Assembly (NCBI RefSeq): GCF_025144145.1 | Contig: NZ_CP083546.1 | Location: 3,488,501-3,552,500 of the forward strand | Length of the DNA: 64,000 bases | Source: Leisingera sp. M658 | GTDB taxonomy: Bacteria; Pseudomonadota; Alphaproteobacteria; Rhodobacterales; Rhodobacteraceae | Direction of reading: 5' to 3' | Part shown: piece by piece, positions 1 to 64,000 of the stretch | Layout: each line of letters begins with the position of its first letter | Numbering within the stretch: the first letter of the stretch is position 1 | Notes under the pieces: model-generated | Told to the model about the DNA's origin: nothing | Seen by the model: the letters and a program-made list of their open reading frames with translations, nothing else | Database searches by the model: none | Program-made: the position numbers and the translations under genes

Positions 1-13
1 TGATGAGCCGCCG

Positions 14-1960
14 ATGAAACGCAATTCCAAGGATCTGGACGTCTCTCATGGCAAGATGACCCGGCGGGCACTGCTGCTGGGCGGGCTGCAGGTGGCCTTT
101 GCCGGCGGGCTGGCAGCAAGGATGCGTTTTCTGCAGGTGGATCAAGCGGATGAATTCCGCCTGCTGGCCGAGGAAAACCGGATCAACATCCGCCTGCTGC
201 CGCCTGCCCGCGGGCAGATCTTCGACCGCAACGGATTGATCATCGCGCAGAACTCCCCCTCCTACCGGATTACCGTGGTGCCCGAGGATGCCGGCGATGT
301 GGAGGCGGTGATTGATAAGCTGTCGAGCCTGCTGCCGCTGGACCCGGAAGACCTGGAGCGCGCCCGCACCGAGATGCGACGGTCGCCGCCATTCCTGCCG
401 ATCACCCTGGCCGACCGGATCGGCTGGGAGGATATCTCCAAAGTGGCGGTGAACGCCCCCGCCCTGCCGGGTGTAACCCCCGAGGTCGGCCTGACGCGGA
501 TTTATCCGCAGCTTGGTGATTTCGCGCATGTAGTGGGCTATGTCGGGCCGGTGTCCGACTATGACCTGAGCAAGATGGAAGACCCCGAGCCGGTGCTGCT
601 GATCCCGCGCTTCCAGATCGGCAAGGTTGGATTTGAGGCCAAGCGCGAGGATGTGCTGCGCGGCAAGGCCGGCGCCAAGCGGGTCGAAGTGAACGCCACC
701 GGCCGGGTGATGCGTGAACTGGACCGGCGCGAGGGCATATCCGGTGCAGACATGCAGCTGACTACTGACGCGGAGCTGCAAAACTACGTGCAGGCCCGGC
801 TGGGCCGGGAAAGCGCCGCAGCTGTGGTGATTGACTGCGAAGACGGCGATATCCGCGCGATCTGCTCTTCCCCCAGTTTCGACCCCAATCTGTTTGTGCG
901 GGGCATCTCGGTCGCTGACTACCGGATGCTGACCGAGGACAACTACCGGCCTCTGTCCAACAAGACAGTGCAGGGCACCTACCCGCCGGGTTCCACCTTC
1001 AAGATGATCACCGCGCTAGCAGCGTTGGAACAGGGTGTGATCGGGCCGGATGAAACCGTCTGGTGCCCGGGCCATCTGAAAGTTGCCGGCCGCCGCTTTC
1101 ATTGCTGGAAACGGGCAGGCCACGGGCATGTGGATCTCAACACTTCGCTGAAACGGTCCTGCGATGTTTATTACTACGACGTGGCGATCAAGACCGGGAT
1201 CGACAATATCTCGGCGATGGCCAACAAATTCGGGCTGGGCATCAGGCACGATTTGCCGATGTCGGCTGTGGCCCAGGGGATTACGCCGACCAAGGAATGG
1301 AAAGCGCGTTCCTATGGCAAGGACTGGCTGATCGGCGACACCGCCAACTCCTCAATCGGCCAGGGTTTCACGCTTGCCTCGCCGTTACAGCTGGCGGTGA
1401 TGACCGCTCGTATCGCCACCGGTCGCAGCGTGACGCCGCGGCTGCTGAAATCGCTCGACGGGGTGGAACTGCCCAGCGGAGCGGGCGAGCCCTTGGATGT
1501 CAGCGAAAACAGCCTGCGCATGGTGCGGCGCGGCATGTATTCGGTCAGCAACGACCGCCGGGGCACCGGCTACCGCTCCCGCATCATCGCTGACAACATA
1601 CGGATGGCCGGCAAAAGCGGCACCAGCCAGGTGCGCAACATCACCGCCGCCGAACGGGCCGCAGGGGTGATCCGCAATGAGGATCTGCCCTGGGACCGGC
1701 GCGACCATGCGCTGTACGTCTGTTTTGCCCCCTATGACAAGCCGAAATACGCGGTGGCCGTGGTGGTTGAACATGGCGGCGGCGGCTCCAGAGCTGCGGC
1801 GCCGATTGCCCGCGACGTGCTGCTGCAGGCGCTTTACGATGGCACCCCGCCGCTGGAGGCCTACCCCAAGGGGGACCGAAGCCGGATCAAGGCGCAGCAG
1901 GAACGGCTGGAGCGCGAACGCGTCAAGCGCCCCTTGGGCAGCAGGAGCAGCAAGGCATGA
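14..1960 (+). CDS. mrdA: Peptidoglycan D,D-transpeptidase MrdA (penicillin-binding protein 2)
   Basis: Class B penicillin-binding protein that cross-links peptidoglycan during side-wall elongation, working with the RodA glycosyltransferase. The 648-residue product has a short cytoplasmic N-terminus, one membrane anchor (about residues 18-36), the PBP dimerisation region opening with RGQIFDRNG (66-74), and a C-terminal transpeptidase domain. That domain has the acylation motif STFK (327-330, Ser327 nucleophile), SCD in the SxN position (382-384) and KSGT (534-537). The length is normal for alphaproteobacterial PBP2. The 13 bases before the start probably carry the end of mreD, its usual upstream neighbour, but this cannot be proved here. 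The stop overlaps the rodA start in an ATGA. Confidence 0.96.
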   Translation: MKRNSKDLDVSHGKMTRRALLLGGLQVAFAGGLAARMRFLQVDQADEFRLLAEENRINIRLLPPARGQIFDRNGLIIAQNSPSYRITVVPEDAGDVEAVIDKLSSLLPLDPEDLERARTEMRRSPPFLPITLADRIGWEDISKVAVNAPALPGVTPEVGLTRIYPQLGDFAHVVGYVGPVSDYDLSKMEDPEPVLLIPRFQIGKVGFEAKREDVLRGKAGAKRVEVNATGRVMRELDRREGISGADMQLTTDAELQNYVQARLGRESAAAVVIDCEDGDIRAICSSPSFDPNLFVRGISVADYRMLTEDNYRPLSNKTVQGTYPPGSTFKMITALAALEQGVIGPDETVWCPGHLKVAGRRFHCWKRAGHGHVDLNTSLKRSCDVYYYDVAIKTGIDNISAMANKFGLGIRHDLPMSAVAQGITPTKEWKARSYGKDWLIGDTANSSIGQGFTLASPLQLAVMTARIATGRSVTPRLLKSLDGVELPSGAGEPLDVSENSLRMVRRGMYSVSNDRRGTGYRSRIIADNIRMAGKSGTSQVRNITAAERAAGVIRNEDLPWDRRDHALYVCFAPYDKPKYAVAVVVEHGGGGSRAAAPIARDVLLQALYDGTPPLEAYPKGDRSRIKAQQERLERERVKRPLGSRSSKA

Positions 1961-3108
1961 GCTATCTGGAGTATCACGCCAAATCGACACCCTCCGGCCT
2001 GCGCAAAATACTGTATCTTAACTGGGGGCTGACCCTGCTGCTGATCACAGTGTCCAGCGTCGGCTTTCTGATGCTCTATTCGGTGGCCGGCGGCTCGTTC
2101 AGCCCCTGGGTCGAACCGCAGGTCAAACGCTTTGCCCTGGGCCTGGGCGTCATGTTTGTGGTGGCAATGATCCCGATCTGGTTCTGGCGCAATGTGTCGG
2201 TGCTGGCCTACCTGGGATCCCTGGCGCTGCTGGTCGCGGTGGAGCTGTTCGGCACCGTGGGCATGGGCGCACAGCGCTGGATCGACATCGGTTTCATGCG
2301 GCTGCAACCCTCCGAGGTGACCAAGATCGCGCTGGTCATGCTGCTGGCGGCCTATTACGACTGGCTGCCGCCCGAGAAGACCTCGCGTCCCTTGTGGGTG
2401 CTGCTGCCAGTGTTCCTGATCCTGCTGCCAACGGCACTGGTGCTGAAACAGCCGGACCTTGGCACCTCGATCCTGCTGATGGCCGCCGGCGGCGGGGTGA
2501 TGTTCCTGGCCGGTGTTCACTGGGCTTATTTCGTGGCGGTGATCGCAGCCGGCGTGGGGCTGGTCAGCGCGGTATTTCAAAGCCGCGGCACCGACTGGCA
2601 GTTGTTGAAGGACTACCAGTTCCGCCGCATCGACACTTTTATGGACCCCTCGCAGGATCCATTAGGCGCGGGCTATCACATCACCCAGTCGCAGATTGCG
2701 CTGGGATCCGGCGGCTGGTCCGGACGGGGCTTCATGCAGGGCACGCAATCGCGGCTGAACTTCCTGCCGGAGAAACACACCGACTTCATCTTCACCACCC
2801 TGGCGGAAGAGTTCGGCTTCATCGGCGGCGTTACCCTGCTGTTCATTTACATGCTGATCATCCTGTTCTGCATTGCTTCGGCGATTGCCGCCAAAGACCG
2901 GTTTTCTTCGCTGGTGATCCTGGGCATTGCCATCACCTTTTTCCTGTTCTTTGCCGTCAACATGTCGATGGTGATGGGGCTGGCACCAGTGGTCGGCGTG
3001 CCGCTGCCGATGGTCTCATACGGCGGTTCGGCAATGCTTGTGCTGCTCGGGGCCTTCGGCATTGTGCAAAGCGCCCATATCCACCGCCCGCGCCAATCCT
3101 CGCGCTGA
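1957..3108 (+). CDS. rodA: Rod-shape-determining protein RodA (SEDS peptidoglycan polymerase)
   Basis: Inner-membrane SEDS-family glycosyltransferase that polymerises glycan strands from lipid II in the elongasome and partners MrdA. The 383-residue protein is almost entirely hydrophobic, with about ten membrane segments. Family motifs are QPSE (117-120), KQPDLGT (164-170) and the periplasmic-loop PEKHTDF (271-277), whose Asp is essential in RodA/FtsW. PEKHTDFIF and the mrdA partner favour RodA over FtsW. Its ATG shares an ATGA with the mrdA stop, so the two genes are translationally coupled. Confidence 0.96.
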   Translation: MSYLEYHAKSTPSGLRKILYLNWGLTLLLITVSSVGFLMLYSVAGGSFSPWVEPQVKRFALGLGVMFVVAMIPIWFWRNVSVLAYLGSLALLVAVELFGTVGMGAQRWIDIGFMRLQPSEVTKIALVMLLAAYYDWLPPEKTSRPLWVLLPVFLILLPTALVLKQPDLGTSILLMAAGGGVMFLAGVHWAYFVAVIAAGVGLVSAVFQSRGTDWQLLKDYQFRRIDTFMDPSQDPLGAGYHITQSQIALGSGGWSGRGFMQGTQSRLNFLPEKHTDFIFTTLAEEFGFIGGVTLLFIYMLIILFCIASAIAAKDRFSSLVILGIAITFFLFFAVNMSMVMGLAPVVGVPLPMVSYGGSAMLVLLGAFGIVQSAHIHRPRQSSR

Positions 3109-3124
3109 AGATCAGGGAGTTTCC

Positions 3125-4057
3125 ATGACCGCCAATGTCCTGTTTGCCGGCCGCACCGATGCCTGGCCCGCTTACCAGCCGCTGCTGAACGCGGAATTCG
3201 CCCGTTTGGGCCTGGATGCCGAACTGCGCAATGACTTCGCCCCGGAAGAGGTGGATTACATCGTCTTTGCGCCCAGCGGACCCATCAGCGACTTCACCCG
3301 CTTTGATCGCTTAAAGGCCGTGCTGAGCCTTTGGGCGGGTGTGGAAAAGGTCGTGCCCGCCGTGCCTGCCTCCGTGCCGCTCACGCGGATGGTGGATAGC
3401 GGGCTGGAGCAGGGCATGACCGAATGGGTGGTTGGCCACACTCTGCGCTATCACCTTGGAATGGATGCGCATATCCTTGGGCAAAACGGGCAATGGGAAC
3501 CAAAGGCGCCGCCGCTGGCCAAGGACCGCCATGTGACCGTACTGGGTCTGGGCGCCCTTGGGACTGCTTCGGCCAGAGCGCTGTCAGCCCTGGGATTTCA
3601 GGTGTCAGGCTGGAGCCGGTCGCAAAAAGAAATCGAAGGCGTCACCTGCCACGCCGGGCCCAAGGGTATGAAGGACGCGCTGGCGCAAGCGGAAATTGTG
3701 ATCCTGCTGCTGCCCGACACACCCGCCACCGAAAACACGCTGAATGCGGAGACGCTTGGCTGGCTGCCCAAGGGGGCAAAGATCATTAACCCCGGCCGCG
3801 GACCGCTGATAGATGATGACGCCCTGCTGGCAGCACTCGGCAGCGGCCGGATCGGGCATGCAACTCTGGATGTGTTCCGCGTTGAGCCGCTGCCGCCGGA
3901 GCATCCCTTTTGGGCGCACCCCAATGTGACAGTGACTCCGCATATTGCCTCGGAAACCCGCGAAAGCACAGCTGCCGAAGTGATCGCCGGGAACATCCGC
4001 CGCGCCGAGGCTGGAGAGCCGCTGCTGCATTTGGTGGACCGCAGCCTCGGTTATTAG
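3125..4057 (+). CDS. ghrA: Glyoxylate/hydroxypyruvate reductase A-type 2-hydroxyacid dehydrogenase
   Basis: Predicted cytosolic NAD(P)H-dependent reductase of glyoxylate or hydroxypyruvate, in the D-isomer-specific 2-hydroxyacid dehydrogenase family. The 310-residue product has the dinucleotide-binding loop GLGALG (141-146), the NPGRG segment with catalytic Arg225, Glu254 and the catalytic His273 in TPHIAS. The reading frame is open further upstream into rodA. I place the start at 3125 because AGGGAG lies just upstream and the family N-terminus begins there. It lies 16 bp after rodA and probably shares its transcript, although no link with cell shape is known. Substrate preference within the family cannot be read from sequence. 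Confidence 0.88.
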   Translation: MTANVLFAGRTDAWPAYQPLLNAEFARLGLDAELRNDFAPEEVDYIVFAPSGPISDFTRFDRLKAVLSLWAGVEKVVPAVPASVPLTRMVDSGLEQGMTEWVVGHTLRYHLGMDAHILGQNGQWEPKAPPLAKDRHVTVLGLGALGTASARALSALGFQVSGWSRSQKEIEGVTCHAGPKGMKDALAQAEIVILLLPDTPATENTLNAETLGWLPKGAKIINPGRGPLIDDDALLAALGSGRIGHATLDVFRVEPLPPEHPFWAHPNVTVTPHIASETRESTAAEVIAGNIRRAEAGEPLLHLVDRSLGY

Positions 4058-4058
4058 G

Positions 4059-4076
4059 AAGGGGCTTTGCCCCCTG
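4059..4076 (+). terminator. Short G/C hairpin after ghrA
   Basis: GGGGC-TTTG-CCCC immediately after the ghrA stop can form a small hairpin. No run of T follows, so this is only a weak terminator candidate or part of the gene-end repeat that begins just downstream. Confidence 0.35.
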
Positions 4077-4100
4077 CGCCAGACGGCGCATTCCCCCAGA

Positions 4101-4155
4101 GTATTTTCGACCAGAAAGAAGCCCGAGGTCTATCGCTTCTTTCTGGTCCTAAATA
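4101..4155. repeat. Gene-end repeat, two opposed copies (GTATTTT-CGACCAGAAAGAAG type)
   Basis: The block GTATTTTCGACCAGAAAGAA (4101 onward, plus) recurs in inverted form to about 4155 as GTATTTAGGACCAGAAAGAA read on the minus strand. Diverged relatives occur at 8542-8563 and 63347-63367. All lie beside gene ends. Confidence 0.6.
4109..4148. terminator. Perfect 14-bp inverted repeat between convergent genes
   Basis: GACCAGAAAGAAGC at 4109-4122 is followed, after a 12-nt loop, by its exact complement at 4135-4148, between the convergent ghrA and M3 peptidase genes. Each arm is flanked outward by an AT-rich GTATTT-like block, so the dyad looks like two copies of one gene-end repeat placed head to head. 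A bidirectional terminator is the likely role. It lacks long T-tracts. Confidence 0.7.
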
Positions 4156-4189
4156 CCCATTTCAGGGGCATCGCACTGCGCAATGCCGG

Positions 4190-6205
4190 CTATTGTGCGG
4201 TCAAGCCGCGGCCTTGCAGCAGCGCTTCCACACCGGGCAACCGCCCGCGGAACGCCGTGTAAAGCTCAGCCGGGTCAACCGAACCGCCAGTGGATAGAAT
4301 ATGCGCCTCCAACGCCTTGGCGCGTTCGGCATCAAAGGCACCGCCTGCTTCCTCAAAGGCTGCAAAGGCGTCGGCATCCATCACCTCAGACCACATGTAG
4401 CTGTAATAGCCCGAGGAATAGCCGTCTCCGGCAAAGACATGGGCGAAATGCGGGGTGGCGTGACGCATGATGATCGCCCGCGGCATCCCGAGTTCTGCGA
4501 GCACTTCAGCTTGCTTTGCCATAGGGTCGGAAGGCGCAGGACCGTCGTGAAAGGCCAGATCCACCAGGGCGGAGGCGACATATTCCACCGTCTGGAACCC
4601 CATGTCGAAGTTGGCGGCACCCAGCACCTTCTCCAGCATGTCCTGCGGCATCGGTTCGCCGGTTTCCGCGTGGGTGGCAAATTCCTGCAGCACCTCCGGC
4701 ACTTCCAGCCAGTGTTCATACAGCTGGCTCGGCAGTTCGACAAAATCACGCGCGACCGAGGTGCCCGAGATGCTTTCATAGGTCACATCCGACAGCATTT
4801 GATGCAGCGCGTGGCCGAATTCGTGAAACAGGGTGCGGGCGTCGTCCCAGGACAGCAGCGCCGGGTCGCCCTTGGCGAAGTTGCAGACGTTGATCACCAC
4901 CGGCGCCTGTACCTGCGGGAATTTCGCCTGCTGGCGCATTGCCGAACACCAGGCGCCCGAGCGTTTGGAGCCGCGGGCAAAATAGTCGCCGATGAAGACC
5001 GCCACATGGGCACCGTTCCGGGTCACCGTCCAAGCGCGGCAATCCGGGTGGTAGAGCGGCACGTCCAGCGGTGCGAACTCCAACCCGAACAGGCGGTTTG
5101 CGCAGGCAAAGCCGGCCTCGATCATCCGGTCAAGCTGCAGGTAAGGTTTCAGCGCCGCTTCATCCAGATCGTGCTCGGCCTTGCGGCGCTTCCCGGCGTA
5201 GTAGCGCCAGTCCCAGGGTTCCAGGTCACCGTTGATGCCGTCCGCCTGCATCATCGCGGTCAGGACCTTGGCGTCTTCATCGGCGCGGGACTTGGCCGGG
5301 CCCCAGACATCCATCAGCAAGCCGCGTACCGCGTCCGGCGTCTTGGCCATTTCAGTTTCCAGTTTGTAGGCAGCGAAATTCTTATACCCCAATAGCCGGG
5401 CACGCTCCTCGCGCAGCTGCAGAGTTTCCGCTGCAATGGCGCGGTTGTCGGTTTCGCCGCCGCCCGCACCGCGGGCTGCCCAGGCGTTAAAGGCTGTTTC
5501 GCGCAGATCCCGGCGCGGGGAGAACTGCAGGAACGGCGTGATCAGGGACCGCGACAGGGTCACCACCGGGCCGTCCTTGCCCATTTCCTGCCCCGCCGCA
5601 CGGGCCGCGCTGATCACGAAGTCCGGCAGGCCTTCCAGATCCTCTTCGGTCAGTTCCATGAACCAGCTGCGCTCATCAGCCAGCAAGTTCTGAGTGAACT
5701 CAGTGCCAAGTGTCGCCAACCGCCCCTTGATCTGCTGCATCCGCGTATCCGCCTCGCCTTCCAGCGCCGCGCCGCCACGGACAAAGCCGCGGTGGGTCAG
5801 CATCAGGACGCGCTGCTGCTCCTGCGTCAGATCCAGCACATCGCGCTGATCCCAGACCGCCTTGACCCGTGCATACAGCGCCTTGTTGGCGGTGATCGCC
5901 GAGAAATGCGCGGCAAGTTTGGGCGAGAACACCCGCTGCAGCTCCTCGCGCTTGGGGTTGCTGTCGGCGCCTGCCACAGTAAAGAACACACCCAGCACCT
6001 GCTCCAACTCACGGCAAGGAGTTTCCAGCGCCTCGATCACATTGGCAAACCCAGGCGCCTCGCTGCTGTTTGCGATGGTGTCGATCTGTGCGGTGTGCGC
6101 CGCAAGTGCTTGCTCCAGCGCAGGCGCAAAATCGTCGTCTGAGATGCTGTTGAACGGGGCAATTTCAAACGGCGTGTCCCAGCGGGACAGAAGCGGATTG
6201 GACAT
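4190..6205 (-). CDS. M3 family zinc metallopeptidase (oligopeptidase A / dipeptidyl carboxypeptidase-like)
   Basis: Cytosolic metallo-oligopeptidase expected to degrade short peptides released by ATP-dependent proteases or from signal peptides. The 671-residue length is typical of the thimet-oligopeptidase family. The zinc motif HEFGH is at 461-465, with the third ligand probably Glu490 in ARDFVELPSQ. The frame stays open 17 codons further upstream, but I start at the Met 8 nt after a clear AAAGGAG. No signal peptide is present. Oligopeptidase A and Dcp cannot be separated safely by eye. It is convergent with ghrA and followed by the shared inverted repeat. Confidence 0.93.
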   Translation of the reverse strand: MSNPLLSRWDTPFEIAPFNSISDDDFAPALEQALAAHTAQIDTIANSSEAPGFANVIEALETPCRELEQVLGVFFTVAGADSNPKREELQRVFSPKLAAHFSAITANKALYARVKAVWDQRDVLDLTQEQQRVLMLTHRGFVRGGAALEGEADTRMQQIKGRLATLGTEFTQNLLADERSWFMELTEEDLEGLPDFVISAARAAGQEMGKDGPVVTLSRSLITPFLQFSPRRDLRETAFNAWAARGAGGGETDNRAIAAETLQLREERARLLGYKNFAAYKLETEMAKTPDAVRGLLMDVWGPAKSRADEDAKVLTAMMQADGINGDLEPWDWRYYAGKRRKAEHDLDEAALKPYLQLDRMIEAGFACANRLFGLEFAPLDVPLYHPDCRAWTVTRNGAHVAVFIGDYFARGSKRSGAWCSAMRQQAKFPQVQAPVVINVCNFAKGDPALLSWDDARTLFHEFGHALHQMLSDVTYESISGTSVARDFVELPSQLYEHWLEVPEVLQEFATHAETGEPMPQDMLEKVLGAANFDMGFQTVEYVASALVDLAFHDGPAPSDPMAKQAEVLAELGMPRAIIMRHATPHFAHVFAGDGYSSGYYSYMWSEVMDADAFAAFEEAGGAFDAERAKALEAHILSTGGSVDPAELYTAFRGRLPGVEALLQGRGLTAQ

Positions 6206-6661
6206 ATACGGGTCTCCTTTGCCGGGAACGCTAACGGGAAAGCCGTGGAGCTGCAATTAGGCTTGCAAATGACTGGGCGCACCAGTCCGGAATTTGCGGA
6301 ACGTCAGCTGGATCCGATGGCCAAAGGCAACTCTGCAAAGGCATTCAATCCACTGCGATCCACGCCGGTGAAGCGCCGGATCCGGCGACAAGTGCTTTGG
6401 CACCACCGCTGCATATGTCCCCGGTGTTTGTCACCGGTAATGCCGCAGGGTTATCAGTTCAGGACCTTGGAGGCGGTCGCTGGTGGCCGGGAGGGAGATG
6501 GCGGGCTGATGGAAAGCTCAGTCCGTCCCGACCCGGCGCAAGAGGCAGAATACCGCACCTATGCAGACGGCGGCATTTTCCGCCTGCCGGCCGGACTGGA
6601 GGACGCCGAAGACCTGATCGCCGATCGGAACCGGGGGCTCTGACCTTGTGGCACGGGCGGG
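6206..6661. other. 456-bp region without a convincing gene
   Basis: It lies between the M3 peptidase start and the end of the 116-residue minus-strand gene. A 132-codon plus frame (6245-6643) has no ribosome site and poor composition over its first two thirds. Its last third (from about 6510) is charged and protein-like, with R-P-D-P followed by an acidic tail, which faintly recalls the C-terminus of FGGY sugar kinases. It could be a decayed gene remnant. I see no RNA gene or clear promoter apart from the expected peptidase leader. Confidence 0.4.
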
Positions 6662-7012
6662 TCAGCCGCTCGCGCCATCACCTTTGGTCAACGCTGCTGG
6701 CACGATGCGGATCGGAACATCCGCGATATTGGCCGCCCGGGCGATGCGCCACTCGAAACGGCCCATTCTGCCATCGGTATCGATCAATACCACCACCGGC
6801 TCCTTACCGGTGATCTCTGCCGCAAACAACGCCTGCTGGATGCTGTCCAGGCTGCTGCGCTTATCGAGGCCGAACTCGATGACCCGGTTACTGTTTTCGC
6901 AATCTGTGCGGATCGATGCCGCGCCGCCTGGATAGGTGAACTTATGCACTGTCTCCGGCTGGCCGCCGAACAGGGCGCCGCAGAGCAGCGAAATGAAATA
7001 GGCTTCGTTCAC
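6662..7012 (-). CDS. Uncharacterised 116-residue protein downstream of moeB
   Basis: I do not recognise the family. The product has a hydrophobic N-terminal stretch (NEAYFISLLCGALFGG), then a soluble mixed alpha/beta region. The pattern VIEFGLDKRSS (about 44-54), an amphipathic helix and a strand VVVLIDTDGRMG are loosely reminiscent of small nuclease-like alpha/beta folds, but nothing identifies a catalytic site. The start is a GTG 12 nt after the moeB stop, with only a weak ribosome site, so the gene depends on the dut-moeB transcript. It is supported by composition and position rather than homology. Confidence 0.6.
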   Translation of the reverse strand: MNEAYFISLLCGALFGGQPETVHKFTYPGGAASIRTDCENSNRVIEFGLDKRSSLDSIQQALFAAEITGKEPVVVLIDTDGRMGRFEWRIARAANIADVPIRIVPAALTKGDGASG

Positions 7013-7024
7013 AGGGAGGTCTCG

Positions 7025-8074
7025 TCAGGAGTGCCCGGCGCTGCCGCAGACCGGGCAATCTTGCCGCCTGGCCATGCGGATCTTGCGGGTTTCGCCATAG
7101 AGCCCGTCATAGATCAGCATCTCACCTTGCAGAACCGCACCGGCACCGGTGATCTGCTTAACCGCCTCGACTGCCATCATTGACCCGACAACACCGGGCA
7201 GCGGGCCGATCACCCCGGCCTCCGAGCAGCTGGGGGCAAGACCGGGCGCCGGTGCCTCGGGGAAAATGCACTGGTAGCAGGGTCCGCCTTTGGCCGGGTG
7301 AAAAACGCTCAGCTGGCCTTCCCATTGCGACAGCGCACCAGAGATCAGCGGCTTGCCCAGCGCCACGGCAGTGCGGTTGGCGAGATAACGGGTTTCGAAA
7401 TTGTCGGTGCCGTCAAGGATCAGATCATACTCTGCAAACAGCTCCTCCGCGGCCTCCAAGGTCAGGCGCCGGTTATAAGGGCGCACGTCGACATAAGGGT
7501 TCTGCGCCTGCATCGCGGCCTGGGCTGAAAACACCTTGGGCTTGCCGATGTCTGCGTCGCGATGGATCACCTGTCGCTGCAGGTTGGCATTATCGACCAC
7601 GTCATCGTCGATCACCCCGATTGTGCCCGCGCCGGCGGCAGCCAGATACTGCAGCGCAGGCGCGCCCAGCCCGCCGGCACCGATCACCAGTACCTTGGCC
7701 TGCTTCAGCTTCTTTTGTCCCGCCCCGCCCAGTTCCCGCAGGACAATATGGCGGGCATAGCGGTCAAGCTCGCTTTCGGTAAAGGTACTGACAGGCTGAC
7801 TCATGTTCGTTTCCTGAGGCTGGGCGCGGGTCTTCAGGGCGGCCACGATACGCGCATAGATACCAGCCACAATGGCAAAACCGCCCAAGAGCAGCCAAGG
7901 CGCTGCCGAGCCCCCGGTGCCCTCCCGCAAACCGTGCCCGTCCGGCAGGGTCAGCTGCACCGCCAGTACAGCCGCAAACAGCACTGCCAGCAAACCTAAA
8001 CGCAGATTGCGCGGCAGGCCAAGGAACCGCCCGCCCCACCAGATCAGCGCTGCCAGGATCAGAATGCGCAGCAT
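7025..8074 (-). CDS. moeB: MoeB/ThiF-type adenylyltransferase with N-terminal membrane extension
   Basis: E1-like enzyme that adenylates the C-terminal glycine of a small sulfur carrier (MoaD or ThiS) for molybdopterin or thiamine synthesis. Residues about 1-82 form an extension with two or three hydrophobic segments. The ThiF domain runs from about 95 to 349 with GAGGLG (132-137), DDDVVDNANLQRQ, the reactive Cys283 in SEAGVIGPLPG, and a structural zinc site CYQC (266-269) plus CPVC (340-343). There is no C-terminal rhodanese domain. The first ATG overlaps the dut stop (TGATG), so the long form is translationally coupled. A second in-frame ATG at 7804, preceded by AGGAA, would give a soluble 259-residue MoeB. 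Both forms may be made. Confidence 0.87.
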   Translation of the reverse strand: MLRILILAALIWWGGRFLGLPRNLRLGLLAVLFAAVLAVQLTLPDGHGLREGTGGSAAPWLLLGGFAIVAGIYARIVAALKTRAQPQETNMSQPVSTFTESELDRYARHIVLRELGGAGQKKLKQAKVLVIGAGGLGAPALQYLAAAGAGTIGVIDDDVVDNANLQRQVIHRDADIGKPKVFSAQAAMQAQNPYVDVRPYNRRLTLEAAEELFAEYDLILDGTDNFETRYLANRTAVALGKPLISGALSQWEGQLSVFHPAKGGPCYQCIFPEAPAPGLAPSCSEAGVIGPLPGVVGSMMAVEAVKQITGAGAVLQGEMLIYDGLYGETRKIRMARRQDCPVCGSAGHS

Positions 8075-8529
8075 CAGCCGCGCCCGGTCGAACCAAAGCC
8101 GCCATCGCCGCGGGTGGTGCCGGAGAGTGCTTCCGCACGCTCAAACCGGGCTTGAAGCACCGGCGCCACAACCATCTGCGCGATGCGTTCGCCATGGCGG
8201 ATTTCAAAGGCTTCCTGTCCTGCATTCAAGAGAATCACCCCTAGCGGCCCGCGGTAGTCACTGTCGATTGTGCCGGGCGTGTTGGGCAGAGTGATCCCGT
8301 GCTTCAGAGCCAGGCCCGAGCGCGGGCGGATCTGTACCTCGTAGCCTGCGGGAATTTCGATGCGCAGCCCGGTTTGCACCAGTGCCCGCGCGCCCGGTTC
8401 AAGCGTCAGCGTGCCCCCGCCCGGCAGGTTAGCGCGCAGATCCGCTCCCGCAGCGCCAGTTGTCTCATATGCCGGCAGCGGCACATCCCGGTCCGCGCCT
8501 TCGTCGTGGATCACACGGATTGTTACCAT
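8074..8529 (-). CDS. dut: dUTP diphosphatase
   Basis: Homotrimeric dUTPase that hydrolyses dUTP to dUMP, supplying dTMP synthesis and keeping uracil out of DNA. The 151-residue product has all five family motifs: AGADLRA (27-33), RPRSGLA (68-74), GTIDSDYRG (86-94), RIAQMV (115-120) and the glycine-rich [10 protein letters not shown] (140-149). An ATG 18 bases upstream (8547) is in frame but sits inside the gene-end repeat that follows coaBC. I prefer 8529, which follows AGGGGACGGGG and gives the usual length. It lies downstream of coaBC, the classical coaBC-dut arrangement. Confidence 0.95.
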
Positions 8530-8541
8530 CCCCGTCCCCTG

Positions 8542-8563
8542 CTTCATCTTTGTTCAAATACTC
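8542..8563 (-). repeat. Gene-end repeat copy after coaBC
   Basis: Read on the minus strand this is GAGTATTTGAACAAAGATGA followed by AG. It starts 4 nt after the coaBC stop and runs into the region where dut translation begins. It matches the GTATTT-N-CCAGAAAGAAG type seen at 4101-4155 and shows that the upstream dut ATG is part of a repeat. Confidence 0.5.
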
Positions 8564-8567
8564 AAAT

Positions 8568-9764
8568 TCACCCGGCCAGCGCCGCAGCGATCCGCGCAGC
8601 CAGTTTGCGGGCGACGTCATCCTTACCCATGCGCGGCCACTCCTCGGCGCCGTCATCAGAGATCAGGACCACTGCGTTTTCGCTGCCGCCCATGATGCCG
8701 GTTGCGGGAGAGACATCATTTGCAACGATCCAGTCGCAGCCCTTGCGCTTGCGCTTGGCGGTGGCGTTTTCCACCACGTCGTTGGTCTCGGCGGCAAAGC
8801 CAACCACCAGTTTGGGACGGCCCTTTGCCATCCGTGCAACTGTTTTCAGAATGTCGGGGTTTTCTGCAAATTCCAGCACCGGCAGCCCGTCCTTGGACTT
8901 CTTCAACTTGCGGTCCGAGGCGCTGGCGACCCGCCAGTCCGCCACCGCCGCGGCAAAGACCCCGGCATCAACAGGCAGTGCCGCTTGCACAGCCGCCTCC
9001 ATTTCGCGCGCAGTTTCCACCGGCACAATCTGCACGCCCTCAGGCGGGCGCACCGCTGCCGGGCCCGTGATAAACACCACTTCCGCGCCAGATTCGCGCA
9101 GAGCACGGGCCACCGCTGCCCCTTGCGCCCCGGAGGAGCGGTTGGCGATATAGCGCACCGGATCAATCGGCTCATGCGTCGGGCCAGAGGTCACCAGGAT
9201 GCGTCTGCCCTTTAAAGGTCCATCCGCAAGCCGGGCGGTGATGGCAGTCAGAACCTCATCCGGTTCCGCCATCCGGCCCGGCCCGAATTCGCCGCAGGCC
9301 ATGCTGCCCTCATTGGGGCCAACGAAGGAGACGCCGTCCGCTTTCAGGGTTTCGAGATTGCGCTGTGTCGCCGGATGCTCCCACATCCGCACATTCATCG
9401 CAGGTGCCAGCATCACCGGGGTGTCAGTGGCCAGCAGCAGGGTCGAGGCAAGATCATTGGCGTGGCCCTGCGCCATCTTGGCCATCAGATCTGCCGTGGC
9501 CGGCGCCACCACCAGAAGGTCGGCGCTGCGCGACAGCTGGATATGACCCATCTCGGCCTCGGACGTCAGATCGAACAGCTCCTGGTGCACGGGGGTTCCG
9601 GCGAGTGCCGAGACCGACAGGGGCGTTACAAATTCCGCGCCGGACCTGGTCAGAACCGGGGTCACCCGCGCGCCTTTGTCCTGCAAGCGGCGGATCAGCT
9701 CCAGCGACTTATAGGCCGCGATGCCGCCGCTGATTATCAGGAGAATATGTCTGCCAGCCAGCAT
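8568..9764 (-). CDS. coaBC: Bifunctional phosphopantothenoylcysteine decarboxylase / phosphopantothenate-cysteine ligase
   Basis: Catalyses two consecutive steps of coenzyme A synthesis: ligation of cysteine to 4'-phosphopantothenate, then FMN-dependent decarboxylation to 4'-phosphopantetheine. The 398-residue protein has an N-terminal CoaC flavoprotein domain with SGGIAAYK (12-19), catalytic His74, PAMN (121-124) and the Cys157 flap. The C-terminal CoaB domain starts near 188 with TSGPTHEPIDPVRYI and the KLKK nucleotide site near its end. It heads the coaBC-dut-moeB run. The 219-bp gap upstream contains a GC-rich repeat. Confidence 0.96.
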   Translation of the reverse strand: MLAGRHILLIISGGIAAYKSLELIRRLQDKGARVTPVLTRSGAEFVTPLSVSALAGTPVHQELFDLTSEAEMGHIQLSRSADLLVVAPATADLMAKMAQGHANDLASTLLLATDTPVMLAPAMNVRMWEHPATQRNLETLKADGVSFVGPNEGSMACGEFGPGRMAEPDEVLTAITARLADGPLKGRRILVTSGPTHEPIDPVRYIANRSSGAQGAAVARALRESGAEVVFITGPAAVRPPEGVQIVPVETAREMEAAVQAALPVDAGVFAAAVADWRVASASDRKLKKSKDGLPVLEFAENPDILKTVARMAKGRPKLVVGFAAETNDVVENATAKRKRKGCDWIVANDVSPATGIMGGSENAVVLISDDGAEEWPRMGKDDVARKLAARIAAALAG

Positions 9765-9860
9765 TTGTCCGCCCTTGTCCCGTTTCCCGCGACCTTACTG
9801 CGCTGCGGCGAAAGTGTGAAACGGTTTTCCCAGCGGGAGGCGGCCTAAGCCAAAGCAAAG

Positions 9861-9942
9861 GCTCCCGCCCCCGCGCGGCACGGGCCTGCGGGCCCCGCCC
9901 CTGGCGGTGTTGGGCCGGGCGCCGTGCTGCGCACGGCGCGGT
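9861..9942 (-). repeat. GC-rich dispersed palindromic repeat, copy A
   Basis: Read on the minus strand it contains a CGCGCCGTGCGCAGCACGGCG hairpin region, the exact core CCCGGCCCAAC, about 40 variable nucleotides that can fold, and the exact tail GGCGGGAGC. It lies after the ChaN gene and before coaBC. Copies B and C are at 24331-24404 and 58941-59014. Confidence 0.75.
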
Positions 9943-9983
9943 ACCGTTTCCAATCAGACCGGCCCTTAACTGAAGGGCAACGC

Positions 9984-10820
9984 TCAGCCGCCATTTTGGA
10001 AGGCTAGGCAGGGATCCGGGCGGCTGACAGCAGCGGCGTTCAGCACCAGATCGAAGACCCCATTGATCCCGCCCCCCTCGGACTGGCCCAGGCTGCGGAT
10101 CTGCACCCCCGGACGGGCCTTGGTCAAGTAGACAGCCAGCCCGCGGTCGGTGCGGGCATGGCCATTGCCGGTGATCACGGCCACGGGACCGCCAGTTTCC
10201 GCAAGCGCGGTATCCGCGGCCTCTGCCAGGGCGGCGTCCCGCAGACGCTGGAAGTCCACCAGGACAGGCAGCATCTCAACCGGCATCGCATTACAGTGAT
10301 TCGCCTGCTGATCCGCCTCGCGCGCGGCCTGCTCTGCCTCCGGCAACGGCTGATCAAGACCAAAACGGGCCGCGTCTTCAGCCCCGAAATAGGCCGACAC
10401 GCCGATTTCCAAAGCCTTTGCAGCCTTTGCCCGCGGCACCTGTGCGCCATACTGGCGGGCATTGGCAGCAGCTGCGAACACCGGTGCGTAAAGGCTGAAG
10501 TCCGGCCAGCCGGAATTCAGCCAATCCAGTTGCCGGGCCGTCAGTTGTGCATTCGCCAGCGTTTCAGGATCCAGTACGGCTGCCTGCTCTGGAGTGATCA
10601 TCTCCCAGACCACCGCCTTGGGCTGCAGCTTAGCCAGCAGAATTGCCTGCTGCTGGTGATGCACTGGATTGTCATGCACCTCGCCGAGAACCACTACGTC
10701 GGCGCCGCTCAGCAATCGGGCTGCCGCGTACACCGCATCCGCCCGGGCGCCGGACAGGCTAAGCGCCGCCAGACAGGCGGCGCTTAGCATTACTTTCAGG
10801 AAGTTGATCTGCTTTCTCAT
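9984..10820 (-). CDS. ChaN-like haem-binding family lipoprotein/secreted protein
   Basis: Member of the ChaN (DUF399) family, whose best-studied member is an iron-regulated haem-binding lipoprotein. The 278-residue product has a signal peptide (about 1-27, ending SGARA). The family signature VVVLGEVHDNPVHHQQQ begins at about residue 42, followed by VVWEMITPEQAAVL and a C-terminal GNGHARTDRG block. The mature region keeps the family histidines, but I see no lipobox cysteine at the cleavage site, so outer-membrane anchoring is doubtful. Its ATG overlaps the rpoH stop (ATGA), coupling the two. Co-transcription with a stress sigma factor is unexplained. Confidence 0.82.
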   Translation of the reverse strand: MRKQINFLKVMLSAACLAALSLSGARADAVYAAARLLSGADVVVLGEVHDNPVHHQQQAILLAKLQPKAVVWEMITPEQAAVLDPETLANAQLTARQLDWLNSGWPDFSLYAPVFAAAANARQYGAQVPRAKAAKALEIGVSAYFGAEDAARFGLDQPLPEAEQAAREADQQANHCNAMPVEMLPVLVDFQRLRDAALAEAADTALAETGGPVAVITGNGHARTDRGLAVYLTKARPGVQIRSLGQSEGGGINGVFDLVLNAAAVSRPDPCLAFQNGG

Positions 10821-11695
10821 GAAAGCAGTCTGTGCACCTCGCGCGACTGGCCTTCAAGGCATTTACGCATTTTCTGGAACGCCCCGGCCTCCAGCTGCCG
10901 GACCCGTTCCTTGGACAGCCCCAGTTCGGTGCCCAGGCTTTCCAGAGTACGCGGGCGTTCGCGCAGCTTGCGTTCCGTGATGATAAAGCGTTCACGGTCA
11001 TTCAGCGCCTGCAGCGCCCCCACCAGCCATTTGCGCAGCTGGCGGCGGTCGTGCCGTTCTTGAACCAGCTCATCCGCCTGTGACGTGTCATCTTCCAGAG
11101 CGTCGATCCATTCGCGGCCCTCTTCATCGGTGGACTGCACCGCGTTGAGCGAAAAGTCGGCACCGGACAGGCGCCCCTCCATCATCTCAACATCGCGCAG
11201 CGGCACCCCGATTTCAGTCGCAATCTTCTGATGCAGCTGATGCCGGTCCAACCGCGCGCCGGACGCACGCGCCTCGCGCTCCAGTTGTGCCTGCACCCGG
11301 CGCATGTTGAAAAACAGCGATTTCTGCGACGAGGTGGAGCCAGTGCGCACCATTGACCAGTTGCGCATGACGTAGTCCTGGATCGACGCCTTGATCCACC
11401 AGACCGCATAAGTCGAGAAGCGCACCCCCCGGTCCGGATCGAATTTGTCGGCGGCCTTCATAAGGCCCAGCCCGGCCTCCTGTATCAGATCGTTCATCGG
11501 CGCCCCGTACCGCTTGAACTTGGACGCCATGGAAATCGCCAGACGCATATAGGCATTGATGAGCCGGTGCAGCGACTTCACATCGCGGTCATCGCGCCAC
11601 GCGTAGGCCAGACGCCGTTCGGTTTCGGCGTCCAAAAGTTCTGCCTTCATTGCCTGCCGCGGCAATGGGTTTTCGATTGTGGAATCTAGTGCCAT
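10817..11695 (-). CDS. rpoH: RpoH-family alternative sigma factor (RpoH-II type)
   Basis: Sigma-32-family factor directing RNA polymerase to heat- and oxidative-stress promoters. The 292-residue protein has region 2 with YMRLAISMASKFKRYG and DLIQEAGLGLMKA, the RpoH box QKSLFFNMRR (124-133) that identifies the family, and a region 4 helix-turn-helix LGLSKERVRQLE near 258-269. Rhodobacteraceae usually carry two rpoH genes. The divergent sequence and the downstream chaN suggest the RpoH-II paralogue, which in Rhodobacter sphaeroides serves the singlet-oxygen response. That assignment is inference. A GGGGGGAA ribosome site lies 5 nt before the ATG. No convincing RpoE-type promoter was found in the leader. 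Confidence 0.92.
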   Translation of the reverse strand: MALDSTIENPLPRQAMKAELLDAETERRLAYAWRDDRDVKSLHRLINAYMRLAISMASKFKRYGAPMNDLIQEAGLGLMKAADKFDPDRGVRFSTYAVWWIKASIQDYVMRNWSMVRTGSTSSQKSLFFNMRRVQAQLEREARASGARLDRHQLHQKIATEIGVPLRDVEMMEGRLSGADFSLNAVQSTDEEGREWIDALEDDTSQADELVQERHDRRQLRKWLVGALQALNDRERFIITERKLRERPRTLESLGTELGLSKERVRQLEAGAFQKMRKCLEGQSREVHRLLS

Positions 11696-11976
11696 TTTAT
11701 TTCCCCCCGGAAACTAATTAACAAACTACCGACGCCTGGGGACGCGCATGGAACAAAGTTGAGCCCGGGTCTTCTGCAGGCCGGCAGTATCAGTGCACTG
11801 GATACGACTCTTGGCACATCCACGGGCCAAAAATGGAAAAGCAAAATGGTTTTTTGGCCCCTGTGCAGACTTTCCCGGCCTTAATAAGTGGAACCCCGGG
11901 ATACTGCGGTCTCTTGTCTTAACCGGGCCCTGCGTTTACCCACAGGAACGGCTTCGTTCTTACAGGTTAGCAAAAA

Positions 11977-12495
11977 ATGCCTGCAAATGTAACTTTTATT
12001 CTGGGCGGGGCGGCCTCTGGAAAGTCGGCCTTTGCCGAACAGCTCTGCATAAACACCGAAAAAGACAGGGTTTACTGGGCAACTGCACAAATTTTTGACA
12101 GTGAAATGCGCGAAAAAGTGTCCCGCCACCTCGAACAAAGAGGGCAGGGCTGGACCACTGTTGAGGAACCAGAAACAGCCAGCCGGGTTCTGGATGCGCT
12201 GACTGCCGGGCAAATCTGCCTGATGGACTGTGCAACCATGTGGCTGACCAACCATCTGCTGGCCGGGCATGATTTGGCGTTTGCACAAGAGGACCTGCTG
12301 GCCGCAATCGGCCGCTGCCGCGCGGATCTGGTGATCGTCTCCAACGAAACCGGTCTTGGCATCGTGCCTGAGAACAAGCTGGCCCGCCGCTTCCGCGAAG
12401 CGCAGGGACGGCTTAATATCGCACTGGCAGCGCGTGCAGAGACTGTTGTGCAAGTGACCGCCGGGCTGCCGCTGGTCCTGAAGGGGGCGTTATGA
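11977..12495 (+). CDS. cobU: Adenosylcobinamide kinase / adenosylcobinamide-phosphate guanylyltransferase
   Basis: Phosphorylates adenosylcobinamide and transfers GMP to give AdoCbi-GDP in assembly of the cobalamin nucleotide loop (CobP in the aerobic nomenclature). The 172-residue protein has the P-loop GGAASGKS (10-17), and His51 in the EMREKVSRHLEQRG region is the likely guanylylated residue. The ATG of the next gene overlaps its stop. No cobalamin riboswitch is visible in the 281-bp leader. Confidence 0.92.
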   Translation: MPANVTFILGGAASGKSAFAEQLCINTEKDRVYWATAQIFDSEMREKVSRHLEQRGQGWTTVEEPETASRVLDALTAGQICLMDCATMWLTNHLLAGHDLAFAQEDLLAAIGRCRADLVIVSNETGLGIVPENKLARRFREAQGRLNIALAARAETVVQVTAGLPLVLKGAL

Positions 12496-13073
12496 CAAGC
12501 CGGCTGTTCCTGGTGCGGCACGGGCCGACACACGCAAAATGCATGGTGGGCTGGTCAGATCTGCCCGCTGACCTGTCTGACACCGCCGCGCTGAAACGCC
12601 TGTCCGATTACCTGCCTGCGGACGCGCTGATCGTGTCGTCCGACCTGTTGCGCGCAGTGGAGACCGCCAGCGCGATCCAAGGCAGCCGTCAGCGCCTGCC
12701 GCATATCGAAGCGCTGCGCGAGATCCATTTCGGCGCCTGGGAGCTAAGAACCTGGGCCGAGGTGGACGCCGAGGACCCGGAGCGGATCCGGGCCTATTGG
12801 GAGACGCCGGGTGATGTAACACCGCCGGGCGGCGAGAGCTGGAATGAGGTCCGCAACCGGGTGAACGCGGCAATTGACGGGCTGATCACCGCGAATCAGG
12901 GCTGCGACTTGATCGTCGTGGGACATTTCGGCCAAATCCTGACCCAGATACAGCGGGCGGCATTACTGACATCAGAAGAGGCTTTCAGCCACCGGATCGA
13001 CAACCTGTCGGTAAGTGAAATCGTTCTGGGACCTGAGGGCTGGCAGACAGGTGCAATCAATCACCGCCCGTGA
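12492..13073 (+). CDS. Histidine phosphatase family protein (possible alpha-ribazole phosphatase)
   Basis: Phosphoglycerate-mutase-fold phosphatase with the RHG signature at 9-11 (His10 phosphoacceptor), an Arg-rich second motif SSDLLRAVETA, the acid residue in REIHFGAWE, and the second His in VVGHFGQ. Coupling to cobU by an ATGA overlap suggests a CobC-like role, removing the 5'-phosphate from alpha-ribazole phosphate or adenosylcobalamin phosphate. The family is broad, so the substrate is inferred from context only. Length 193 residues. Confidence 0.82.
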   Translation: MTSRLFLVRHGPTHAKCMVGWSDLPADLSDTAALKRLSDYLPADALIVSSDLLRAVETASAIQGSRQRLPHIEALREIHFGAWELRTWAEVDAEDPERIRAYWETPGDVTPPGGESWNEVRNRVNAAIDGLITANQGCDLIVVGHFGQILTQIQRAALLTSEEAFSHRIDNLSVSEIVLGPEGWQTGAINHRP

Positions 13074-13131
13074 TGAACCCTATCATAAACATTCCATTTC
13101 TAAACTGAATGCAGCGCGCTAGCCTTTGCGC

Positions 13132-13815
13132 ATGGCTTATGAAATCTATATCGGCGACCGCATGTTCTCCAGCTGGTCATTGCGCGGCTGGCTCATGCTC
13201 GAAAAATTTTCCCTTCCCCATACGGTGCATCTGGTGGGGCTGTACTCAGGAACCATGGCGCAAGAGATGGCGCATCTGGCCCCGGCACGGCTGGTGCCCG
13301 CGCTGCGCACGCCTGAGGGCACGGTTGTTGGCGAAAGCCTGGCGATAGCCGAGACGCTGGCCGAACAGAACCCGGACGCCGGGCTTTGGCCCGCGGACCC
13401 GGCACAGCGTGCCGCTGCGCGCTGGCTGGCGGCAGAAATGGTTGCGGGCTTTAGCGCGCTGCGCAGTGAATGCCCGATGCAGCTGGCACATATCTACGAA
13501 GGGTTTGAGACCTCTGGCGCGGTTAAGGCGGATCTGGACCGGATCGAAACGCTGTTTGCCCATGCGCGCCAGGTGTCCGGCCAGGCAGCGGGCTGTCTGT
13601 TCGCAGAGTATTCGCTGGCGGATGCGTTCTATACCCCGGTTGCCGCACGCATCATCGGTTACGGACTGCCGGTTTCTGCCGCCACGCGCGCCTATTGCAA
13701 GCTGCTGCTGTCCGACCCGGCAGTACTGCGCTGGCAAGAGCAGGCGCATGAGGTCAGCTATGACCCGGAACCCTATGCGCGGGATCTGCCGCGGCGGCCA
13801 TGGTCATTGGACTGA
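13132..13815 (+). CDS. Glutathione S-transferase family protein
   Basis: Cytosolic GST-fold protein of 227 residues. The N-terminal thioredoxin-like domain starts YEIYIGDRMFSSWSLRGWLM, where the SSWSLR stretch provides the glutathione-activating Ser. The cis-Pro segment RLVPALRTPEGTVVGESLAIAETL follows, then an all-helical C-terminal half. The ATG at 13132 fits the family N-terminus. An in-frame ATG two codons earlier is also possible and neither has a strong ribosome site. The substrate is unknown. Confidence 0.85.
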   Translation: MAYEIYIGDRMFSSWSLRGWLMLEKFSLPHTVHLVGLYSGTMAQEMAHLAPARLVPALRTPEGTVVGESLAIAETLAEQNPDAGLWPADPAQRAAARWLAAEMVAGFSALRSECPMQLAHIYEGFETSGAVKADLDRIETLFAHARQVSGQAAGCLFAEYSLADAFYTPVAARIIGYGLPVSAATRAYCKLLLSDPAVLRWQEQAHEVSYDPEPYARDLPRRPWSLD

Positions 13816-13929
13816 ACCGGCGGCCAGCGCGAATTCTGCGTGAATTCGCCGGGCGGCACCGCTGGCGTTAACACTTCGGAAACCACGATCACCAAGCATT
13901 TCTCCCTGAACCAGAAGGGGCGGGGAGAA

Positions 13930-15438
13930 ATGACGGCACGGTCGTACACAGTTGCCTTTCAAGGGGTTGAGGCCCGGCTGGTCGAGGTGCAATGCGCAGT
14001 TGCCCCCGGCCTGCCAGCGTTCTCGGTGGTCGGATTGCCGGACAAAGCCGTCTCCGAGGCCCGCGAGCGGGTGCGGGCGGCCTTTGCTTCGATGTCGATC
14101 GCCCTGCCCTCCCGCCGGATCACCATAAACCTGTCACCCGCAGATCTGCCTAAGGAAGGCAGTCATTTCGACCTGCCGATTGCGCTGGCCCTGCTGGCGG
14201 CAATCGGCATCATCCCAGCGGAAAAGGCCGAGGAAACCATAGCCCTGGGCGAGTTGTCGCTGGACGGCCAGCTGATGCCTGTCGCGGGCGCCCTGCCCGC
14301 AGCCGTCACCGCAGCAGAAGAAGGGCGCATGCTGCTCTGCCCGGAACTGTCCGGACCCGAGGCCGCCTGGGTCGATGCGGCACAGGTCATCGGTGCGGCC
14401 ACACTGACCGAGGTGGTCCAGCATTTCACCGGCCAACGGCGAATTGAGCCATCCATGCCCGGTGAAGCCCTCAGCGGGCTTGGCGGCAAGGACCTGCGCG
14501 ACGTCAAAGGCCAGGAACAGGCCAAACGCGCGCTGGAGATTGCTGCCGCCGGACGCCACCACATGCTGCTGATCGGCCCGCCCGGATCCGGCAAATCGAT
14601 GCTGGCGGCACGGCTGCCCTCGATCCTGCCGCCGCTGTCACCGGCTGAGGCGTTGGAAACCTCGATGATCCATTCCTTATGCGGGCTGATTGATGCGGGC
14701 GGCATCAGCCGCGCCCGCCCTTTCCGCGAACCGCATCACACTGCCTCCATGGCGGCAATTGCCGGTGGCGGGCGGCGGGCGCAGCCGGGGGAAATCAGCC
14801 TGGCGCACAATGGCGTGCTGTTTCTGGATGAACTGCCGGAGTTCGGCCGCCCGGTGCTGGAAACCCTGCGCCAGCCGCTTGAATCCGGAGAGGTGATGGT
14901 GGCGCGCGCCAATGCCCATGTGAAGTACCCCAGCCGTTTTATGCTGATCGCTGCGGCCAACCCCTGCAAATGCGGATATCTGGCTGATGCCAACCGCGCC
15001 TGTTCGCGGGCACCATTGTGCGGTGCGGATTATCTGGGGCGCATTTCAGGGCCGCTGCTGGACCGGTTCGACCTGCATCTGGACGTGCCGCCGGTGGATG
15101 TGTCCGACCTGGAGCTGCCGCCCTGCGCCGAAGGCTCGGCACAGGTGGCGCAAAGGGTCGCGGTCGCCCGGGAAACGCAGACAGAACGGTTCCGCGGCCA
15201 TCCCGGCCTGCGCCAGAACGCGGATGCCGAAGGCACTGTGCTGGAAGATATTGCCGCGCCGGATGCCGAAAGCCGTGATCTTTTGCTGCGGGCCGCCGAA
15301 CGGTTTGGCCTCAGCGCCCGCGGCTACCACCGGATTCTGCGCGTTGCCCGCACCATTGCCGATCTGGCCTGCGAAGACCGGGTGCAACGCCGGCATTTCG
15401 CCGAAGCGCTGAGCTTCAGGCTGCCCTCAGCCCGCTGA
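13930..15438 (+). CDS. comM: YifB/ComM family Mg-chelatase-like AAA+ ATPase
   Basis: Member of the YifB/ComM family. ComM is a hexameric branch-migration helicase in natural transformation, and the family is also common in non-competent bacteria. The 502-residue protein has an N-terminal Lon-like (S16-fold) domain (1-165), Walker A GPPGSGKS (216-223), Walker B VLFLDELPE (296-304), a zinc-like Cys cluster CKCGY...CSRAPLC and the C-terminal MgChlI helical domain. I place the start 90 bases inside the longer open frame, directly after a GGGGAGAA site. Its last 12 bases overlap the convergent hydrolase gene. Confidence 0.9.
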   Translation: MTARSYTVAFQGVEARLVEVQCAVAPGLPAFSVVGLPDKAVSEARERVRAAFASMSIALPSRRITINLSPADLPKEGSHFDLPIALALLAAIGIIPAEKAEETIALGELSLDGQLMPVAGALPAAVTAAEEGRMLLCPELSGPEAAWVDAAQVIGAATLTEVVQHFTGQRRIEPSMPGEALSGLGGKDLRDVKGQEQAKRALEIAAAGRHHMLLIGPPGSGKSMLAARLPSILPPLSPAEALETSMIHSLCGLIDAGGISRARPFREPHHTASMAAIAGGGRRAQPGEISLAHNGVLFLDELPEFGRPVLETLRQPLESGEVMVARANAHVKYPSRFMLIAAANPCKCGYLADANRACSRAPLCGADYLGRISGPLLDRFDLHLDVPPVDVSDLELPPCAEGSAQVAQRVAVARETQTERFRGHPGLRQNADAEGTVLEDIAAPDAESRDLLLRAAERFGLSARGYHRILRVARTIADLACEDRVQRRHFAEALSFRLPSAR

Positions 15439-16335
15439 GCCGCCGTCGAAGGCGGATATGGCGAAGGCCGCAGCTTCGTCCAGTGCTGCCTGACCCTCGG
15501 GCAGCTGACCCGCCATAAATTGCCAGACATGCGGCACATCGCGCCACAGGCTGAGCCGCACAGCGCCGCCTGCCTGCTCCAGACGCTGCACCATACGCTG
15601 CGCATCTGACAGCAACACCTCGGTATCCCCGGCCTGTATCAGCACCGGCGGCGGGTTTGGGAAGTCAGCGAACAACGGAGAGGCGCGGGCATCCGCAGGG
15701 TCTGCACCCGCGAGATACTGATCAACGGCTTCCTTCATCCGCCCTGCCGGGATGATCACATCCCTGAATCGATTGACCTCAATACTTGCCCCGCTCAGCG
15801 TCAGATCGCACCAGGGGGAAAAGGCCACAAGGCCGGCGGGGCGTTCCCCCTCCCCCAGCAGCGCGGCGAGCAAGGCCAACGCCAGCCCGCCGCCGGCACT
15901 GTCGCCTGCCAGCAGGATATCGCCAGCCTCATAGCCCGTGCTTCGCAGGTATTGCCAGGCTGCCAGCGCATCTTCAAACGCCGCCGGGAAAGGCGCATCC
16001 TGCAGCAGCCGGTAACCGGGCACCGCAATTTCCATCCCGGCAGCCAGGGACAGACGCGACAGCATCCCCTGATAGGCACGGGCACTGCCTGCCAGATAGG
16101 CGCCGCCATGCAGGAACAGAATGATCTGCTTGCGGCGCGTCCGGCCCACTGAAATCAGGTTCAGCGGCACCGGCGCGGGCCGCGGCAGCAGCCGGGTAAA
16201 GGGCAGCGCCGGATACAGACGCGGCGCCATGATCTCAAACACCTGCCGCGCCAGCTCCGGGCTGCTGGTATGCTGCAGCACCGGCTTCATGCCATAGCGC
16301 ATCCACGCGTTCAGGGCCCGGCGCTGCCAGCTCAT
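15427..16335 (-). CDS. Alpha/beta hydrolase, hormone-sensitive lipase type
   Basis: Esterase-like protein of 302 residues. It has the oxyanion-hole motif HGGAY (76-80), nucleophile elbow GDSAGG (144-149, Ser146), an acid residue around LIQAGDTEVL, and the His of DVPHVWQ. There is no signal peptide. The ATG overlaps the gshB stop in TGATG, so it is the last gene of the rsmI-yraN-gshB block. Substrate not predictable. Confidence 0.85.
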   Translation of the reverse strand: MSWQRRALNAWMRYGMKPVLQHTSSPELARQVFEIMAPRLYPALPFTRLLPRPAPVPLNLISVGRTRRKQIILFLHGGAYLAGSARAYQGMLSRLSLAAGMEIAVPGYRLLQDAPFPAAFEDALAAWQYLRSTGYEAGDILLAGDSAGGGLALALLAALLGEGERPAGLVAFSPWCDLTLSGASIEVNRFRDVIIPAGRMKEAVDQYLAGADPADARASPLFADFPNPPPVLIQAGDTEVLLSDAQRMVQRLEQAGGAVRLSLWRDVPHVWQFMAGQLPEGQAALDEAAAFAISAFDGGSAG

Positions 16336-17270
16336 CAGCTGATCTTGGCTTCGATCGCCTGCCAGACCTTTTCCGCGATGTTCACGCCGTCAAAGCGCTC
16401 CAGCTCCTGAATACCGGTCGGTGAGGTCACGTTGATTTCGGTCAGGTAGTCGCCGATCACGTCGATGCCGACAAAGACCTGCCCCTTTTCGCGCAGCAGC
16501 GGGCCGATGGCGGCGCAGATCTCCAGATCACGCTCGCTCAGCCCGATTTTCTCGGGGCGGCCGCCCACATGCATGTTCGAGCGGGTCTCGCCCGCTGCAG
16601 GAACACGGTTGATGGCCCCCACCGGTTCGCCGTCGACCAGAATCACCCGCTTGTCACCATTGCTGACGTCGGGCAGGAACTTCTGAACGATCAGCGGCTC
16701 GCGGCTGAAGCCGGTGAACAGCTCATGCAGCGAAGTCAAGTTGCGGTCATTGGCATCCAGCCGGAACACGCCGGCACCGCCGTTGCCATAGAGCGGTTTC
16801 AGGATCACATCGCCATGCTTTTCCTTGAACGCCTTGATGGTCTGCAGATCGCGGGCGATCGTGGTCGGCGGCGTCAGCTCCGGGAAATTCAGCACCAGCA
16901 GCTTTTCCGGATAGTTGCGCACCCAGAACGGATCATTCACCACCAGCGCCTGGCCCTTCAGCATGTCCAGCAAGTGGGTCGAGGTGATGTAATGCATGTC
17001 AAACGGCGGGTCCTGGCGCAGCCAGATCACATCAAACTCCGCCAGATCCGCCTCGCGCTCCGGGCCAAGCACCGCCGGAGCATCTGCCACCCGCTGCACG
17101 GTCATGTCATGGCCACGAGCGGTGATGCGGCCCTCCTGATAGGCCAGCTGGTCGGGGGCGTAGTAGAACAGATCGTGCCCGCGCGCCTGTGCCTCTTCGG
17201 CCAGGCGGAAGCTGCTGTCCGCGTTGATGTCCACGCCCATGACCGGGTCCATCTGAAAGGCGATTTTCAT
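16335..17270 (-). CDS. gshB: Glutathione synthetase
   Basis: ATP-grasp enzyme that joins gamma-glutamylcysteine and glycine. The 311-residue length and sequence fit the proteobacterial family: MKIAFQMDPVMGVDINADSS N-terminus, the loop DVILKPLYGNGGAGVFRL, KFLPDV, and the C-terminal metal and substrate segment VGIDVIGDYLTEINVTSPTG. The open frame extends 13 codons upstream, but the ATG at 17270 follows AAGGGA and begins with the conserved N-terminus. Confidence 0.96.
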   Translation of the reverse strand: MKIAFQMDPVMGVDINADSSFRLAEEAQARGHDLFYYAPDQLAYQEGRITARGHDMTVQRVADAPAVLGPEREADLAEFDVIWLRQDPPFDMHYITSTHLLDMLKGQALVVNDPFWVRNYPEKLLVLNFPELTPPTTIARDLQTIKAFKEKHGDVILKPLYGNGGAGVFRLDANDRNLTSLHELFTGFSREPLIVQKFLPDVSNGDKRVILVDGEPVGAINRVPAAGETRSNMHVGGRPEKIGLSERDLEICAAIGPLLREKGQVFVGIDVIGDYLTEINVTSPTGIQELERFDGVNIAEKVWQAIEAKIS

Positions 17271-17341
17271 GGCAGTATCCCTTGTAAACTGGCCAGATAC
17301 ATGGCCCACCGCGCCCCGGGGTTCAATGGGGCGGCAGCGGA

Positions 17342-17716
17342 TCAGCCCAGGCCGATGGCGTTTTCGATGATCTCAACCGCGCCGGTGCCGTCCACCAGTG
17401 CGGCGTCGAACCGGGCAGGTGTCAGCTGTCCTTGCGGCTCGTTTTCCAGATATTGCCCGGCGCTGGCATAGATGCGCTCCACTTGCCGCGGCGTAATCCG
17501 AAGGGCCGCAGCGGCACTGGTAGAGCTGTGCTTCACTTCCACAAACACCAGTTCCTCGGGGCCGCGCAGGATCAGGTCGATCTCACCGCCCGGCCCGCGC
17601 CAGCGGCGTTCCGCAACGGTGTAGCCGCGGTTTTCATAATGGCGCGCAACAATCTCTTCCGCCGCCTCTCCCGCCAGATGGGCGCGGGCACCACGATACT
17701 GTCGGATGCGGGACAC
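17342..17716 (-). CDS. yraN: YraN/UPF0102 family nuclease-fold protein
   Basis: Small protein with an endonuclease-like (PD-D/ExK) core: Glu19/Glu20 in GEAAEEIVARHY, GEIDLI (44-49) and FVEVK (58-62). Homologues sit next to rsmI in many proteobacteria, as here, but no biochemical role is established. The start is GTG, 3 nt after the rsmI stop. Length 124 residues. Confidence 0.9.
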   Translation of the reverse strand: MSRIRQYRGARAHLAGEAAEEIVARHYENRGYTVAERRWRGPGGEIDLILRGPEELVFVEVKHSSTSAAAALRITPRQVERIYASAGQYLENEPQGQLTPARFDAALVDGTGAVEIIENAIGLG

Positions 17717-17719
17717 GGC

Positions 17720-18577
17720 CTAATTTTCCTTCGCCAGTTGCAACGCCAGCTGATAGATCTTGCGGCGCGGCAGCCCGTGCATTTCGGCAACAATGCCGGC
17801 GGCGTCCTTGACCGAATTATCCTTTAAAGCTGCCTGCAGGTCGCTTTCCAGATCGCCCTCGCTCACGTCGGCTTCCTGCGCGCGGTCCACCAGCAGCACG
17901 ATCTCGCCCTTGACCGGGCGTTCCTCCAGCCCTGCAGCCAGATCAGCCAGCGGCGCACGGCGCACTTCTTCGAATTTCTTGGTCAGCTCCCGGCACATTG
18001 CAGCAGGACGGTTGCCCAGCACCGCCGCCATATCCGTAGCCGAGGCCGCAACACGTTTCGGGGATTCATAAAAGATCAGCGTGCCGGGGATCTCCCGCAG
18101 CTCTTCCAGCCGCTTACGCCGGGCACCCGACGCATTGGGCAGAAAGCCTGCGAAAAAAAACGCATCCGTGGGCAGCCCGGCCAGCGTCAGCGCCGTGGCC
18201 GCCGCCGAGGCGCCTGGCGCGCAGGTGACGGTATGGCCTGCCTCTGCCGCCGCCCGGCTGAGGTCAAAGCCAGGATCGGCAATCAGCGGCATTCCGGCCT
18301 CGGAGGCATAGGCAACCGATTTGCCCTCCGCCACCGCCTCCAGCAGTTTGGCACGCGCAGCGGCACCGCTGTGGTCGTGGTAAGCAATGATCCGCCGTCC
18401 GCCCAGGGGCACACCGTGAATCTCCATCAGCTTACGCAGTGAGCGTGTATCCTCAGCCGCAAGCACATCCGCCGAGGCCAGCACATCCAGCGCACGCAGG
18501 GTAATGTCGCGGGCCGTGCCAATGGGCGTGGCAACAAAGTAAAGCCCTGGGGCCAATATGACATTCTGGTGATTCAA
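17720..18577 (-). CDS. rsmI: 16S rRNA (cytidine1402-2'-O)-methyltransferase
   Basis: SAM-dependent tetrapyrrole-methylase-fold enzyme that methylates the ribose of C1402 in the 16S rRNA decoding centre. Signatures are GLYFVATPIGTARDITLRAL at the N-terminus, AAEDTRSLRKL, and SEAGMPLIADPG, with a C-terminal helical tail LPRRKIYQLAL. Length 285 residues. It diverges from the lpoA-like gene, the same pairing seen in Escherichia coli, and is followed by yraN. Confidence 0.95.
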   Translation of the reverse strand: MNHQNVILAPGLYFVATPIGTARDITLRALDVLASADVLAAEDTRSLRKLMEIHGVPLGGRRIIAYHDHSGAAARAKLLEAVAEGKSVAYASEAGMPLIADPGFDLSRAAAEAGHTVTCAPGASAAATALTLAGLPTDAFFFAGFLPNASGARRKRLEELREIPGTLIFYESPKRVAASATDMAAVLGNRPAAMCRELTKKFEEVRRAPLADLAAGLEERPVKGEIVLLVDRAQEADVSEGDLESDLQAALKDNSVKDAAGIVAEMHGLPRRKIYQLALQLAKEN

Positions 18578-18664
18578 CGCTGGACCCGCCTTTTTGGTCG
18601 TTTATGATCCGCCCTTAAACCCACACGGCGCAGCGCGCCGGGAGAACGGAGTTTCAAGTCCATT

Positions 18665-19831
18665 ATGTTTGCTGTTTTCAAACGCGCCCGCAAGGCGGCA
18701 CTGACAGCTGCCGCGGCAGTTTCCGCCATTGCCCTGACTGCCTGTGACCCGGTTTCTCTTGGCAGCGGCCCGACAATCAACACCTCCAAGCCGGTGCCGG
18801 TGGCGCTGCTGGTGCCGCGCGGCTCAGCGCAGCAGGGCGACAGCGTGCTGGCGCAAAGCCTGGAAAACGCGGCCCGCATGGCGATTGCCGACCTGCAAGG
18901 CGTGCAGATTGATCTGCGGGTTTATGACACGGCGGGCAGCCCCGAAGTGGCCTCGGGTGCGGCGCAGCAGGCGCTGAAGGACGGCGCCCGTATCATTCTA
19001 GGCCCGGTATACGCCGAAGCCGCCAATGCGGCAGGCATTGCAGCACGGCAGCGCGGCGTCAACGTGCTGGCCTTCTCGAACAACCCTGCGATTGCCGGCG
19101 GCAATGTCTTTATCCTGGGGCCGACGTTTGACAATACTGCCCGCAGGCTGACCGGTTTTGCATCCCGCAACGGCAAACGGAACATTCTGATTGTCGGCGG
19201 CAACGATGCTGCCGGGATTGCCGGGCGCACCGCCATTCAGCGCGCCGCAAGCCAGACCGGTGCCAATATCGCTGGCAGTGTCGGTTATGAGCTGTCCCAG
19301 CAGGGCGTAATCAACGCCATTCCTGCCATCCGCAATGAATCGCACCAAGCGGATGCAGTATTCCTGACTTCGACCACAGCCGGCGCGCTGCCGCTGCTGG
19401 CGCAACTGCTGCCCGAAGCCGGTGTGGACCCGGCAGAAAAGCAGTATATCGGCCTGACCCGCTGGGATATTCCGGCCCAGACCCTGGCCCTGCCCGGCGT
19501 GCAGGGCGGCTGGTTTGCGATGCCCGACCAGGGCAAGGTGCAGCAATTCAGCGCCCGCTACCAGGCAAGCTATGGCGGATCGCCGCATTCGATCGGCAGC
19601 CTGGCCTATGACGGGATTGCCGCAATCGGCGCGCTGGTGGCTGCTGGAAAATCCGACGCTCTGACCGGCACGGCGCTGACCCAAGGGGCCGGTTTCCAGG
19701 GGGCCGGCGGCATCTTCCGGCTGTTGCCTGACGGCACCAACGACCGCGGCCTGGCGGTTGCCACCATCCAAGAACAGAAGGTCGTGATCATTGACCCTGC
19801 CCCAAGCAGCTTCACCGGCGCCGGGTTCTGA
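18665..19831 (+). CDS. LpoA-like penicillin-binding protein activator lipoprotein
   Basis: Predicted outer-membrane lipoprotein with a lipobox LTAC (Cys27) and one periplasmic-binding-protein-like domain (about 45-375), the domain used by LpoA to activate PBP1a. It lacks the long N-terminal TPR half of enterobacterial LpoA, as is usual in alphaproteobacteria. Position next to rsmI and yraN supports the LpoA-type assignment over an amino-acid transporter binding protein. Its end overlaps the glnD start by 41 bases. Length 388 residues. Confidence 0.82.
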   Translation: MFAVFKRARKAALTAAAAVSAIALTACDPVSLGSGPTINTSKPVPVALLVPRGSAQQGDSVLAQSLENAARMAIADLQGVQIDLRVYDTAGSPEVASGAAQQALKDGARIILGPVYAEAANAAGIAARQRGVNVLAFSNNPAIAGGNVFILGPTFDNTARRLTGFASRNGKRNILIVGGNDAAGIAGRTAIQRAASQTGANIAGSVGYELSQQGVINAIPAIRNESHQADAVFLTSTTAGALPLLAQLLPEAGVDPAEKQYIGLTRWDIPAQTLALPGVQGGWFAMPDQGKVQQFSARYQASYGGSPHSIGSLAYDGIAAIGALVAAGKSDALTGTALTQGAGFQGAGGIFRLLPDGTNDRGLAVATIQEQKVVIIDPAPSSFTGAGF

Positions 19832-22631
19832 ACCCGCTGCCGGCCCCGCGCAGCCCGCCGCCAACGGCTTTCCCGAACCGCAAGGTCCGCTGATCTGCGA
19901 TCCTGCGGACATCTTTGATGCCGCAGCGGTCCGGGCCCGGATCATCGCCTTGGCAGAAGACGACACTCCTGCGGCCCTGCGCGCGGAATCGGTGAAGATT
20001 CTGAAAGAAGCAAACAAGGCCGGACGCGCAGCGATCGCCGAAGCCTTCGCCGCAGCCCCCTTTGCGGCGCGGGACTTGACCCGCTCTTACACCTTCCTGA
20101 CCGACGGTCTGGTGACCACGGCGCTGTATGTCGCGGGCGAATTGCTTCATCCGCTGGCCAACCCGACCCGCGGCGAACGCATCGCGGTTATCGCGGTTGG
20201 CGGCTATGGCCGGGGCGAAATGGCCCCTGCCTCGGATGTCGATCTGCTGTTTTTGACACCCTACAAGATCACCGCCTGGGCCGAGAGCGTGATCGAATCC
20301 ATGCTCTATATCCTGTGGGATCTGCGGTTGAAGGTCGGTCATTCCAGCCGCACCATCAAGGACTGCATCCGGCTGGGCGGCGAGGATTACACCATCCGCA
20401 CCGCAATGCTGGAGCAGCGTTTCCTGGCCGGCCACGCGCCGCTGGCCAAGGAGCTGGAAAAGCGGCTGAAGGCGGAGCTGTTTTCCCAGGACGCGCCGGA
20501 CTTCATCGAAGCGAAACTGGCCGAGCGAGACGCCCGCCACCTGAAGCAGGGCCAGCGGTACATGGTTGAGCCTAACGTGAAAGAGGGCAAAGGGGGCTTG
20601 CGCGACCTGCAATCGCTGTTCTGGATCGCCAAATACCTTTACCAGGTGCAGGACGCCGAAGACCTGGTGCCGCTGGGCCTGTTCCGCCCGGCAGAGCTGG
20701 AGCGGTTTGCCAAGGCCGCGACGTTCCTCTGGGCGGTGCGCGCGCATCTGCACCTTGCCACCGGCCGCGCCACTGAGCAGCTGACATTTGACCTGCAGGT
20801 CGAGGTTGCCACCCGCATGGGGTACCAGGACAAGGCCGGACGCCGCGGCGTGGAAATCTTCATGCAGGAGTATTTCCGCCATGCCACACGGGTCGGCGAC
20901 CTGACCCGGATTTTCCTGACCAAACTGGAAGCCAGTCAGCAAAAAGGCGCGCCGCTGCTGGAACGCATCTTCCGCCGCCGCCCGCGAATCAAGCCCGGCT
21001 ATAAGGTGGTGCACAACCGGCTGGATGTGCTGGACCCGGACGCTTTTCTGGCCGACCGGGTGAACCTGCTGCGGATTTTCGAAGAAGCCCTGCGCACCGG
21101 CATGCTGATCCATCCGGACGCCATGCGGCTGGTCACCGCCAATCTGCGGCTAATTGATGACGGCATGCGCAACGACAAAGAAGCCCGGCGCATCTTTCTG
21201 GACCTTTTGCTGAAACACGGCAATTCCGAACGCGCGCTGCGGCGGATGAACGAACTTGGCGTGCTGTCGGCCTTCCTGCCCGAGTTTGAGCCGATCGTGG
21301 CGATGATGCAGTTCAACATGTATCACTCCTATACGGTGGACGAGCATACCATTCAGGTGATCTCCAACTTTGCCGCCATCGAACGCGGCGAGCTGGAGGA
21401 TGAGCTGCCGCTTTCTTCCTCGATCCTGCGCAAGGGGCTGAACCGCAAGGTGCTGATGGTCGCCATGCTGCTGCATGACATCGGCAAGGGGCGCGAGCAG
21501 GACCATTCGATCCTTGGTGCGCAGATCGCCCGCAAGGTGGCGCCGCGGCTGGGGCTGAAGCCATCCGAATGCGAGACCGTGGAATGGCTGGTGCGCTATC
21601 ACCTGCTAATGTCCGACATGGCGCAGAAACGCGACATTGCCGACCCCCGCACAGTGCGTGACTTCGCCAAGGCGGTGCAAACGGTCAAGCGGCTGGACCT
21701 GCTGCTGCTGCTGACCGTCTGCGACATTCGCGGCGTTGGTCCGAACACCTGGAACAACTGGAAAGCGGCCCTGCTGCGGGCGCTTTACGGCCAGACCCGT
21801 GCAGCGCTTGAGGGCGGCATGGAGGCGCTGAACCGCGAACACCGCGGTGCGTCGGCCAAGAAGGCCCTGCGCGAGGCGTTGCAGGACTGGTCCAAAGCCG
21901 ACCTCAAAACCGAAACCGCCCGGCACTATCCGCCGTACTGGCACGGGCTGCACATCACCGCGCATGTGGATTTCGCCGAGATGCTGCGCGACTATATCGC
22001 CAAGGGCGACGCGGGCGAGGTGATGATCCGGCTCTATCCGGACGTGGACCGTGACGCGACCCGCGCTTGTTTCGTAATGGAAGATCACCCCGGCATCTTT
22101 GCCCGCATCGCCGGCGCACTGGCGCTGGTCGGGGCCAATGTGGTGGATGCGCGCTCCTATACGACCAAGGACGGATATGTAACCGACGCCTTCTGGATCC
22201 AGGACAGCGAAGGCCACCCGTTCGACCCGATCCGCCTGCACCGGCTTAAGCAGATGATTGAAAAGACCCTGAAGGGCGAGGTGATCACCCGCGACGCGCT
22301 GAAATCCCGTGACAAGATCAAGAAACGGGAGCGCGCCTTCAAGGTCCCGACCCATATCACCTTTGATAACGACGGCTCGGAAATCTACACCATCATCGAG
22401 GTCGACACCCGCGACCGGCCCGGTCTGCTTTATGATCTGGCCCGGGCGCTGGCGGCCGCCAATGTCTATATTGCTAACGCTGTCATCGCGACCTATGGCG
22501 AGCAGGTGGTGGACGCCTTTTATGTCAAAGACATGTTCGGCCTGAAATACTATGCAGAATCCAAACAGCGGACTCTGGAGAAGAAACTGCGCGAGGCCAT
22601 CACTGCAGGCGCAAAACGGGCGGATGTATGA
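19791..22631 (+). CDS. glnD: Bifunctional PII uridylyltransferase / uridylyl-removing enzyme
   Basis: Nitrogen sensor that uridylylates PII (GlnB/GlnK) under nitrogen limitation and deuridylylates it when glutamine is high. The order is a nucleotidyltransferase domain with GGYGRGE (137-143) and DVDLLF (from 149), a GlnD-linker domain, an HD hydrolase domain with LHDIGKG (HD near 562), and two ACT domains (from about 759 and 866) that bind glutamine. An upstream TGA leaves TTG at 19791 as the first usual start codon, preceded by AGAAGG. The gene overlaps the lpoA-like gene by 41 bases and murJ by an ATGA. Length 946 residues. Confidence 0.95.
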   Translation: MTLPQAASPAPGSEPAAGPAQPAANGFPEPQGPLICDPADIFDAAAVRARIIALAEDDTPAALRAESVKILKEANKAGRAAIAEAFAAAPFAARDLTRSYTFLTDGLVTTALYVAGELLHPLANPTRGERIAVIAVGGYGRGEMAPASDVDLLFLTPYKITAWAESVIESMLYILWDLRLKVGHSSRTIKDCIRLGGEDYTIRTAMLEQRFLAGHAPLAKELEKRLKAELFSQDAPDFIEAKLAERDARHLKQGQRYMVEPNVKEGKGGLRDLQSLFWIAKYLYQVQDAEDLVPLGLFRPAELERFAKAATFLWAVRAHLHLATGRATEQLTFDLQVEVATRMGYQDKAGRRGVEIFMQEYFRHATRVGDLTRIFLTKLEASQQKGAPLLERIFRRRPRIKPGYKVVHNRLDVLDPDAFLADRVNLLRIFEEALRTGMLIHPDAMRLVTANLRLIDDGMRNDKEARRIFLDLLLKHGNSERALRRMNELGVLSAFLPEFEPIVAMMQFNMYHSYTVDEHTIQVISNFAAIERGELEDELPLSSSILRKGLNRKVLMVAMLLHDIGKGREQDHSILGAQIARKVAPRLGLKPSECETVEWLVRYHLLMSDMAQKRDIADPRTVRDFAKAVQTVKRLDLLLLLTVCDIRGVGPNTWNNWKAALLRALYGQTRAALEGGMEALNREHRGASAKKALREALQDWSKADLKTETARHYPPYWHGLHITAHVDFAEMLRDYIAKGDAGEVMIRLYPDVDRDATRACFVMEDHPGIFARIAGALALVGANVVDARSYTTKDGYVTDAFWIQDSEGHPFDPIRLHRLKQMIEKTLKGEVITRDALKSRDKIKKRERAFKVPTHITFDNDGSEIYTIIEVDTRDRPGLLYDLARALAAANVYIANAVIATYGEQVVDAFYVKDMFGLKYYAESKQRTLEKKLREAITAGAKRADV

Positions 22632-24178
22632 AACCGATCAAACTGCTTTCGGGCTTCCTGACCGTTGGGTTCTGGACGCTGGCCAGCCGCGTGCTAGGGT
22701 TCGCCCGCGAGATCCTGATTGCCGCCTTCATCGGCCCCGGTCCGGTACTGGATGCCTTTATCGTGGCCTTCCGCCTGCCCAATATGTTCCGCCGCTTCTT
22801 TGCCGAAGGCGCTTTCAACGCCGCCTTTGTGCCTGCCTTTTCCAAGCGGTATGAGGCCGGAGAGGACGCCAGAACTTATGCCCAGCAGGCCTTCAACCTG
22901 CTTGCCGCTGCGGTGCTGGCGCTGGTAGGTCTCGGCATGGTGTTCATGCCGGGGCTGGTCTGGCTGACGGCCGGCGGTTTTGTCGGCGATGCGCGGTTCG
23001 ATATGGCAGTGGGGTACGGTTATGTCGTCTTTCCCTACATCCTGTTCATGTCGCTGGCCGCATTGTTTTCCGGGGTTCTGAACGCCACCGGCCGCTTTGC
23101 CGCCGCCGCCGCGGCACCGGTGCTCCTCAACATATTTGCCTGTGCAGCGATGACAGCCGGCGCTCTCATGGGCGGCGATGTTGTCCTGTGGCTGGTCTGG
23201 ACCATCCCGGTGGCAGGCGTCGCGCAGCTGGCGCTTGTCTGGGTCGCCGCCGCCCGTGCTGGTATAACCTTGCGGCCCGGTCTGCCCCGTTGGAACACCG
23301 AAATGCGCAGCCTGATGCGTGTTGCCGTGCCCGCTGCTCTGGCCATGGGAGTCACCCAGATCAATCTGGTGGTCGGGCAATACGTTGCCTCTGACATCGA
23401 AAAGGCGGCCAGCTGGCTGTTCATCGCCGACCGGCTGTATCAACTGCCCCTGGGCGTTGTCGGCATCGCCGTCGGCATCGTGCTGCTGCCTGCCCTGTCG
23501 CGCCGCCTGCGGGCCGGGGACAGCGCCGGGTCTCAGGACGCCCTGTCCCGCGCCGGGGAATTCTCGCTGCTGCTGGCCGTGCCTTCCGCCGTTGCCTTCA
23601 TCACCGTGCCGCTGCCGCTGGTCTCGGTGCTTTATGAGCGCGGCGCCACCGGACCTGAGGATGTGGCCGCCATCGCCATCGCCGTCGCAATCTATGGCGC
23701 AGGCCTGCCGGCCTTCATGCTCCAAAAGGTCCTGCAGCCGCTCTACTTCGCGCGTGAGAACACCAAAACCCCCTTTCGCTACGCGCTGGTTGCGATGGCT
23801 GTCAACGCGGCGCTGGCCTTTGGCCTGAAGCCGGTACTGGGCTGGATCGCCCCCGCCATTGCCGCCTCCGCTGCCGGCTGGGTGATGGTGGCACTGCTGG
23901 CACTCGGCGCCCGCAGCATGGGGGAAGAGGCCCGGTTCGACGCCCGCTTCCGCACCCGCGCCTGGCGCATTCTGGCAGCCTCTGCTGTGATGGGGGCAGT
24001 GCTCTATGCTGTTGCTTCGGCGGCGGGCTGGCTGTTCACGCTGGATTACTGGCGCTACCTGTCCCTGCTAGGCCTGGTGGTGCTGGGCGGCGTGGTCTAC
24101 TTCGCCGCAGGCCAAGCGATTGGCGCCTTCCGTCTGTCGGAGTTCCGCACCGCCCTCAGCCGCCGGAAACAAGCCTGA
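22628..24178 (+). CDS. murJ: Lipid II flippase MurJ
   Basis: Inner-membrane MOP-superfamily flippase that moves lipid II to the periplasm for cell-wall synthesis. The 516-residue hydrophobic protein has about 14 membrane segments and the family N-terminus with SRVLGFAREILIAA, RLPNMFRRFFAEGAF and AFVPAFSKRY. The glnD-murJ pair is common in alphaproteobacteria and is coupled here by ATGA. Confidence 0.96.
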   Translation: MKPIKLLSGFLTVGFWTLASRVLGFAREILIAAFIGPGPVLDAFIVAFRLPNMFRRFFAEGAFNAAFVPAFSKRYEAGEDARTYAQQAFNLLAAAVLALVGLGMVFMPGLVWLTAGGFVGDARFDMAVGYGYVVFPYILFMSLAALFSGVLNATGRFAAAAAAPVLLNIFACAAMTAGALMGGDVVLWLVWTIPVAGVAQLALVWVAAARAGITLRPGLPRWNTEMRSLMRVAVPAALAMGVTQINLVVGQYVASDIEKAASWLFIADRLYQLPLGVVGIAVGIVLLPALSRRLRAGDSAGSQDALSRAGEFSLLLAVPSAVAFITVPLPLVSVLYERGATGPEDVAAIAIAVAIYGAGLPAFMLQKVLQPLYFARENTKTPFRYALVAMAVNAALAFGLKPVLGWIAPAIAASAAGWVMVALLALGARSMGEEARFDARFRTRAWRILAASAVMGAVLYAVASAAGWLFTLDYWRYLSLLGLVVLGGVVYFAAGQAIGAFRLSEFRTALSRRKQA

Positions 24179-24330
24179 CCCCCGCGCCCCTTCAGGCCGG
24201 CCCCGGATCAAGGGCGGCATAGCCGCCGCGCCGCAGGCGCGGTTCACACTTGAGGCAGGGCTGGCCACTCCTGCAATTGAAATGGCGCCATCAGGGCAAA
24301 CCTGCCCCTGAAGCGCTTCTCAGCAGACCT

Positions 24331-24404
24331 CCCGCCGCGCGTCAGCGCGGCCCGGCCCAACGGCTGGAAATGCCCCGCCAGGGGCTTTGACAGCAGGCGG
24401 GAGC
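24331..24404 (+). repeat. GC-rich dispersed palindromic repeat, copy B
   Basis: Starts CCCGCCGCGC, carries the core CCCGGCCCAAC (24351-24361), a variable 34-nt centre with a GCCCC-GCCA-GGGGC hairpin, and ends GGCGGGAGC. It sits between convergent murJ and the rhomboid gene. Upstream (24215-24243) further small hairpins fill the gap. Confidence 0.75.
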
Positions 24405-24412
24405 CCCCGGCG

Positions 24413-25099
24413 TCAATCGTGCCGGATGCGGCTCCTAATCCTGGCCCAGCCGCCCGGCGCCAGGAAGAACGACAGCCCGAAGCCGGTGGCAAAGCCTGCC
24501 AGATCCGCAACCCAGTCCTTCTGGCCGCCAAACAACAGCCCGAACAGCAGCTGCGCCCCCATCAGAAAGGCAATCAGCGAGAACGCCCGGCTTTGCTGCG
24601 CCCCGACCAAAGCCAGCGAGCGCCACAACAGGAAGGTAAAGGCCCCGATCAGCCCGTAAACCGCCGGAAAGCCGCCGATCAAAGGCTGGCCGCCGCTGAC
24701 CAGCAGCGCATAGCCTAGCGCGCCGCCGGCACCTGACATCACAAAGATGATCACCATCGCCAGATCGCCCATCACCTCGCCCACCATTTTGCCCATCGCC
24801 AGCACAAAGACGCAGACAAACAGTGCATGGGTAAAGGCGCCATGCACAAAGATGTAGGAGACAAAGCGCTTCAGATGCTCCGGCAGCCAGCGGCCGCTTT
24901 CCTGCATCCACCAGAAGATCTCGCTGGAAAACGCATAGGATTGGACTGCCTCCAGCCGCCAGCCGATGGCCTCAGGCCCGCCAAGAATACCGCGGGCGCC
25001 AAGCGAGAACACCGCTTCGATGCCGATGATGATCAGCACTATCGCAACGACGGCTGCAGGCAGCGGGTTGACGGGTGCGGTGTTATGCGGGCTGCTCAT
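24413..25099 (-). CDS. Rhomboid-fold membrane protein lacking the catalytic residues
   Basis: Polytopic inner-membrane protein of 228 residues with six or seven hydrophobic segments and the rhomboid layout, including the loop FVSYIFVHGAFTHALF. The nucleophile motif GxSG reads GGFPAVYGLIG, with Phe and Pro where Ser and Gly belong. The catalytic His position in the last helix reads ADLAGFATG, with Asp in place of His, and the oxyanion-hole Asn position reads Val (HALFVC). It is therefore predicted to be proteolytically inactive, more like an iRhom or derlin-type pseudoprotease. The ATG at 25099 follows AAGGAG. It is divergent from trpS. Confidence 0.82.
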   Translation of the reverse strand: MSSPHNTAPVNPLPAAVVAIVLIIIGIEAVFSLGARGILGGPEAIGWRLEAVQSYAFSSEIFWWMQESGRWLPEHLKRFVSYIFVHGAFTHALFVCVFVLAMGKMVGEVMGDLAMVIIFVMSGAGGALGYALLVSGGQPLIGGFPAVYGLIGAFTFLLWRSLALVGAQQSRAFSLIAFLMGAQLLFGLLFGGQKDWVADLAGFATGFGLSFFLAPGGWARIRSRIRHD

Positions 25100-25134
25100 T
25101 GAGTCTCCTTGCAGTGCAGAACCCTCCGCACCTG

Positions 25135-25163
25135 TTGACCTATCCAAGCCCCATGGGTAAGCC
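25135..25163 (+). promoter_or_regulatory. Sigma-70-type promoter for trpS
   Basis: TTGACC at 25135-25140, a 17-nt spacer, and TAAGCC at 25158-25163, placing the transcription start about 30 nt before the trpS ATG. Confidence 0.6.
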
Positions 25164-25200
25164 ACCGGGGTTGCTATTTCCAGACGGGAGTTACGCCTAG

Positions 25201-26229
25201 ATGAGCGAAACCACATTCACCCCGCGCGTCTTTTCGGGGATTCAGCCCTCCGGCAACCTGCACCTGGGCAATTACCTTGGTGCCCTGAAGCGGTTCGTCG
25301 ACTGGCAGGCCAAGGATGTGGAGTCCATCTATTGCATGGTGGACCTGCATGCGATCACCGTCTGGCAGGACCCCAAGGACCTGATGAAATCCACCCGCGA
25401 GCTGTGCGCGGGCTTCATCGCCGCCGGCCTGGATCCGGAAAAATCCATCCTGATCAACCAGTCCCAGGTGCCCGAGCACGCGCAGCTGGCGTGGATATTC
25501 AACTGCGTTGCCCGCATGGGCTGGATGCAGCGGATGACCCAGTTCAAGGACAAGGCCGGCAAGAACGCGCAGAACGCCTCGCTTGGCCTGTTTGCCTATC
25601 CGGCGCTGATGGCCGCGGATATTCTGGTCTATCACGCCACCCATGTGCCGGTGGGCGAAGATCAGAAACAGCATCTGGAACTGACCCGCGACATCGCCGC
25701 CAAGTTCAACCATGACTATGGCGTCGACTTCTTCCCGATGACCGAACCGGTGATCGAGGGCGCCGCCACCCGCGTGATGAGCTTTCGCGACGGCTCCAAG
25801 AAAATGTCAAAATCGGACCCGTCGGATGCCAGCCGCATCAACATGACCGATGATGCCGACACCATCGCCAAGAAGATCCGCAAGGCCAAGACCGATCCCG
25901 AAGGGCTGCCGTCCGAGGCCAAAGGCCTGGAAGAGCGCCCCGAGGCGCGCAATCTGGTCAACATCTATGCGGCGCTGAACGAACAAAGCGTCGATCAGGT
26001 GCTGGCCGATGTCGGCGGCAAGCAGTTCTCGGAGTTCAAGCCGATGCTGGCGGATCTGGCGGTGTCGAAGCTGGCGCCGATTTCGACCGAGATGGCGCGG
26101 CTGATGGGGGAACAGGACGAGATCGACCGCATCCTGACCCGCGGATCCGAGCGCGCGCGTGAAATCACCGCGCCGATCCTGCGCAAAACCTATGAGATTG
26201 TCGGCATGGTGCCGCCGGTTCAGGTTTAA
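25201..26229 (+). CDS. trpS: Tryptophan-tRNA ligase
   Basis: Class I aminoacyl-tRNA synthetase charging tRNA-Trp. The 342-residue length is normal. The HIGH-type motif is GNLHLGNY (18-25) and the KMSKS loop is [10 protein letters not shown] (from about 200). DxQ-like substrate residues are in [23 protein letters not shown] ribosome site lies 11 nt upstream. The gene is monocistronic and followed by an inverted repeat. Confidence 0.97.
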
Positions 26230-26236
26230 CACTACC

Positions 26237-26276
26237 GGTTACGCCACAGGCCCTCCACAAGGATGGTGGCGTAACC
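26237..26276 (+). terminator. Inverted repeat after trpS
   Basis: GGTTACGCCAC (26237-26247) pairs perfectly with GTGGCGTAACC (26266-26276) across an 18-nt loop, 7 nt after the trpS stop. Only a short TTTG follows, so termination strength is uncertain. Confidence 0.6.
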
Positions 26277-26296
26277 TTTGCTGCCCCTGCGAGCGC

Positions 26297-26512
26297 CTAT
26301 TCCATGTCCGGGGACGGCCGGCGCCGGGAGATCAGCCCGTACTTCAGCGCAAAAGACCGCAGTGAAAATCTTCGGCCAAAGGATTTCAGCCGCGGGCGGC
26401 CCGCTTGCCGGTCGAATTCGTGGTTGTCGATCACCCGCTCGGCGCAGCCGCAGCCCTCGCCCAGTCCGACCTTCTTGTAGTAGAACTTTTCGAAACTTTC
26501 AGGGTTTGCCAT
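26297..26512 (-). CDS. Small basic protein of unknown function (71 residues)
   Basis: I do not recognise the family. It begins MANPESFEKFYYKKVGLG, has a GEGCGCAERV cysteine pair (about 19-23) and a very basic C-terminal half rich in Arg, Phe and Lys. A strong AGGAGGG lies 6 nt before the ATG, which is the main reason to believe the gene. The two close cysteines could bind a metal. It is convergent with trpS and separate from the paa genes. Confidence 0.65.
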   Translation of the reverse strand: MANPESFEKFYYKKVGLGEGCGCAERVIDNHEFDRQAGRPRLKSFGRRFSLRSFALKYGLISRRRPSPDME

Positions 26513-26615
26513 ACCGCCCTCCTATTGGGGAGGAAGCTTAGCGCGAAGCGGCGCAAACGCAAAAGAAACTGTGCCGCCTGTTTGCTTCAGGCATTTGTTC
26601 AAGCCCGCAAAGGTG

Positions 26616-27212
26616 TCAAAGCCCTTTGACGCCATTCAAAACCAGATCTGCCGCCAGCCGCGCATAATCGTCGCGTGCCTTGGGGCCGGCGCCGGAATTC
26701 CACATGTAGTACCAGTTCAGCATGCCGAAAACCGACATGGTGGCGCCGCGCAGCTTGGCAGAATCGCCCGCAAACACCCCGGGTGCCACCGCCGCCAGCG
26801 CGTCGCTGACAAACTGCACCATTTCGCGCTGATAGGCGCGCAGCAGCTTTTGCTGATCCTCGGGCAGCGCGCCCATGGCGCTGATCTGCACCTGATGCTC
26901 ATGGTCGGCACCCTGATATGCCAGCATGATTTCCGACACGATACGGCGCAGCCGGTCCTCGGGGCCAAGCCCCTCCAGCTCCGCCCCGCAAACCCGGTCG
27001 CGCAACTCGCAAAGATAGGTATCAAGAAGGCCGAAGAGAACGGCATCCTTGCTGTCATAGTAGTGATAAATATTCGCCTTGGAGATCCCGCATTCCCGTG
27101 CCAGCTGGGTCATCGACGCCCGGTCATAGCCTGCCTCCGCAAACACTTTGGCTGCGGATTTCAGGATCTGCACGCGTTTCAGATCATGGTCTTTTGCGAT
27201 GGTGCGGGCCAA
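26616..27212 (-). CDS. TetR/AcrR family regulator of the phenylacetate cluster (PaaR-like)
   Basis: One-component repressor of 198 residues with an N-terminal helix-turn-helix (about 17-60; MTQLARECGISKANIYHYY) and a helical ligand domain. It follows paaK by 15 bp and so ends the paaG-paaI-paaK transcript. Phenylacetyl-CoA is the likely effector by analogy with TetR-type PaaR proteins of betaproteobacteria; this is inference. A palindrome suited to a TetR dimer lies in the paaG/paaZ intergenic region (29814-29829). Confidence 0.82.
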   Translation of the reverse strand: MARTIAKDHDLKRVQILKSAAKVFAEAGYDRASMTQLARECGISKANIYHYYDSKDAVLFGLLDTYLCELRDRVCGAELEGLGPEDRLRRIVSEIMLAYQGADHEHQVQISAMGALPEDQQKLLRAYQREMVQFVSDALAAVAPGVFAGDSAKLRGATMSVFGMLNWYYMWNSGAGPKARDDYARLAADLVLNGVKGL

Positions 27213-27227
27213 AACTCACTCCCCTGT

Positions 27228-28538
27228 TCAGGACTTGCCGCGGTTGTCGACGACGCGCTTGGCCTTGCCCTGGCTGCGCTCGACCGATCCCGGGTCGCCT
27301 ACAATGATCTCGGTGGAAACACCAACCATATCCTTGATCCGCTTGGTCAGCATCCGCGCCGCCGCAGTCCTGCTCAGCTCATCCGTGGCATCAGGATTGG
27401 CCTCCACATAGACCCGCATCGCATCCATCCGGCCGGATTTATACAGCTCGATCTGGTAATGCGGTGCCAGCCCGCCGGTGGCCATCAGCTGCTCTTCCAC
27501 CTGGCTGGGAAAGACGTTGACGCCGCGCAGGATGATCATGTCGTCGCTGCGCCCGGTAATCTTCTCCATCCGCCGCATCGTGCGCGCAGTGCCCGGCAGC
27601 AGCCGCGTCAGGTCGCGGGTGCGGTAGCGCACCATCGGCAGGCCTTCCTTGGTCAGCGTGGTGAACACCAGCTCCCCCATCTCGCCGTCCGGCAGCACCT
27701 CGCCGGTGGCCGGGTCAATGATTTCCGGCAGGAAGTGATCCTCCCAGATCACCGGGCCGTCCTTGGTCTCGACGCATTCATTGGCCACGCCCGGCCCCAT
27801 GATTTCGGATAGACCGTAGATATCGACCGCATGCATATCAAAAGCCTGTTCAACTTCCTTGCGCATCGCATCGGTCCAGGGTTCGGCGCCGAAAACGCCG
27901 ACTTTCAGCGAGCATTCACGCGGGTCCATGCCGACCTTGTGGTACTGCTCCAGAATGTTAAGCATGTAGGAGGGCGTCACCATGATCCCGTCGGGTTTGA
28001 AATCGGTGATCAGGCCAACCTGTTTTTCGGTCTGCCCGCCGGACATCGGAACGACAGTGGCACCCAGACGTTCGATACCGTAATGCGCGCCCAGGCCGCC
28101 GGTGAACAGCCCGTAGCCATAGGCGTTGTGCACCATGTCGCCCTTGCGCAGTCCAGCCGCCCGCAGGGACCGCGCCACCAAATCCGCCCAGTTGCTGATG
28201 TCATTCGCCGTATAGCCCACAACCGTCGGTTTGCCGGTGGTGCCGGAGGACGCGTGCAGGCGCATAATCTGTTCGCGCGGCACCGCAAACAGGCCAAAGG
28301 GGTAATTGTCGCGCAGGTCGTTTTTGTAGGTGAACGGAAACTTGGCCAGATCCGACAACTGCTGCAAGTCGTCCGGATGCACGCCCGCCTCGTCGAACCG
28401 TTGCTTGTACATCGGCACGTTGTCATAGGCATGGCCCAGCGACCATTTCAGCCGTTCCAGCTGCAGGGCGCGGATTTCGTCGATCGAGGCGATCTCGATC
28501 GGATCCAGATCAGCCTTGTTGGGGGTCAGGTCTTTCAT
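27228..28538 (-). CDS. paaK: Phenylacetate-CoA ligase
   Basis: ANL-superfamily ligase that activates phenylacetate to phenylacetyl-CoA with ATP, the first step of the aerobic pathway. It has the AMP-binding loop ASSGTTGKPTVVGYT, the YGLSEIMGPGVANECVE motif and the C-terminal lid with GRSDDMIILRGVNVFP. Length 436 residues. The open frame begins 4 codons earlier, but the second ATG sits 7 nt after GGAGG. It is 15 bp from the paaI start. Confidence 0.96.
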   Translation of the reverse strand: MKDLTPNKADLDPIEIASIDEIRALQLERLKWSLGHAYDNVPMYKQRFDEAGVHPDDLQQLSDLAKFPFTYKNDLRDNYPFGLFAVPREQIMRLHASSGTTGKPTVVGYTANDISNWADLVARSLRAAGLRKGDMVHNAYGYGLFTGGLGAHYGIERLGATVVPMSGGQTEKQVGLITDFKPDGIMVTPSYMLNILEQYHKVGMDPRECSLKVGVFGAEPWTDAMRKEVEQAFDMHAVDIYGLSEIMGPGVANECVETKDGPVIWEDHFLPEIIDPATGEVLPDGEMGELVFTTLTKEGLPMVRYRTRDLTRLLPGTARTMRRMEKITGRSDDMIILRGVNVFPSQVEEQLMATGGLAPHYQIELYKSGRMDAMRVYVEANPDATDELSRTAAARMLTKRIKDMVGVSTEIIVGDPGSVERSQGKAKRVVDNRGKS

Positions 28539-28553
28539 GGCATCCTCCACGCC

Positions 28554-28985
28554 TTATTCGTCAAACAACTGGCCTTTGACCGCCCGGGAGAAGCCCCGGA
28601 ATTCGGCAATCTGCCGGCCGTCCTGATTGGTCACCGCCACATCATAAATACCGCTGCGTCCGGTCAGGGAAATCTCGCGGGCCTTGGCAATCAGCCGATC
28701 ACCCAGCCGTCCCGGCGCGGTGAAGCTGATCACGTTGTGCTGCGCCACGGTCGCCTGATTGCGGCTGTTGCAGGCAAAGGCAAAAGCACTGTCGGCCAGC
28801 ATAAACGTGACGCCGCCGTGGCAGATGCCATGGCCGTTGCAGTGATGCTGGGCGATGGTCAGCTCCAGCGTCGCCTCGCCCTCGTCCGCATGGGTGATCT
28901 CCATCCCCGCCCATTTGGACGCGTGGTCCTCGGCCCACATGGCGGCTGCGGATTTCTCGGCGCGTTCCTTGGGGGTCATGGTCAT
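28554..28985 (-). CDS. paaI: Hydroxyphenylacetyl-CoA thioesterase PaaI
   Basis: Hot-dog-fold thioesterase that rescues CoA from dead-end ring-hydroxylated phenylacetyl-CoA esters. The 143-residue product has the family motif HGICHGGVTFMLADSAFAF, with the active Asp in LADSAF, and the GRSGIYDV strand. The ATG overlaps the paaG stop (ATGA). A second in-frame ATG two codons later is possible. Confidence 0.93.
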   Translation of the reverse strand: MTMTPKERAEKSAAAMWAEDHASKWAGMEITHADEGEATLELTIAQHHCNGHGICHGGVTFMLADSAFAFACNSRNQATVAQHNVISFTAPGRLGDRLIAKAREISLTGRSGIYDVAVTNQDGRQIAEFRGFSRAVKGQLFDE

Positions 28986-29767
28986 TTGCCCTTGAACGCG
29001 GGGGGACGCTTTTCCAGGAAGCTGGCAACGCCCTCGGCATAATCGGCGCTTTCGCCGCAGGTTTTCATCGCATCCGCCTCGATCTCCAGCTGGTCAGACA
29101 GCGTGTTGACCGCCGCGGCCTGGATGCACTGCTTGGTCAGGCCAAGCCCCAGCGTCGGGCCGTTTGCGAATTTCTCCGCCATGCCGCGCGCCTCGGCCAT
29201 CAGTTCGTCATCCGGCAATGCCTTCCAGATCAGCCCCCAGTCCTCGGCCTTCTTGGCAGGCAGCGGCTCAGCCGTCAACGCCAGCCCCTTGGCACGGGCC
29301 TCGCCCAGCAAGCGCGGCAGATGCCAGCTGCCGCCGGTATCGGGAATCAGGCCAACCTTGGAAAACGACTGGATGAACTTGGCGCTCTCTGCGGCCAGCA
29401 CCATGTCGCAGGCCAGCGCCAGATTGGCCCCTGCCCCGGCCGCCACACCGTTGACCGCGCAGATCACCGGGAAGTTCAACTCGCGGATCAGCCGCACCAG
29501 CGGTGCGTAGAATTTGCGGACGGTCTGGCTCAGGTCCGGCGGCCCGTCCATCTTGCGCGGATCACGGTCGCCCAGATCCTGCCCGGCGCAAAAGCCGCGC
29601 CCGGCGCCGGTCAGCAGCACCGCGCGGGCGCCGCCGTCGCGCGCACCTTCCAGCGCTGCACGCAAGGCGTAGTGCATATCCTCGTTGAAACTGTTCAGCC
29701 GGTCCGGGCGGTTCAGGGTGATCTCCACCCAGGTCCCGTGATCCTCCACCAGAATTGTATCGCTCAT
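28982..29767 (-). CDS. paaG: 2-(1,2-epoxy-1,2-dihydrophenyl)acetyl-CoA isomerase
   Basis: Crotonase-fold enzyme that converts the ring epoxide made by PaaABCE into oxepin-CoA, and also acts in later beta-oxidation isomerisation. The 261-residue protein has GRGFCAGQDLGDRDPRKM, the oxyanion loop AVNGVAAGAGANLALACD and SFSKVGLIPDTGGSWHLPRL, where the Asp is catalytic in PaaG. First gene of the minus-strand operon, facing paaZ. Confidence 0.94.
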   Translation of the reverse strand: MSDTILVEDHGTWVEITLNRPDRLNSFNEDMHYALRAALEGARDGGARAVLLTGAGRGFCAGQDLGDRDPRKMDGPPDLSQTVRKFYAPLVRLIRELNFPVICAVNGVAAGAGANLALACDMVLAAESAKFIQSFSKVGLIPDTGGSWHLPRLLGEARAKGLALTAEPLPAKKAEDWGLIWKALPDDELMAEARGMAEKFANGPTLGLGLTKQCIQAAAVNTLSDQLEIEADAMKTCGESADYAEGVASFLEKRPPAFKGK

Positions 29768-29813
29768 CGTTCCCTCACCCTGTCAGCGGTGTATTTGACA
29801 AACACCTTGCATA

Positions 29814-29829
29814 AACCGACCGGACGGTC
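29814..29829. promoter_or_regulatory. TetR-like operator palindrome between paaG and paaZ
   Basis: The sequence AAACCGACCGGACGGT followed by C contains a near-perfect dyad (ACCG-A-CCGG-A-CGGT) and the 12-bp GACCG-GA-CGGTC. It lies 18 nt after a TTGACA (29795-29800) in the divergent intergenic region and is a natural target for the TetR or PaaX regulator encoded at either end of the cluster. Confidence 0.5.
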
Positions 29830-29890
29830 AATATATCTCAGCAACGGATTCCAGACAGCCGGCCCCTGCCGGCCTGACGAAAAGGACAGC

Positions 29891-31924
29891 ATGATGAGCC
29901 TTCTTGAGATTTCCAGCTTTGCAGCGGGTCAATGGGTCGCACCGGGCGCAGGTGCGCGCAACATCGCCAGCGCCATCACCGGCGAGGTCATGGCCACAGC
30001 CGGCAACGATGCGCTCGATGTGCAGGCGATGCTTGATTACGCCCGCAGTGTGGGCGGTGCAAACCTGCGCCAACTGACCTTCCACGACCGCGCCCGGATG
30101 CTAAAGGCGCTGGCGGGCCATCTGAACCAGCACAAGCAGGCGCTGTATGACCTCAGCTTTGACACCGGCGCCACGCAAAGCGATCACATGATCGATATCG
30201 ACGGCGGCATCGGCACCATGTTCGTCTTTGCCTCCAAGGGCCGCCGCGAGATGCCGGACGGCCATATCTACCTCGACGGCGATGTGGAGCAGCTCAGCCG
30301 CAACGGCACCTTCCTGGGCCAGCACATCTGCACCCCGCTGCGCGGCGTTGCGGTGCATATCAACGCCTTCAACTTCCCGGTCTGGGGCATGCTGGAAAAA
30401 CTGGCCCCCACCCTGCTGGCAGGCGTCCCCGCAATCGTAAAACCCGCCACCAACAGCTGCTATGTGACGGAACTGGCGGTGAAACTGATGCTCGACAGCG
30501 GCATCCTGCCCGAGGGCGCGCTGCAACTGGTCTCCGGCGGCCTCGGCGACATGCTGGACCATCTGACCATGCAGGACGTCGTCAGCTTCACCGGCTCCGC
30601 CAATACCGCGCTGAAACTGCGCGCCAACCCGGTGATCCTGGAAAACTCGGTCCGTTTCGTGGCCGAACAGGACAGCCTCAACGCGTCCATCCTCGGTCCC
30701 GACGCGCAACCCGGCACGCCGGAGTTTGACTTGTTCGTCAAGGAAGTCAGCCGCGAGATGACCACCAAGGCGGGCCAGAAATGCACCGCCATCCGCCGCA
30801 TCATCGCACCGCAATCGCAGGTCAATGCGGTGATCGAGGCACTGTCTGCCCGGCTTGCCAAGACCACAATCGGCGACCCGCGCCTGGAAACCACCCGCAT
30901 GGGCGCGCTGGTCTCAAACAGCCAGAAACGCGACGTGCTGGAAAAGGCCGCAATCATCGGCCAGGAGGCGGAACGCGTCTTTGGCGACCCGGAAAACTTC
31001 ACGGTTGATGGTGCCGACGCCGAAAAAGGCGCCTTTGTCCCGCCGATGCTGTTCCACTGCGCCGACCCGGACAAGGCGCTGCGCGTGCATGACACCGAAG
31101 CCTTCGGCCCCGTCTCCACCATCATGGGCTACCGCGATCTGGACCACGCCATCGACCTTGCCAACCGCGGTCAGGGCTCGCTGGTGGCCTCGGTCATTAC
31201 CCATGACCCCAGCGTCGCGCGCGAGGTTGCCTTGGGTGCGGGCGCCTATCACGGCCGGCTCTATTTCAACAACCGCGACTCGATGAAGGAATCGACCGGC
31301 CACGGCTCCCCCCTGCCCCATATGGTGCATGGCGGCCCGGGACGCGCCGGCGGCGGCGAGGAACTGGGCGGCGTGCGCGGTGTCAAACACTACATGCAGC
31401 GCACCGCGATCCAGGGCTCCCCGGAAATCCTGTCGGCAATCGGTGAGAAATGGATTCCCGGCGGCAGTGAGATCGAAGGCCCCGCGCATCCCTTCACCCG
31501 CAAATTCGGCGAGCTGTCCATTGGCGAGACCCTGCACACGGCTCCGCGCACCGTGACGCTGGAGGATATCGAGACCTTCGCCCATTTCACCGGCGACACC
31601 TTCTATGCCCACATGGACGACGAAGCCGCCAAGCGGAACCCGTTCTTCCCGGGCCGGGTGGCACATGGCTATTTGCTGTTGTCCTTCGCCGCTGGCATGT
31701 TCGTGCAACCTGACGAAGGCCCGGTTCTGGCCAATACCGGCCTGGATAACCTGCGTTTCATGAAGCCCATCTCCGCGGGCGAAAGCATCAAGGTCCGCCT
31801 GACCGTCAAAAAGAAGACCCCGCGCAATGAGGACTATGGCGAGGTCCGCTGGCACGTCACCCTCACCAATCAGGACGGCGAGATTGCAGCAGAGTATGAG
31901 TTGCTGACGATGAACGCCTTCTGA
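29891..31924 (+). CDS. paaZ: Bifunctional oxepin-CoA hydrolase / 3-oxo-5,6-dehydrosuberyl-CoA semialdehyde dehydrogenase
   Basis: Opens the oxepin-CoA ring and oxidises the resulting aldehyde. The 677-residue protein joins an N-terminal NADP-dependent aldehyde dehydrogenase (1-520; catalytic Cys298 in [11 protein letters not shown]) to a C-terminal MaoC-like hydratase (about 530-677; [15 protein letters not shown], the Asp/His pair, then [13 protein letters not shown]). Both halves are intact. A long open frame runs upstream through the paaG antisense strand. The start is the first of two adjacent ATG codons after AAAGGA. In Phaeobacter and relatives this branch point also feeds tropodithietic acid synthesis. 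Confidence 0.96.
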
Positions 31925-32008
31925 ACCTGCGCAAAAGTGGTAGGCAGCGGTAACGCTGCCGTGCGCCCGGGCTGGTCTAACCTGTCCGGGCGAACTATGT
32001 TTATCTCT

Positions 32009-32809
32009 ATGAACGAACAGCAAAACCCCTGGTTTGACGCTACTGTCCAGCAGCTGAACGACCCGCAGAACCAGCGGGTCTGGTCGGTCATTGTTTCGCT
32101 GTTCGGCGATCTGGCACAGGAAAAGGGCGCCCGGATCAGCGGCAGCGCCCTGACCCGCATCATCACCCCGATGGGGATCAAGCCCGAAGCCATCCGTGTG
32201 GCGCTGCACCGGCTGCGCAAGGACGGCTGGATCGAAAGCGCCCGCGCAGGCCGTGCATCTATCCACTATCTGACCGAATACGGCCGCAACCAATCCGCCG
32301 CCGTGACGCCCCGGATTTACGGCCGCAGTGCCGCGGCGCCTGGCGACTGGCATGTGCTTATCGCCGAGGACGGCACCGGTCAAACCACCCTGGACGAGGT
32401 TCTGCTGCTGCCCAACTACGTGGCCGTGAACCGCACCACTGCTCTGGGACATGGGCCGATACCGCACAATCTGGATGACATGATGGCCGCAAAGGTCAGC
32501 AGCATCGCTGTTCCAGGCTGGCTGAAGGCACGGCTGTTTCCGCTGCCACTGTGTGAAGCCTGTAAGGAATTGCAGCAGGATTTGAAACAAATCACCCCGC
32601 CACCATCCCGGCTGTCTCCGGCTCAAACCGGCACTCTGCGCACCTTGATTGTGCACCGCTGGCGCCGCGTGGTTCTGCGCCATCCGGATCTGCCACCCAG
32701 TTTTCATCCTGCGGACTGGACAGGTGAGACTTGCCGCGCACTGGTGTTTGGCCTCCTGGACCAGCTGCCCTTGCCTGAACTAGCTGCCCTGGACACCCCA
32801 AGTGATTAA
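32009..32809 (+). CDS. paaX: PaaX family transcriptional repressor
   Basis: GntR-like winged-helix regulator of phenylacetate catabolism that responds to phenylacetyl-CoA. The 266-residue product has an N-terminal PaaX domain (IKPEAIRVALHRLRKDGWIES) and the PaaX C-terminal domain (GWLKARLFPLPL onward, ending in CRALVFGLLDQLP). In-frame ATGs also exist at 31997 and 31937. None has a strong ribosome site, and 32009 matches the usual N-terminus best. It follows paaZ by 84 bp and shares the island with a TetR regulator, giving two candidate regulators for one small cluster. Confidence 0.85.
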   Translation: MNEQQNPWFDATVQQLNDPQNQRVWSVIVSLFGDLAQEKGARISGSALTRIITPMGIKPEAIRVALHRLRKDGWIESARAGRASIHYLTEYGRNQSAAVTPRIYGRSAAAPGDWHVLIAEDGTGQTTLDEVLLLPNYVAVNRTTALGHGPIPHNLDDMMAAKVSSIAVPGWLKARLFPLPLCEACKELQQDLKQITPPPSRLSPAQTGTLRTLIVHRWRRVVLRHPDLPPSFHPADWTGETCRALVFGLLDQLPLPELAALDTPSD

Positions 32810-32963
32810 TCCCGCCGAGGCATAGCTTGCCAACTCCGGCCACGGCTGACCTTGCAGGCCAGAGACGCCATTCCCACACCTCACACAAGCACTTGTTTTT
32901 AAACAACTTAATCATCCATCCGGAAAAACCTCAACGGAATCCGCAATTCTTCCGCTTTTCTTC

Positions 32964-32992
32964 TTGACCCGACCGGCAGCATTCCGTAAATC
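32964..32992 (+). promoter_or_regulatory. Promoter of the tRNA-Met gene
   Basis: TTGACC (32964-32969), 17-nt spacer, TAAATC (32987-32992), 17 nt before the mature tRNA 5' end. Confidence 0.7.
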
Positions 32993-33009
32993 GCCTCCAC
33001 ACAGCGAGC

Positions 33010-33086
33010 GGCGGAGTAGCTCAGTTGGTTAGAGCAGCGGAATCATAATCCGCGTGTCGGGGGTTCAAGTCCCTCCTCCGCTACCA
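33010..33086 (+). tRNA. tRNA-Met (CAT), elongator type
   Basis: A full cloverleaf of 77 nt: acceptor stem GGCGGAG pairing with CTCCGCT (one G-U pair), D-arm GCTC..GAGC, anticodon stem-loop GCGGAATCATAATCCGC with CAT at 33044-33046, T-arm with GGTTCAAGT, discriminator A and encoded CCA. The D-loop and acceptor resemble elongator tRNA-Met rather than initiator, which has a first-pair mismatch. The lysidine-modified tRNA-Ile2 is a less likely alternative. Confidence 0.95.
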
Positions 33087-33467
33087 CCCTTCCCCAAGCA
33101 TGAAGATCAAGCTCATCCATGCTTAGGAATGGGCCCCGCTTGCGCATTTTCTCTCTAGCTTTTGGCCTCACCGCACCTGGGTTTCTCCTTGCGTCGCAGA
33201 TGGCTGCTTTGGCCAAGCCGTCCCCTCGGCTGTGCGTGCAAACCTGCTGCCCGCCAGCCCGCATGACAGCGTTTCTGCGCATTTTTCAACAACCGGACCA
33301 GCAATCTGACGAAAGCAGAAATGTACCTGTACCTCAGGTCCTGTGCGGCTCGCGGCGCTTATCCTTCATTGATTTGATACCCACGAGAAAATTATACGGC
33401 ACGGCCCTTGAACTTTGAGACCGATCGGTACACTTAGATCACACCATTGACAGATCGGTAAATAAAC
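33087..33467. other. 381-bp intergenic region after tRNA-Met
   Basis: It contains a short hairpin AAGCATG/CATGCTT (33096-33124) soon after the tRNA, no credible gene, and at its right end a TetR-like palindrome just before the NTF2-like gene. An open frame antisense to the tRNA 3' end (33043-33282) is a known type of spurious call. Confidence 0.6.
33418..33462. promoter_or_regulatory. TetR-like operator: ACCGATCGGT palindrome plus a second AGATCGGT half-site
   Basis: The perfect 10-bp palindrome ACCGATCGGT at 33420-33429 is followed 24 nt later by AGATCGGTA (33453-33461). It lies 38 nt before the ATG of the NTF2-like gene. Such dyads are typical targets of TetR-family repressors, but no tetR gene adjoins this gene. 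Confidence 0.5.
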
Positions 33468-33941
33468 ATGACTGAAGCCCCCCGCCCTCCGCTGCCGCCC
33501 TTTACCCGCGAGACCGCAATTGCCAAGGTTCGCGCTGCTGAAGATGCCTGGAACAGCCGCTCGCCTGATACTGTGGCGCCGGCCTATACGCTGGACACAG
33601 CCTGGCGGAACCGGGCTGACTTCCCCAAGGGCCGCGAAGAAATCCATGCCTTCTTGAGCCGGAAATGGGACCGCGAGCAGGACTACCGGCTGATCAAGGA
33701 GCTGTGGGCCTACACCGGAAACCGTATCGCTGTGCGCTATGCCTATGAATGGCGCGATGCCGCCGGCCAGTGGTACCGTTCTTACGGCAATGAAAACTGG
33801 GAGTTTGCCGGGGATGGCCGCATGGCGCACCGCTTTGCCTCAATCAACGACTTGAAAATCAACGAAGAAGACCGCCTGTTCCACTGGGCGCAAGGCCCGC
33901 GTCCGGCGGATCACCCCGGTCTCAGCGATCTTGGCCTCTGA
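33468..33941 (+). CDS. NTF2-like / DUF1348 family protein
   Basis: SnoaL/NTF2-fold protein of 157 residues. The family signature runs through [62 protein letters not shown]-type [14 protein letters not shown] and the YGNENWEF strand. Members are widespread and of unknown function, often beside TetR or redox genes. No signal peptide or catalytic set can be assigned. The upstream palindrome suggests repression by an unlinked TetR protein. Confidence 0.85.
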
Positions 33942-33965
33942 TCAGAAGAGGGACACTGGACTATG

Positions 33966-33997
33966 CCTTGCCGGGCCAATCACCGGGTCCGGCAAGG
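33966..33997. terminator. Hairpin after the NTF2-like gene
   Basis: CCTTGCCGG (33966-33974) pairs with CCGGCAAGG (33989-33997) between two convergent genes. No T-run follows on either strand. Confidence 0.5.
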
Positions 33998-34011
33998 CCC
34001 AAGCCCAAGGG

Positions 34012-34995
34012 CTAAAACGGCCGTTCCTGATGCGGTGATTTGCCGAAATACCGGCGGTAAACTTTGGCAAAATGGGTCTGGCTGTTGAACCCCGACGCCA
34101 GTGCCACATCGATGATCCGCATGTTGGTCTGCAACAGCAGGCTGCGCGCATAGTCCAGCCGCAGCCTTGTGTAATAGACCTTGGGTGTGGTCTGCAGGTA
34201 CTTGGAGAACAGCCGCTCCAGCTGGCGGACCGACAGGCCGACCAGATCGGAAATGCCGCCCGGTGTCAGTGGCTCCTCCAGGTTGCTGCGCATCAGGCTG
34301 AGCGCGGCCGCAAGTTTTTCATGCCGAACGCCAGTCCGGCCGTATTCGGAAACCGTCTGATCCTGATTGCCCCTGCGCGCCGAGGAACAGACCATCAGAT
34401 CCGCCGCACCCGTCGCCAAGGCCGCCCCGTGATGATCCGCGATCAGGTTCAGCATCATGTCGATGGTAGCGGTCCCGCCGGCACAGGTGATCAGCTTGCC
34501 CTCCATGGTAAACAGCGAATTCTTCACCTCCACGTCCGGATGCGCCTCGGCAAGAACCGCCCGCAGCGCCCAGTGGGCCGAGACCTGGCGCCCTGCCAGC
34601 AGTCCGGAGCGCGCCAGCGCCAGCACACCGCCGCCCAGCGCACCCAGAGCTGCGCCCATGCGTTGCGCTTTGCGCAACCAGCCCAGCACCTTAAGCGATA
34701 TCCCCGGCTCCTGCCCCTGACCGCCGCAAACAAAGATCATATCGCCGCGCACCAGATCCGGCAGGCCGCCGTCCACCGCCACGCCAAGCCCGTTAGGGGC
34801 GGTGACGGACAGGCCGTCTTCGCTGACCACGCGCCAGTCATAGCGCGCAGTTCCATCATGCTGGTTTGCTGCCTCCAGCGCCGCCACCGCACTGGACAGG
34901 TCCAGCGGCGAGAAGGTGGGCAGCAGCAGGAAGATGCAGCGGCAGGCCGGAGCGGCCCCGGCCGCTTCGGGGAGCGTCCGCATGGGTTTGGTCAT
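34012..34995 (-). CDS. GlxA family AraC-type transcriptional regulator
   Basis: Regulator of 327 residues with an N-terminal DJ-1/PfpI-like domain (about 15-200; MIFVCGGQG and GVLALARSGLLAGRQVSAHW) and a C-terminal AraC double helix-turn-helix (about 225-325; ISDLVGLSVRQLERLF, IIDVALASGFNSQTHFAKVYRRYFG). This architecture includes GbdR, CdhR and SouR, which sense glycine betaine, carnitine and sarcosine. It follows the flavoprotein gene by 22 bp, so it probably controls its own operon and a methylated-amine substrate. The ATG at 34995 follows a GGGGAGCGGAG stretch; the frame is open further upstream but there overlaps the flavoprotein gene. Confidence 0.9.
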   Translation of the reverse strand: MTKPMRTLPEAAGAAPACRCIFLLLPTFSPLDLSSAVAALEAANQHDGTARYDWRVVSEDGLSVTAPNGLGVAVDGGLPDLVRGDMIFVCGGQGQEPGISLKVLGWLRKAQRMGAALGALGGGVLALARSGLLAGRQVSAHWALRAVLAEAHPDVEVKNSLFTMEGKLITCAGGTATIDMMLNLIADHHGAALATGAADLMVCSSARRGNQDQTVSEYGRTGVRHEKLAAALSLMRSNLEEPLTPGGISDLVGLSVRQLERLFSKYLQTTPKVYYTRLRLDYARSLLLQTNMRIIDVALASGFNSQTHFAKVYRRYFGKSPHQERPF

Positions 34996-35017
34996 GGTCT
35001 CCGCTCCCCTGTTCCGG

Positions 35018-37492
35018 TCAGGCCCGCATATTGGCGCCGTTGGCGTCATAGATGGGCGCGCCCAGCACTTCAGCGTCATACATCTCGCCCAGGATCTCGA
35101 CCTGCAGCCGGGTGCCCGCCGCCGCATGTTCCGCCGCGACATAGCCCATCGCCATCGACGCCTTTGCGTGATGCGCATAACCGCCCGAGGAGATATAGCC
35201 GACCGCCTCGCCGTCCTTCAGGATTGCCTCGTCATTTGAGACATCAATGCCGTCCACGTCGATGGTCATAGTGACCAGCTTGCGGTTTGGTCCGGCCTCG
35301 CGGGCGGCCAGCGCGGCCTCCTTACCCACGAAATCCTTCTTCCAGTTGATAAAGACATCCATGCCGCTTTCCGCCGCGTCGAAATCAGGGCGGAAGTCCA
35401 GCGTCCAGACGCCCCAGCCCTTTTCCAGCCGCATCGACATCAGCGCCCGCGCGCCGTACCAGCGGTAACCCAGATCCGCCCCCGCCTCCTCGATCGCCTC
35501 CGCCAGGCGCAGCAGGTATTGCGGCTTGCAGTAGATCTCGTATCCCAGCTCGCCCGAGAAGCTGATCCGGTTCAGGATCACCGGCACGCCGCCCACAAAT
35601 GTCTGGCGCAGGTCGCGGAACTTCATGGCTTCGCCCGACACATCCTCGCGGGTGATCCGCTGCAGCAGCTGCCGCGACTTTGGACCCGACAGCGCAATGC
35701 CGTGCCAGTCGTCCGAGACGTTCTGATAGGTCACATCGGCAGGCAGATCCTTTTCAAACCAGCGGCGGTGCGCCTCCTGCATGGCGCCGGAGCCGAACAG
35801 CATGAAGTGCTCCTCGCCCAGGCAGGCCACGGTCAGATCGCCGTACAGCTTGCCCTTGGGCGTCAGCATCGGGGTCAGGGCCAGGCGGCCCGGTTTCGGC
35901 ACATAACCGGCCAGAACGCGGTCCAGAAAGGCGCGCGCGCCTGCGCCCTTGAACTCATGCTTGGCAAAGTTGGCAACCTCGATGCCGCCCACCGCCTCGC
36001 GCACCGCCTTGACCTCGCGCGCCACATACTCATGGCTGCGATTGCGCTCAAATGTCGGCTCCTCATGCGCGTCTTCCGGCCCGTCAGCAAACCACAGCGC
36101 GTTCTCCAGGCCAAAGCCCTGCCCCATCCGCGCGCCTTTGGCGACCAGCCGGTCATAAAGCGCAGTGGTTTTCTGCATCCGCCCCTTTGGCAGGGTCTCG
36201 TTCGGGAAGGTCATCACAAAACGGCGCTCATAGTTCTCGGTCGACTTCACGGTACCCCAGTCGGGGGTCGCAAAGTCGCCAAAGCGCGCCACATCCATCG
36301 CCCAGACGTCGATGGACGGCTCGCCGTCGATCATCCACTCCGCCATAGTCAATCCAACGCCGCCGCCTTGGCAGAAGCCAGCCATGACACCCACGGCGCA
36401 CCAGTAGTTCTTCATGCCCGGCACCGGGCCGATCATCGGGTTGCCGTCGGGGCCGAAGGTGAACGGCCCGTTGATCATGTCCTTGATGCCCGCCTCGCCA
36501 ATTGCCGGGATCCGTTCAAACGACATCTCCAGCCGGTCGGCAATCCGGTCCAGATCGGGCTGCAGCAGCTCGTGGCCGAAATCCCACGGTGTTCCATCCA
36601 CTTTCCAGGGCGTGCCTTTGGGTTCATAGGTGCCCAGCAGCATCCCCTGGCGCTCCTGCCGGAAATAAATGTTCGCCTCGTAATCAATCCCGGCCGGCAG
36701 GCGGGTCGGGTGATTGGCCACCGCATCAATCTTGTCGGTGATCAGATAGTGGTGCTCCATCGGCTGCACCGGCAGGTTGATGCCCTGCATGTGGCCGACC
36801 TCCCGCGCCCACAGCCCGCCGCAGTTCACGATATGCTCCGCATTGATCACCCCGTGCGGGGTCACCACATCCCAGCTGCCATCGGGACGCTGGGTAGTGG
36901 CAGTCGCCGGTGTATGGGTGAAATACTGCGCGCCGTGCACCTTGGCCGCCTTGGCAAAGGCATAGGTCGCGCCCGACGGGTCCAGATCGCCGTCCTGATC
37001 GTCCCACAGTGCCGCGTGGTAATGCTTCGGGTCGATCAGCGGGTGGCGCTCCGCCACTTCCTTGGGGCTGATGAATTCCTGGTTCAGCCCCATGTAACGC
37101 GCCTTGGACCGTTCCCGCTTCAGGTAGTCGTACCAGGTCTTGTTCGACGCCAGATAGAACCCGCCGGTGATGTGCAGACCGACGGAATGGCCTGACAGCT
37201 CCTCAATCTCTTTATACAGATCAATGGTATAAGACTGCAGCCGAGAGATGTTCGGATCTGACGAAATCGTATGGATCTGCCCCGCCGCATGCCAGGAGGA
37301 ACCAGAGGTCAGCTCGTCCCGTTCCAGCAGCACAACATCTTTCCAGCCGAATTTGGCCAGGTGAAACAGGATCGAGCAGCCAACAACACCGCCGCCGATG
37401 ATCACCGCCTTGGCGTGGCTCGGCAGCTTCTTGTCGCCGCCGCTTTCCTCCTTGTGAATGTTGAGCGTCGATTGGGCAAAATTGTCTGACAT
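35018..37492 (-). CDS. DMGDH/sarcosine dehydrogenase-like FAD-dependent oxidoreductase with GcvT domain
   Basis: Predicted to demethylate a secondary or tertiary methylamine and pass the one-carbon unit to tetrahydrofolate. The 824-residue protein has an N-terminal DAO-type FAD domain with GGGVVG (33-38) and SSWHAAGQ, whose His68 matches the covalent flavin attachment site of dimethylglycine dehydrogenase, then an FAO middle domain, and a GcvT-type folate-binding domain from about 440 to 820 (FSGELGYEIY, GARALMSMRLEKGWG). The operon runs MttB-like, this gene, then the GlxA regulator. The substrate is unproved; dimethylglycine, sarcosine or another betaine product would fit. Confidence 0.9.
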   Translation of the reverse strand: MSDNFAQSTLNIHKEESGGDKKLPSHAKAVIIGGGVVGCSILFHLAKFGWKDVVLLERDELTSGSSWHAAGQIHTISSDPNISRLQSYTIDLYKEIEELSGHSVGLHITGGFYLASNKTWYDYLKRERSKARYMGLNQEFISPKEVAERHPLIDPKHYHAALWDDQDGDLDPSGATYAFAKAAKVHGAQYFTHTPATATTQRPDGSWDVVTPHGVINAEHIVNCGGLWAREVGHMQGINLPVQPMEHHYLITDKIDAVANHPTRLPAGIDYEANIYFRQERQGMLLGTYEPKGTPWKVDGTPWDFGHELLQPDLDRIADRLEMSFERIPAIGEAGIKDMINGPFTFGPDGNPMIGPVPGMKNYWCAVGVMAGFCQGGGVGLTMAEWMIDGEPSIDVWAMDVARFGDFATPDWGTVKSTENYERRFVMTFPNETLPKGRMQKTTALYDRLVAKGARMGQGFGLENALWFADGPEDAHEEPTFERNRSHEYVAREVKAVREAVGGIEVANFAKHEFKGAGARAFLDRVLAGYVPKPGRLALTPMLTPKGKLYGDLTVACLGEEHFMLFGSGAMQEAHRRWFEKDLPADVTYQNVSDDWHGIALSGPKSRQLLQRITREDVSGEAMKFRDLRQTFVGGVPVILNRISFSGELGYEIYCKPQYLLRLAEAIEEAGADLGYRWYGARALMSMRLEKGWGVWTLDFRPDFDAAESGMDVFINWKKDFVGKEAALAAREAGPNRKLVTMTIDVDGIDVSNDEAILKDGEAVGYISSGGYAHHAKASMAMGYVAAEHAAAGTRLQVEILGEMYDAEVLGAPIYDANGANMRA

Positions 37493-37567
37493 GGGTTGTG
37501 TCCTCAGGTCTGGGGCAAGCGGCAGCTGGGCCGTGAGAGATCTTGGTTGGCGGGCCGGAGCAGCGGG

Positions 37568-39088
37568 TTAGTACCAGGCGTCCGGAATTTCTTCCTTGCG
37601 GCGGGCGACATAGGCGGCCAATTCTTCCTTCACCGCCTCATCCATCGGCGGCGCGACATACTCGTGCAGCATCTGGTTCCAGCGCTCATAGGCGCGCTGG
37701 CGCATGTCCTTGCAGCCGCCCTCCTCCCAGCTTTCGACATTTTCGCTGTCGCTCAGCTTGGGCTCATAAAACGCGGTCTGGTAATTACGCATGGTGTGAC
37801 CCGATCCCAGGAAATGCCCGCCAGGCTCCACCTCAGCGTAAGCATCGCGCGCCATAGCCTCGTCGCTGGTGTCCAGCCCCTGGCTCAGCACCTTCTGGTA
37901 GGACCCCAGCCGGTCGGCATCCATGATCAGCTTCTCAAACCCGGTGCACAGGCCGCCTTCCATCCAACCGGCAGAATGCAGGACAAAATTCGCACCCGCC
38001 AGCATGGTCGAATGCATCGAGTCGGCACTTTCATAGGCCGCCTGCGCGTCCTCGATCTTGGACGCGGTCAGCGACCCGCCGCAGCGCAGCGGCAGGCCTG
38101 CGCGGCGGGCCAGCTGACCAATGGCATAGTTCGACACCACCGGCTCCGGCATCCCAAATGTCGGCGCGCCGGACTTCAGCGACATCGACGACAGGAAGTT
38201 GCCCAGCACAAACGGCGCACCCGGGCGCACCAGCTGGGTGAAGGCGCAGACCATCATCGCCTCGGCCATCGCCTGCGCCACAGAGGCCGCGGTGGACACC
38301 GGCCCCATCGCACCGGTCAGGATGAACGGCACAACGATCATCCCCTGTCCGCGGGCGGAATAGGTGCGCACGGCCTCGGTTACCACCTTGTCCACCAGCA
38401 AGGGTGAGTTGGTGTTCACATTGCCCATGATCACGCAGTTGTTGTCCATGACCTCTTTGCCAAAGACAATTTCGGCCATATCGACACTGTCCTGCGCGCG
38501 GGACATTTCGGTGATCGCACCCAAATGCGGTTTGTCGCTGAGGGTCATATGGGCAAACAGCATGTCGAAATGGCGCTTGGAGACCGGCACATCGCAAGGC
38601 TCGCAGATGACAAAACCGCCGTGGTGCAGGTTCGGATGCATATAGGTGAGCTGCACCAGCTTCTCGAAACTCTCCATGTCGCCATAGCGGCGGCCGCCCT
38701 TCAGATCGCGCACAAACGGAGCGCCATAGATCGGGGCAAAAACCTGATTATTGCCGCCGATGGTCACAGAGCGTTCCCGGTTGCGGGCCAGCTGGGTGAA
38801 TTCCCGCGGGGCCTTGGCACACAGGGAGCGGATCCACTGCGCATCCGCCCGCACGATGTCGCCATCAATTCGCGCGCCGGCTTCTTTCCAGATCTTCAGC
38901 GCTTCGGGATCATCGCGAAAGGCAATGCCGACATCTTCAAAGATCCAGTCCACCTGGGCCTCGATCTTGGTCAGTTTTTCCTCATCCAGCACATCGTAAA
39001 ACGGCAGTGTGCGCTGGATAAATGGCGATGCAGGGGCACCCGCCGGGGCGGTGTTTCGATCGCGGGATGCGCGGGCGCGTCGGGCCAT
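37568..39088 (-). CDS. MttB-like trimethylamine methyltransferase family protein (non-pyrrolysine)
   Basis: 506-residue member of the MttB family. True trimethylamine methyltransferases contain pyrrolysine at an in-frame TAG; this frame has no internal TAG, so it belongs to the non-Pyl branch, which includes the glycine betaine:corrinoid methyltransferase MtgB. Family segments include GAPFVRDLKGGRRYG, NVNTNSPLLVDK and GGHFLGSGHTMRNYQ. No corrinoid protein or corrinoid-reactivating enzyme is encoded nearby, so the methyl acceptor is unknown. It is the first gene of the operon with the GcvT flavoprotein, 75 bp downstream, and is divergent from a LysR gene. Confidence 0.9.
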   Translation of the reverse strand: MARRARASRDRNTAPAGAPASPFIQRTLPFYDVLDEEKLTKIEAQVDWIFEDVGIAFRDDPEALKIWKEAGARIDGDIVRADAQWIRSLCAKAPREFTQLARNRERSVTIGGNNQVFAPIYGAPFVRDLKGGRRYGDMESFEKLVQLTYMHPNLHHGGFVICEPCDVPVSKRHFDMLFAHMTLSDKPHLGAITEMSRAQDSVDMAEIVFGKEVMDNNCVIMGNVNTNSPLLVDKVVTEAVRTYSARGQGMIVVPFILTGAMGPVSTAASVAQAMAEAMMVCAFTQLVRPGAPFVLGNFLSSMSLKSGAPTFGMPEPVVSNYAIGQLARRAGLPLRCGGSLTASKIEDAQAAYESADSMHSTMLAGANFVLHSAGWMEGGLCTGFEKLIMDADRLGSYQKVLSQGLDTSDEAMARDAYAEVEPGGHFLGSGHTMRNYQTAFYEPKLSDSENVESWEEGGCKDMRQRAYERWNQMLHEYVAPPMDEAVKEELAAYVARRKEEIPDAWY

Positions 39089-39114
39089 GGGGCTCTCCAG
39101 TCTCCAAATGATGA

Positions 39115-39146
39115 GTCACACTATTCCTGCAGCCCGCGTTTGTGAC
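39115..39146. promoter_or_regulatory. Inverted repeat GTCACA-N20-TGTGAC between mttB-like and lysR genes
   Basis: Two perfect 6-bp arms at 39115-39120 and 39141-39146 in the 94-bp divergent region. Position suits a LysR-type site, but the dyad lacks the usual T-N11-A form and the arms are short. Confidence 0.3.
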
Positions 39147-39182
39147 GGTTGAAAAATCTGATCGTTTGGATAATTGACAGTT

Positions 39183-40097
39183 ATGCAAGAACTCTGGAAG
39201 CTCCTCACCAGCCCCCGTCACCTGATTGTTTTTGAGGCCGCTGCCCGGCACGGCTCCTTTACCCGTGCGGCGGAGGAGCTGAACGTGCAGCAACCTGCTG
39301 TCAGTGCGGCCATAAAGCAGATGGAGGCGTCGTTAGGTGTTATTTTATTCCGCCGCGGCCACCGCAAAGTGGAGCTGACCGGGGCTGGAATGAGGCTGTA
39401 CACCGATGTGTCCAAGGCTTTAGAGGACATCCTGTCCTCTGCTAAAGCGGTACGCCAGTTCGGACGCAATGACCATGTCACGCTCAATTGCTCCTCGGCT
39501 TTTGCATATTACTGGGTGATGCCACGACTGCCCCGGCTGCATGATGCGCATCCCGATATCGACCTGCGCCTGCAAAGCTCGGACCGGGAGCCGGATATCA
39601 ATACCGAAGGCATCTCGCTGGCGGTGCGGCGCGGGCACGGCAACTGGCCGGACTGCCATTCCGCCCTGATCGCGCCCGAGGTGATCTATCCGGTGGCCAG
39701 CCCGCGGGTGATGGCCTCGGCCGTCAACCTGGCGACAGTGCCGAACCTGCTGCACGAGCGGCTGATACATCTGGAGGAACCGATCCGCGAGCGCCCCAGC
39801 TGGCAGCAGTGGTTTGCCCATTTCGGAGTTACAGGCCCGCTGCCCGCGGCGGGTCTGCGGCTCAACGATTACGCGCTGGTACTGCAGGCGGCAATTGCCG
39901 GCGAAGGCTTTGCCTTCGGCTGGCAGCACGTGACGCAACCGCTGATCAAACAGGGACTGCTGGCCGCACGCAAGAACTGGTCCTGGACCACCGGCGCCGG
40001 GTTTTACCTGGTGTGGTCCAAGACCCAGGATCTGGTTCCCAATGCCGAACTGGTGCGGCAGTGGCTCTTGGAAATGGCCCAGCCCGGCGCCGCGTGA
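39183..40097 (+). CDS. LysR-type regulator, GcvA-like
   Basis: 304-residue LTTR with an N-terminal winged HTH (about 8-66; SFTRAAEELNVQQPAVSAAIKQME) and a periplasmic-binding-like effector domain. Divergent orientation 94 bp from the MttB-like operon points to its control, in addition to the GlxA regulator. The first frame codon is a TTG at 39174, but the ATG at 39183 fits the HTH spacing better. It resembles the GcvA group, which often sits beside amine or glycine metabolism genes. Confidence 0.88.
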   Translation: MQELWKLLTSPRHLIVFEAAARHGSFTRAAEELNVQQPAVSAAIKQMEASLGVILFRRGHRKVELTGAGMRLYTDVSKALEDILSSAKAVRQFGRNDHVTLNCSSAFAYYWVMPRLPRLHDAHPDIDLRLQSSDREPDINTEGISLAVRRGHGNWPDCHSALIAPEVIYPVASPRVMASAVNLATVPNLLHERLIHLEEPIRERPSWQQWFAHFGVTGPLPAAGLRLNDYALVLQAAIAGEGFAFGWQHVTQPLIKQGLLAARKNWSWTTGAGFYLVWSKTQDLVPNAELVRQWLLEMAQPGAA

Positions 40098-40098
40098 C

Positions 40099-40962
40099 TT
40101 ATGCGATCCCGGAGGGGTCCTTGGCCCGCTGCATCGAGGTCTTGCGGGTCACATACAGCCGCCGCACAAAGGCAAGGATAAACAGCGCGGTCAGGATCAG
40201 CACAATGGTCGGCGCCGGCGCGCTATCGAGGAAGAAGCTGGCATAGGTCCCCGCCAGCATCGAAAACATGCAGATCAGAACCGAAACCCACAGCATAGTG
40301 CTGAACTTGCGCACCACCAGAAAGGCGATGGCCCCCGGCGCAATCAGCAGCCCGATGGCCAGGATCAGCCCCGCCGCCGACAGGGTCGCCACAATCGTCA
40401 GCGACAAGGCCGCCAGCAGCCCATAGTGCAGCACCGTGACCGGCAGCCCGGACGCCTGCGCCTGTGCCGGGTCAAAACTGTGCAGCAGCAGATCTTTCCA
40501 CTTCAAGACAAGCGCCACACCGACCACCAGGGAAATAATGCCCGCCGTCAGCAGCTCGTGCCCCTCAACCCCCAGCATGTTGCCGAACAGGATGTGATCC
40601 AGATGGGCGTTGGTCTCAACCGAGACATAGAGCACGATGCCAAGGCCGAACATGCCCGAGAACACCACCCCCATCACCGTGTCCTGCTTGACCCGGCTGT
40701 TGCCCGACAAATAGCCGGTGGCAACCGCGCAGAGCATACCCGCAGCAAAAGCGCCAAGGATCAGCGGCAGCCCCACGATATAGGCCAGCACGATTCCGGG
40801 CAGCACCGCATGGCTGACCGCGTCACCCATCAGCGCCCAGCCCTTCATCACCAGGAAGCAGGACAGCAGCGCGGTCGGGATGGACACGATCAGCGAGATC
40901 AGAAAGGCGTTCTGCATGAACGCAAACTGGAACGGCATCAAAAGCGTATCAAGGTCCATCAC
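40099..40962 (-). CDS. sitD: Metal ABC transporter permease (SitD/MntD type)
   Basis: Inner-membrane ABC-3 family permease of 287 residues with about eight or nine membrane segments, including FLVMKGWALMGDAVSHAVLPG, the conserved segment near the N-terminus of the family. It overlaps the upstream permease by ATGA. Two different permeases in one operon are typical of Sit/Yfe systems. Convergent with the lysR gene, 1 bp apart. Confidence 0.92.
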   Translation of the reverse strand: MMDLDTLLMPFQFAFMQNAFLISLIVSIPTALLSCFLVMKGWALMGDAVSHAVLPGIVLAYIVGLPLILGAFAAGMLCAVATGYLSGNSRVKQDTVMGVVFSGMFGLGIVLYVSVETNAHLDHILFGNMLGVEGHELLTAGIISLVVGVALVLKWKDLLLHSFDPAQAQASGLPVTVLHYGLLAALSLTIVATLSAAGLILAIGLLIAPGAIAFLVVRKFSTMLWVSVLICMFSMLAGTYASFFLDSAPAPTIVLILTALFILAFVRRLYVTRKTSMQRAKDPSGIA

Positions 40963-41840
40963 GCAGCTCCTTCTTGTGCGGCGGGGCCGCGTTTAAGTGC
41001 TTCGCGCGCCTTGCGTTTTGCCGCCAGCAACCCATGTTTCGGAGCAAAGACAAAGACCGCCAGGAAGATCAGCGTTTGCAGTGTCACGATGATGCCGCCG
41101 GTGGCGCCGTCCAGAAAGTAGCTGGCATAGGCGCCGAAGAAACTGGTGAGCGCACCGATCAGCACCGAAATCATGATCAGCCGCGGGAAACGGTCGCACA
41201 GCAGATAGGCCGTGGCCCCCGGCGTTACCACCATCGCAATCACCAGAAACGCCCCCACGGTCTGCATCGCCGCCACAACCGAGGCCGACAGCAGCACAAA
41301 AAACACTGCCTTCAGCAGCCCGGGCCTGAGGCCGATGGTGCGGGCGTGGTTTTCGTCAAAGAAGGTGACCATCAGGTCTTTCCACTTGGCCAGCAGCACT
41401 GCCAGCGAGACAAAGCCGATGATTGCAAGTTGAGCCGTGTCCTCGGGCGTGATCGCCAGGATGTTGCCCATGGTGATGGTCTGGACTGACACTGACATCG
41501 GGCTGATCGAGACGATGAACAACCCAAGCCCGAAAAAGGAGGTGAAGATCAGCCCGATGATCACATCCACCTTAAGGCCGGATCGTTCCGACAAAAACAG
41601 CATCGCCCCCGCCGCCAGCCCGCCGGCAATAAACGCGCCCAGCGCAAACGGCAGGCCCAGAATATAGGCCCCTGCCACCCCCGGCACCACCGAATGGGAC
41701 AGCGCGTCGCCGATCAGCGACCAGCCCTTGAGCATCAGATAAGCCGACAGGAAGGCGCAGACGCCGCCCACCAGGGAAGAGACCCACATCGCATTGGTCA
41801 TATAGCCATAGGAGAACGGCTCCAGCAGGTATTCCATCAC
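40959..41840 (-). CDS. sitC: Metal ABC transporter permease (SitC/MntB type)
   Basis: ABC-3 family permease of 293 residues with [21 protein letters not shown] near the N-terminus and about eight membrane helices. It pairs with SitD to form the channel. Its start overlaps the ATPase gene stop by ATGA and its stop overlaps sitD. The C-terminal tail is basic and cytoplasmic. Confidence 0.92.
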
Positions 41841-42754
41841 GGCTTGCCCCCGCCTTCAGCCTTGCCCTCGCTGGTCTGGGTCTTTTCGCCGTATTGGACA
41901 AAGGGCCGCTCGTCGTCGGTCAGGATGGTGACCTCGCGGGTGTCGCCGTCATCATGCAGCGCATCGCCCCCCAGGGTGAAATGGCGCAATACCCCGCCAA
42001 AGGCATGTTCCAGGTTGGCGCGGGTAAAGGTGGTCTCGGTCGGACCGAACCCCAGCACGGTGCCCTTGACCAGCACGGTTCGGTCGCAGAATTCCGGCAC
42101 GCTGCCCAGATTGTGGGTGGAAACCAGCATCACCCGGCCCTCGGCACGCAGCTCGCGCAGCAGGGCGATGATCTGCTCCTCGGTCTTCACGTCCACGCCG
42201 GTAAAAGGTTCGTCCAGCAGGATCACCTGCCCGTCCTGTGCCAGGGCGCGGGCCAGGAACACCCGTTTGCGCTGGCCGCCGGACAGCTCGCCGATCTGGC
42301 GGTGGCGGAAGTCCTGCATGTTGACCCGGCGCAGTGCCTCATCCACCGCCTCGTGATCCGCCGCCTTGGGCCGGCGCAGAAATCCCATGTGGCCGTAACG
42401 CCCCATCATCACCACATCCTCGACCAGCACCGGAAAGGCCCAGTCGACCTCCTCGGATTGCGGCACATAGGCAACCAGATTCTTGCGCAGTGCCTCCTTG
42501 ACGGTCAGGCCGAGGATGCGGATTTCACCCTGTGCGGCCGGCACAAACCCCATGATCGCCTTGAAGAGGGTCGATTTGCCTGCCCCGTTCACACCGACCA
42601 GCGCCGCAACGGTGCCGCGGGGAATGGAAAAGCTGGCATTCCACAGCGCCGTGTGGCCATTGCGGTAGGTAACGGTGACATCTTTTGCGGCGATCCCGTC
42701 ATCTGCGGGCGTGGCGCTGGTATTCATAATGTGGGTCTCACTGGCATCAAGCAT
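41837..42754 (-). CDS. sitB: Metal ABC transporter ATP-binding protein (SitB/MntA type)
   Basis: 305-residue ATPase with Walker [11 protein letters not shown]-loop [10 protein letters not shown], signature [15 protein letters not shown], Walker B VILLDEPF and the H-loop LVSTHNLG. Three in-frame ATGs are possible. I choose 42754, 8 nt after AGGACA; 42727 is the alternative, and the longest form begins within the intercistronic hairpin. A C-terminal extension of about 45 residues follows the ABC domain. Confidence 0.92.
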
Positions 42755-42806
42755 AGGGCTGTCCTGCAGAGTTACACACAGAAAATGTGCTTTGTGAAAT
42801 GAAACA

Positions 42807-42828
42807 CCCCGCAGCATGAACTGCGGGG
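42807..42828 (-). terminator. Intercistronic hairpin between sitA and sitB
   Basis: CCCCGCAG and CTGCGGGG pair perfectly across a 6-nt loop, followed on the minus strand by TGTTTCATTT. It may act as a partial terminator or 3'-end stabiliser that sets a higher level of the binding protein than of the membrane parts. Confidence 0.65.
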
Positions 42829-42851
42829 CGTAGGAATTTCCGTTGGAAGGC

Positions 42852-43754
42852 TCAGTTGGTGACCTCGGTCAGGCCACGTGCCACGGTTTCGGATGTGACC
42901 CTGAGCAGGTCCAGATAGGTGGGCACTGGACCGTCCGCTTCGCTGAGCGAGTCCACATACAACTCACCGCCATAGGCGACGCCGGTTTCACGGGCCACCT
43001 GTTCGGCCGGGGCGGTGTTGACGGTGCTTTCGCAGAACACCACAGGGATATCATTGGCGCGCACCCCGTCGATCACAGCGCGCACCTGCTGCGGAGTGCC
43101 AACCTGATCGGCGTTCATCGGCCACAAATACAGCTCTTTCATGCCGAAATCGCGGGCCAGGTAGCTAAAGGCCCCCTCGCAGGTCACCAGCCAGCGCTTA
43201 TCTTCCGGGATTTCGGCAATGGCGCGGCGCAGAGGCTCGATTGTGGCGCGCAAGCGGTCTTTGTATTCACCTGCGTTCTTGACATAGACCGCGGCGTTCT
43301 CCGGATCATGTTCGGCAAAGGCTTCGACGATGTTGTCAATATAAATCAGCGCGTTATCCAACCCCATCCAGGCATGCGGGTTGGCCTTGCCCTCATATGA
43401 GCCCGCTGCAATCGGGATTGGGTCAATGCCATCGGTCAGGGTCACCGATGGCACGTCTTCCATATTCGACAGGAACTGTTCGAACCAAAGCTCCAGGTTC
43501 ATCCCGTTCCACAGGATCAGGTCGGCATCGTGTGCCCGTACGATGTCACGCGGGGTCGGCTCATAACCGTGGATCTCGGCGCCCGGCTTGGTGACCGAAA
43601 CAACCTCGGCGGCATCCCCTGCCACATTTGCCGCCATATCGGCCAGCACGGTAAAGGTTGTGACAACCTTCATCTTGTCTTCAGCCATGGCAGCGCTGGC
43701 AGCAACAGCCGCAAATGCGGCGGCGGAAACTGTCTTGAGCAGGTTCGCGAACAT
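42852..43754 (-). CDS. sitA: Manganese/iron ABC transporter substrate-binding protein (SitA/MntC type)
   Basis: Periplasmic cluster A-I binding protein of 300 residues with a signal peptide (1-24, ending ASAAMA). Metal ligands can be read as His in EIHGYEPTP, His in NPHAWMG, Glu in TCEGAFSY and Asp in the late [11 protein letters not shown], the His-His-Glu-Asp set of Mn/Fe-binding members. The His-rich loop of ZnuA is absent, which argues against zinc. It heads sitABCD under a large Fur-family-like dyad. Confidence 0.92.
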
Positions 43755-43790
43755 TCGTTTCTCCGTTTTGAAGATCTCTTTGATGCATCG

Positions 43791-43842
43791 TTATTGCAAA
43801 TCATTCTCATTTGTCAATGAGATTGAGAATGATTTGCAATAA
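43791..43842 (-). promoter_or_regulatory. Fur/Mur-like operator: perfect 19-bp inverted repeat upstream of sitA
   Basis: TTATTGCAAATCATTCTCA at 43791-43809 is repeated as its exact complement at 43824-43842, across 14 nt. Each arm contains the TGCAAATCATT element that resembles alphaproteobacterial Mur/Fur boxes, and the left arm forms its own smaller dyad with TTTGTCA in the centre. It lies 37 bp upstream of sitA, so it could give metal-dependent repression by two Mur/Fur dimers. Confidence 0.75.
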
Positions 43843-43892
43843 CAGGGCCGGATCGGGCCAGGCCGCGGCATCACCACTTCCCTGCCAAATGG

Positions 43893-43917
43893 TTAACGGC
43901 AGTTAATGACGTCTTAA
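43893..43917. promoter_or_regulatory. CtrA-like box upstream of the orf134-RTX protease unit
   Basis: TTAA-TGACGTC-TTAA (43903-43917) is an exact TTAA-N7-TTAA match to the CtrA half-site spacing. A further TTAA lies at 43893-43896. The site is about 117 bp before orf134. Confidence 0.5.
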
Positions 43918-44033
43918 TGTTGCCCGGATCGCAACCGGCATTTCGCCCCAATCACCGCCTAAACCTGAAGCTGCAGCCAGAACGGCGCGGGACTGAACCT
44001 GATCCTTCGACCTACTGAGCGAGCACATTCCCC

Positions 44034-44438
44034 ATGACTTTACCTGGAAATCTTTCCAGCTGTTCCGATGCAATCCAGCTGCTGGTCACTGACACTTCTG
44101 TGGCTGGCAGCCCGGTGCAGATTGTTCAGCTGCAATGCAGCGGATCTCTGCAGCAACCGCTCTGCGATGCGCTGGCCGACGGCTTGCGCCAGAAATTCCC
44201 AGGCGCCGCGGTTACCGCCGCAGACGGGCAGCAGGCCGGCCCGGACCTGACCTTTCGTTTTGTCGAACAGAACCAGTCGGCCGATTGGATCTCTGGCTGG
44301 CTGGCCTGGCGGCACAGCGACGGCCGCAGCGGCCAAGGCCCGGTCATCGAACAGTCGGTCATGGATGGACAGCTGAGCGGTGACACTCTTGCGGACTATG
44401 CCGGCCAATTGGTCCAGAACACTGAATTCTCTTTGTAA
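44034..44438 (+). CDS. Uncharacterised 134-residue protein preceding the RTX protease
   Basis: I do not recognise the family. It is acidic and Gln/Ser-rich, with no signal peptide. The first half reads as a strand-helix unit (IQLLVTDTS, VQIVQLQCSG, LCDALADGLRQKFP) and the second half carries LTFRFVEQN, WISGWLAWRH and a C-terminal helix. It ends 27 bp before the protease gene in the same direction, so the two are probably co-transcribed. Serralysin operons often encode a small periplasmic inhibitor, but that protein is exported and this one is not obviously so. An accessory or chaperone role is also possible. Confidence 0.65.
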   Translation: MTLPGNLSSCSDAIQLLVTDTSVAGSPVQIVQLQCSGSLQQPLCDALADGLRQKFPGAAVTAADGQQAGPDLTFRFVEQNQSADWISGWLAWRHSDGRSGQGPVIEQSVMDGQLSGDTLADYAGQLVQNTEFSL

Positions 44439-44465
44439 TTTAACGATCTAGGATGGAACACGGAC

Positions 44466-47400
44466 ATGTGTGAGTATTGCGGTCAAGCCAATCACAGAAT
44501 TCCCGAAAGCACCGATAGCGGCGGCACAGGCTCAGGCGGCCAGTCTGCCGGCAGCAAGCCGACCTACACCGTCGATCAGGTGGCAGAGTATCTTTACAAG
44601 GGATATTGGCAGTCGACCGGCCGTACAGAGCGCTCCTTTGATGTGGAAACCGGCGGTCAGCTCACTGTTAACCTCAGCGGGTTGAATGGAACCGGCAAAG
44701 AAACCGCACGCAAGGCGCTGGAGAGCTGGACGGCGCTGAGCGGGATCGAGTTTGTCGAAACCACCGGCAGTGCCAAGATCACATTCGACGACAACCGGTC
44801 CGGCGCCTATGCCAGCTCCTCGGTCAGCAATGGCACCATTCTAAGCTCCAGCATCAACATCGACGATGCCTGGGCCCAATACGGCAATTACTACCTGCAA
44901 ACCTACATCCATGAGATCGGCCACGCCCTGGGTCTCGGCCACACCGGCAACTACAACGGCAGCGCCAGCTACGGCTCGGACGCGCATTTTGCCAACGACA
45001 GCTGGCAAATGTCGATCATGTCCTATTTCAGCCAGTCCGAGAACACCGCGGTGAATGCGTCCTTTGCCTATCTGGCAACCGCTCAGCTTGCTGATATCGC
45101 AGCGGTTCACCATCTCTATGGCACACCCGTGGACATCGAAACGGGCGACACCATTTACGGCGACGGGCAAACCACCGGCCGCTTCGGCATGGATTTGAAC
45201 GGCAGCTTCGGCGTGGCTGTTGTAGATAACGGCGGCATCGACCTGATCGACCTCAGCTCGCGCAGCTACAATCAGACGCTGAACCTGAATGAGGAAACAT
45301 TTTCCAGCCTCAACGGTAAGACCGGCAATTTCGCCATTGCCCGCGGCACCGTGATCGAAAACGCGATCACCGGCTCGGGTATCGACCATATCACAGGCAA
45401 CGCAGCAGCCAACCAGCTGGAGAGCGGCGCCGGCAATGACCAGATTGAGGGCGGTGACGGAAACGATACCTTGATCGGTGGCGATGGTGCTGACCTGCTT
45501 ACCGGCGGCAATGGTGCGGACCGGTTCGTATATACAAGCCTCAGCGAAGCCGGCGATTCCATTGCTGACTTTGATCTGGCAGCAGGCGACAGAATCAACA
45601 TCGCGCAGCTGCTCCAAGCAATCGGCTATGAAGGGGATGATCCGGCAGACGACGGCGTTGCAACGCTGCAGGCCGGCAGCGGCGGATCCTGGCTGAAGAT
45701 TTCACACGGCGGCAACAATGCCCTTTTGGTGTTTCTTGTCGGCGTGAACGAGGACGCCAGCCTGGCAGAGATCATCAACATCTCCGGCACCCCGGGGCCG
45801 GCACCGGACCCGACACCCGATCCTGAACCCACACCGGATCCTGATCCAACGCCCGATCCTGACCCGACACCTGACCCTGATCCGACACCTGATCCCGATC
45901 CAACTCCCGACCCGGACCCGACACCCGACCCGGACCCGACCCCAGGGACCATTGATAACGTGTATGTCTTCGATGACACCTTCATGACGCAATGGACCGT
46001 TCAGATCGGAACCGTCACTGACACAAATGGCGGCATTGATACCCTGGATCTTAGTGCCGTCACGCGGGGTTCCACGATCGACCTGGCAAGCGGGGCAACC
46101 GGTAAAATCGGCTCCAAAAGCCTGACAATCAGTGAAGGCACCGAGATCGAAAACGCCATCTTGGGCAGCGGCAATGACAAGGCCTATGGCAATGATCTTG
46201 CCAATTTGATCGAAGGCCGTGCCAGCAACGATCTTCTGGATGGGCGCGGCGGCAATGACACGCTGGACGGCGGCAGCGGCAACAACAAAATCTATGGCGG
46301 CCTGGGCGATGACAGCCTGACGGCCGAGGACGGTAACGACAAAATCTATGGCGGCGACGGGGACGACGCGATCCACGGCGGCAGCGGAAGAAACTTCCTG
46401 ACCGGTGAAGGAGGTGACGACACCCTGACAGCCGGCTCTGGCGCAGACCGGATTTATGGCGGCCTGGGCAATGACAATTTGGACGGCGGCGATGGCAAAA
46501 ACCGGATTGAAGGCGGCGCAGGGGACGACGCCATTACCGGTGGTATTGACAAAGACCAGCTGGCAGGCGGCGATGGCAACGATACGATGTCTGCCGGCGA
46601 TGGTGACAATAAGCTGGATGGCGGCGAGGGCGATGACAGCATGTCCGGCGGCAGCGGCAAAGATAAAATGTCAGGCGGCGATGGCGACGACACGATGTCT
46701 GCCGGCGATGGCGTCAACAAGCTGGATGGCGGCAGCGGTAATGATGTCCTCACCTCGGGCAGCGGCAAAGACAGGCTTATAGGCGGCGAAGGCGATGACA
46801 CGCTGTACGCCGGTGATGGCGACAACAAACTGGACGGCGGTGACGGCGATGACAGCTTGTCCGGCGGCAGCGAACAGGACAACATTAAAGGCGGTGAAGG
46901 GGACGACACGATATACGCCGGTGATGGCGACAACAAGCTGTTTGGCGGTGACGGGAACGACCAGATCACCAGTGGCGCAGGTACCGACAAACTGAAGGGC
47001 GGCTTGGGTGATGACACGCTTTCGGCTGGCGACGGCAGTAACAAGGTTGATGGCGGCGATGGCAATGACATGCTCAGCAGCGGCAGCGGCATCGACCGGC
47101 TGAAAGGCGGCAATGGCGATGACACGCTGTCGGGAGGTGCCGGAGATGACAAGCTGGATGGCGGCAAAGGGGATGACAGCCTAAGCGGCGGCAGCGGCAC
47201 TGATAAGATCAAAGGCGGGTCGGAAGACGATGAACTTTCGGGCGGTGCCGGAGATGACAAGCTGGATGGCGGGTCCGGCATGGACCGGATTGAAGGCGGC
47301 ACCGGGGCGGACCTCCTCAAAGGCGGTAAGGATGCCGATGTGTTTGTCTTCACCTCCGCTGAGGACGCAGGAGATACCATCAGCGATTTCAAGCTGAGCG

Positions 47401-47612
47401 ATGGGGACTTGCTCGACATCGACGGGCTGCTTCTGGATCTGGGCACCAATCTTGACGATGCCCTGTCCAGCGGCAGCCTGAGCCTTAGCGACAGCCGTGC
47501 AGTTTGGCTGGAGTATGATGCTGACGGTGCGGGCGGCGAAGACGCGTTTCAGATCGCCTATCTGAGAGGGGTCAGATCAAATACCGAGCTGACCGAAGAC
47601 TGGTTCATCTAA
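44466..47612 (+). CDS. Serralysin-like M10 metalloprotease with RTX repeats and type I secretion domains
   Basis: Secreted zinc protease of 1048 residues without a Sec signal. The N-terminal metzincin domain (about 35-225) has HEIGHALGLGH at 149-159 and the Met-turn MSIMSYF (Met185). A short RTX block and a first secretion-target-like module (about 350-430; ADRFVYTSLSEAGDSIADFD) follow. A Pro-Asp linker of DPTPDP units (about 446-495), some 25 nonapeptide GGxGxDxLx units (about 560-955) that bind calcium, and a second target module (ADVFVFTSAEDAGDTISDFK) end in a C-terminal TEDWFI tail. The N-terminus MCEYCGQANH has a CxxC. No T1SS genes adjoin it. Confidence 0.93.
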   Translation: MCEYCGQANHRIPESTDSGGTGSGGQSAGSKPTYTVDQVAEYLYKGYWQSTGRTERSFDVETGGQLTVNLSGLNGTGKETARKALESWTALSGIEFVETTGSAKITFDDNRSGAYASSSVSNGTILSSSINIDDAWAQYGNYYLQTYIHEIGHALGLGHTGNYNGSASYGSDAHFANDSWQMSIMSYFSQSENTAVNASFAYLATAQLADIAAVHHLYGTPVDIETGDTIYGDGQTTGRFGMDLNGSFGVAVVDNGGIDLIDLSSRSYNQTLNLNEETFSSLNGKTGNFAIARGTVIENAITGSGIDHITGNAAANQLESGAGNDQIEGGDGNDTLIGGDGADLLTGGNGADRFVYTSLSEAGDSIADFDLAAGDRINIAQLLQAIGYEGDDPADDGVATLQAGSGGSWLKISHGGNNALLVFLVGVNEDASLAEIINISGTPGPAPDPTPDPEPTPDPDPTPDPDPTPDPDPTPDPDPTPDPDPTPDPDPTPGTIDNVYVFDDTFMTQWTVQIGTVTDTNGGIDTLDLSAVTRGSTIDLASGATGKIGSKSLTISEGTEIENAILGSGNDKAYGNDLANLIEGRASNDLLDGRGGNDTLDGGSGNNKIYGGLGDDSLTAEDGNDKIYGGDGDDAIHGGSGRNFLTGEGGDDTLTAGSGADRIYGGLGNDNLDGGDGKNRIEGGAGDDAITGGIDKDQLAGGDGNDTMSAGDGDNKLDGGEGDDSMSGGSGKDKMSGGDGDDTMSAGDGVNKLDGGSGNDVLTSGSGKDRLIGGEGDDTLYAGDGDNKLDGGDGDDSLSGGSEQDNIKGGEGDDTIYAGDGDNKLFGGDGNDQITSGAGTDKLKGGLGDDTLSAGDGSNKVDGGDGNDMLSSGSGIDRLKGGNGDDTLSGGAGDDKLDGGKGDDSLSGGSGTDKIKGGSEDDELSGGAGDDKLDGGSGMDRIEGGTGADLLKGGKDADVFVFTSAEDAGDTISDFKLSDGDLLDIDGLLLDLGTNLDDALSSGSLSLSDSRAVWLEYDADGAGGEDAFQIAYLRGVRSNTELTEDWFI
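45805..45944 (+). repeat. Tandem 18-bp repeat encoding the DPTPDP linker
   Basis: About eight imperfect 18-bp units (CC-GAY-CCN-ACN type, for example ACACCCGATCCTGATCCG) encode Asp-Pro-Thr-Pro-Asp-Pro repeats inside the RTX protease. The copy number could vary by slippage. Confidence 0.8.
46170..47320 (+). repeat. RTX-encoding nonapeptide repeat array
   Basis: Recurrent 27-bp units of the type GGCGGCGATGGCGACGACAC encode the GGDGDDTxx calcium-binding nonapeptides. Neighbouring units alternate two flavours (GDDxMSAG and GDNKLDGG), a sign of block duplication. Confidence 0.8.
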
Positions 47613-47629
47613 GGCCCGCACGAAAACAG

Positions 47630-47670
47630 ACGCCCGGTCTCCGGCAAGGGGGCCGGGTGTTTGTTTTTTC
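47630..47670 (+). terminator. Rho-independent terminator of the RTX protease gene
   Basis: ACGCCCGG (47630-47637) pairs with CCGGGTGT (47653-47660, one G-U) across 15 nt, followed by TTGTTTTTTC. It lies 18 bp after the stop. Confidence 0.85.
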
Positions 47671-47696
47671 CCGTCACAGCCTGCTGAAGGCTGCGG

Positions 47697-49268
47697 TCAG
47701 GATTTCGGCTGCGGAAACCGGGCCACGCCGCGCGCGCCATCCGGGGTGATCGACATCAGCGACAGCGTGTGATCCATGTTTTTCATCCGGTGCCGCAGCA
47801 TCATCCGGGTCAGCCGGTTCAGTTCGCTTGCGTAGTCCGGCTGCCCGGCCACATTCTCCAGCTCCCCCTGCCCTTCGCTGTCAAACAGCATCGGCGGCAG
47901 ATCAGCGGCGAACTCAACCAGCGTGAACCGTTCGTCCCGCAAGATGCCCAGGCAGCTCTCGCTTGGCGATGTGCCCAGCGACTGCTGCCATAGCGTCGGC
48001 GTCAGCGGCTCCGAGAAATCCAGTTCCGAGAAGGAATACTGCCGCCAGTCCTGCGGATGCTCTCCCTGCAACAGCGGCAGCAGCGACCGCCCGTCCATCG
48101 CATTCGGGATCTCCTGACCGGCCCATTCCAAAACGGTCGGCGTCACGTCAATCGACTCGGTGATCTGGCTGAGACAGGCTCCGGCATTCGCCTCATTGCC
48201 CGGCATCCGGATGATCAGCGGCGTGTGATAGGCGGCGTCATAGACCGTCATTTTTCCCCAGGAATGCCGGTCGCCCAGCATCTCGCCATGGTCGGCGGTG
48301 ATCACCACCATCGTGTTGTCGTACTGGCCCGTGTCTTTAAGAAACTCGATCACACGGCCGACATGATGGTCCACCTCGCTCGCAAGCCCCAGATAAACCG
48401 CGCGCAGGGTGCGGATGTTATCATCTGTCGGCTCAAGATCCGGGAACCCTTCAACGAACCCTGCGATCGTGCTCTTGCGCAATGCGGGATCAAAGAACGG
48501 ATGCTGTTCGCACTCCGCATCCGGTGTCGCCAGCCGCTCGGGCAGCGGCAGCGAGGCAGGATCATACATGGTGTTATAGGGGGCTGGCGCCACCAGCGGC
48601 GGGTGCGGGCGGATATAGGTCAGATGCGCGAACCAGCTTTCCTTGTGGTAGGCGGTCATTTTGCCAAGGAAGGAATTGGTCAGAAACGCGGTGTCACTGT
48701 CTTCAGCGGCATAGAGCGCGGGATCGTTCAGCCCGGGCGCGCCGCCACTTGGCGACACCGGCTTGTAGACATCCCAATAGTTTTCGAACGCATAGCCCTG
48801 GTTCATCAGATGCGACTGCCACGGATAGGACATTTCCATCCGCATCTCGGTCATCTCGTGAAACCCGTTCATCGGGAATTCATAGGTTCTGAGCGCCGGA
48901 TCATTGGCATCAAATGCCCGCGGGTCCTGCGACGTATCAGTATAGCCGAACAGCATCGGCATATAGCCTGCCTTGCGCATTTCCGTCGCAATGTTCGGCG
49001 TGTCATGACGCAGCGGCGTGCCATTTCGGACCGAGCGATGGTTCATTGCGTATTGTCCGGTCAGGATTGAGGCCCGCGACGGCCCGCAAGGATTTGTGAC
49101 CGAGAAATGCCGTTTGAAGGACACCGCATCCTTCATGAAGGCACGGATGTTCGGCAGCTCCACATGTTCCGCCAAAGCGCCGAACACACAATCCGCGCGC
49201 AGCTGGTCGATGATGATGAACAGCACGTTCCGGTTTGCGGGACGTGTCTCGGGGCGGTTTGCAGGCAT
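47697..49268 (-). CDS. Sulfatase / phosphonate monoester hydrolase family protein
   Basis: Alkaline-phosphatase-superfamily hydrolase of 523 residues. Asp21 (IIIDQLRAD) opens the metal site; CGPSR (61-65), in NPCGPSRASILTGQ, is the formylglycine motif with Cys61 to be modified; VITADHGEMLGDRHSWGK supplies the Asp/His pair. No signal peptide, so a cytoplasmic enzyme, as in PMH-type and choline-sulfatase-type members. The ATG at 49268 follows AAGGA; the longer frame is Cys/Arg-rich and unlikely. It lies 142 bp after the racemase gene and may be separately transcribed. The substrate is unknown. Confidence 0.87.
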   Translation of the reverse strand: MPANRPETRPANRNVLFIIIDQLRADCVFGALAEHVELPNIRAFMKDAVSFKRHFSVTNPCGPSRASILTGQYAMNHRSVRNGTPLRHDTPNIATEMRKAGYMPMLFGYTDTSQDPRAFDANDPALRTYEFPMNGFHEMTEMRMEMSYPWQSHLMNQGYAFENYWDVYKPVSPSGGAPGLNDPALYAAEDSDTAFLTNSFLGKMTAYHKESWFAHLTYIRPHPPLVAPAPYNTMYDPASLPLPERLATPDAECEQHPFFDPALRKSTIAGFVEGFPDLEPTDDNIRTLRAVYLGLASEVDHHVGRVIEFLKDTGQYDNTMVVITADHGEMLGDRHSWGKMTVYDAAYHTPLIIRMPGNEANAGACLSQITESIDVTPTVLEWAGQEIPNAMDGRSLLPLLQGEHPQDWRQYSFSELDFSEPLTPTLWQQSLGTSPSESCLGILRDERFTLVEFAADLPPMLFDSEGQGELENVAGQPDYASELNRLTRMMLRHRMKNMDHTLSLMSITPDGARGVARFPQPKS

Positions 49269-49410
49269 CCAGGCATCCTTGCAGGCACAAGACAGATTTC
49301 GACTGGCAATCTGTCGCGATCTGCACAGGGATTTCAAGCACCGTTTACATCGCTCTGCAGGATGCAATCTGAAAAATTGTCAGCTGACAAATCCCGGACA
49401 ATTGTATCTA

Positions 49411-50166
49411 TCAGGCGGCCAGACCCCGTGTGAACAGCCTGCCGAATTGCGGTTGCGGCTCCGTAACACCTGCAAGACGCAGCATGTGCCAGGCCAGCGC
49501 CTGGTTGCTGGAAATCACCGGCACCCCGGTTTGCGCCTCAATCTCTGGAATGATCTGCAGGCAGCGCAGGTTGGTACAGGAAATCACGATGGCATCGCAG
49601 TCTTTTGCCTTGGCAACCTGCTGCGCCGCGTCCGCAATGGCCGCCTCGGTGATCCGTGCCACCACCCGGTCGTCCATTTCCTCAAACGAGCCAAAGCCTG
49701 CGATTGCAAATCCCGCCTCTTCCAAATTGGCCCGCATCTGCGCAGACACCTCTGGCAGATAAGGCGTGACAAACCCCAGCCGGGAGGCGCCCAGCGCCTT
49801 GCCAGCTGCAATGATCGCCGCCAGCGGGTCGGTCACCTTGGCCCTGGGCAAGACTGCCTGCACCGCCTCGGCGACCTTGGCCGAACCGATCACGGTTGAC
49901 GCCGAGGTGCAGCCGTAACCGATCACATCAAAGTCCAGCGAGGACGGGAACAGCCGCGCCGAGGCCGGCAGGTCCGCCTGCATCTGCGCCAGCGTCTCGG
50001 GCCGGACCTCGGGCACCATCGGGATACGGCTGTGATAAAGCGCCACGCCCTCCCGCGCCATCATCCAGGCGAATTCCGGCTCCAGCGTCTCATCGGTTTC
50101 CAGCACGATCACGCCCAGGGTCGCGCGGGTGCCGATGCCGGCGTCTGTGTCATAAGGGAGCTTCAT
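49411..50166 (-). CDS. Maleate isomerase / Asp-Glu racemase superfamily protein (EutA-like)
   Basis: 251-residue protein of the maleate cis-trans isomerase, arylmalonate decarboxylase and EutA group. Both catalytic cysteines are visible: Cys86 in YGCTSAS and Cys197 in ISCTNLR. EutA is found in ectoine utilisation clusters next to an M24 hydrolase, as here. It could equally racemise or isomerise an intermediate of another diamino acid. Last gene of the four-gene operon, 13 bp after the M24 gene. Confidence 0.87.
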   Translation of the reverse strand: MKLPYDTDAGIGTRATLGVIVLETDETLEPEFAWMMAREGVALYHSRIPMVPEVRPETLAQMQADLPASARLFPSSLDFDVIGYGCTSASTVIGSAKVAEAVQAVLPRAKVTDPLAAIIAAGKALGASRLGFVTPYLPEVSAQMRANLEEAGFAIAGFGSFEEMDDRVVARITEAAIADAAQQVAKAKDCDAIVISCTNLRCLQIIPEIEAQTGVPVISSNQALAWHMLRLAGVTEPQPQFGRLFTRGLAA

Positions 50167-50179
50167 CGCGGGTCCTCCT

Positions 50180-51346
50180 TCAGATCACCGGCAGTTCAGG
50201 CGCGGCGCGGGTTGTCAGCAATTCGGCACCACCAGCGCGCACCACAATGTTTTCCTCATGCACCATGATCTTGCCGTCACCGTACCCCAGCGAAGGCTCC
50301 AGCGTCAGCACCATGTTTTCCTCGATCACCGTGCCGTCAAATGCCGCGTGCGAGGGCCATTCGGTCAGCTGCATTCCCAGCCCGTGGCCCAAGCGGCCCA
50401 CGTCACCGCCCTGATCGTCCAGCTCAGCAATCACGCCCTGCATTGCCAGGAACAGATCGCGGCAGGTCGCCCCCGGTTTGGCGGCTGCAATCCCGGCCTC
50501 CGTCGCCCGCCACAGCACGTCATAGGCGCGGCGCGACAGGTCGTCAGCGCGGCCGACGGCAAAGTTGCGGTCGAAGTCGCAGAAATACCCGTCCCAAGTG
50601 GAGCCGGTATCGAGCATCACGATGTCGCCGGCCTGCAACGGCCGGCCGGTCGGAGGTGAAATCACGTCGCAATAGCCGCCCTGATCGGCGCCGCCGACCA
50701 GATAGGGCACATCGTCTGCGCCTTGCGCCAGTGCCTCGCGGCGGAAGGCGCGGAACAGGTCCTCGAACGGCTGGCCCTCATGGGCGATTTGCGGCACCTG
50801 CGCAAAGCTGCGCGAGCCGATGGCGCAGATATGCGACAGTTTTTCGATCTCGGCGGCGGATTTCAACATCCGCAGGCTGCGCACCAGCGGTGTTGCATCC
50901 GCGATTTTCAGCCCCGGCAGGCCAGACACCAGCCGTTCATAATCACCCAGCGGCATCCGCAGCGCGGTTTCATGCCCCTTCATGATGCCAACACTGCCTG
51001 CCCGGTCGGCAATCGGCGACAGCAGCTCTGTCAGCAGGCTAAGGCCGTCATCCTCAGGCGCAGGGGCGCTCCAGGTGCGGATATCCTCGATCCAGGTGCG
51101 GCGCATCAGGTCGGCGCCGATTTCCGGGATAATCGCAATAGGTTTGCCCGCAGGCGGCACAAACAGGAACCAGGGCCGGGTCGGGCTTTGCCAGAACAGG
51201 GTGTGAAAACCGCTGAAATAACGCACCTCGGGTTCGGTCAGCAGCAGCAGCCCATCAAGCCCTTGCTGCGCCATCAGCGCCTGCGCCTTTTGGGTCCGGG
51301 CCGCAAACTCCGCCTCAGGAAAGCCGCGCATGGGCGCCTTAGACAT
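50180..51346 (-). CDS. M24 family metallopeptidase / hydrolase (Xaa-Pro peptidase-like)
   Basis: 388-residue pita-bread enzyme with creatinase N-terminal domain (about 12-150) and M24 catalytic domain. All five metal ligands are present: Asp246, Asp257, His321, Glu350 and Glu364, so it is likely an active metalloenzyme, unlike creatinase. The family includes Xaa-Pro dipeptidases and the ectoine hydrolase DoeA/EutD. The operon position next to an EutA-like protein favours a small-molecule amide or ring over dipeptides, but this is inference. Its ATG lies 8 bases inside the end of the upstream dpaL gene. Confidence 0.87.
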   Translation of the reverse strand: MSKAPMRGFPEAEFAARTQKAQALMAQQGLDGLLLLTEPEVRYFSGFHTLFWQSPTRPWFLFVPPAGKPIAIIPEIGADLMRRTWIEDIRTWSAPAPEDDGLSLLTELLSPIADRAGSVGIMKGHETALRMPLGDYERLVSGLPGLKIADATPLVRSLRMLKSAAEIEKLSHICAIGSRSFAQVPQIAHEGQPFEDLFRAFRREALAQGADDVPYLVGGADQGGYCDVISPPTGRPLQAGDIVMLDTGSTWDGYFCDFDRNFAVGRADDLSRRAYDVLWRATEAGIAAAKPGATCRDLFLAMQGVIAELDDQGGDVGRLGHGLGMQLTEWPSHAAFDGTVIEENMVLTLEPSLGYGDGKIMVHEENIVVRAGGAELLTTRAAPELPVI

Positions 51347-52529
51347 TGTTTTGCCCTGCCATGATCGCGGCAAAGATCGCCGGGTCGGTGACACCTTCGG
51401 AGCCAATCAGCAGCACGCGGGCCTTGGGTCCCAGCCCCAGCTGTTCGGCCAGATCCGGCGCCTGGCAGGCGGCAATCAGGGCTGCAAGGCCCGCAACTGC
51501 GCTTTCACCCGCTTCAACCACCGGATCGCCAGTTTCCGCATTAGCCAGCAGACGCACCGCAGGCGCCACAATGCTGTCCGGGATGGTCAGGAAGTCCGAG
51601 GCTTCCTCGGCCAGGATTTCCCAGGCCATTCCCGACGGCTCGCCGCAGGAGAGGCCGGCCATTATGGTTTCTTCCTGAATGGCGAAATTGGTCGCCTTGC
51701 CATTGCGGGCACTGTCGAACAGGCAGGCGGCCAGTTCCGGCTCAACGATCACAACCCGCGGTGACTCGGCGCCGTAATACTGCCGCAGCGCCGCCGCAAC
51801 CGAGGCCGCCAGCCCGCCGACACCGCCCTGCAGGAACACATGGGTCGGCGCTTGCTCCAGCGTCTCGCAAACCTCGCGGGTCATCACGCAATAGCCAGCC
51901 ATCACATCGCGCGGCGGCTCGGTGTAGCCTTCCCAGGAGGTATCCGAGACCACAAACCAGCCGTTTTCCTCGGCCTCTTTCTTGGCCAGCAGCACGGATT
52001 CGTCATAATCGCCGGTGATACGGATCACCTCGGCGCCAAGTTCGCGCATGGCGACAGCGCGGCCTTCGCTGACCTCGGCATGGATGTAGATCCGGCAGGG
52101 TGCGCCGAACCTCTGGCAGCCCCAGGCCAGCGAGCGGCCATGGTTGCCATCAGTGGCCGAGACCAGGGTGATCCCGGCGCAGGCCTGTTTATGGGCGCCC
52201 TTGCGGATCTCCTCCAGGCTGACGTCCTGGCCCGATTGACGGCTCAGCTCGCGCTGCAGCACCCGCAGCGCGGCATAAGACCCGCCCAGCGCCTTGAAAC
52301 TGCCCAGCCCGAACCGCGGCCCTTCGTGTTTGTAGTCGATCCTGTCAACGCCGATTTTACCCGCCAGCCCTGCCAGCGAGACCAGTGGCGTCGCTTCATA
52401 GCCATCCCAGGCGGTGATTTCTGCGCAGGCATTGCCAAAATCCTGCTCGGACAGAACGGTATAAGCGGCATCGCCGGATTTCGGGCTGCCTGCCGTGTGG
52501 CGCATGGCAACTGTAAAGTGTTCAAACAT
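51339..52529 (-). CDS. dpaL: Diaminopropionate ammonia-lyase (PLP-dependent)
   Basis: Fold-type II PLP enzyme that converts 2,3-diaminopropionate to pyruvate and two ammonia. The 396-residue protein carries the PLP lysine Lys79 in RFGLGSFKALGG, TLVSATDGNHGRSLAWG and the phosphate-binding loop QGGVGGLAASVA, with LIGSEGVTD at the C-terminus. Length and motifs fit DpaL better than threonine dehydratase. It starts 2 bp after the M20 stop. Confidence 0.9.
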   Translation of the reverse strand: MFEHFTVAMRHTAGSPKSGDAAYTVLSEQDFGNACAEITAWDGYEATPLVSLAGLAGKIGVDRIDYKHEGPRFGLGSFKALGGSYAALRVLQRELSRQSGQDVSLEEIRKGAHKQACAGITLVSATDGNHGRSLAWGCQRFGAPCRIYIHAEVSEGRAVAMRELGAEVIRITGDYDESVLLAKKEAEENGWFVVSDTSWEGYTEPPRDVMAGYCVMTREVCETLEQAPTHVFLQGGVGGLAASVAAALRQYYGAESPRVVIVEPELAACLFDSARNGKATNFAIQEETIMAGLSCGEPSGMAWEILAEEASDFLTIPDSIVAPAVRLLANAETGDPVVEAGESAVAGLAALIAACQAPDLAEQLGLGPKARVLLIGSEGVTDPAIFAAIMAGQNNV

Positions 52530-52531
52530 GT

Positions 52532-53677
52532 TCAGTCCTTTCCCGCTGGCAGCCGGTCACGCACCAGCTGTACCCAGAATTCTGCGCCGATGGGCAGCAG
52601 AGCATCATTGAAATCGTAATCCGCCGCATGCAGCGGCTGGCCGTTTGGCCCGTCCTCGCCATTGCCCATCAGCAGAAAGCAGCCCGGAACAGCGGCGGCG
52701 AAATGGGCGAAATCTTCGGAAAAGCTCATCGGCGGGCGGTTGCGGATTACTTCGCAACCCGCAGCTTCGCCCGCACGGCAGGCGGCCTCAGCCGGGCCTT
52801 CCGCATTGATGGTTTCGACAAATTCGGTGTTGAAAGTCATCTCAACCTCCACCGCATGGGTGGCCGCAACGCCGGCTGTAATCTGGCGCATGAAACGCTC
52901 AACCGCCTCGCGGTCCGCAGGCACCCGTGCGCGGACATCGCCCTTCAGCACGGCTTGGCCCGGCAGCACATTGCGCTGGCCGTTTGTCAGAAACTCCGTG
53001 ACCGACACCACAGCACCAGCCCCCGGCGCCAGCTTGCGCGAGACGATGGTTTGCAGCGCCAGAACCATTTCCGCCCCGACGGTGATAGCATCGACACCCG
53101 CCTGCGGCATCGAGGCATGACCGCCCTGGCCCTTGATCGAGATTTCAAACAGGCTTTCGCTGCCGCAAATCTGCCCTGGGCGGGTCGAAACCTGCCCCAC
53201 CGGCGCGCCGGGCAGGTTGTGAATGGCATAGACTTCTTCGATCGGGAACCGCTCCAGCAGCCCCTCGGCAATCATCGCCTGGGCGCCCAGCCCGTGTTCT
53301 TCGTTGGGTTGAAAGATGAACACAACAGTGCCGGCGAAACCCTGATCCTGCACCAGCCGTTCCGCGGCGCCCAGCAGCATGGTCATATGGCCGTCATGGC
53401 CGCAGGCATGCATCTTGCCGGGCGTTTCAGAAACATAACCGTGGGTGGAGGTTTCAGTGATCGGCAGCGCGTCCATATCGGCCCGCAGCCCAATGGCCCG
53501 GTTACCGGTGCCTGCCCGCAGCAGGCCGACAACGCCAGCGCCTTCATGCACCTCCAGCCCGAGGCCGCGCAGATGATCTGCCACTTTGGCCCTGGTCCGG
53601 TCTTCCTGAAAGCCAAGTTCCGGATGCCGGTGGAAATCCCGGCGCAGCGCGGTCAGGCGGTCCTGAAAGCTGTTCAT
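52532..53677 (-). CDS. M20D family amidohydrolase (hippurate hydrolase-like)
   Basis: 381-residue di-metal hydrolase of N-acylated amino acids. Metal-site segments are HACGHDGH (90-97, with Cys92 and His94), the catalytic Glu in FQPNEEHGLG, and the late ADYDFND. A lid domain sits in the middle. The frame extends 15 codons further, but the ATG at 53677 has GGGGAA upstream. It begins the operon M20-dpaL-M24-racemase, where removal of an acyl group before deamination is a plausible first step. Confidence 0.88.
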   Translation of the reverse strand: MNSFQDRLTALRRDFHRHPELGFQEDRTRAKVADHLRGLGLEVHEGAGVVGLLRAGTGNRAIGLRADMDALPITETSTHGYVSETPGKMHACGHDGHMTMLLGAAERLVQDQGFAGTVVFIFQPNEEHGLGAQAMIAEGLLERFPIEEVYAIHNLPGAPVGQVSTRPGQICGSESLFEISIKGQGGHASMPQAGVDAITVGAEMVLALQTIVSRKLAPGAGAVVSVTEFLTNGQRNVLPGQAVLKGDVRARVPADREAVERFMRQITAGVAATHAVEVEMTFNTEFVETINAEGPAEAACRAGEAAGCEVIRNRPPMSFSEDFAHFAAAVPGCFLLMGNGEDGPNGQPLHAADYDFNDALLPIGAEFWVQLVRDRLPAGKD

Positions 53678-53843
53678 ATGCGTTCCCCAAGCTGATTGCA
53701 GAGACCTTATTCTGCGAAACATGACTTGGCGCGTATATTTCTGGTGACGCAGTGACGAAATTTATTGCCGCGAGCGGGTTGCGGGCGGAAATTCGTACCT
53801 GTCAGAATGGCTGCAGTTTGGACCGCATTCCGGGAACTTAAGC

Positions 53844-54386
53844 CTAGATTTCCTCGCCCTTTTCCAGCAGCTCCTCGATCAGCTGCCGCTGGATGCCCGG
53901 GCTGTCGCCGCCGCCGAACTGCAGCGCCCCGCCGGTGTAAAGTGTGCCATAGGTGCGGGCGATATTGACGGTCTGGCCAAGCGAGGAAATCAGCTGATCC
54001 TTCTTCAACGGCGACAGCGGATGGATGAACACCGCCCAAAGCCGCCCCTTGGCCACGGCATAGCGTGCATCCAGGGCCGTGTCGAAATTGGCCTGCATCA
54101 TCCGCATCATATCTTCCGCTGTCAGCCCCTCGGCCGGGCGCAGCGGCACCATTGCCCGCATCCGGTCCGCCGTCCGGTCGGTCACCACCAGCATCGGCAC
54201 GCCTGAAATGGTCAGCTGAAACCCGGTACCCGCGGGCTGCGCGTTTTCGTCCAATGCAAAGAGTATCCGCCCCAGCCGTTCATAGGTCATCGGCGGCTCG
54301 GGGGAGTCAGGGACCTTCGGCGCGTCCTGCGCCAAAGCAGGCGCCGCAAGAACACACGCTGTCACAATCGTCCGCAACCAGGCCAT
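53844..54386 (-). CDS. Exported protein of unknown function (180 residues)
   Basis: Has a cleavable signal peptide (1-19, ending APALA) and a mature region with a YERLGRILFALDENAQP helix, strands FQLTISGVPMLVVTDR, and MMRMMQANFDTALDARYAV, which recall YbjN or type III chaperone-like folds. I would not assign a function. Single gene facing the YHS gene with a 234-bp gap upstream. Confidence 0.75.
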   Translation of the reverse strand: MAWLRTIVTACVLAAPALAQDAPKVPDSPEPPMTYERLGRILFALDENAQPAGTGFQLTISGVPMLVVTDRTADRMRAMVPLRPAEGLTAEDMMRMMQANFDTALDARYAVAKGRLWAVFIHPLSPLKKDQLISSLGQTVNIARTYGTLYTGGALQFGGGDSPGIQRQLIEELLEKGEEI

Positions 54387-54620
54387 AACGGCACCTCCTC
54401 ATTGACACATGCACACAGGCTACTGCGCCGCGGCGCGAGGCTCCATGCACAGATGAGTGAGGCGCTGTGACTAAGCTCAAACAAAGATCGGGACGATCTG
54501 CAATGTCAAGCGAACGAACGAGAATTAAACGTCCAAGATTTCGGACCTAAGTTCAACTTATCGGGCTGCACAGCCTGAACTGAACAGAACAACCCGCAAC
54601 TGAACCTGATGAGGACACCC

Positions 54621-55100
54621 ATGAAAATTCTTCTGACAACCGCCCTGATTTCGCTCTCTGCCGCACTGGCCGCCCCGGCCTTTGCCGCTGATGAGCTTAA
54701 CGTCTCCAACGGCATCTCGGCCGGCGGCGCACCGCTGGCTGCGCATGGCGTGGATCTTGTGTCGCTGCTGGACAGCCGCAACCCGGTGGAAGGCGTGGCA
54801 AACTACTCTGCCACTGTGGACGGCGCCTCTTATTACTTCACATCTGAGGAGAACAAGACCGCGTTTGAGGCCGATCCGGCGAAATACCTGCCGCAGCACG
54901 GCGGCTTTTGTTCCTATGGCGTGTCTGTGGGCAAGAAATTCGACGGCGACCCGGACCAGTATCTGGTGCATGACGGCAAGCTGTTCCTGTTCCTGAACGC
55001 CGCCACCCGCGCCGCCTTCCTGGAAGACGTGCCCGGCACCGCCAAAACCGCAGACACCCAGTGGGGCCAGATCAAGCACACCGCCGTCAGCGAGCTCTGA
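54621..55100 (+). CDS. YHS domain-containing periplasmic protein
   Basis: 159-residue exported protein with a signal peptide (1-22, ending PAFAA) and a YHS-type core: GGAPLAAHGVDLVSLLD, a strand YYFTSEENKTAFEADPAKYLPQ, and GGFCSYGVSVGKK. YHS domains are small metal-associated modules often found in copper or heavy-metal proteins. Here only one Cys remains, so a metal role is uncertain. The ATG at 54621 follows GAGGA. A strong terminator follows. Confidence 0.85.
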   Translation: MKILLTTALISLSAALAAPAFAADELNVSNGISAGGAPLAAHGVDLVSLLDSRNPVEGVANYSATVDGASYYFTSEENKTAFEADPAKYLPQHGGFCSYGVSVGKKFDGDPDQYLVHDGKLFLFLNAATRAAFLEDVPGTAKTADTQWGQIKHTAVSEL

Positions 55101-55160
55101 TCGCGCACCACCCTGCGTCCCGGAGGGCCAGGCGGTTCCGCTCCGTCCCGCCTGCCCTTG

Positions 55161-55195
55161 CACCCGCGGCTGTTGCGTCAGCTGCGGGTGTTTTT
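55161..55195 (+). terminator. Rho-independent terminator of the YHS gene
   Basis: CACCCGCGGCTG and CAGCTGCGGGTG form a 12-bp stem (one G-U) with a TTGCGT loop, then TTTTT. It also lies downstream of cmk in the opposite direction. Confidence 0.9.
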
Positions 55196-55208
55196 GGTTG
55201 TTTGATGT

Positions 55209-55841
55209 TTACGCCAGTGTTTCGCCGGCCTCGCGGCGGGCTTCGATCACTGTGATCGCCTTGGCCAGGGCTTCTTCGATGCTCAGATCGCTGGTGTCGA
55301 TCAGAATTGCATCAGCCGCCGGCCGCAATGGCGCCTCGGCACGGTTCATGTCACGCTCGTCGCGGGCCTTCACATCACCCAGCACCTCATCCAGCGTGGT
55401 TACCTTGCCCGCAGCGGCGAGTTCCAGAAACCGGCGCCGGGCGCGGACTTCGGCGCTGGCGGTCACAAAGAATTTCACCTGCGCATAGGGGCAGATCACG
55501 GTGCCGATGTCGCGCCCGTCCAGCACCGCGCCCCCGGCCCGGCGGGCAAAGGCGCGCTGGAAATCAATCAGTGCGGCGCGCACTTCGGCAATCACCGCCA
55601 CTTTGGAGGCCGCCTGTGCCACCTCCCGCCCGCGCAGGTCGTCGCGCGCCAGGTCTTCCGGTGTCAGGTTCTGCGCGGCCTCTACTGGCGCCACACCATC
55701 CAGCATCTTGGCCCCCACGGCACGGTACAAAAGACCGGTATCCAGATGGCTGAAACCGTAATGGGCCGCCAACGCCTTGGACAGCGTCCCCTTGCCAGCC
55801 GCCGCGGGGCCGTCGACGGCTATCGTGTAACTTTCGCTCAT
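55209..55841 (-). CDS. cmk: Cytidylate kinase
   Basis: Phosphorylates CMP and dCMP with ATP. 210 residues, P-loop [12 protein letters not shown] near the N-terminus, [12 protein letters not shown] substrate-binding segment and [11 protein letters not shown]. The ATG overlaps the aroA stop (ATGA), the common alphaproteobacterial aroA-cmk pair. rpsA, which often follows, is not in this position. Confidence 0.96.
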
Positions 55842-57184
55842 GTGCGCTCCAGCTTGGCGCCGAGGTCCCCCATCAGGCTCTCGAAGATCGGGAAGGATGT
55901 TGCAATCGGGCCGCCGTCATCGACGGAGACCGCGTTCTGCGCGCCCATGCCCATCACCATGAAGGACATGGCGATGCGGTGATCCAGGACGCTTTCGCAG
56001 GTGCCGCCGCCGGGCACACCGTCGATGCCCAGGCCGGTGACTTCCCACCAGTCGTCGCCTTCCTCAACCGTCACGCCATTGATGCGCAGGCCCTTGGCCA
56101 TCGCGTCGATGCGGTCGCTTTCCTTGACGCGCAGCTCCTTGACGCCCGCCATCATGGTCTTGCCTTCCGCAAAGGAAGCCACCACCGACAGCACCGGGTA
56201 TTCGTCGATCATCGAGGCGGCGCGTTCCGGCGGAACCTCAATGCCCTTCATATCGGGAGAGTATTTGGCCCGCAGATCGGCAACCGGCTCGCCGCCCTCT
56301 TCGCGCATGTTCTCAAACGTCAGATCCGCGCCCATGTCCTGCAGAGTATAGTAGAGGCCTGCACGGGTCGGGTTCAGGCCGATGTTCGGCACCAGCACGT
56401 CGGAACCGGGGGTGATCAGCGCGGCACAGACCGGGAAGGCGGCGGAGGACGGATCGCGCGGCACCGCGATCACCTGCGGTTTCAGCTCCGGACGGCCGGT
56501 CAGGGTGATAACGCGGCCCTCTTCGGTTTCCTCGGTGGTGATCTCGGCGCCGAAACCGGCCAGCATCCGCTCGGTATGGTCGCGGGTGGCTTCCTTTTCG
56601 ATCACCAAGGTTTTGCCCGGTGCGTTGAGGCCTGCGAACAGCACCGCTGATTTCACCTGCGCCGAAGGCACAGGAACCTCGTAACGCACCGGCACCGGAT
56701 CAGCCGCACCCACGATGGTCATTGGCAGCCGCCCGCCGGAGCGGCCTACGGATTGCGTGCCGAACAGCGCCAGCGGGTCGGTGACACGTGCCATCGGGCG
56801 CTTGTTCAGCGAGGCATCGCCGGTAAAGGTCGCAGTAATCGGAGAGGTGGCCATCACCCCCATGATCAGCCGCACCCCGGTGCCCGAGTTGCCGCAGTCG
56901 ATCACATTGCCCGGCTCAGCAAAACCGCCAACGCCAACCCCGAACACCGACCAGCTGCCGCCGCCGTGGTTCACCACCTCGGCGCCAAAGGCCTGCATTG
57001 CTTTGGCTGTGTCCAGAACGTCCTCGCCCTCCAGCAGGCCGGAGATCCTGGTCTCCCCCACCGACAGTGCGCCCAGGATCAGCGAGCGGTGCGAAATCGA
57101 CTTGTCGCCGGGCACATCTGCCACGCCTTTCAGCGGGTCGGCACGGTGGGAGGTCATCGGGATGGGCGTGCCGTGTCCGGACAT
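55838..57184 (-). CDS. aroA: 3-phosphoshikimate 1-carboxyvinyltransferase (EPSP synthase)
   Basis: Sixth step of the shikimate pathway: joins shikimate-3-phosphate and phosphoenolpyruvate. 448 residues, with [17 protein letters not shown] (PEP/S3P site), [13 protein letters not shown], and the C-terminal LRVKESDRI. The active-site loop reads GNSGTG, and a FAGLNAPG region completes the fold. Second half of the aroA-cmk operon. Confidence 0.97.
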
Positions 57185-57284
57185 GGGGCTTCCTTCGTCT
57201 GTCGGTGCTTACTTACGTTGGCGCTATCGGTAACGGATTGGCGCTGGACGGTCCAGAGCCTTTGCCCGCAGCCCGCCCGCACCC

Positions 57285-58061
57285 TCAGCCAAGGTGGCGG
57301 AAGGTCAGGTAATGCGGCGTGCGGCCCTCGCGCAGGGCTTTCTGCTCATAGCGGGTGGAAATCCAGTCATCCCAGGACTGGCGCCAATCTTCGGGACCTT
57401 CTGCCATCCACTCGAAACCGGCCTTCGGCACCTCCTCCAGGGTCTGGCGCACATAGTCTGGAATATCGGTTGCCACCCGGAAGATCGCGCCCGGTTTCAG
57501 GCAGCGGGCCAGCGGCTCAAGATGCTCTTGCGTCACAAAGCGGCGGCGGTGGTGGCGCGCCTTGGGCCAGGGATCGGGATACAGCAGAAAGGCACGCGAA
57601 ATGGAACCCTCGGGCAGCACATCCATCAGGTCACGCGCGTCGCCGGGATGCACCGCGATATTCTCAGCCGCCGCTTTGCGGATCTTGCCCAGCAGCATGG
57701 CGACGCCGTTGATAAACGGTTCGGCCCCGATGATGCCAACATCCGGGTTGCTTGCGGCCTGATGCACCAGATGCTCACCGCCGCCAAAGCCGATCTCAAG
57801 CCAGACATCTTTGCCGCCGAACAGTGCGTTCACGTCCAGCGGGGTACGGTCCGGGTTCACATCCCAATCAACCGCACCGGGGCTGAGGCTGGCCAGATCT
57901 TCGTCAAGATAGCGCTTCTGGCTGTCTTTCAGAGTCTTGCCCTTGAAGCGGCCATAGAAGTTGCGCCAAGGCGCGCCGCTGGCATGTTTATCGGCCGCAT
58001 TGGCAACAGCGGTCCGAGCATTCTTGGTCTTGTCGTCGCGGGGCTTCTGGTCGCCGGACAT
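57285..58061 (-). CDS. trmB: tRNA (guanine46-N7)-methyltransferase
   Basis: SAM-dependent enzyme forming m7G46 in tRNA. 258 residues with the SAM loop LEIGFGGGEH, the acidic IGAEPFINGV and the TrmB signature LLYPDPWPKARHHRRRFV. An N-terminal Lys/Arg-rich extension (about 1-25) is expected in this group. The ATG at 58061 follows AGGAG at 9 nt; 19 more codons are open upstream. It belongs to the conserved phoH-to-trmB block. Confidence 0.94.
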   Translation of the reverse strand: MSGDQKPRDDKTKNARTAVANAADKHASGAPWRNFYGRFKGKTLKDSQKRYLDEDLASLSPGAVDWDVNPDRTPLDVNALFGGKDVWLEIGFGGGEHLVHQAASNPDVGIIGAEPFINGVAMLLGKIRKAAAENIAVHPGDARDLMDVLPEGSISRAFLLYPDPWPKARHHRRRFVTQEHLEPLARCLKPGAIFRVATDIPDYVRQTLEEVPKAGFEWMAEGPEDWRQSWDDWISTRYEQKALREGRTPHYLTFRHLG

Positions 58062-58151
58062 GCGTCTGGGCTCCTGTTCAGGGCGTCTTTTGAAAGGCTG
58101 GACGCTCCTCTGCCGCATGCAGGCCTCGTGGTCAAGCCTGTGTCAAGCCGG

Positions 58152-58808
58152 CTAGCGGGTTTGCCCCTGCCGGACCTCGCGCAGAACACCCGCTGCTATC
58201 AGCCGCAAGCGGCTGGGATACCATTCGCCATCCGGGTCCGTGCGCAGTGTCTCAATCGCAAAGCCGGGATCGACACCGCGCGCCACCATATAGCTGAGAT
58301 GGTCATGGATTTCGCGCTGCGTATCCACATAGATCCAGGATCCGAACTCAAAAGGCGTCGCCCAGCGCTGTGCCTTCCGCTCGCTCCGATAGTATTTATG
58401 CACCGCTACCGCCGGCCAATTGCGCTGGTGAAAGCCGATCTTGGACCCGATTGTCATCCGCCTCCGGCTGCCGGCCAGAAAGACATCGACACAGGCGCTG
58501 ATACAGGCCCCGTCAACCGATGTGTCCAGCCCGTGTTCCAGCACCAGCCCGGCCATCTCTTCCCCGGCATAGACACTGCCGCCAATGCTGTTGAGCTGCA
58601 GTTCGGAGATTTCCGGGTTCTTCTTCAGAATTTCCTGCAGGCGCCCGATGTCTTGCTCGGTGATTTCCGCCGGCTCGTCTTCCGTTTTCCGTTCGGTGTC
58701 ATAAACCAGCGTTCCGCCTTGCAAGCTGAATTTTTGCGGCAATGTGTCCTTGGCGGACGCAGATGACGCCAGAGCCAGAAAGGAAAGAACAGTTGTCACG
58801 CGCAGCAT
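58152..58808 (-). CDS. ClpP-like (COG3904-type) exported protein
   Basis: 218-residue protein with a signal peptide (about 1-19, ending SSASA) and a ClpP/crotonase-like fold: QLNSIGGSVYAGEEMAGLV, the nucleophile-like Ser104 in GACISACVDVFLAG, and His127 in GSKIGFHQ. The Ser/His arrangement resembles ClpP-class serine peptidases. Two Cys flank Ser104 (102 and 106) and could form a disulfide in the periplasm. No biochemical role is established. The ATG at 58808 is preferred over one 12 codons upstream because it begins the signal peptide. Confidence 0.8.
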   Translation of the reverse strand: MLRVTTVLSFLALASSASAKDTLPQKFSLQGGTLVYDTERKTEDEPAEITEQDIGRLQEILKKNPEISELQLNSIGGSVYAGEEMAGLVLEHGLDTSVDGACISACVDVFLAGSRRRMTIGSKIGFHQRNWPAVAVHKYYRSERKAQRWATPFEFGSWIYVDTQREIHDHLSYMVARGVDPGFAIETLRTDPDGEWYPSRLRLIAAGVLREVRQGQTR

Positions 58809-58940
58809 CGCAGTCCCGGCAGCTGGAAACACTCTTCTTTGCACTATGGTGCAGCGGACCGGTGTCTTCCAGCCTCAAAACGTCAGCTCTTCTGCCTCAG
58901 TATTTCGCGCGTGAGACACCCGGTCAGCATTGCTGACCGG

Positions 58941-59014
58941 CCCGCCGCGCCGCAGCGCGGCGCCCGGCCCAACGGGAGAGGCGCATTCCCAGAATGCGCC
59001 AAAACGGGCGGGAG
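58941..59014 (+). repeat. GC-rich dispersed palindromic repeat, copy C
   Basis: Starts CCCGCCGCGC like copy B, carries the core CCCGGCCCAAC (58963-58973), a centre with the perfect hairpin GGCGCATTC-CCA-GAATGCGCC, and the tail GGCGGGAGC. It lies downstream of metK. Confidence 0.75.
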
Positions 59015-59031
59015 CATCACCCAAACGAAAA

Positions 59032-59055
59032 AGAGCGGCCCCTGCGGCCCGCTCT
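59032..59055 (-). terminator. Rho-independent terminator of metK
   Basis: On the minus strand AGAGCGG pairs with CCGCTCT across a 10-nt GC-rich loop, followed by TTTT. It lies 22 bp after the metK stop. Confidence 0.85.
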
Positions 59056-59076
59056 CTTGTTTCGATCAGCCCGGTG

Positions 59077-60258
59077 TCAGACTGCTTTCTTCAGCGCCCC
59101 GGCCAGATCAGTGCGTTCCCAGCTGAAACCGCCATCGGCTTCCGGGTCGCGGCCGAAATGACCATAGGCAGCGGTGCGCTGATAAATCGGCTTGTTCAGG
59201 CCCAGATGCGAACGGATGCCGCGCGGGGTCAGATCCATCACCTGGTCGATCGCCTTTTCAATCGCTGCTGCGTCCACTTCACCGGTGCCATGCGTGTCTG
59301 CATAGATCGACAGCGGTTTGGACACACCAATAGCATAAGACAGCTGAATGGTGCATTTCTCCGCGATGCCCGCAGCCACGACGTTTTTGGCCAGATAGCG
59401 CGCTGCATAGGCTGCCGAGCGGTCCACCTTGGTCGGGTCCTTGCCGGAAAACGCACCGCCGCCATGCGGGGCCGCACCGCCATAGGTGTCCACGATGATT
59501 TTACGGCCGGTCAGGCCTGCATCGCCATCCGGGCCGCCGATCACAAACTTGCCGGTCGGGTTCACATGCCATTCGGTGGCGCTGGTCAGCCAGCCTTCGG
59601 GCAGGGTTTCACGGATGTAGGGTTCCACCAATGCACGGATGTCAGCCGAGGTCAGGCTTTCGTCCAGGTGCTGGGTCGACAGCACCAGCGAGCTGACGCC
59701 CACCGGCTTGCCGCCCTCGTAGACCACCGACAGCTGCGATTTCGCATCCGGGCCCAACGCAGGCTCGGTGCCGTTTTTGCGCACTTCCGCCAAGCGGCGC
59801 AGGATCGCGTGGGAATACTGGATCGGCGCAGGCATCAGCGCATCGGTTTCATTGGTGGCAAAACCGAACATAATGCCCTGGTCGCCGGCGCCTTCGTCCT
59901 TGTCGCCGGACGCATCCACGCCTTGGGCGATATGGGCGGACTGTTCGTGCAGCAGGTTGGTCACTTCCACGGTTTCGTGGTGGAATTTGTCCTGCTCGTA
60001 GCCGATGTCCTTGATGCAGGCACGGGTGATCTCATCGATCTTGCCCATGTAGTCGTGCAGCTTGTCCTGATCGGACAGGCCGACTTCGCCCCCGATGACA
60101 ACACGGTTGGTGGTGGCGAAAGTCTCAGCTGCCACGCGTGCTTCGGGTTCTTCCGCCAGGAAAGCATCCAGCACCGCATCTGAAATGCGGTCGCAGACCT
60201 TGTCCGGGTGGCCTTCGGAGACAGATTCCGAAGTGAAAGTGTAGTTCATACGGGTCAT
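59077..60258 (-). CDS. metK: S-adenosylmethionine synthetase
   Basis: Makes SAM from methionine and ATP. 393 residues, N-terminus [19 protein letters not shown], the ATP loop [15 protein letters not shown] and the C-terminal [19 protein letters not shown]. The reading frame is open 20 codons upstream, through the riboswitch. The ATG at 60258 starts the conserved protein and lies 6 nt after the riboswitch pseudoknot sequence. Feedback by SAM and SAH is therefore expected at the ribosome-binding step. Confidence 0.97.
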
Positions 60259-60264
60259 GAAAAG

Positions 60265-60312
60265 TGCTCCACTGGTTCCATCCTTGCCACGCCAGGAAGC
60301 CGTTGTGGCAGG
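60265..60312 (-). ncRNA. SAM/SAH riboswitch in the metK leader
   Basis: Read on the minus strand, GCCACAACGGCTTCCTGGCG followed by TGGC forms the conserved hairpin: GCCAC at one end and GTGGC at the other, with ACGGCTTCCTG in the loop. After a short linker TGGAGCA supplies the pseudoknot strand and contains the Shine-Dalgarno-like GGAG 11 nt before the ATG. Loop GGCTTCC pairs with GGAGC. This matches the SAM/SAH class (Rfam RF01727), typical of metK in Rhodobacterales, where ligand binding occludes the ribosome site. Confidence 0.9.
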
Positions 60313-60321
60313 TATCAAGCC

Positions 60322-60350
60322 GCAGTACGCGGCCCATCCGCGCGGGTCAA
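60322..60350 (-). promoter_or_regulatory. Predicted metK promoter
   Basis: On the minus strand TTGACC (60345-60350), a 17-nt spacer and TACTGC (60322-60327). Transcription would start about at the riboswitch 5' end, giving a short leader. Confidence 0.6.
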
Positions 60351-60375
60351 TCTATATTCCAATAGAGTTAAGCAG

Positions 60376-61875
60376 CTATGACCGCGGCACAAGGGCGCGG
60401 GAGCGCAAAAAAACCGCAGCCGCAGCCAACAGGCACAGCAGGAACACCGGCCAATCCCCGATGCGGCTGTAGAGCGTCGGCGGCAGCGGCGCAGGCAAGG
60501 CCGCATCGATGTAACCCGCGTCACCCAGCGGCAGGCTGTTCAGCAGCGTTCCGTCCGCACCGATCATTGCAGACACCCCGGTATTTGCAGCCCGGATCAT
60601 TGGCAGGCCTTGCTCGATGGCCCGCATCCTGGCCTGCACCAGATGCTGAAAGGGGCCGGACCGGGTGCCGAACCAGGCGTCATTGGTGACCTGCACCAGC
60701 ATGTCGGGGCGGGTCTCTGCGGCATTCACATCCTGTGGAAAAACAGCCTCGTAGCAGATCAGCGGCAAGGCGCGGCCAATAGGCAGATCCATGATTTGGG
60801 GCCCGGGCCCGGCGGCATATCCCGCACCTGCCCGCGACGCAAAGCCATAGATCCCGAACCGGGCCATGACGTCGCCAAACGGCACATATTCCCCGAACGG
60901 CACCAGATGCGCCTTGTCGTAGGCGGCAGCGGGCTGACCGTCCATGTCCAGCAGCACCGCAGAATTGTAAAAGGCGCCCGCCTCCTCCCGCTGGATGCCC
61001 AGAAGCACCGGCACCCCGCCGGCGTTTTCGGAAATGACCCGCAGGGTGTCATCCGCATAATTCAGCAGCTGCGGCACCGCGGTTTCCGGCCAGACAATCA
61101 GGTCCGGACGCGGCGTTTCGGCAGAAAAAGCAACAGCGCGGCGGACAAATTCCCAGCGGTGATCCGGGTGCCACTTCAAATCCTGCGGCGCGTTGGGCTG
61201 AACGATTCGCACGGTCTTGCCTGTTGGATTTGCCAGCGGCGGGGCGGGAACGGCAAAGGCAGCGGCTGCCGCCAGCCCCAATGGCGCCAAGGCTGCCGCC
61301 GGGGCCCGCAGCAGCAAGGCCAGCGGCAGGAAGGCCCCAAGCGTCAGCAGCGCCAGCCCTTGCGGCCCGATCCAGGGCAGCAGGTTTGCAGCAGGCGTAT
61401 CAATCCAGAATTGTCCGAAAGCCGCCCAGGGAAAGCCGGTCAGCAGATAAGCACGGCCAAATTCCGCCAGAGACCAGGCAGCAACCAGCATCGGGATCCG
61501 CCAGACGCCGGCGCTGAACCGGGCGGCCAGTCCAAACGCAGCGCCCCAAAACAAGGCAAGCCCGGCCGCAAGAAACAACAGCGCAAAAGGGGCCATCCAA
61601 GCATGGCGTTCCGGATCAATCTGAAAGGGTTCAAGAATCCAGGACAGGCCAAAGGCAAAATACCCCAGCCCGAACAGCCAGCCGGCCAGCATCGCCGCGC
61701 GCGCCGTGGCGGCCTGCAGAACCAGCCAGCCTGCGGCGCCCAAGGCAAGCGGCAGTCCGAACCAAAAGCTCCAGGGGGCAAGTGCCAGAGACGCCAGCGC
61801 GCCGCCGCCAAAGGCCAGGCCGGCCCCGGCCGGGCAAAGCTGCCGCACGGCCTGCCGCAGCCCGGTTGCCATCAT
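60376..61875 (-). CDS. lnt: Apolipoprotein N-acyltransferase
   Basis: Adds the third acyl chain to the N-terminal cysteine of lipoproteins at the inner membrane. The 499-residue protein has six or seven N-terminal membrane helices (to about 215) and a nitrilase-type periplasmic domain with the catalytic triad Glu264 (WPETAVPQLL), Lys321 (DKAHLVPFGEY) and Cys374 (PLICYEAVFP). Two adjacent ATGs share bases with the corC stop (ATGATG). Gene order corC-lnt is conserved in proteobacteria. Confidence 0.95.
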   Translation of the reverse strand: MMATGLRQAVRQLCPAGAGLAFGGGALASLALAPWSFWFGLPLALGAAGWLVLQAATARAAMLAGWLFGLGYFAFGLSWILEPFQIDPERHAWMAPFALLFLAAGLALFWGAAFGLAARFSAGVWRIPMLVAAWSLAEFGRAYLLTGFPWAAFGQFWIDTPAANLLPWIGPQGLALLTLGAFLPLALLLRAPAAALAPLGLAAAAAFAVPAPPLANPTGKTVRIVQPNAPQDLKWHPDHRWEFVRRAVAFSAETPRPDLIVWPETAVPQLLNYADDTLRVISENAGGVPVLLGIQREEAGAFYNSAVLLDMDGQPAAAYDKAHLVPFGEYVPFGDVMARFGIYGFASRAGAGYAAGPGPQIMDLPIGRALPLICYEAVFPQDVNAAETRPDMLVQVTNDAWFGTRSGPFQHLVQARMRAIEQGLPMIRAANTGVSAMIGADGTLLNSLPLGDAGYIDAALPAPLPPTLYSRIGDWPVFLLCLLAAAAVFLRSRALVPRS

Positions 61876-62771
61876 GCAGCGGCGTCCGGCAGCCGAACCC
61901 GCAACCGCTTGATCCGGCGGGGGTCGGCGTCCATCACTTCAAATTCGGTGCCTTCGGGGTGTTCGATCACCTCGCCGCGGGCTGGCACCCGGCCCGAGAG
62001 CATGAAGACCAGCCCGCCCAGGGTCTCGATCTCTTCCTCGTCCACGTCGTCGTGGCTGGTCAGAGACTGGCCGATCTCAGTCTCGAATTCCGGCAGCGGG
62101 GTCCGGGCAAGCGCGATGTAGCATCCGGGCTTTTCCTCGAACCAGGTCTGCAGCTCATCGGCGTCGTGCTCGTCCTCGATCTCGCCGACCACCTGTTCAA
62201 TCAGATCCTCGATGGTGACAAGCCCGTCCACACCGCCGTATTCGTCGATCACCAGCGCCATATGGCGGCGCTCGGCCTGCATTTTGGTCAGCAGCACCCC
62301 GATCGGCATCGACGGCGGCACAAACAGCAGCGGACGCAGCATTTGAGACAGCTCAAAGTCCGAGGTGCCGCCGTTGAAACCATGGGTCAGCGAGAAATCC
62401 TTGAGGTGAACAAATCCCAGCGGCGTGTCCAGCGTGCCCTCATACACCGGGATCCGGGTAAAGCCGCTTTCGCGGAAAATGCCAACAAGGTCTTCCTTGG
62501 CGATGGAAACCGGCACAGCAGCGATTTCTGCAGATGGAATCGCAACGTCCTCAACCCGCAGCCGGCGCAGGTTCATCATGCCGCGCGGTTCCGTCCCGGC
62601 AACGGGCTGTTCGCGGCCACTGTCTTCTTCGGACTGCGGCTCTGCACTGAAGGCCCCGAAGAGCCGTGCCCAGAAACCGGTTTTCCCAGAGGCCGGCGCA
62701 TCCGCTGCCGTGCCATTGATGTTCTGCAGCGCGCCCTGCGCCGCGTTAGAACTGCCTTCTATGTCGCCCAT
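61872..62771 (-). CDS. corC: CorC/TlyC-like CBS-domain protein (hemolysin family)
   Basis: 299-residue cytoplasmic protein of the CorC/CNNM-related group with two CBS domains (about 75-195; ESGFTRIPVYEGTLDTPLG, DEYGGVDGLVTIEDLIEQV) and a C-terminal transporter-associated domain (EETLGGLVFMLSGRVP-type). Usually linked to magnesium/cobalt efflux or lnt function. It lacks the N-terminal DUF21 membrane domain, as in CorC. The ATG at 62771 follows GGATAGG; an upstream ATG would overlap ybeY. Confidence 0.9.
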   Translation of the reverse strand: MGDIEGSSNAAQGALQNINGTAADAPASGKTGFWARLFGAFSAEPQSEEDSGREQPVAGTEPRGMMNLRRLRVEDVAIPSAEIAAVPVSIAKEDLVGIFRESGFTRIPVYEGTLDTPLGFVHLKDFSLTHGFNGGTSDFELSQMLRPLLFVPPSMPIGVLLTKMQAERRHMALVIDEYGGVDGLVTIEDLIEQVVGEIEDEHDADELQTWFEEKPGCYIALARTPLPEFETEIGQSLTSHDDVDEEEIETLGGLVFMLSGRVPARGEVIEHPEGTEFEVMDADPRRIKRLRVRLPDAAA

Positions 62772-62793
62772 CGATCCTATCCAAAGGCCCCGC

Positions 62794-63306
62794 TTAAGGG
62801 GCGTCCTCACTCATATATGGGTTCGCGATACCCATTTTGCCAAGTAGCAGCACCTCAATCCCTTCCATCAATGCGGCATCGCGGTCACGAATGTGATCAT
62901 AACCTAAAAGATGCAACATTCCGTGAACGATCAAATGGCGGGTGTGATCGCCCAGCGGCTTGCCTGCTTCCGCAGCTTCGCGGGTGCAAGTGTCATAAGA
63001 CACCGCAATGTCGCCCAGCGGGTATTCGCCGGTGAAATCGGCCTGGGGCCGCGCCGGGGTGCCGCCGTCTTCTTTCGCGGCAAGGTCTTCGGCAGGCCAG
63101 CTCAGCACATTTGTCGGCTTGGCCTTTTCGCGGAACTCGGCGTTGAGATCCGCAATGCGCGGGTCATCACAGGCCAGAAGCGAGATTTCGCAATCCTCCG
63201 GGTCAAATGCGAAATGCGCCAGAACCGCTGAGACAGCCTGTTCAGCCAGTGCTTCAAGCCCGGCCTCTTGCCAGCGGCTGTCTTCGATAGTGATGTCGAG
63301 CGTCAT
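62794..63306 (-). CDS. ybeY: Endoribonuclease YbeY
   Basis: Zinc-dependent RNase of 170 residues needed for 16S rRNA 3'-end maturation and ribosome quality control. The signature HGMLHLLGYDH has zinc ligands His128, His132 and His138. It is preceded by phoH and followed by corC, the standard order. I place the start at 63306 (MTLDITIEDS); five further codons are open. Confidence 0.95.
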   Translation of the reverse strand: MTLDITIEDSRWQEAGLEALAEQAVSAVLAHFAFDPEDCEISLLACDDPRIADLNAEFREKAKPTNVLSWPAEDLAAKEDGGTPARPQADFTGEYPLGDIAVSYDTCTREAAEAGKPLGDHTRHLIVHGMLHLLGYDHIRDRDAALMEGIEVLLLGKMGIANPYMSEDAP

Positions 63307-63346
63307 GAAGCCGTTGCACATGCGGGGGCCAGCCCCCGCACCCCCG

Positions 63347-63367
63347 GAATATTTTTACAAAGGTGAA
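63347..63367 (+). repeat. Gene-end repeat relative near ybeY/phoH
   Basis: GAATATTTTTACAAAGGTGA, preceded by a hairpin GCGGGGGCC-AGCCCCCGC and CCCCC, matches the layout seen at 4059-4122. It lies downstream of phoH in opposite orientation. Confidence 0.45.
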
Positions 63368-63386
63368 ACCCGGCAGAGCCTTCGCA

Positions 63387-64000
63387 TCAGGCCGGTTTAG
63401 CATCCGCGTCATAGGCTTCGATGATCGCCGCCACAAGGGGGTGCCGCACCACGTCGCGGGCAGTGAAGTAATTGAAGCTGATTTTCGGGATCGCGTTCAG
63501 CAGCCGTTCCGCGTCTGCCAGACCCGATTGCACGCCGCGCGGCAGATCGACCTGGGAGCGATCGCCGGTGATCACCATGCGCGAACCTTCGCCCAGGCGG
63601 GTCAGGAACATCTTCATCTGCATAGTGGTCGCATTCTGCGCCTCATCCAGCACCACAAAGGCATTGGACAGCGTGCGCCCGCGCATGAAGGCCAGCGGCG
63701 CGATTTCGATGCGTTTTTCCTCGATCAGTTTGGCCGCCTGTTTTTCCGGCAGGAAGTCGTTCAGCGCATCGTACAAGGGCTGCATGTAAGGATCGACCTT
63801 GTCCTTCATGTCGCCGGGCAGATAGCCGAGCTTTTCGCCCGCCTCCACCGCCGGGCGGCTGAGGATGATGCGGTCCACATGGCCGGTGATGAACATGGAG
63901 ACACCCACCGCAACGGCGAGATAGGTCTTGCCCGTGCCCGCCGGGCCGATCCCGAAGGCCAGTTCACTTTCGAACAGCGAATGCACATAGGCCTTCTGTG
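63387..64000 (-). CDS. phoH: PhoH family ATPase (partial, runs off the right edge)
   Basis: C-terminal 204 or so residues of a PhoH-type P-loop ATPase. The frame stays open to the window edge, with [21 protein letters not shown] leading into Walker [12 protein letters not shown], then Walker [26 protein letters not shown] and the C-terminal [16 protein letters not shown]. In this gene order PhoH/YbeZ partners YbeY in RNA metabolism. The N-terminal KH-like half lies outside the window. Confidence 0.94.

Follow-up and report, generated by a model that had tools for sequence, protein, structure and literature searches.

A conserved MttB-flavoprotein operon in Leisingera sp. M658 that most likely demethylates a betaine-type nutrient

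Among marine bacteria, demethylation of glycine betaine through a corrinoid protein is described in Ruegeria pomeroyi, where mtgC and mtgD mutants lose both growth on glycine betaine and methionine synthesis (Mausz et al. 2025, PMC12478193). The MtgC/MtgD/MtgE/RamA/DUF1638 set is encoded in trans in R. pomeroyi and Phaeobacter inhibens, and in R. pomeroyi the RamA and DUF1638 proteins rise together with the scattered mtg genes (PMC12478193). Up to seven pfam06253 genes occur per genome, and the authors propose that the same corrinoid protein serves other methylated compounds (PMC12478193). A comparable arrangement is known from Eubacterium limosum, which has many MttB homologues, and whose non-pyrrolysine paralogues MtpB, MtcB and MtyB lie in separate clusters and use one common corrinoid protein and one methylcorrinoid:tetrahydrofolate methyltransferase; MtyB works with MtqC and MtqA, and levels of these two proteins also go up on carnitine and proline betaine (PMC8604678). 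This organism, however, is an anaerobic acetogen that passes methyl-tetrahydrofolate into acetogenesis, and no oxidative second step of the dimethylglycine dehydrogenase (DMGDH) type is described for it. A literature search on non-pyrrolysine MttB proteins in Rhodobacteraceae, or on MttB with DMGDH in Roseobacter, found nothing.

Here we describe a locus of Leisingera sp. M658 in which a gene for an MttB-family protein is followed by one for a DMGDH-like flavoprotein (Table 1), within a stretch of 64,000 nucleotides (contig NZ_CP083546.1, positions 3,488,501 to 3,552,500) that is called the window below. The locus resembles the R. pomeroyi MtgB/MtgC/MtgD system in its PF06253 methyltransferase, in a single corrinoid protein, MtrH-like protein and RACo activase scattered in the genome, and in linked demethylase flavoproteins that feed tetrahydrofolate. 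It differs in that the window protein falls in a separate clade, with its own DMGDH-like gene and regulators.

Table 1. Genes and intergenic region of the MttB-flavoprotein locus, in window coordinates.
Feature	Position	Strand	Basis and predicted role
Non-pyrrolysine MttB-family methyltransferase, 506 aa	37568..39088	-	PF06253 731 bits; predicted quaternary amine:corrinoid methyltransferase
DMGDH-like FAD/folate flavoprotein, 824 aa	35018..37492	-	DAO, FAO_M, GCV_T, GCV_T_C; predicted oxidative N-demethylase passing C1 to tetrahydrofolate
GlxA-type AraC regulator, GbdR-like	34012..34995	-	DJ-1/PfpI + HTH_18
Divergent LysR regulator, GcvA/choline-sulfate-regulator-like	39174..40097	+	LysR_substrate + HTH_1
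85-bp divergent intergenic region	39089..39173		Gene layout

The PF06253 match of the MttB-family protein is full-length (model positions 2-500 of 500, cut-off 25 bits), and the trimethylamine methyltransferase model TIGR02369 gave 230 bits against a cut-off of 525. Leu340 aligns with Pyl334 (X334) of PDB 7XCL and the open reading frame (ORF) holds no in-frame stop. Judged by its sequence the product is a non-pyrrolysine member of the MttB superfamily, as had been claimed from the letters alone. The nearest solved structures are 4YYC from Sinorhizobium meliloti (542 bits) and two entries for MtgB, the methyltransferase for glycine betaine (2QNE and 9YCE). A moderately confident AlphaFold model (pLDDT 63.6), which served solely to confirm the fold, had 4YYC, 2QNE, 9YCE and 7XCL-7XCN as its top Foldseek matches, all consistent with an MttB/MtgB fold. 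The S. meliloti protein 4YYC, at about 47-49% identity, is the closest protein with a solved structure and has the same fold, but its gene adjoins that of a corrinoid protein and lies near bmt, which the window gene does not. The closest named orthologue, at 97%, is from L. aquimarina.

The earlier note described the methyltransferase as fused in one operon with the flavoprotein. The operon arrangement stands, the two genes being on the same strand and 75 bp apart, but they are separate genes and there is no literal fusion. The flavoprotein shares its domain architecture with dimethylglycine dehydrogenase (human 5L46, rat 4P9S) over the whole length, with DAO, FAO_M, GCV_T and GCV_T_C domains and the covalent-flavin motif region in place; phmmer against 5L46 gave 570 bits and aligned the WHAAG motif, whose histidine is presumably the covalent-flavin residue. 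It differs from these enzymes in being one of many such paralogues in its genome, several of which are similarly close to the human enzyme (e.g. L015, 566 bits by tblastn). The regulator gene that follows was listed as an ORF extending to 35178, and its likely start as read from the ORF sequence is MTKPMRT... at 34995, 22 bp past the flavoprotein stop. Its top NCBIfam match was GbdR (NF052371) at 286 bits, below the cut-off of 480, hence we call it GbdR-like and not GbdR. With this qualification the domain matches agree with the earlier description of the next genes as a folate-linked flavin demethylase and a GlxA regulator. The LysR regulator scored 249 bits against TIGR03418, below the cut-off, and the short region between it and the methyltransferase gene is the presumed common promoter/operator of the LysR gene and the operon.

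Genes for a zinc/manganese-type ABC transporter (40099-43754) adjoin the LysR gene. The product of 47697-49367 is a phosphoric/sulfuric ester hydrolase that resembles PehA, its 466 bits falling short of the equivalog cut-off. The transporter is kept in its place only in Leisingera-type loci, and both were rejected as parts of the pathway on the ground that their linkage to the operon is confined to such loci. Between them a long ORF (44466-47612), as read from its sequence, combines an N-terminal protease region resembling serralysin with many calcium-binding repeats of RTX type.

The operon was surveyed in 80 named orthologous loci with flanks of up to 8 kb. Of the 71 loci that have at least 4 kb of sequence, 62 carry a DMGDH orthologue downstream of MttB and on its strand, and the divergent LysR gene is present in 66/79. 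The three-gene operon is conserved across many marine bacteria, and the association with the flavoprotein is kept, not lost, in relatives. Within the window genome, 6 of the 11 MttB genes lie no more than 6 kb from a GCV_T gene, where 0.6 would be expected, a count reached in 0/20,000 random placements. Together with the linkage across loci, this makes MttB plus a folate-linked demethylase a recurring theme and not a matter of chance, and bears out the pairing with an oxidative, folate-linked flavin demethylase that had been proposed.

The operon is enlarged in seven loci, mostly of Roseovarius type (L102, L104, L108, L109, L110, L087 and L114), where varying combinations of genes for a glycine C-acetyltransferase, a CysK-like PLP enzyme, a threonine 3-dehydrogenase, an OYE-type flavin oxidoreductase and a PEP-mutase-like protein are added.

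It had also been claimed that the methyltransferase has no corrinoid partner. This held for the surroundings of the gene, as no corrinoid, RamA-type or MtrH-type gene was found in the MttB neighbourhood, and no MtgC gene in the flanks of any of the 80 orthologous loci. It did not hold for the genome. Exactly one B12-binding_2 protein is encoded there (234 aa, PF02310 and PF02607 above cut-offs), nearest to the MtgC/MtbC models although below their cut-offs (NF047996 197 bits, TIGR02370 169 bits). Its gene lies ~1.9 Mb from the MttB operon, adjoins a DUF1638 gene and is ~2 kb from a homocysteine S-methyltransferase gene. One MtrH-like (MtgD) protein, over the cut-off of NF005719, and one RACo/RamA-like activase are encoded elsewhere on the chromosome, so that candidates for the corrinoid protein, the tetrahydrofolate methyltransferase and the reductive activase are all present and the genome holds the full trans-encoded set. 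The partner had appeared to be lacking because only the neighbourhood was looked at. Eleven PF06253 genes and 27 GCV_T matches are a large set of demethylases for a single genome to hold, and the eleven MttB paralogues most likely draw on the one MtgC-like corrinoid protein.

The operon most likely takes methyl groups off a betaine-type nutrient, by chemistry of a known type. We think it very probable that a quaternary amine is N-demethylated in two steps, the first methyl going to the common, trans-encoded MtgC and the next being removed oxidatively to folate. In the first step the MttB-family protein would take a methyl off the quaternary nitrogen and place it on the cob(I)alamin of the single MtgC-type corrinoid protein, from which MtgD would hand it to tetrahydrofolate, while RACo/RamA, with a DUF1638 protein whose function is inferred in the literature, would reactivate oxidised cobalamin. 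In the second step the DMGDH-like flavoprotein would oxidatively take a methyl off the tertiary amine, yielding methylene-tetrahydrofolate. The LysR and GlxA/GbdR-like regulators would respond to the substrate or the product.

Counting against transfer to MtgC is the lack of any corrinoid gene linked to the window clade in the 80 loci. The earlier note had the first methyl pass to a non-corrinoid acceptor, the flavoprotein taking the second, and the empty flanks agree with a methyltransferase that works independently of a corrinoid, as does one genome (G074) in which a related MttB occurs but no stand-alone corrinoid protein was found. We nevertheless hold this to be very unlikely, since the complete trans set is encoded in the window genome and close relatives cluster with a corrinoid gene. 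Relatives 49-54% identical to the window protein, from Paracoccus methylovorus, P. aminovorans and S. meliloti, directly adjoin a cluster of genes for a B12-binding protein, DUF1638, MetF, an MtrH-like protein and an ASKHA protein. Moreover, one trans-encoded corrinoid protein for several MttB paralogues has already been proposed in this group, and Ruegeria mutants have demonstrated the trans arrangement for glycine betaine (PMC12478193); a non-corrinoid acceptor is not supported.

An association of MttB genes with MtgC was also visible across the family, in a sample of 100 near-complete genomes, one per genus. MtgC was present in 95/100 genomes and a strong MttB-family match in 93/100, with the MttB family occurring in 92 of the 95 genomes with MtgC vs one of the five without (Fisher p about 4e-5, an optimistic value because the genomes are related). 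Thus four of the five genomes lacking MtgC have no MttB-family gene; in all five the B12-binding domain belongs to a long ORF (910-1293 aa), which in most cases is of MetH size. The earlier note had set against its own reading a corrinoid gene elsewhere in the genome that strictly co-occurs with the clade, and this is what we found, with MtgC present in 8/8 of the sampled genomes that have a window orthologue, a count that is weak alone because MtgC occurs in 95/100 family genomes. The sole exception to this association, G074, has a glycine-betaine-type MttB (C1:333949-335445) next to guaA, its only B12-binding ORF is MetH-sized and no stand-alone corrinoid protein was found in it; MtgC may be dispensable for this MttB, or part of the genome may be missing from the assembly. 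A further suggestion, that the window clade, with no corrinoid linkage in 80 loci and its own fixed residues near the pyrrolysine-equivalent position, hands its methyl to a non-corrinoid acceptor and would be the first cobalamin-independent MttB-family enzyme, strikes us as highly improbable, the relatives that adjoin a corrinoid gene and the four MtgC-less genomes without MttB counting against it.

Transfer to MtgC is compatible with either of two substrates, glycine betaine or a chiral betaine. In a phylogenetic tree, which left out R. pomeroyi SPO2108 and SPO2134, the window protein fell in a fully supported clade (100/100) with its orthologues and a protein from Paracoccus sp. TOH. A separate group holds 4YYC, the mtgC-linked Paracoccus proteins, an Azoarcus protein encoded near betAB and L011, a paralogue from the window genome itself. 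From its linkage to mtgC, bmt and betAB we infer this group to be glycine-betaine-type, and the window protein lies outside this MtgB clade, from which its own clade is set apart by 27 fixed differences, including position 341 beside Leu340.

That the operon is a second MtgB/DMGDH pair, with glycine betaine or one of its precursors as the substrate, is consistent with the GbdR-like regulator in the operon and with its immediate upstream neighbours in Paracoccus sp. TOH, which are genes for glycine cleavage, glyA and serine ammonia-lyase. TmpB produces glycine betaine, and an HD-domain protein, TmpB-like in L115, is encoded upstream of the window-type MttB in three gammaproteobacterial metagenome-assembled genomes (MAGs) (L115:2794-3414; L094:7167-7754; L105:5041-5628). 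On glycine betaine, R. pomeroyi also makes more of two pfam06253 proteins (PMC12478193). We nonetheless regard glycine betaine as rather unlikely, given the full separation of the window clade (100/100) from the clade linked to mtgC, bmt and betAB, and the presence in the genome of a glycine-betaine-type member, L011. A racemase-like gene found in some of the loci would also stay unexplained, because glycine betaine is achiral.

In the three gammaproteobacterial loci, cupin and GST genes come next and a metallophosphoesterase gene precedes in two; the HD protein of L115, the one compared with solved structures, scored 112 bits against TmpB (6NPA) and 93 bits against PhnZ.

The racemase-like gene, of the mandelate-racemase/muconate-lactonising type, occurs downstream of MttB in 14/80 loci (in 13 of the 14 between MttB and DMGDH) and also in Paracoccus sp. 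TOH. It hints at a chiral, possibly cyclic, amino-acid betaine as the substrate, e.g. of proline type, and a betaine of this type, with two N-methyls, would need exactly one MttB and one flavoprotein step. A Mesorhizobium plasmid carries a more distant MttB together with a racemase-like gene and a proline racemase gene, and in another Mesorhizobium an 81% identical racemase-like gene lies near genes for a Rieske dioxygenase and a VanB-type reductase; the first step may be open to either an MttB or a Rieske enzyme. A 59% relative adjoins Ldh-family and ornithine-cyclodeaminase-family genes, with genes for a B12-binding protein and DUF1638 nearby.

We put forward a chiral betaine tentatively, as a possibility that has a good deal against it. 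Most loci, the window operon among them, lack the racemase-like gene, the Roseovarius operons carry Kbl/Tdh instead, and the product of the inserted gene shares only 25-27% identity with HpbD, the proline-type betaine 2-epimerase. Its active site looks unusual for the superfamily, as in L050:9633-10805 and its relatives the KxK motif has E for its first Lys, and N and Y stand where 2OQH, the nearest structure, has D and H. Moreover, proline-type betaines would already be served in this genome by another MttB, one linked to HpbD. On contig C2 (L013:8763-11487) an MttB paralogue is followed by an enolase-superfamily gene with matches to two structures of HpbD type, 4E8G (E about 1e-166) and 2PMQ (E about 1e-150), and the pair may form a corrinoid route for proline-type betaines. 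It is this paralogue, and not the window protein, that is the HpbD-linked enzyme, hence that identity was rejected for the window protein. In L052, L070 and L122, close relatives of the L013 MttB (about 90% identical) do occur in the vicinity of the window-type module, which favours a link of the module with chiral betaines.

The operon, with its MttB, DMGDH-like flavoprotein, LysR and GlxA genes and at times one for a racemase-like enzyme, is a defined candidate, open to testing, for a betaine pathway not yet characterised that is found in Rhodobacterales, has a more distant form on a Mesorhizobium plasmid and is rearranged in some gammaproteobacterial MAGs. If transfer of the first methyl to the common MtgC is true, one B12 protein serves methionine synthesis and up to eleven methyl-donor enzymes in a marine bacterium, and B12 supply would control the use of many algal osmolytes, beyond glycine betaine.
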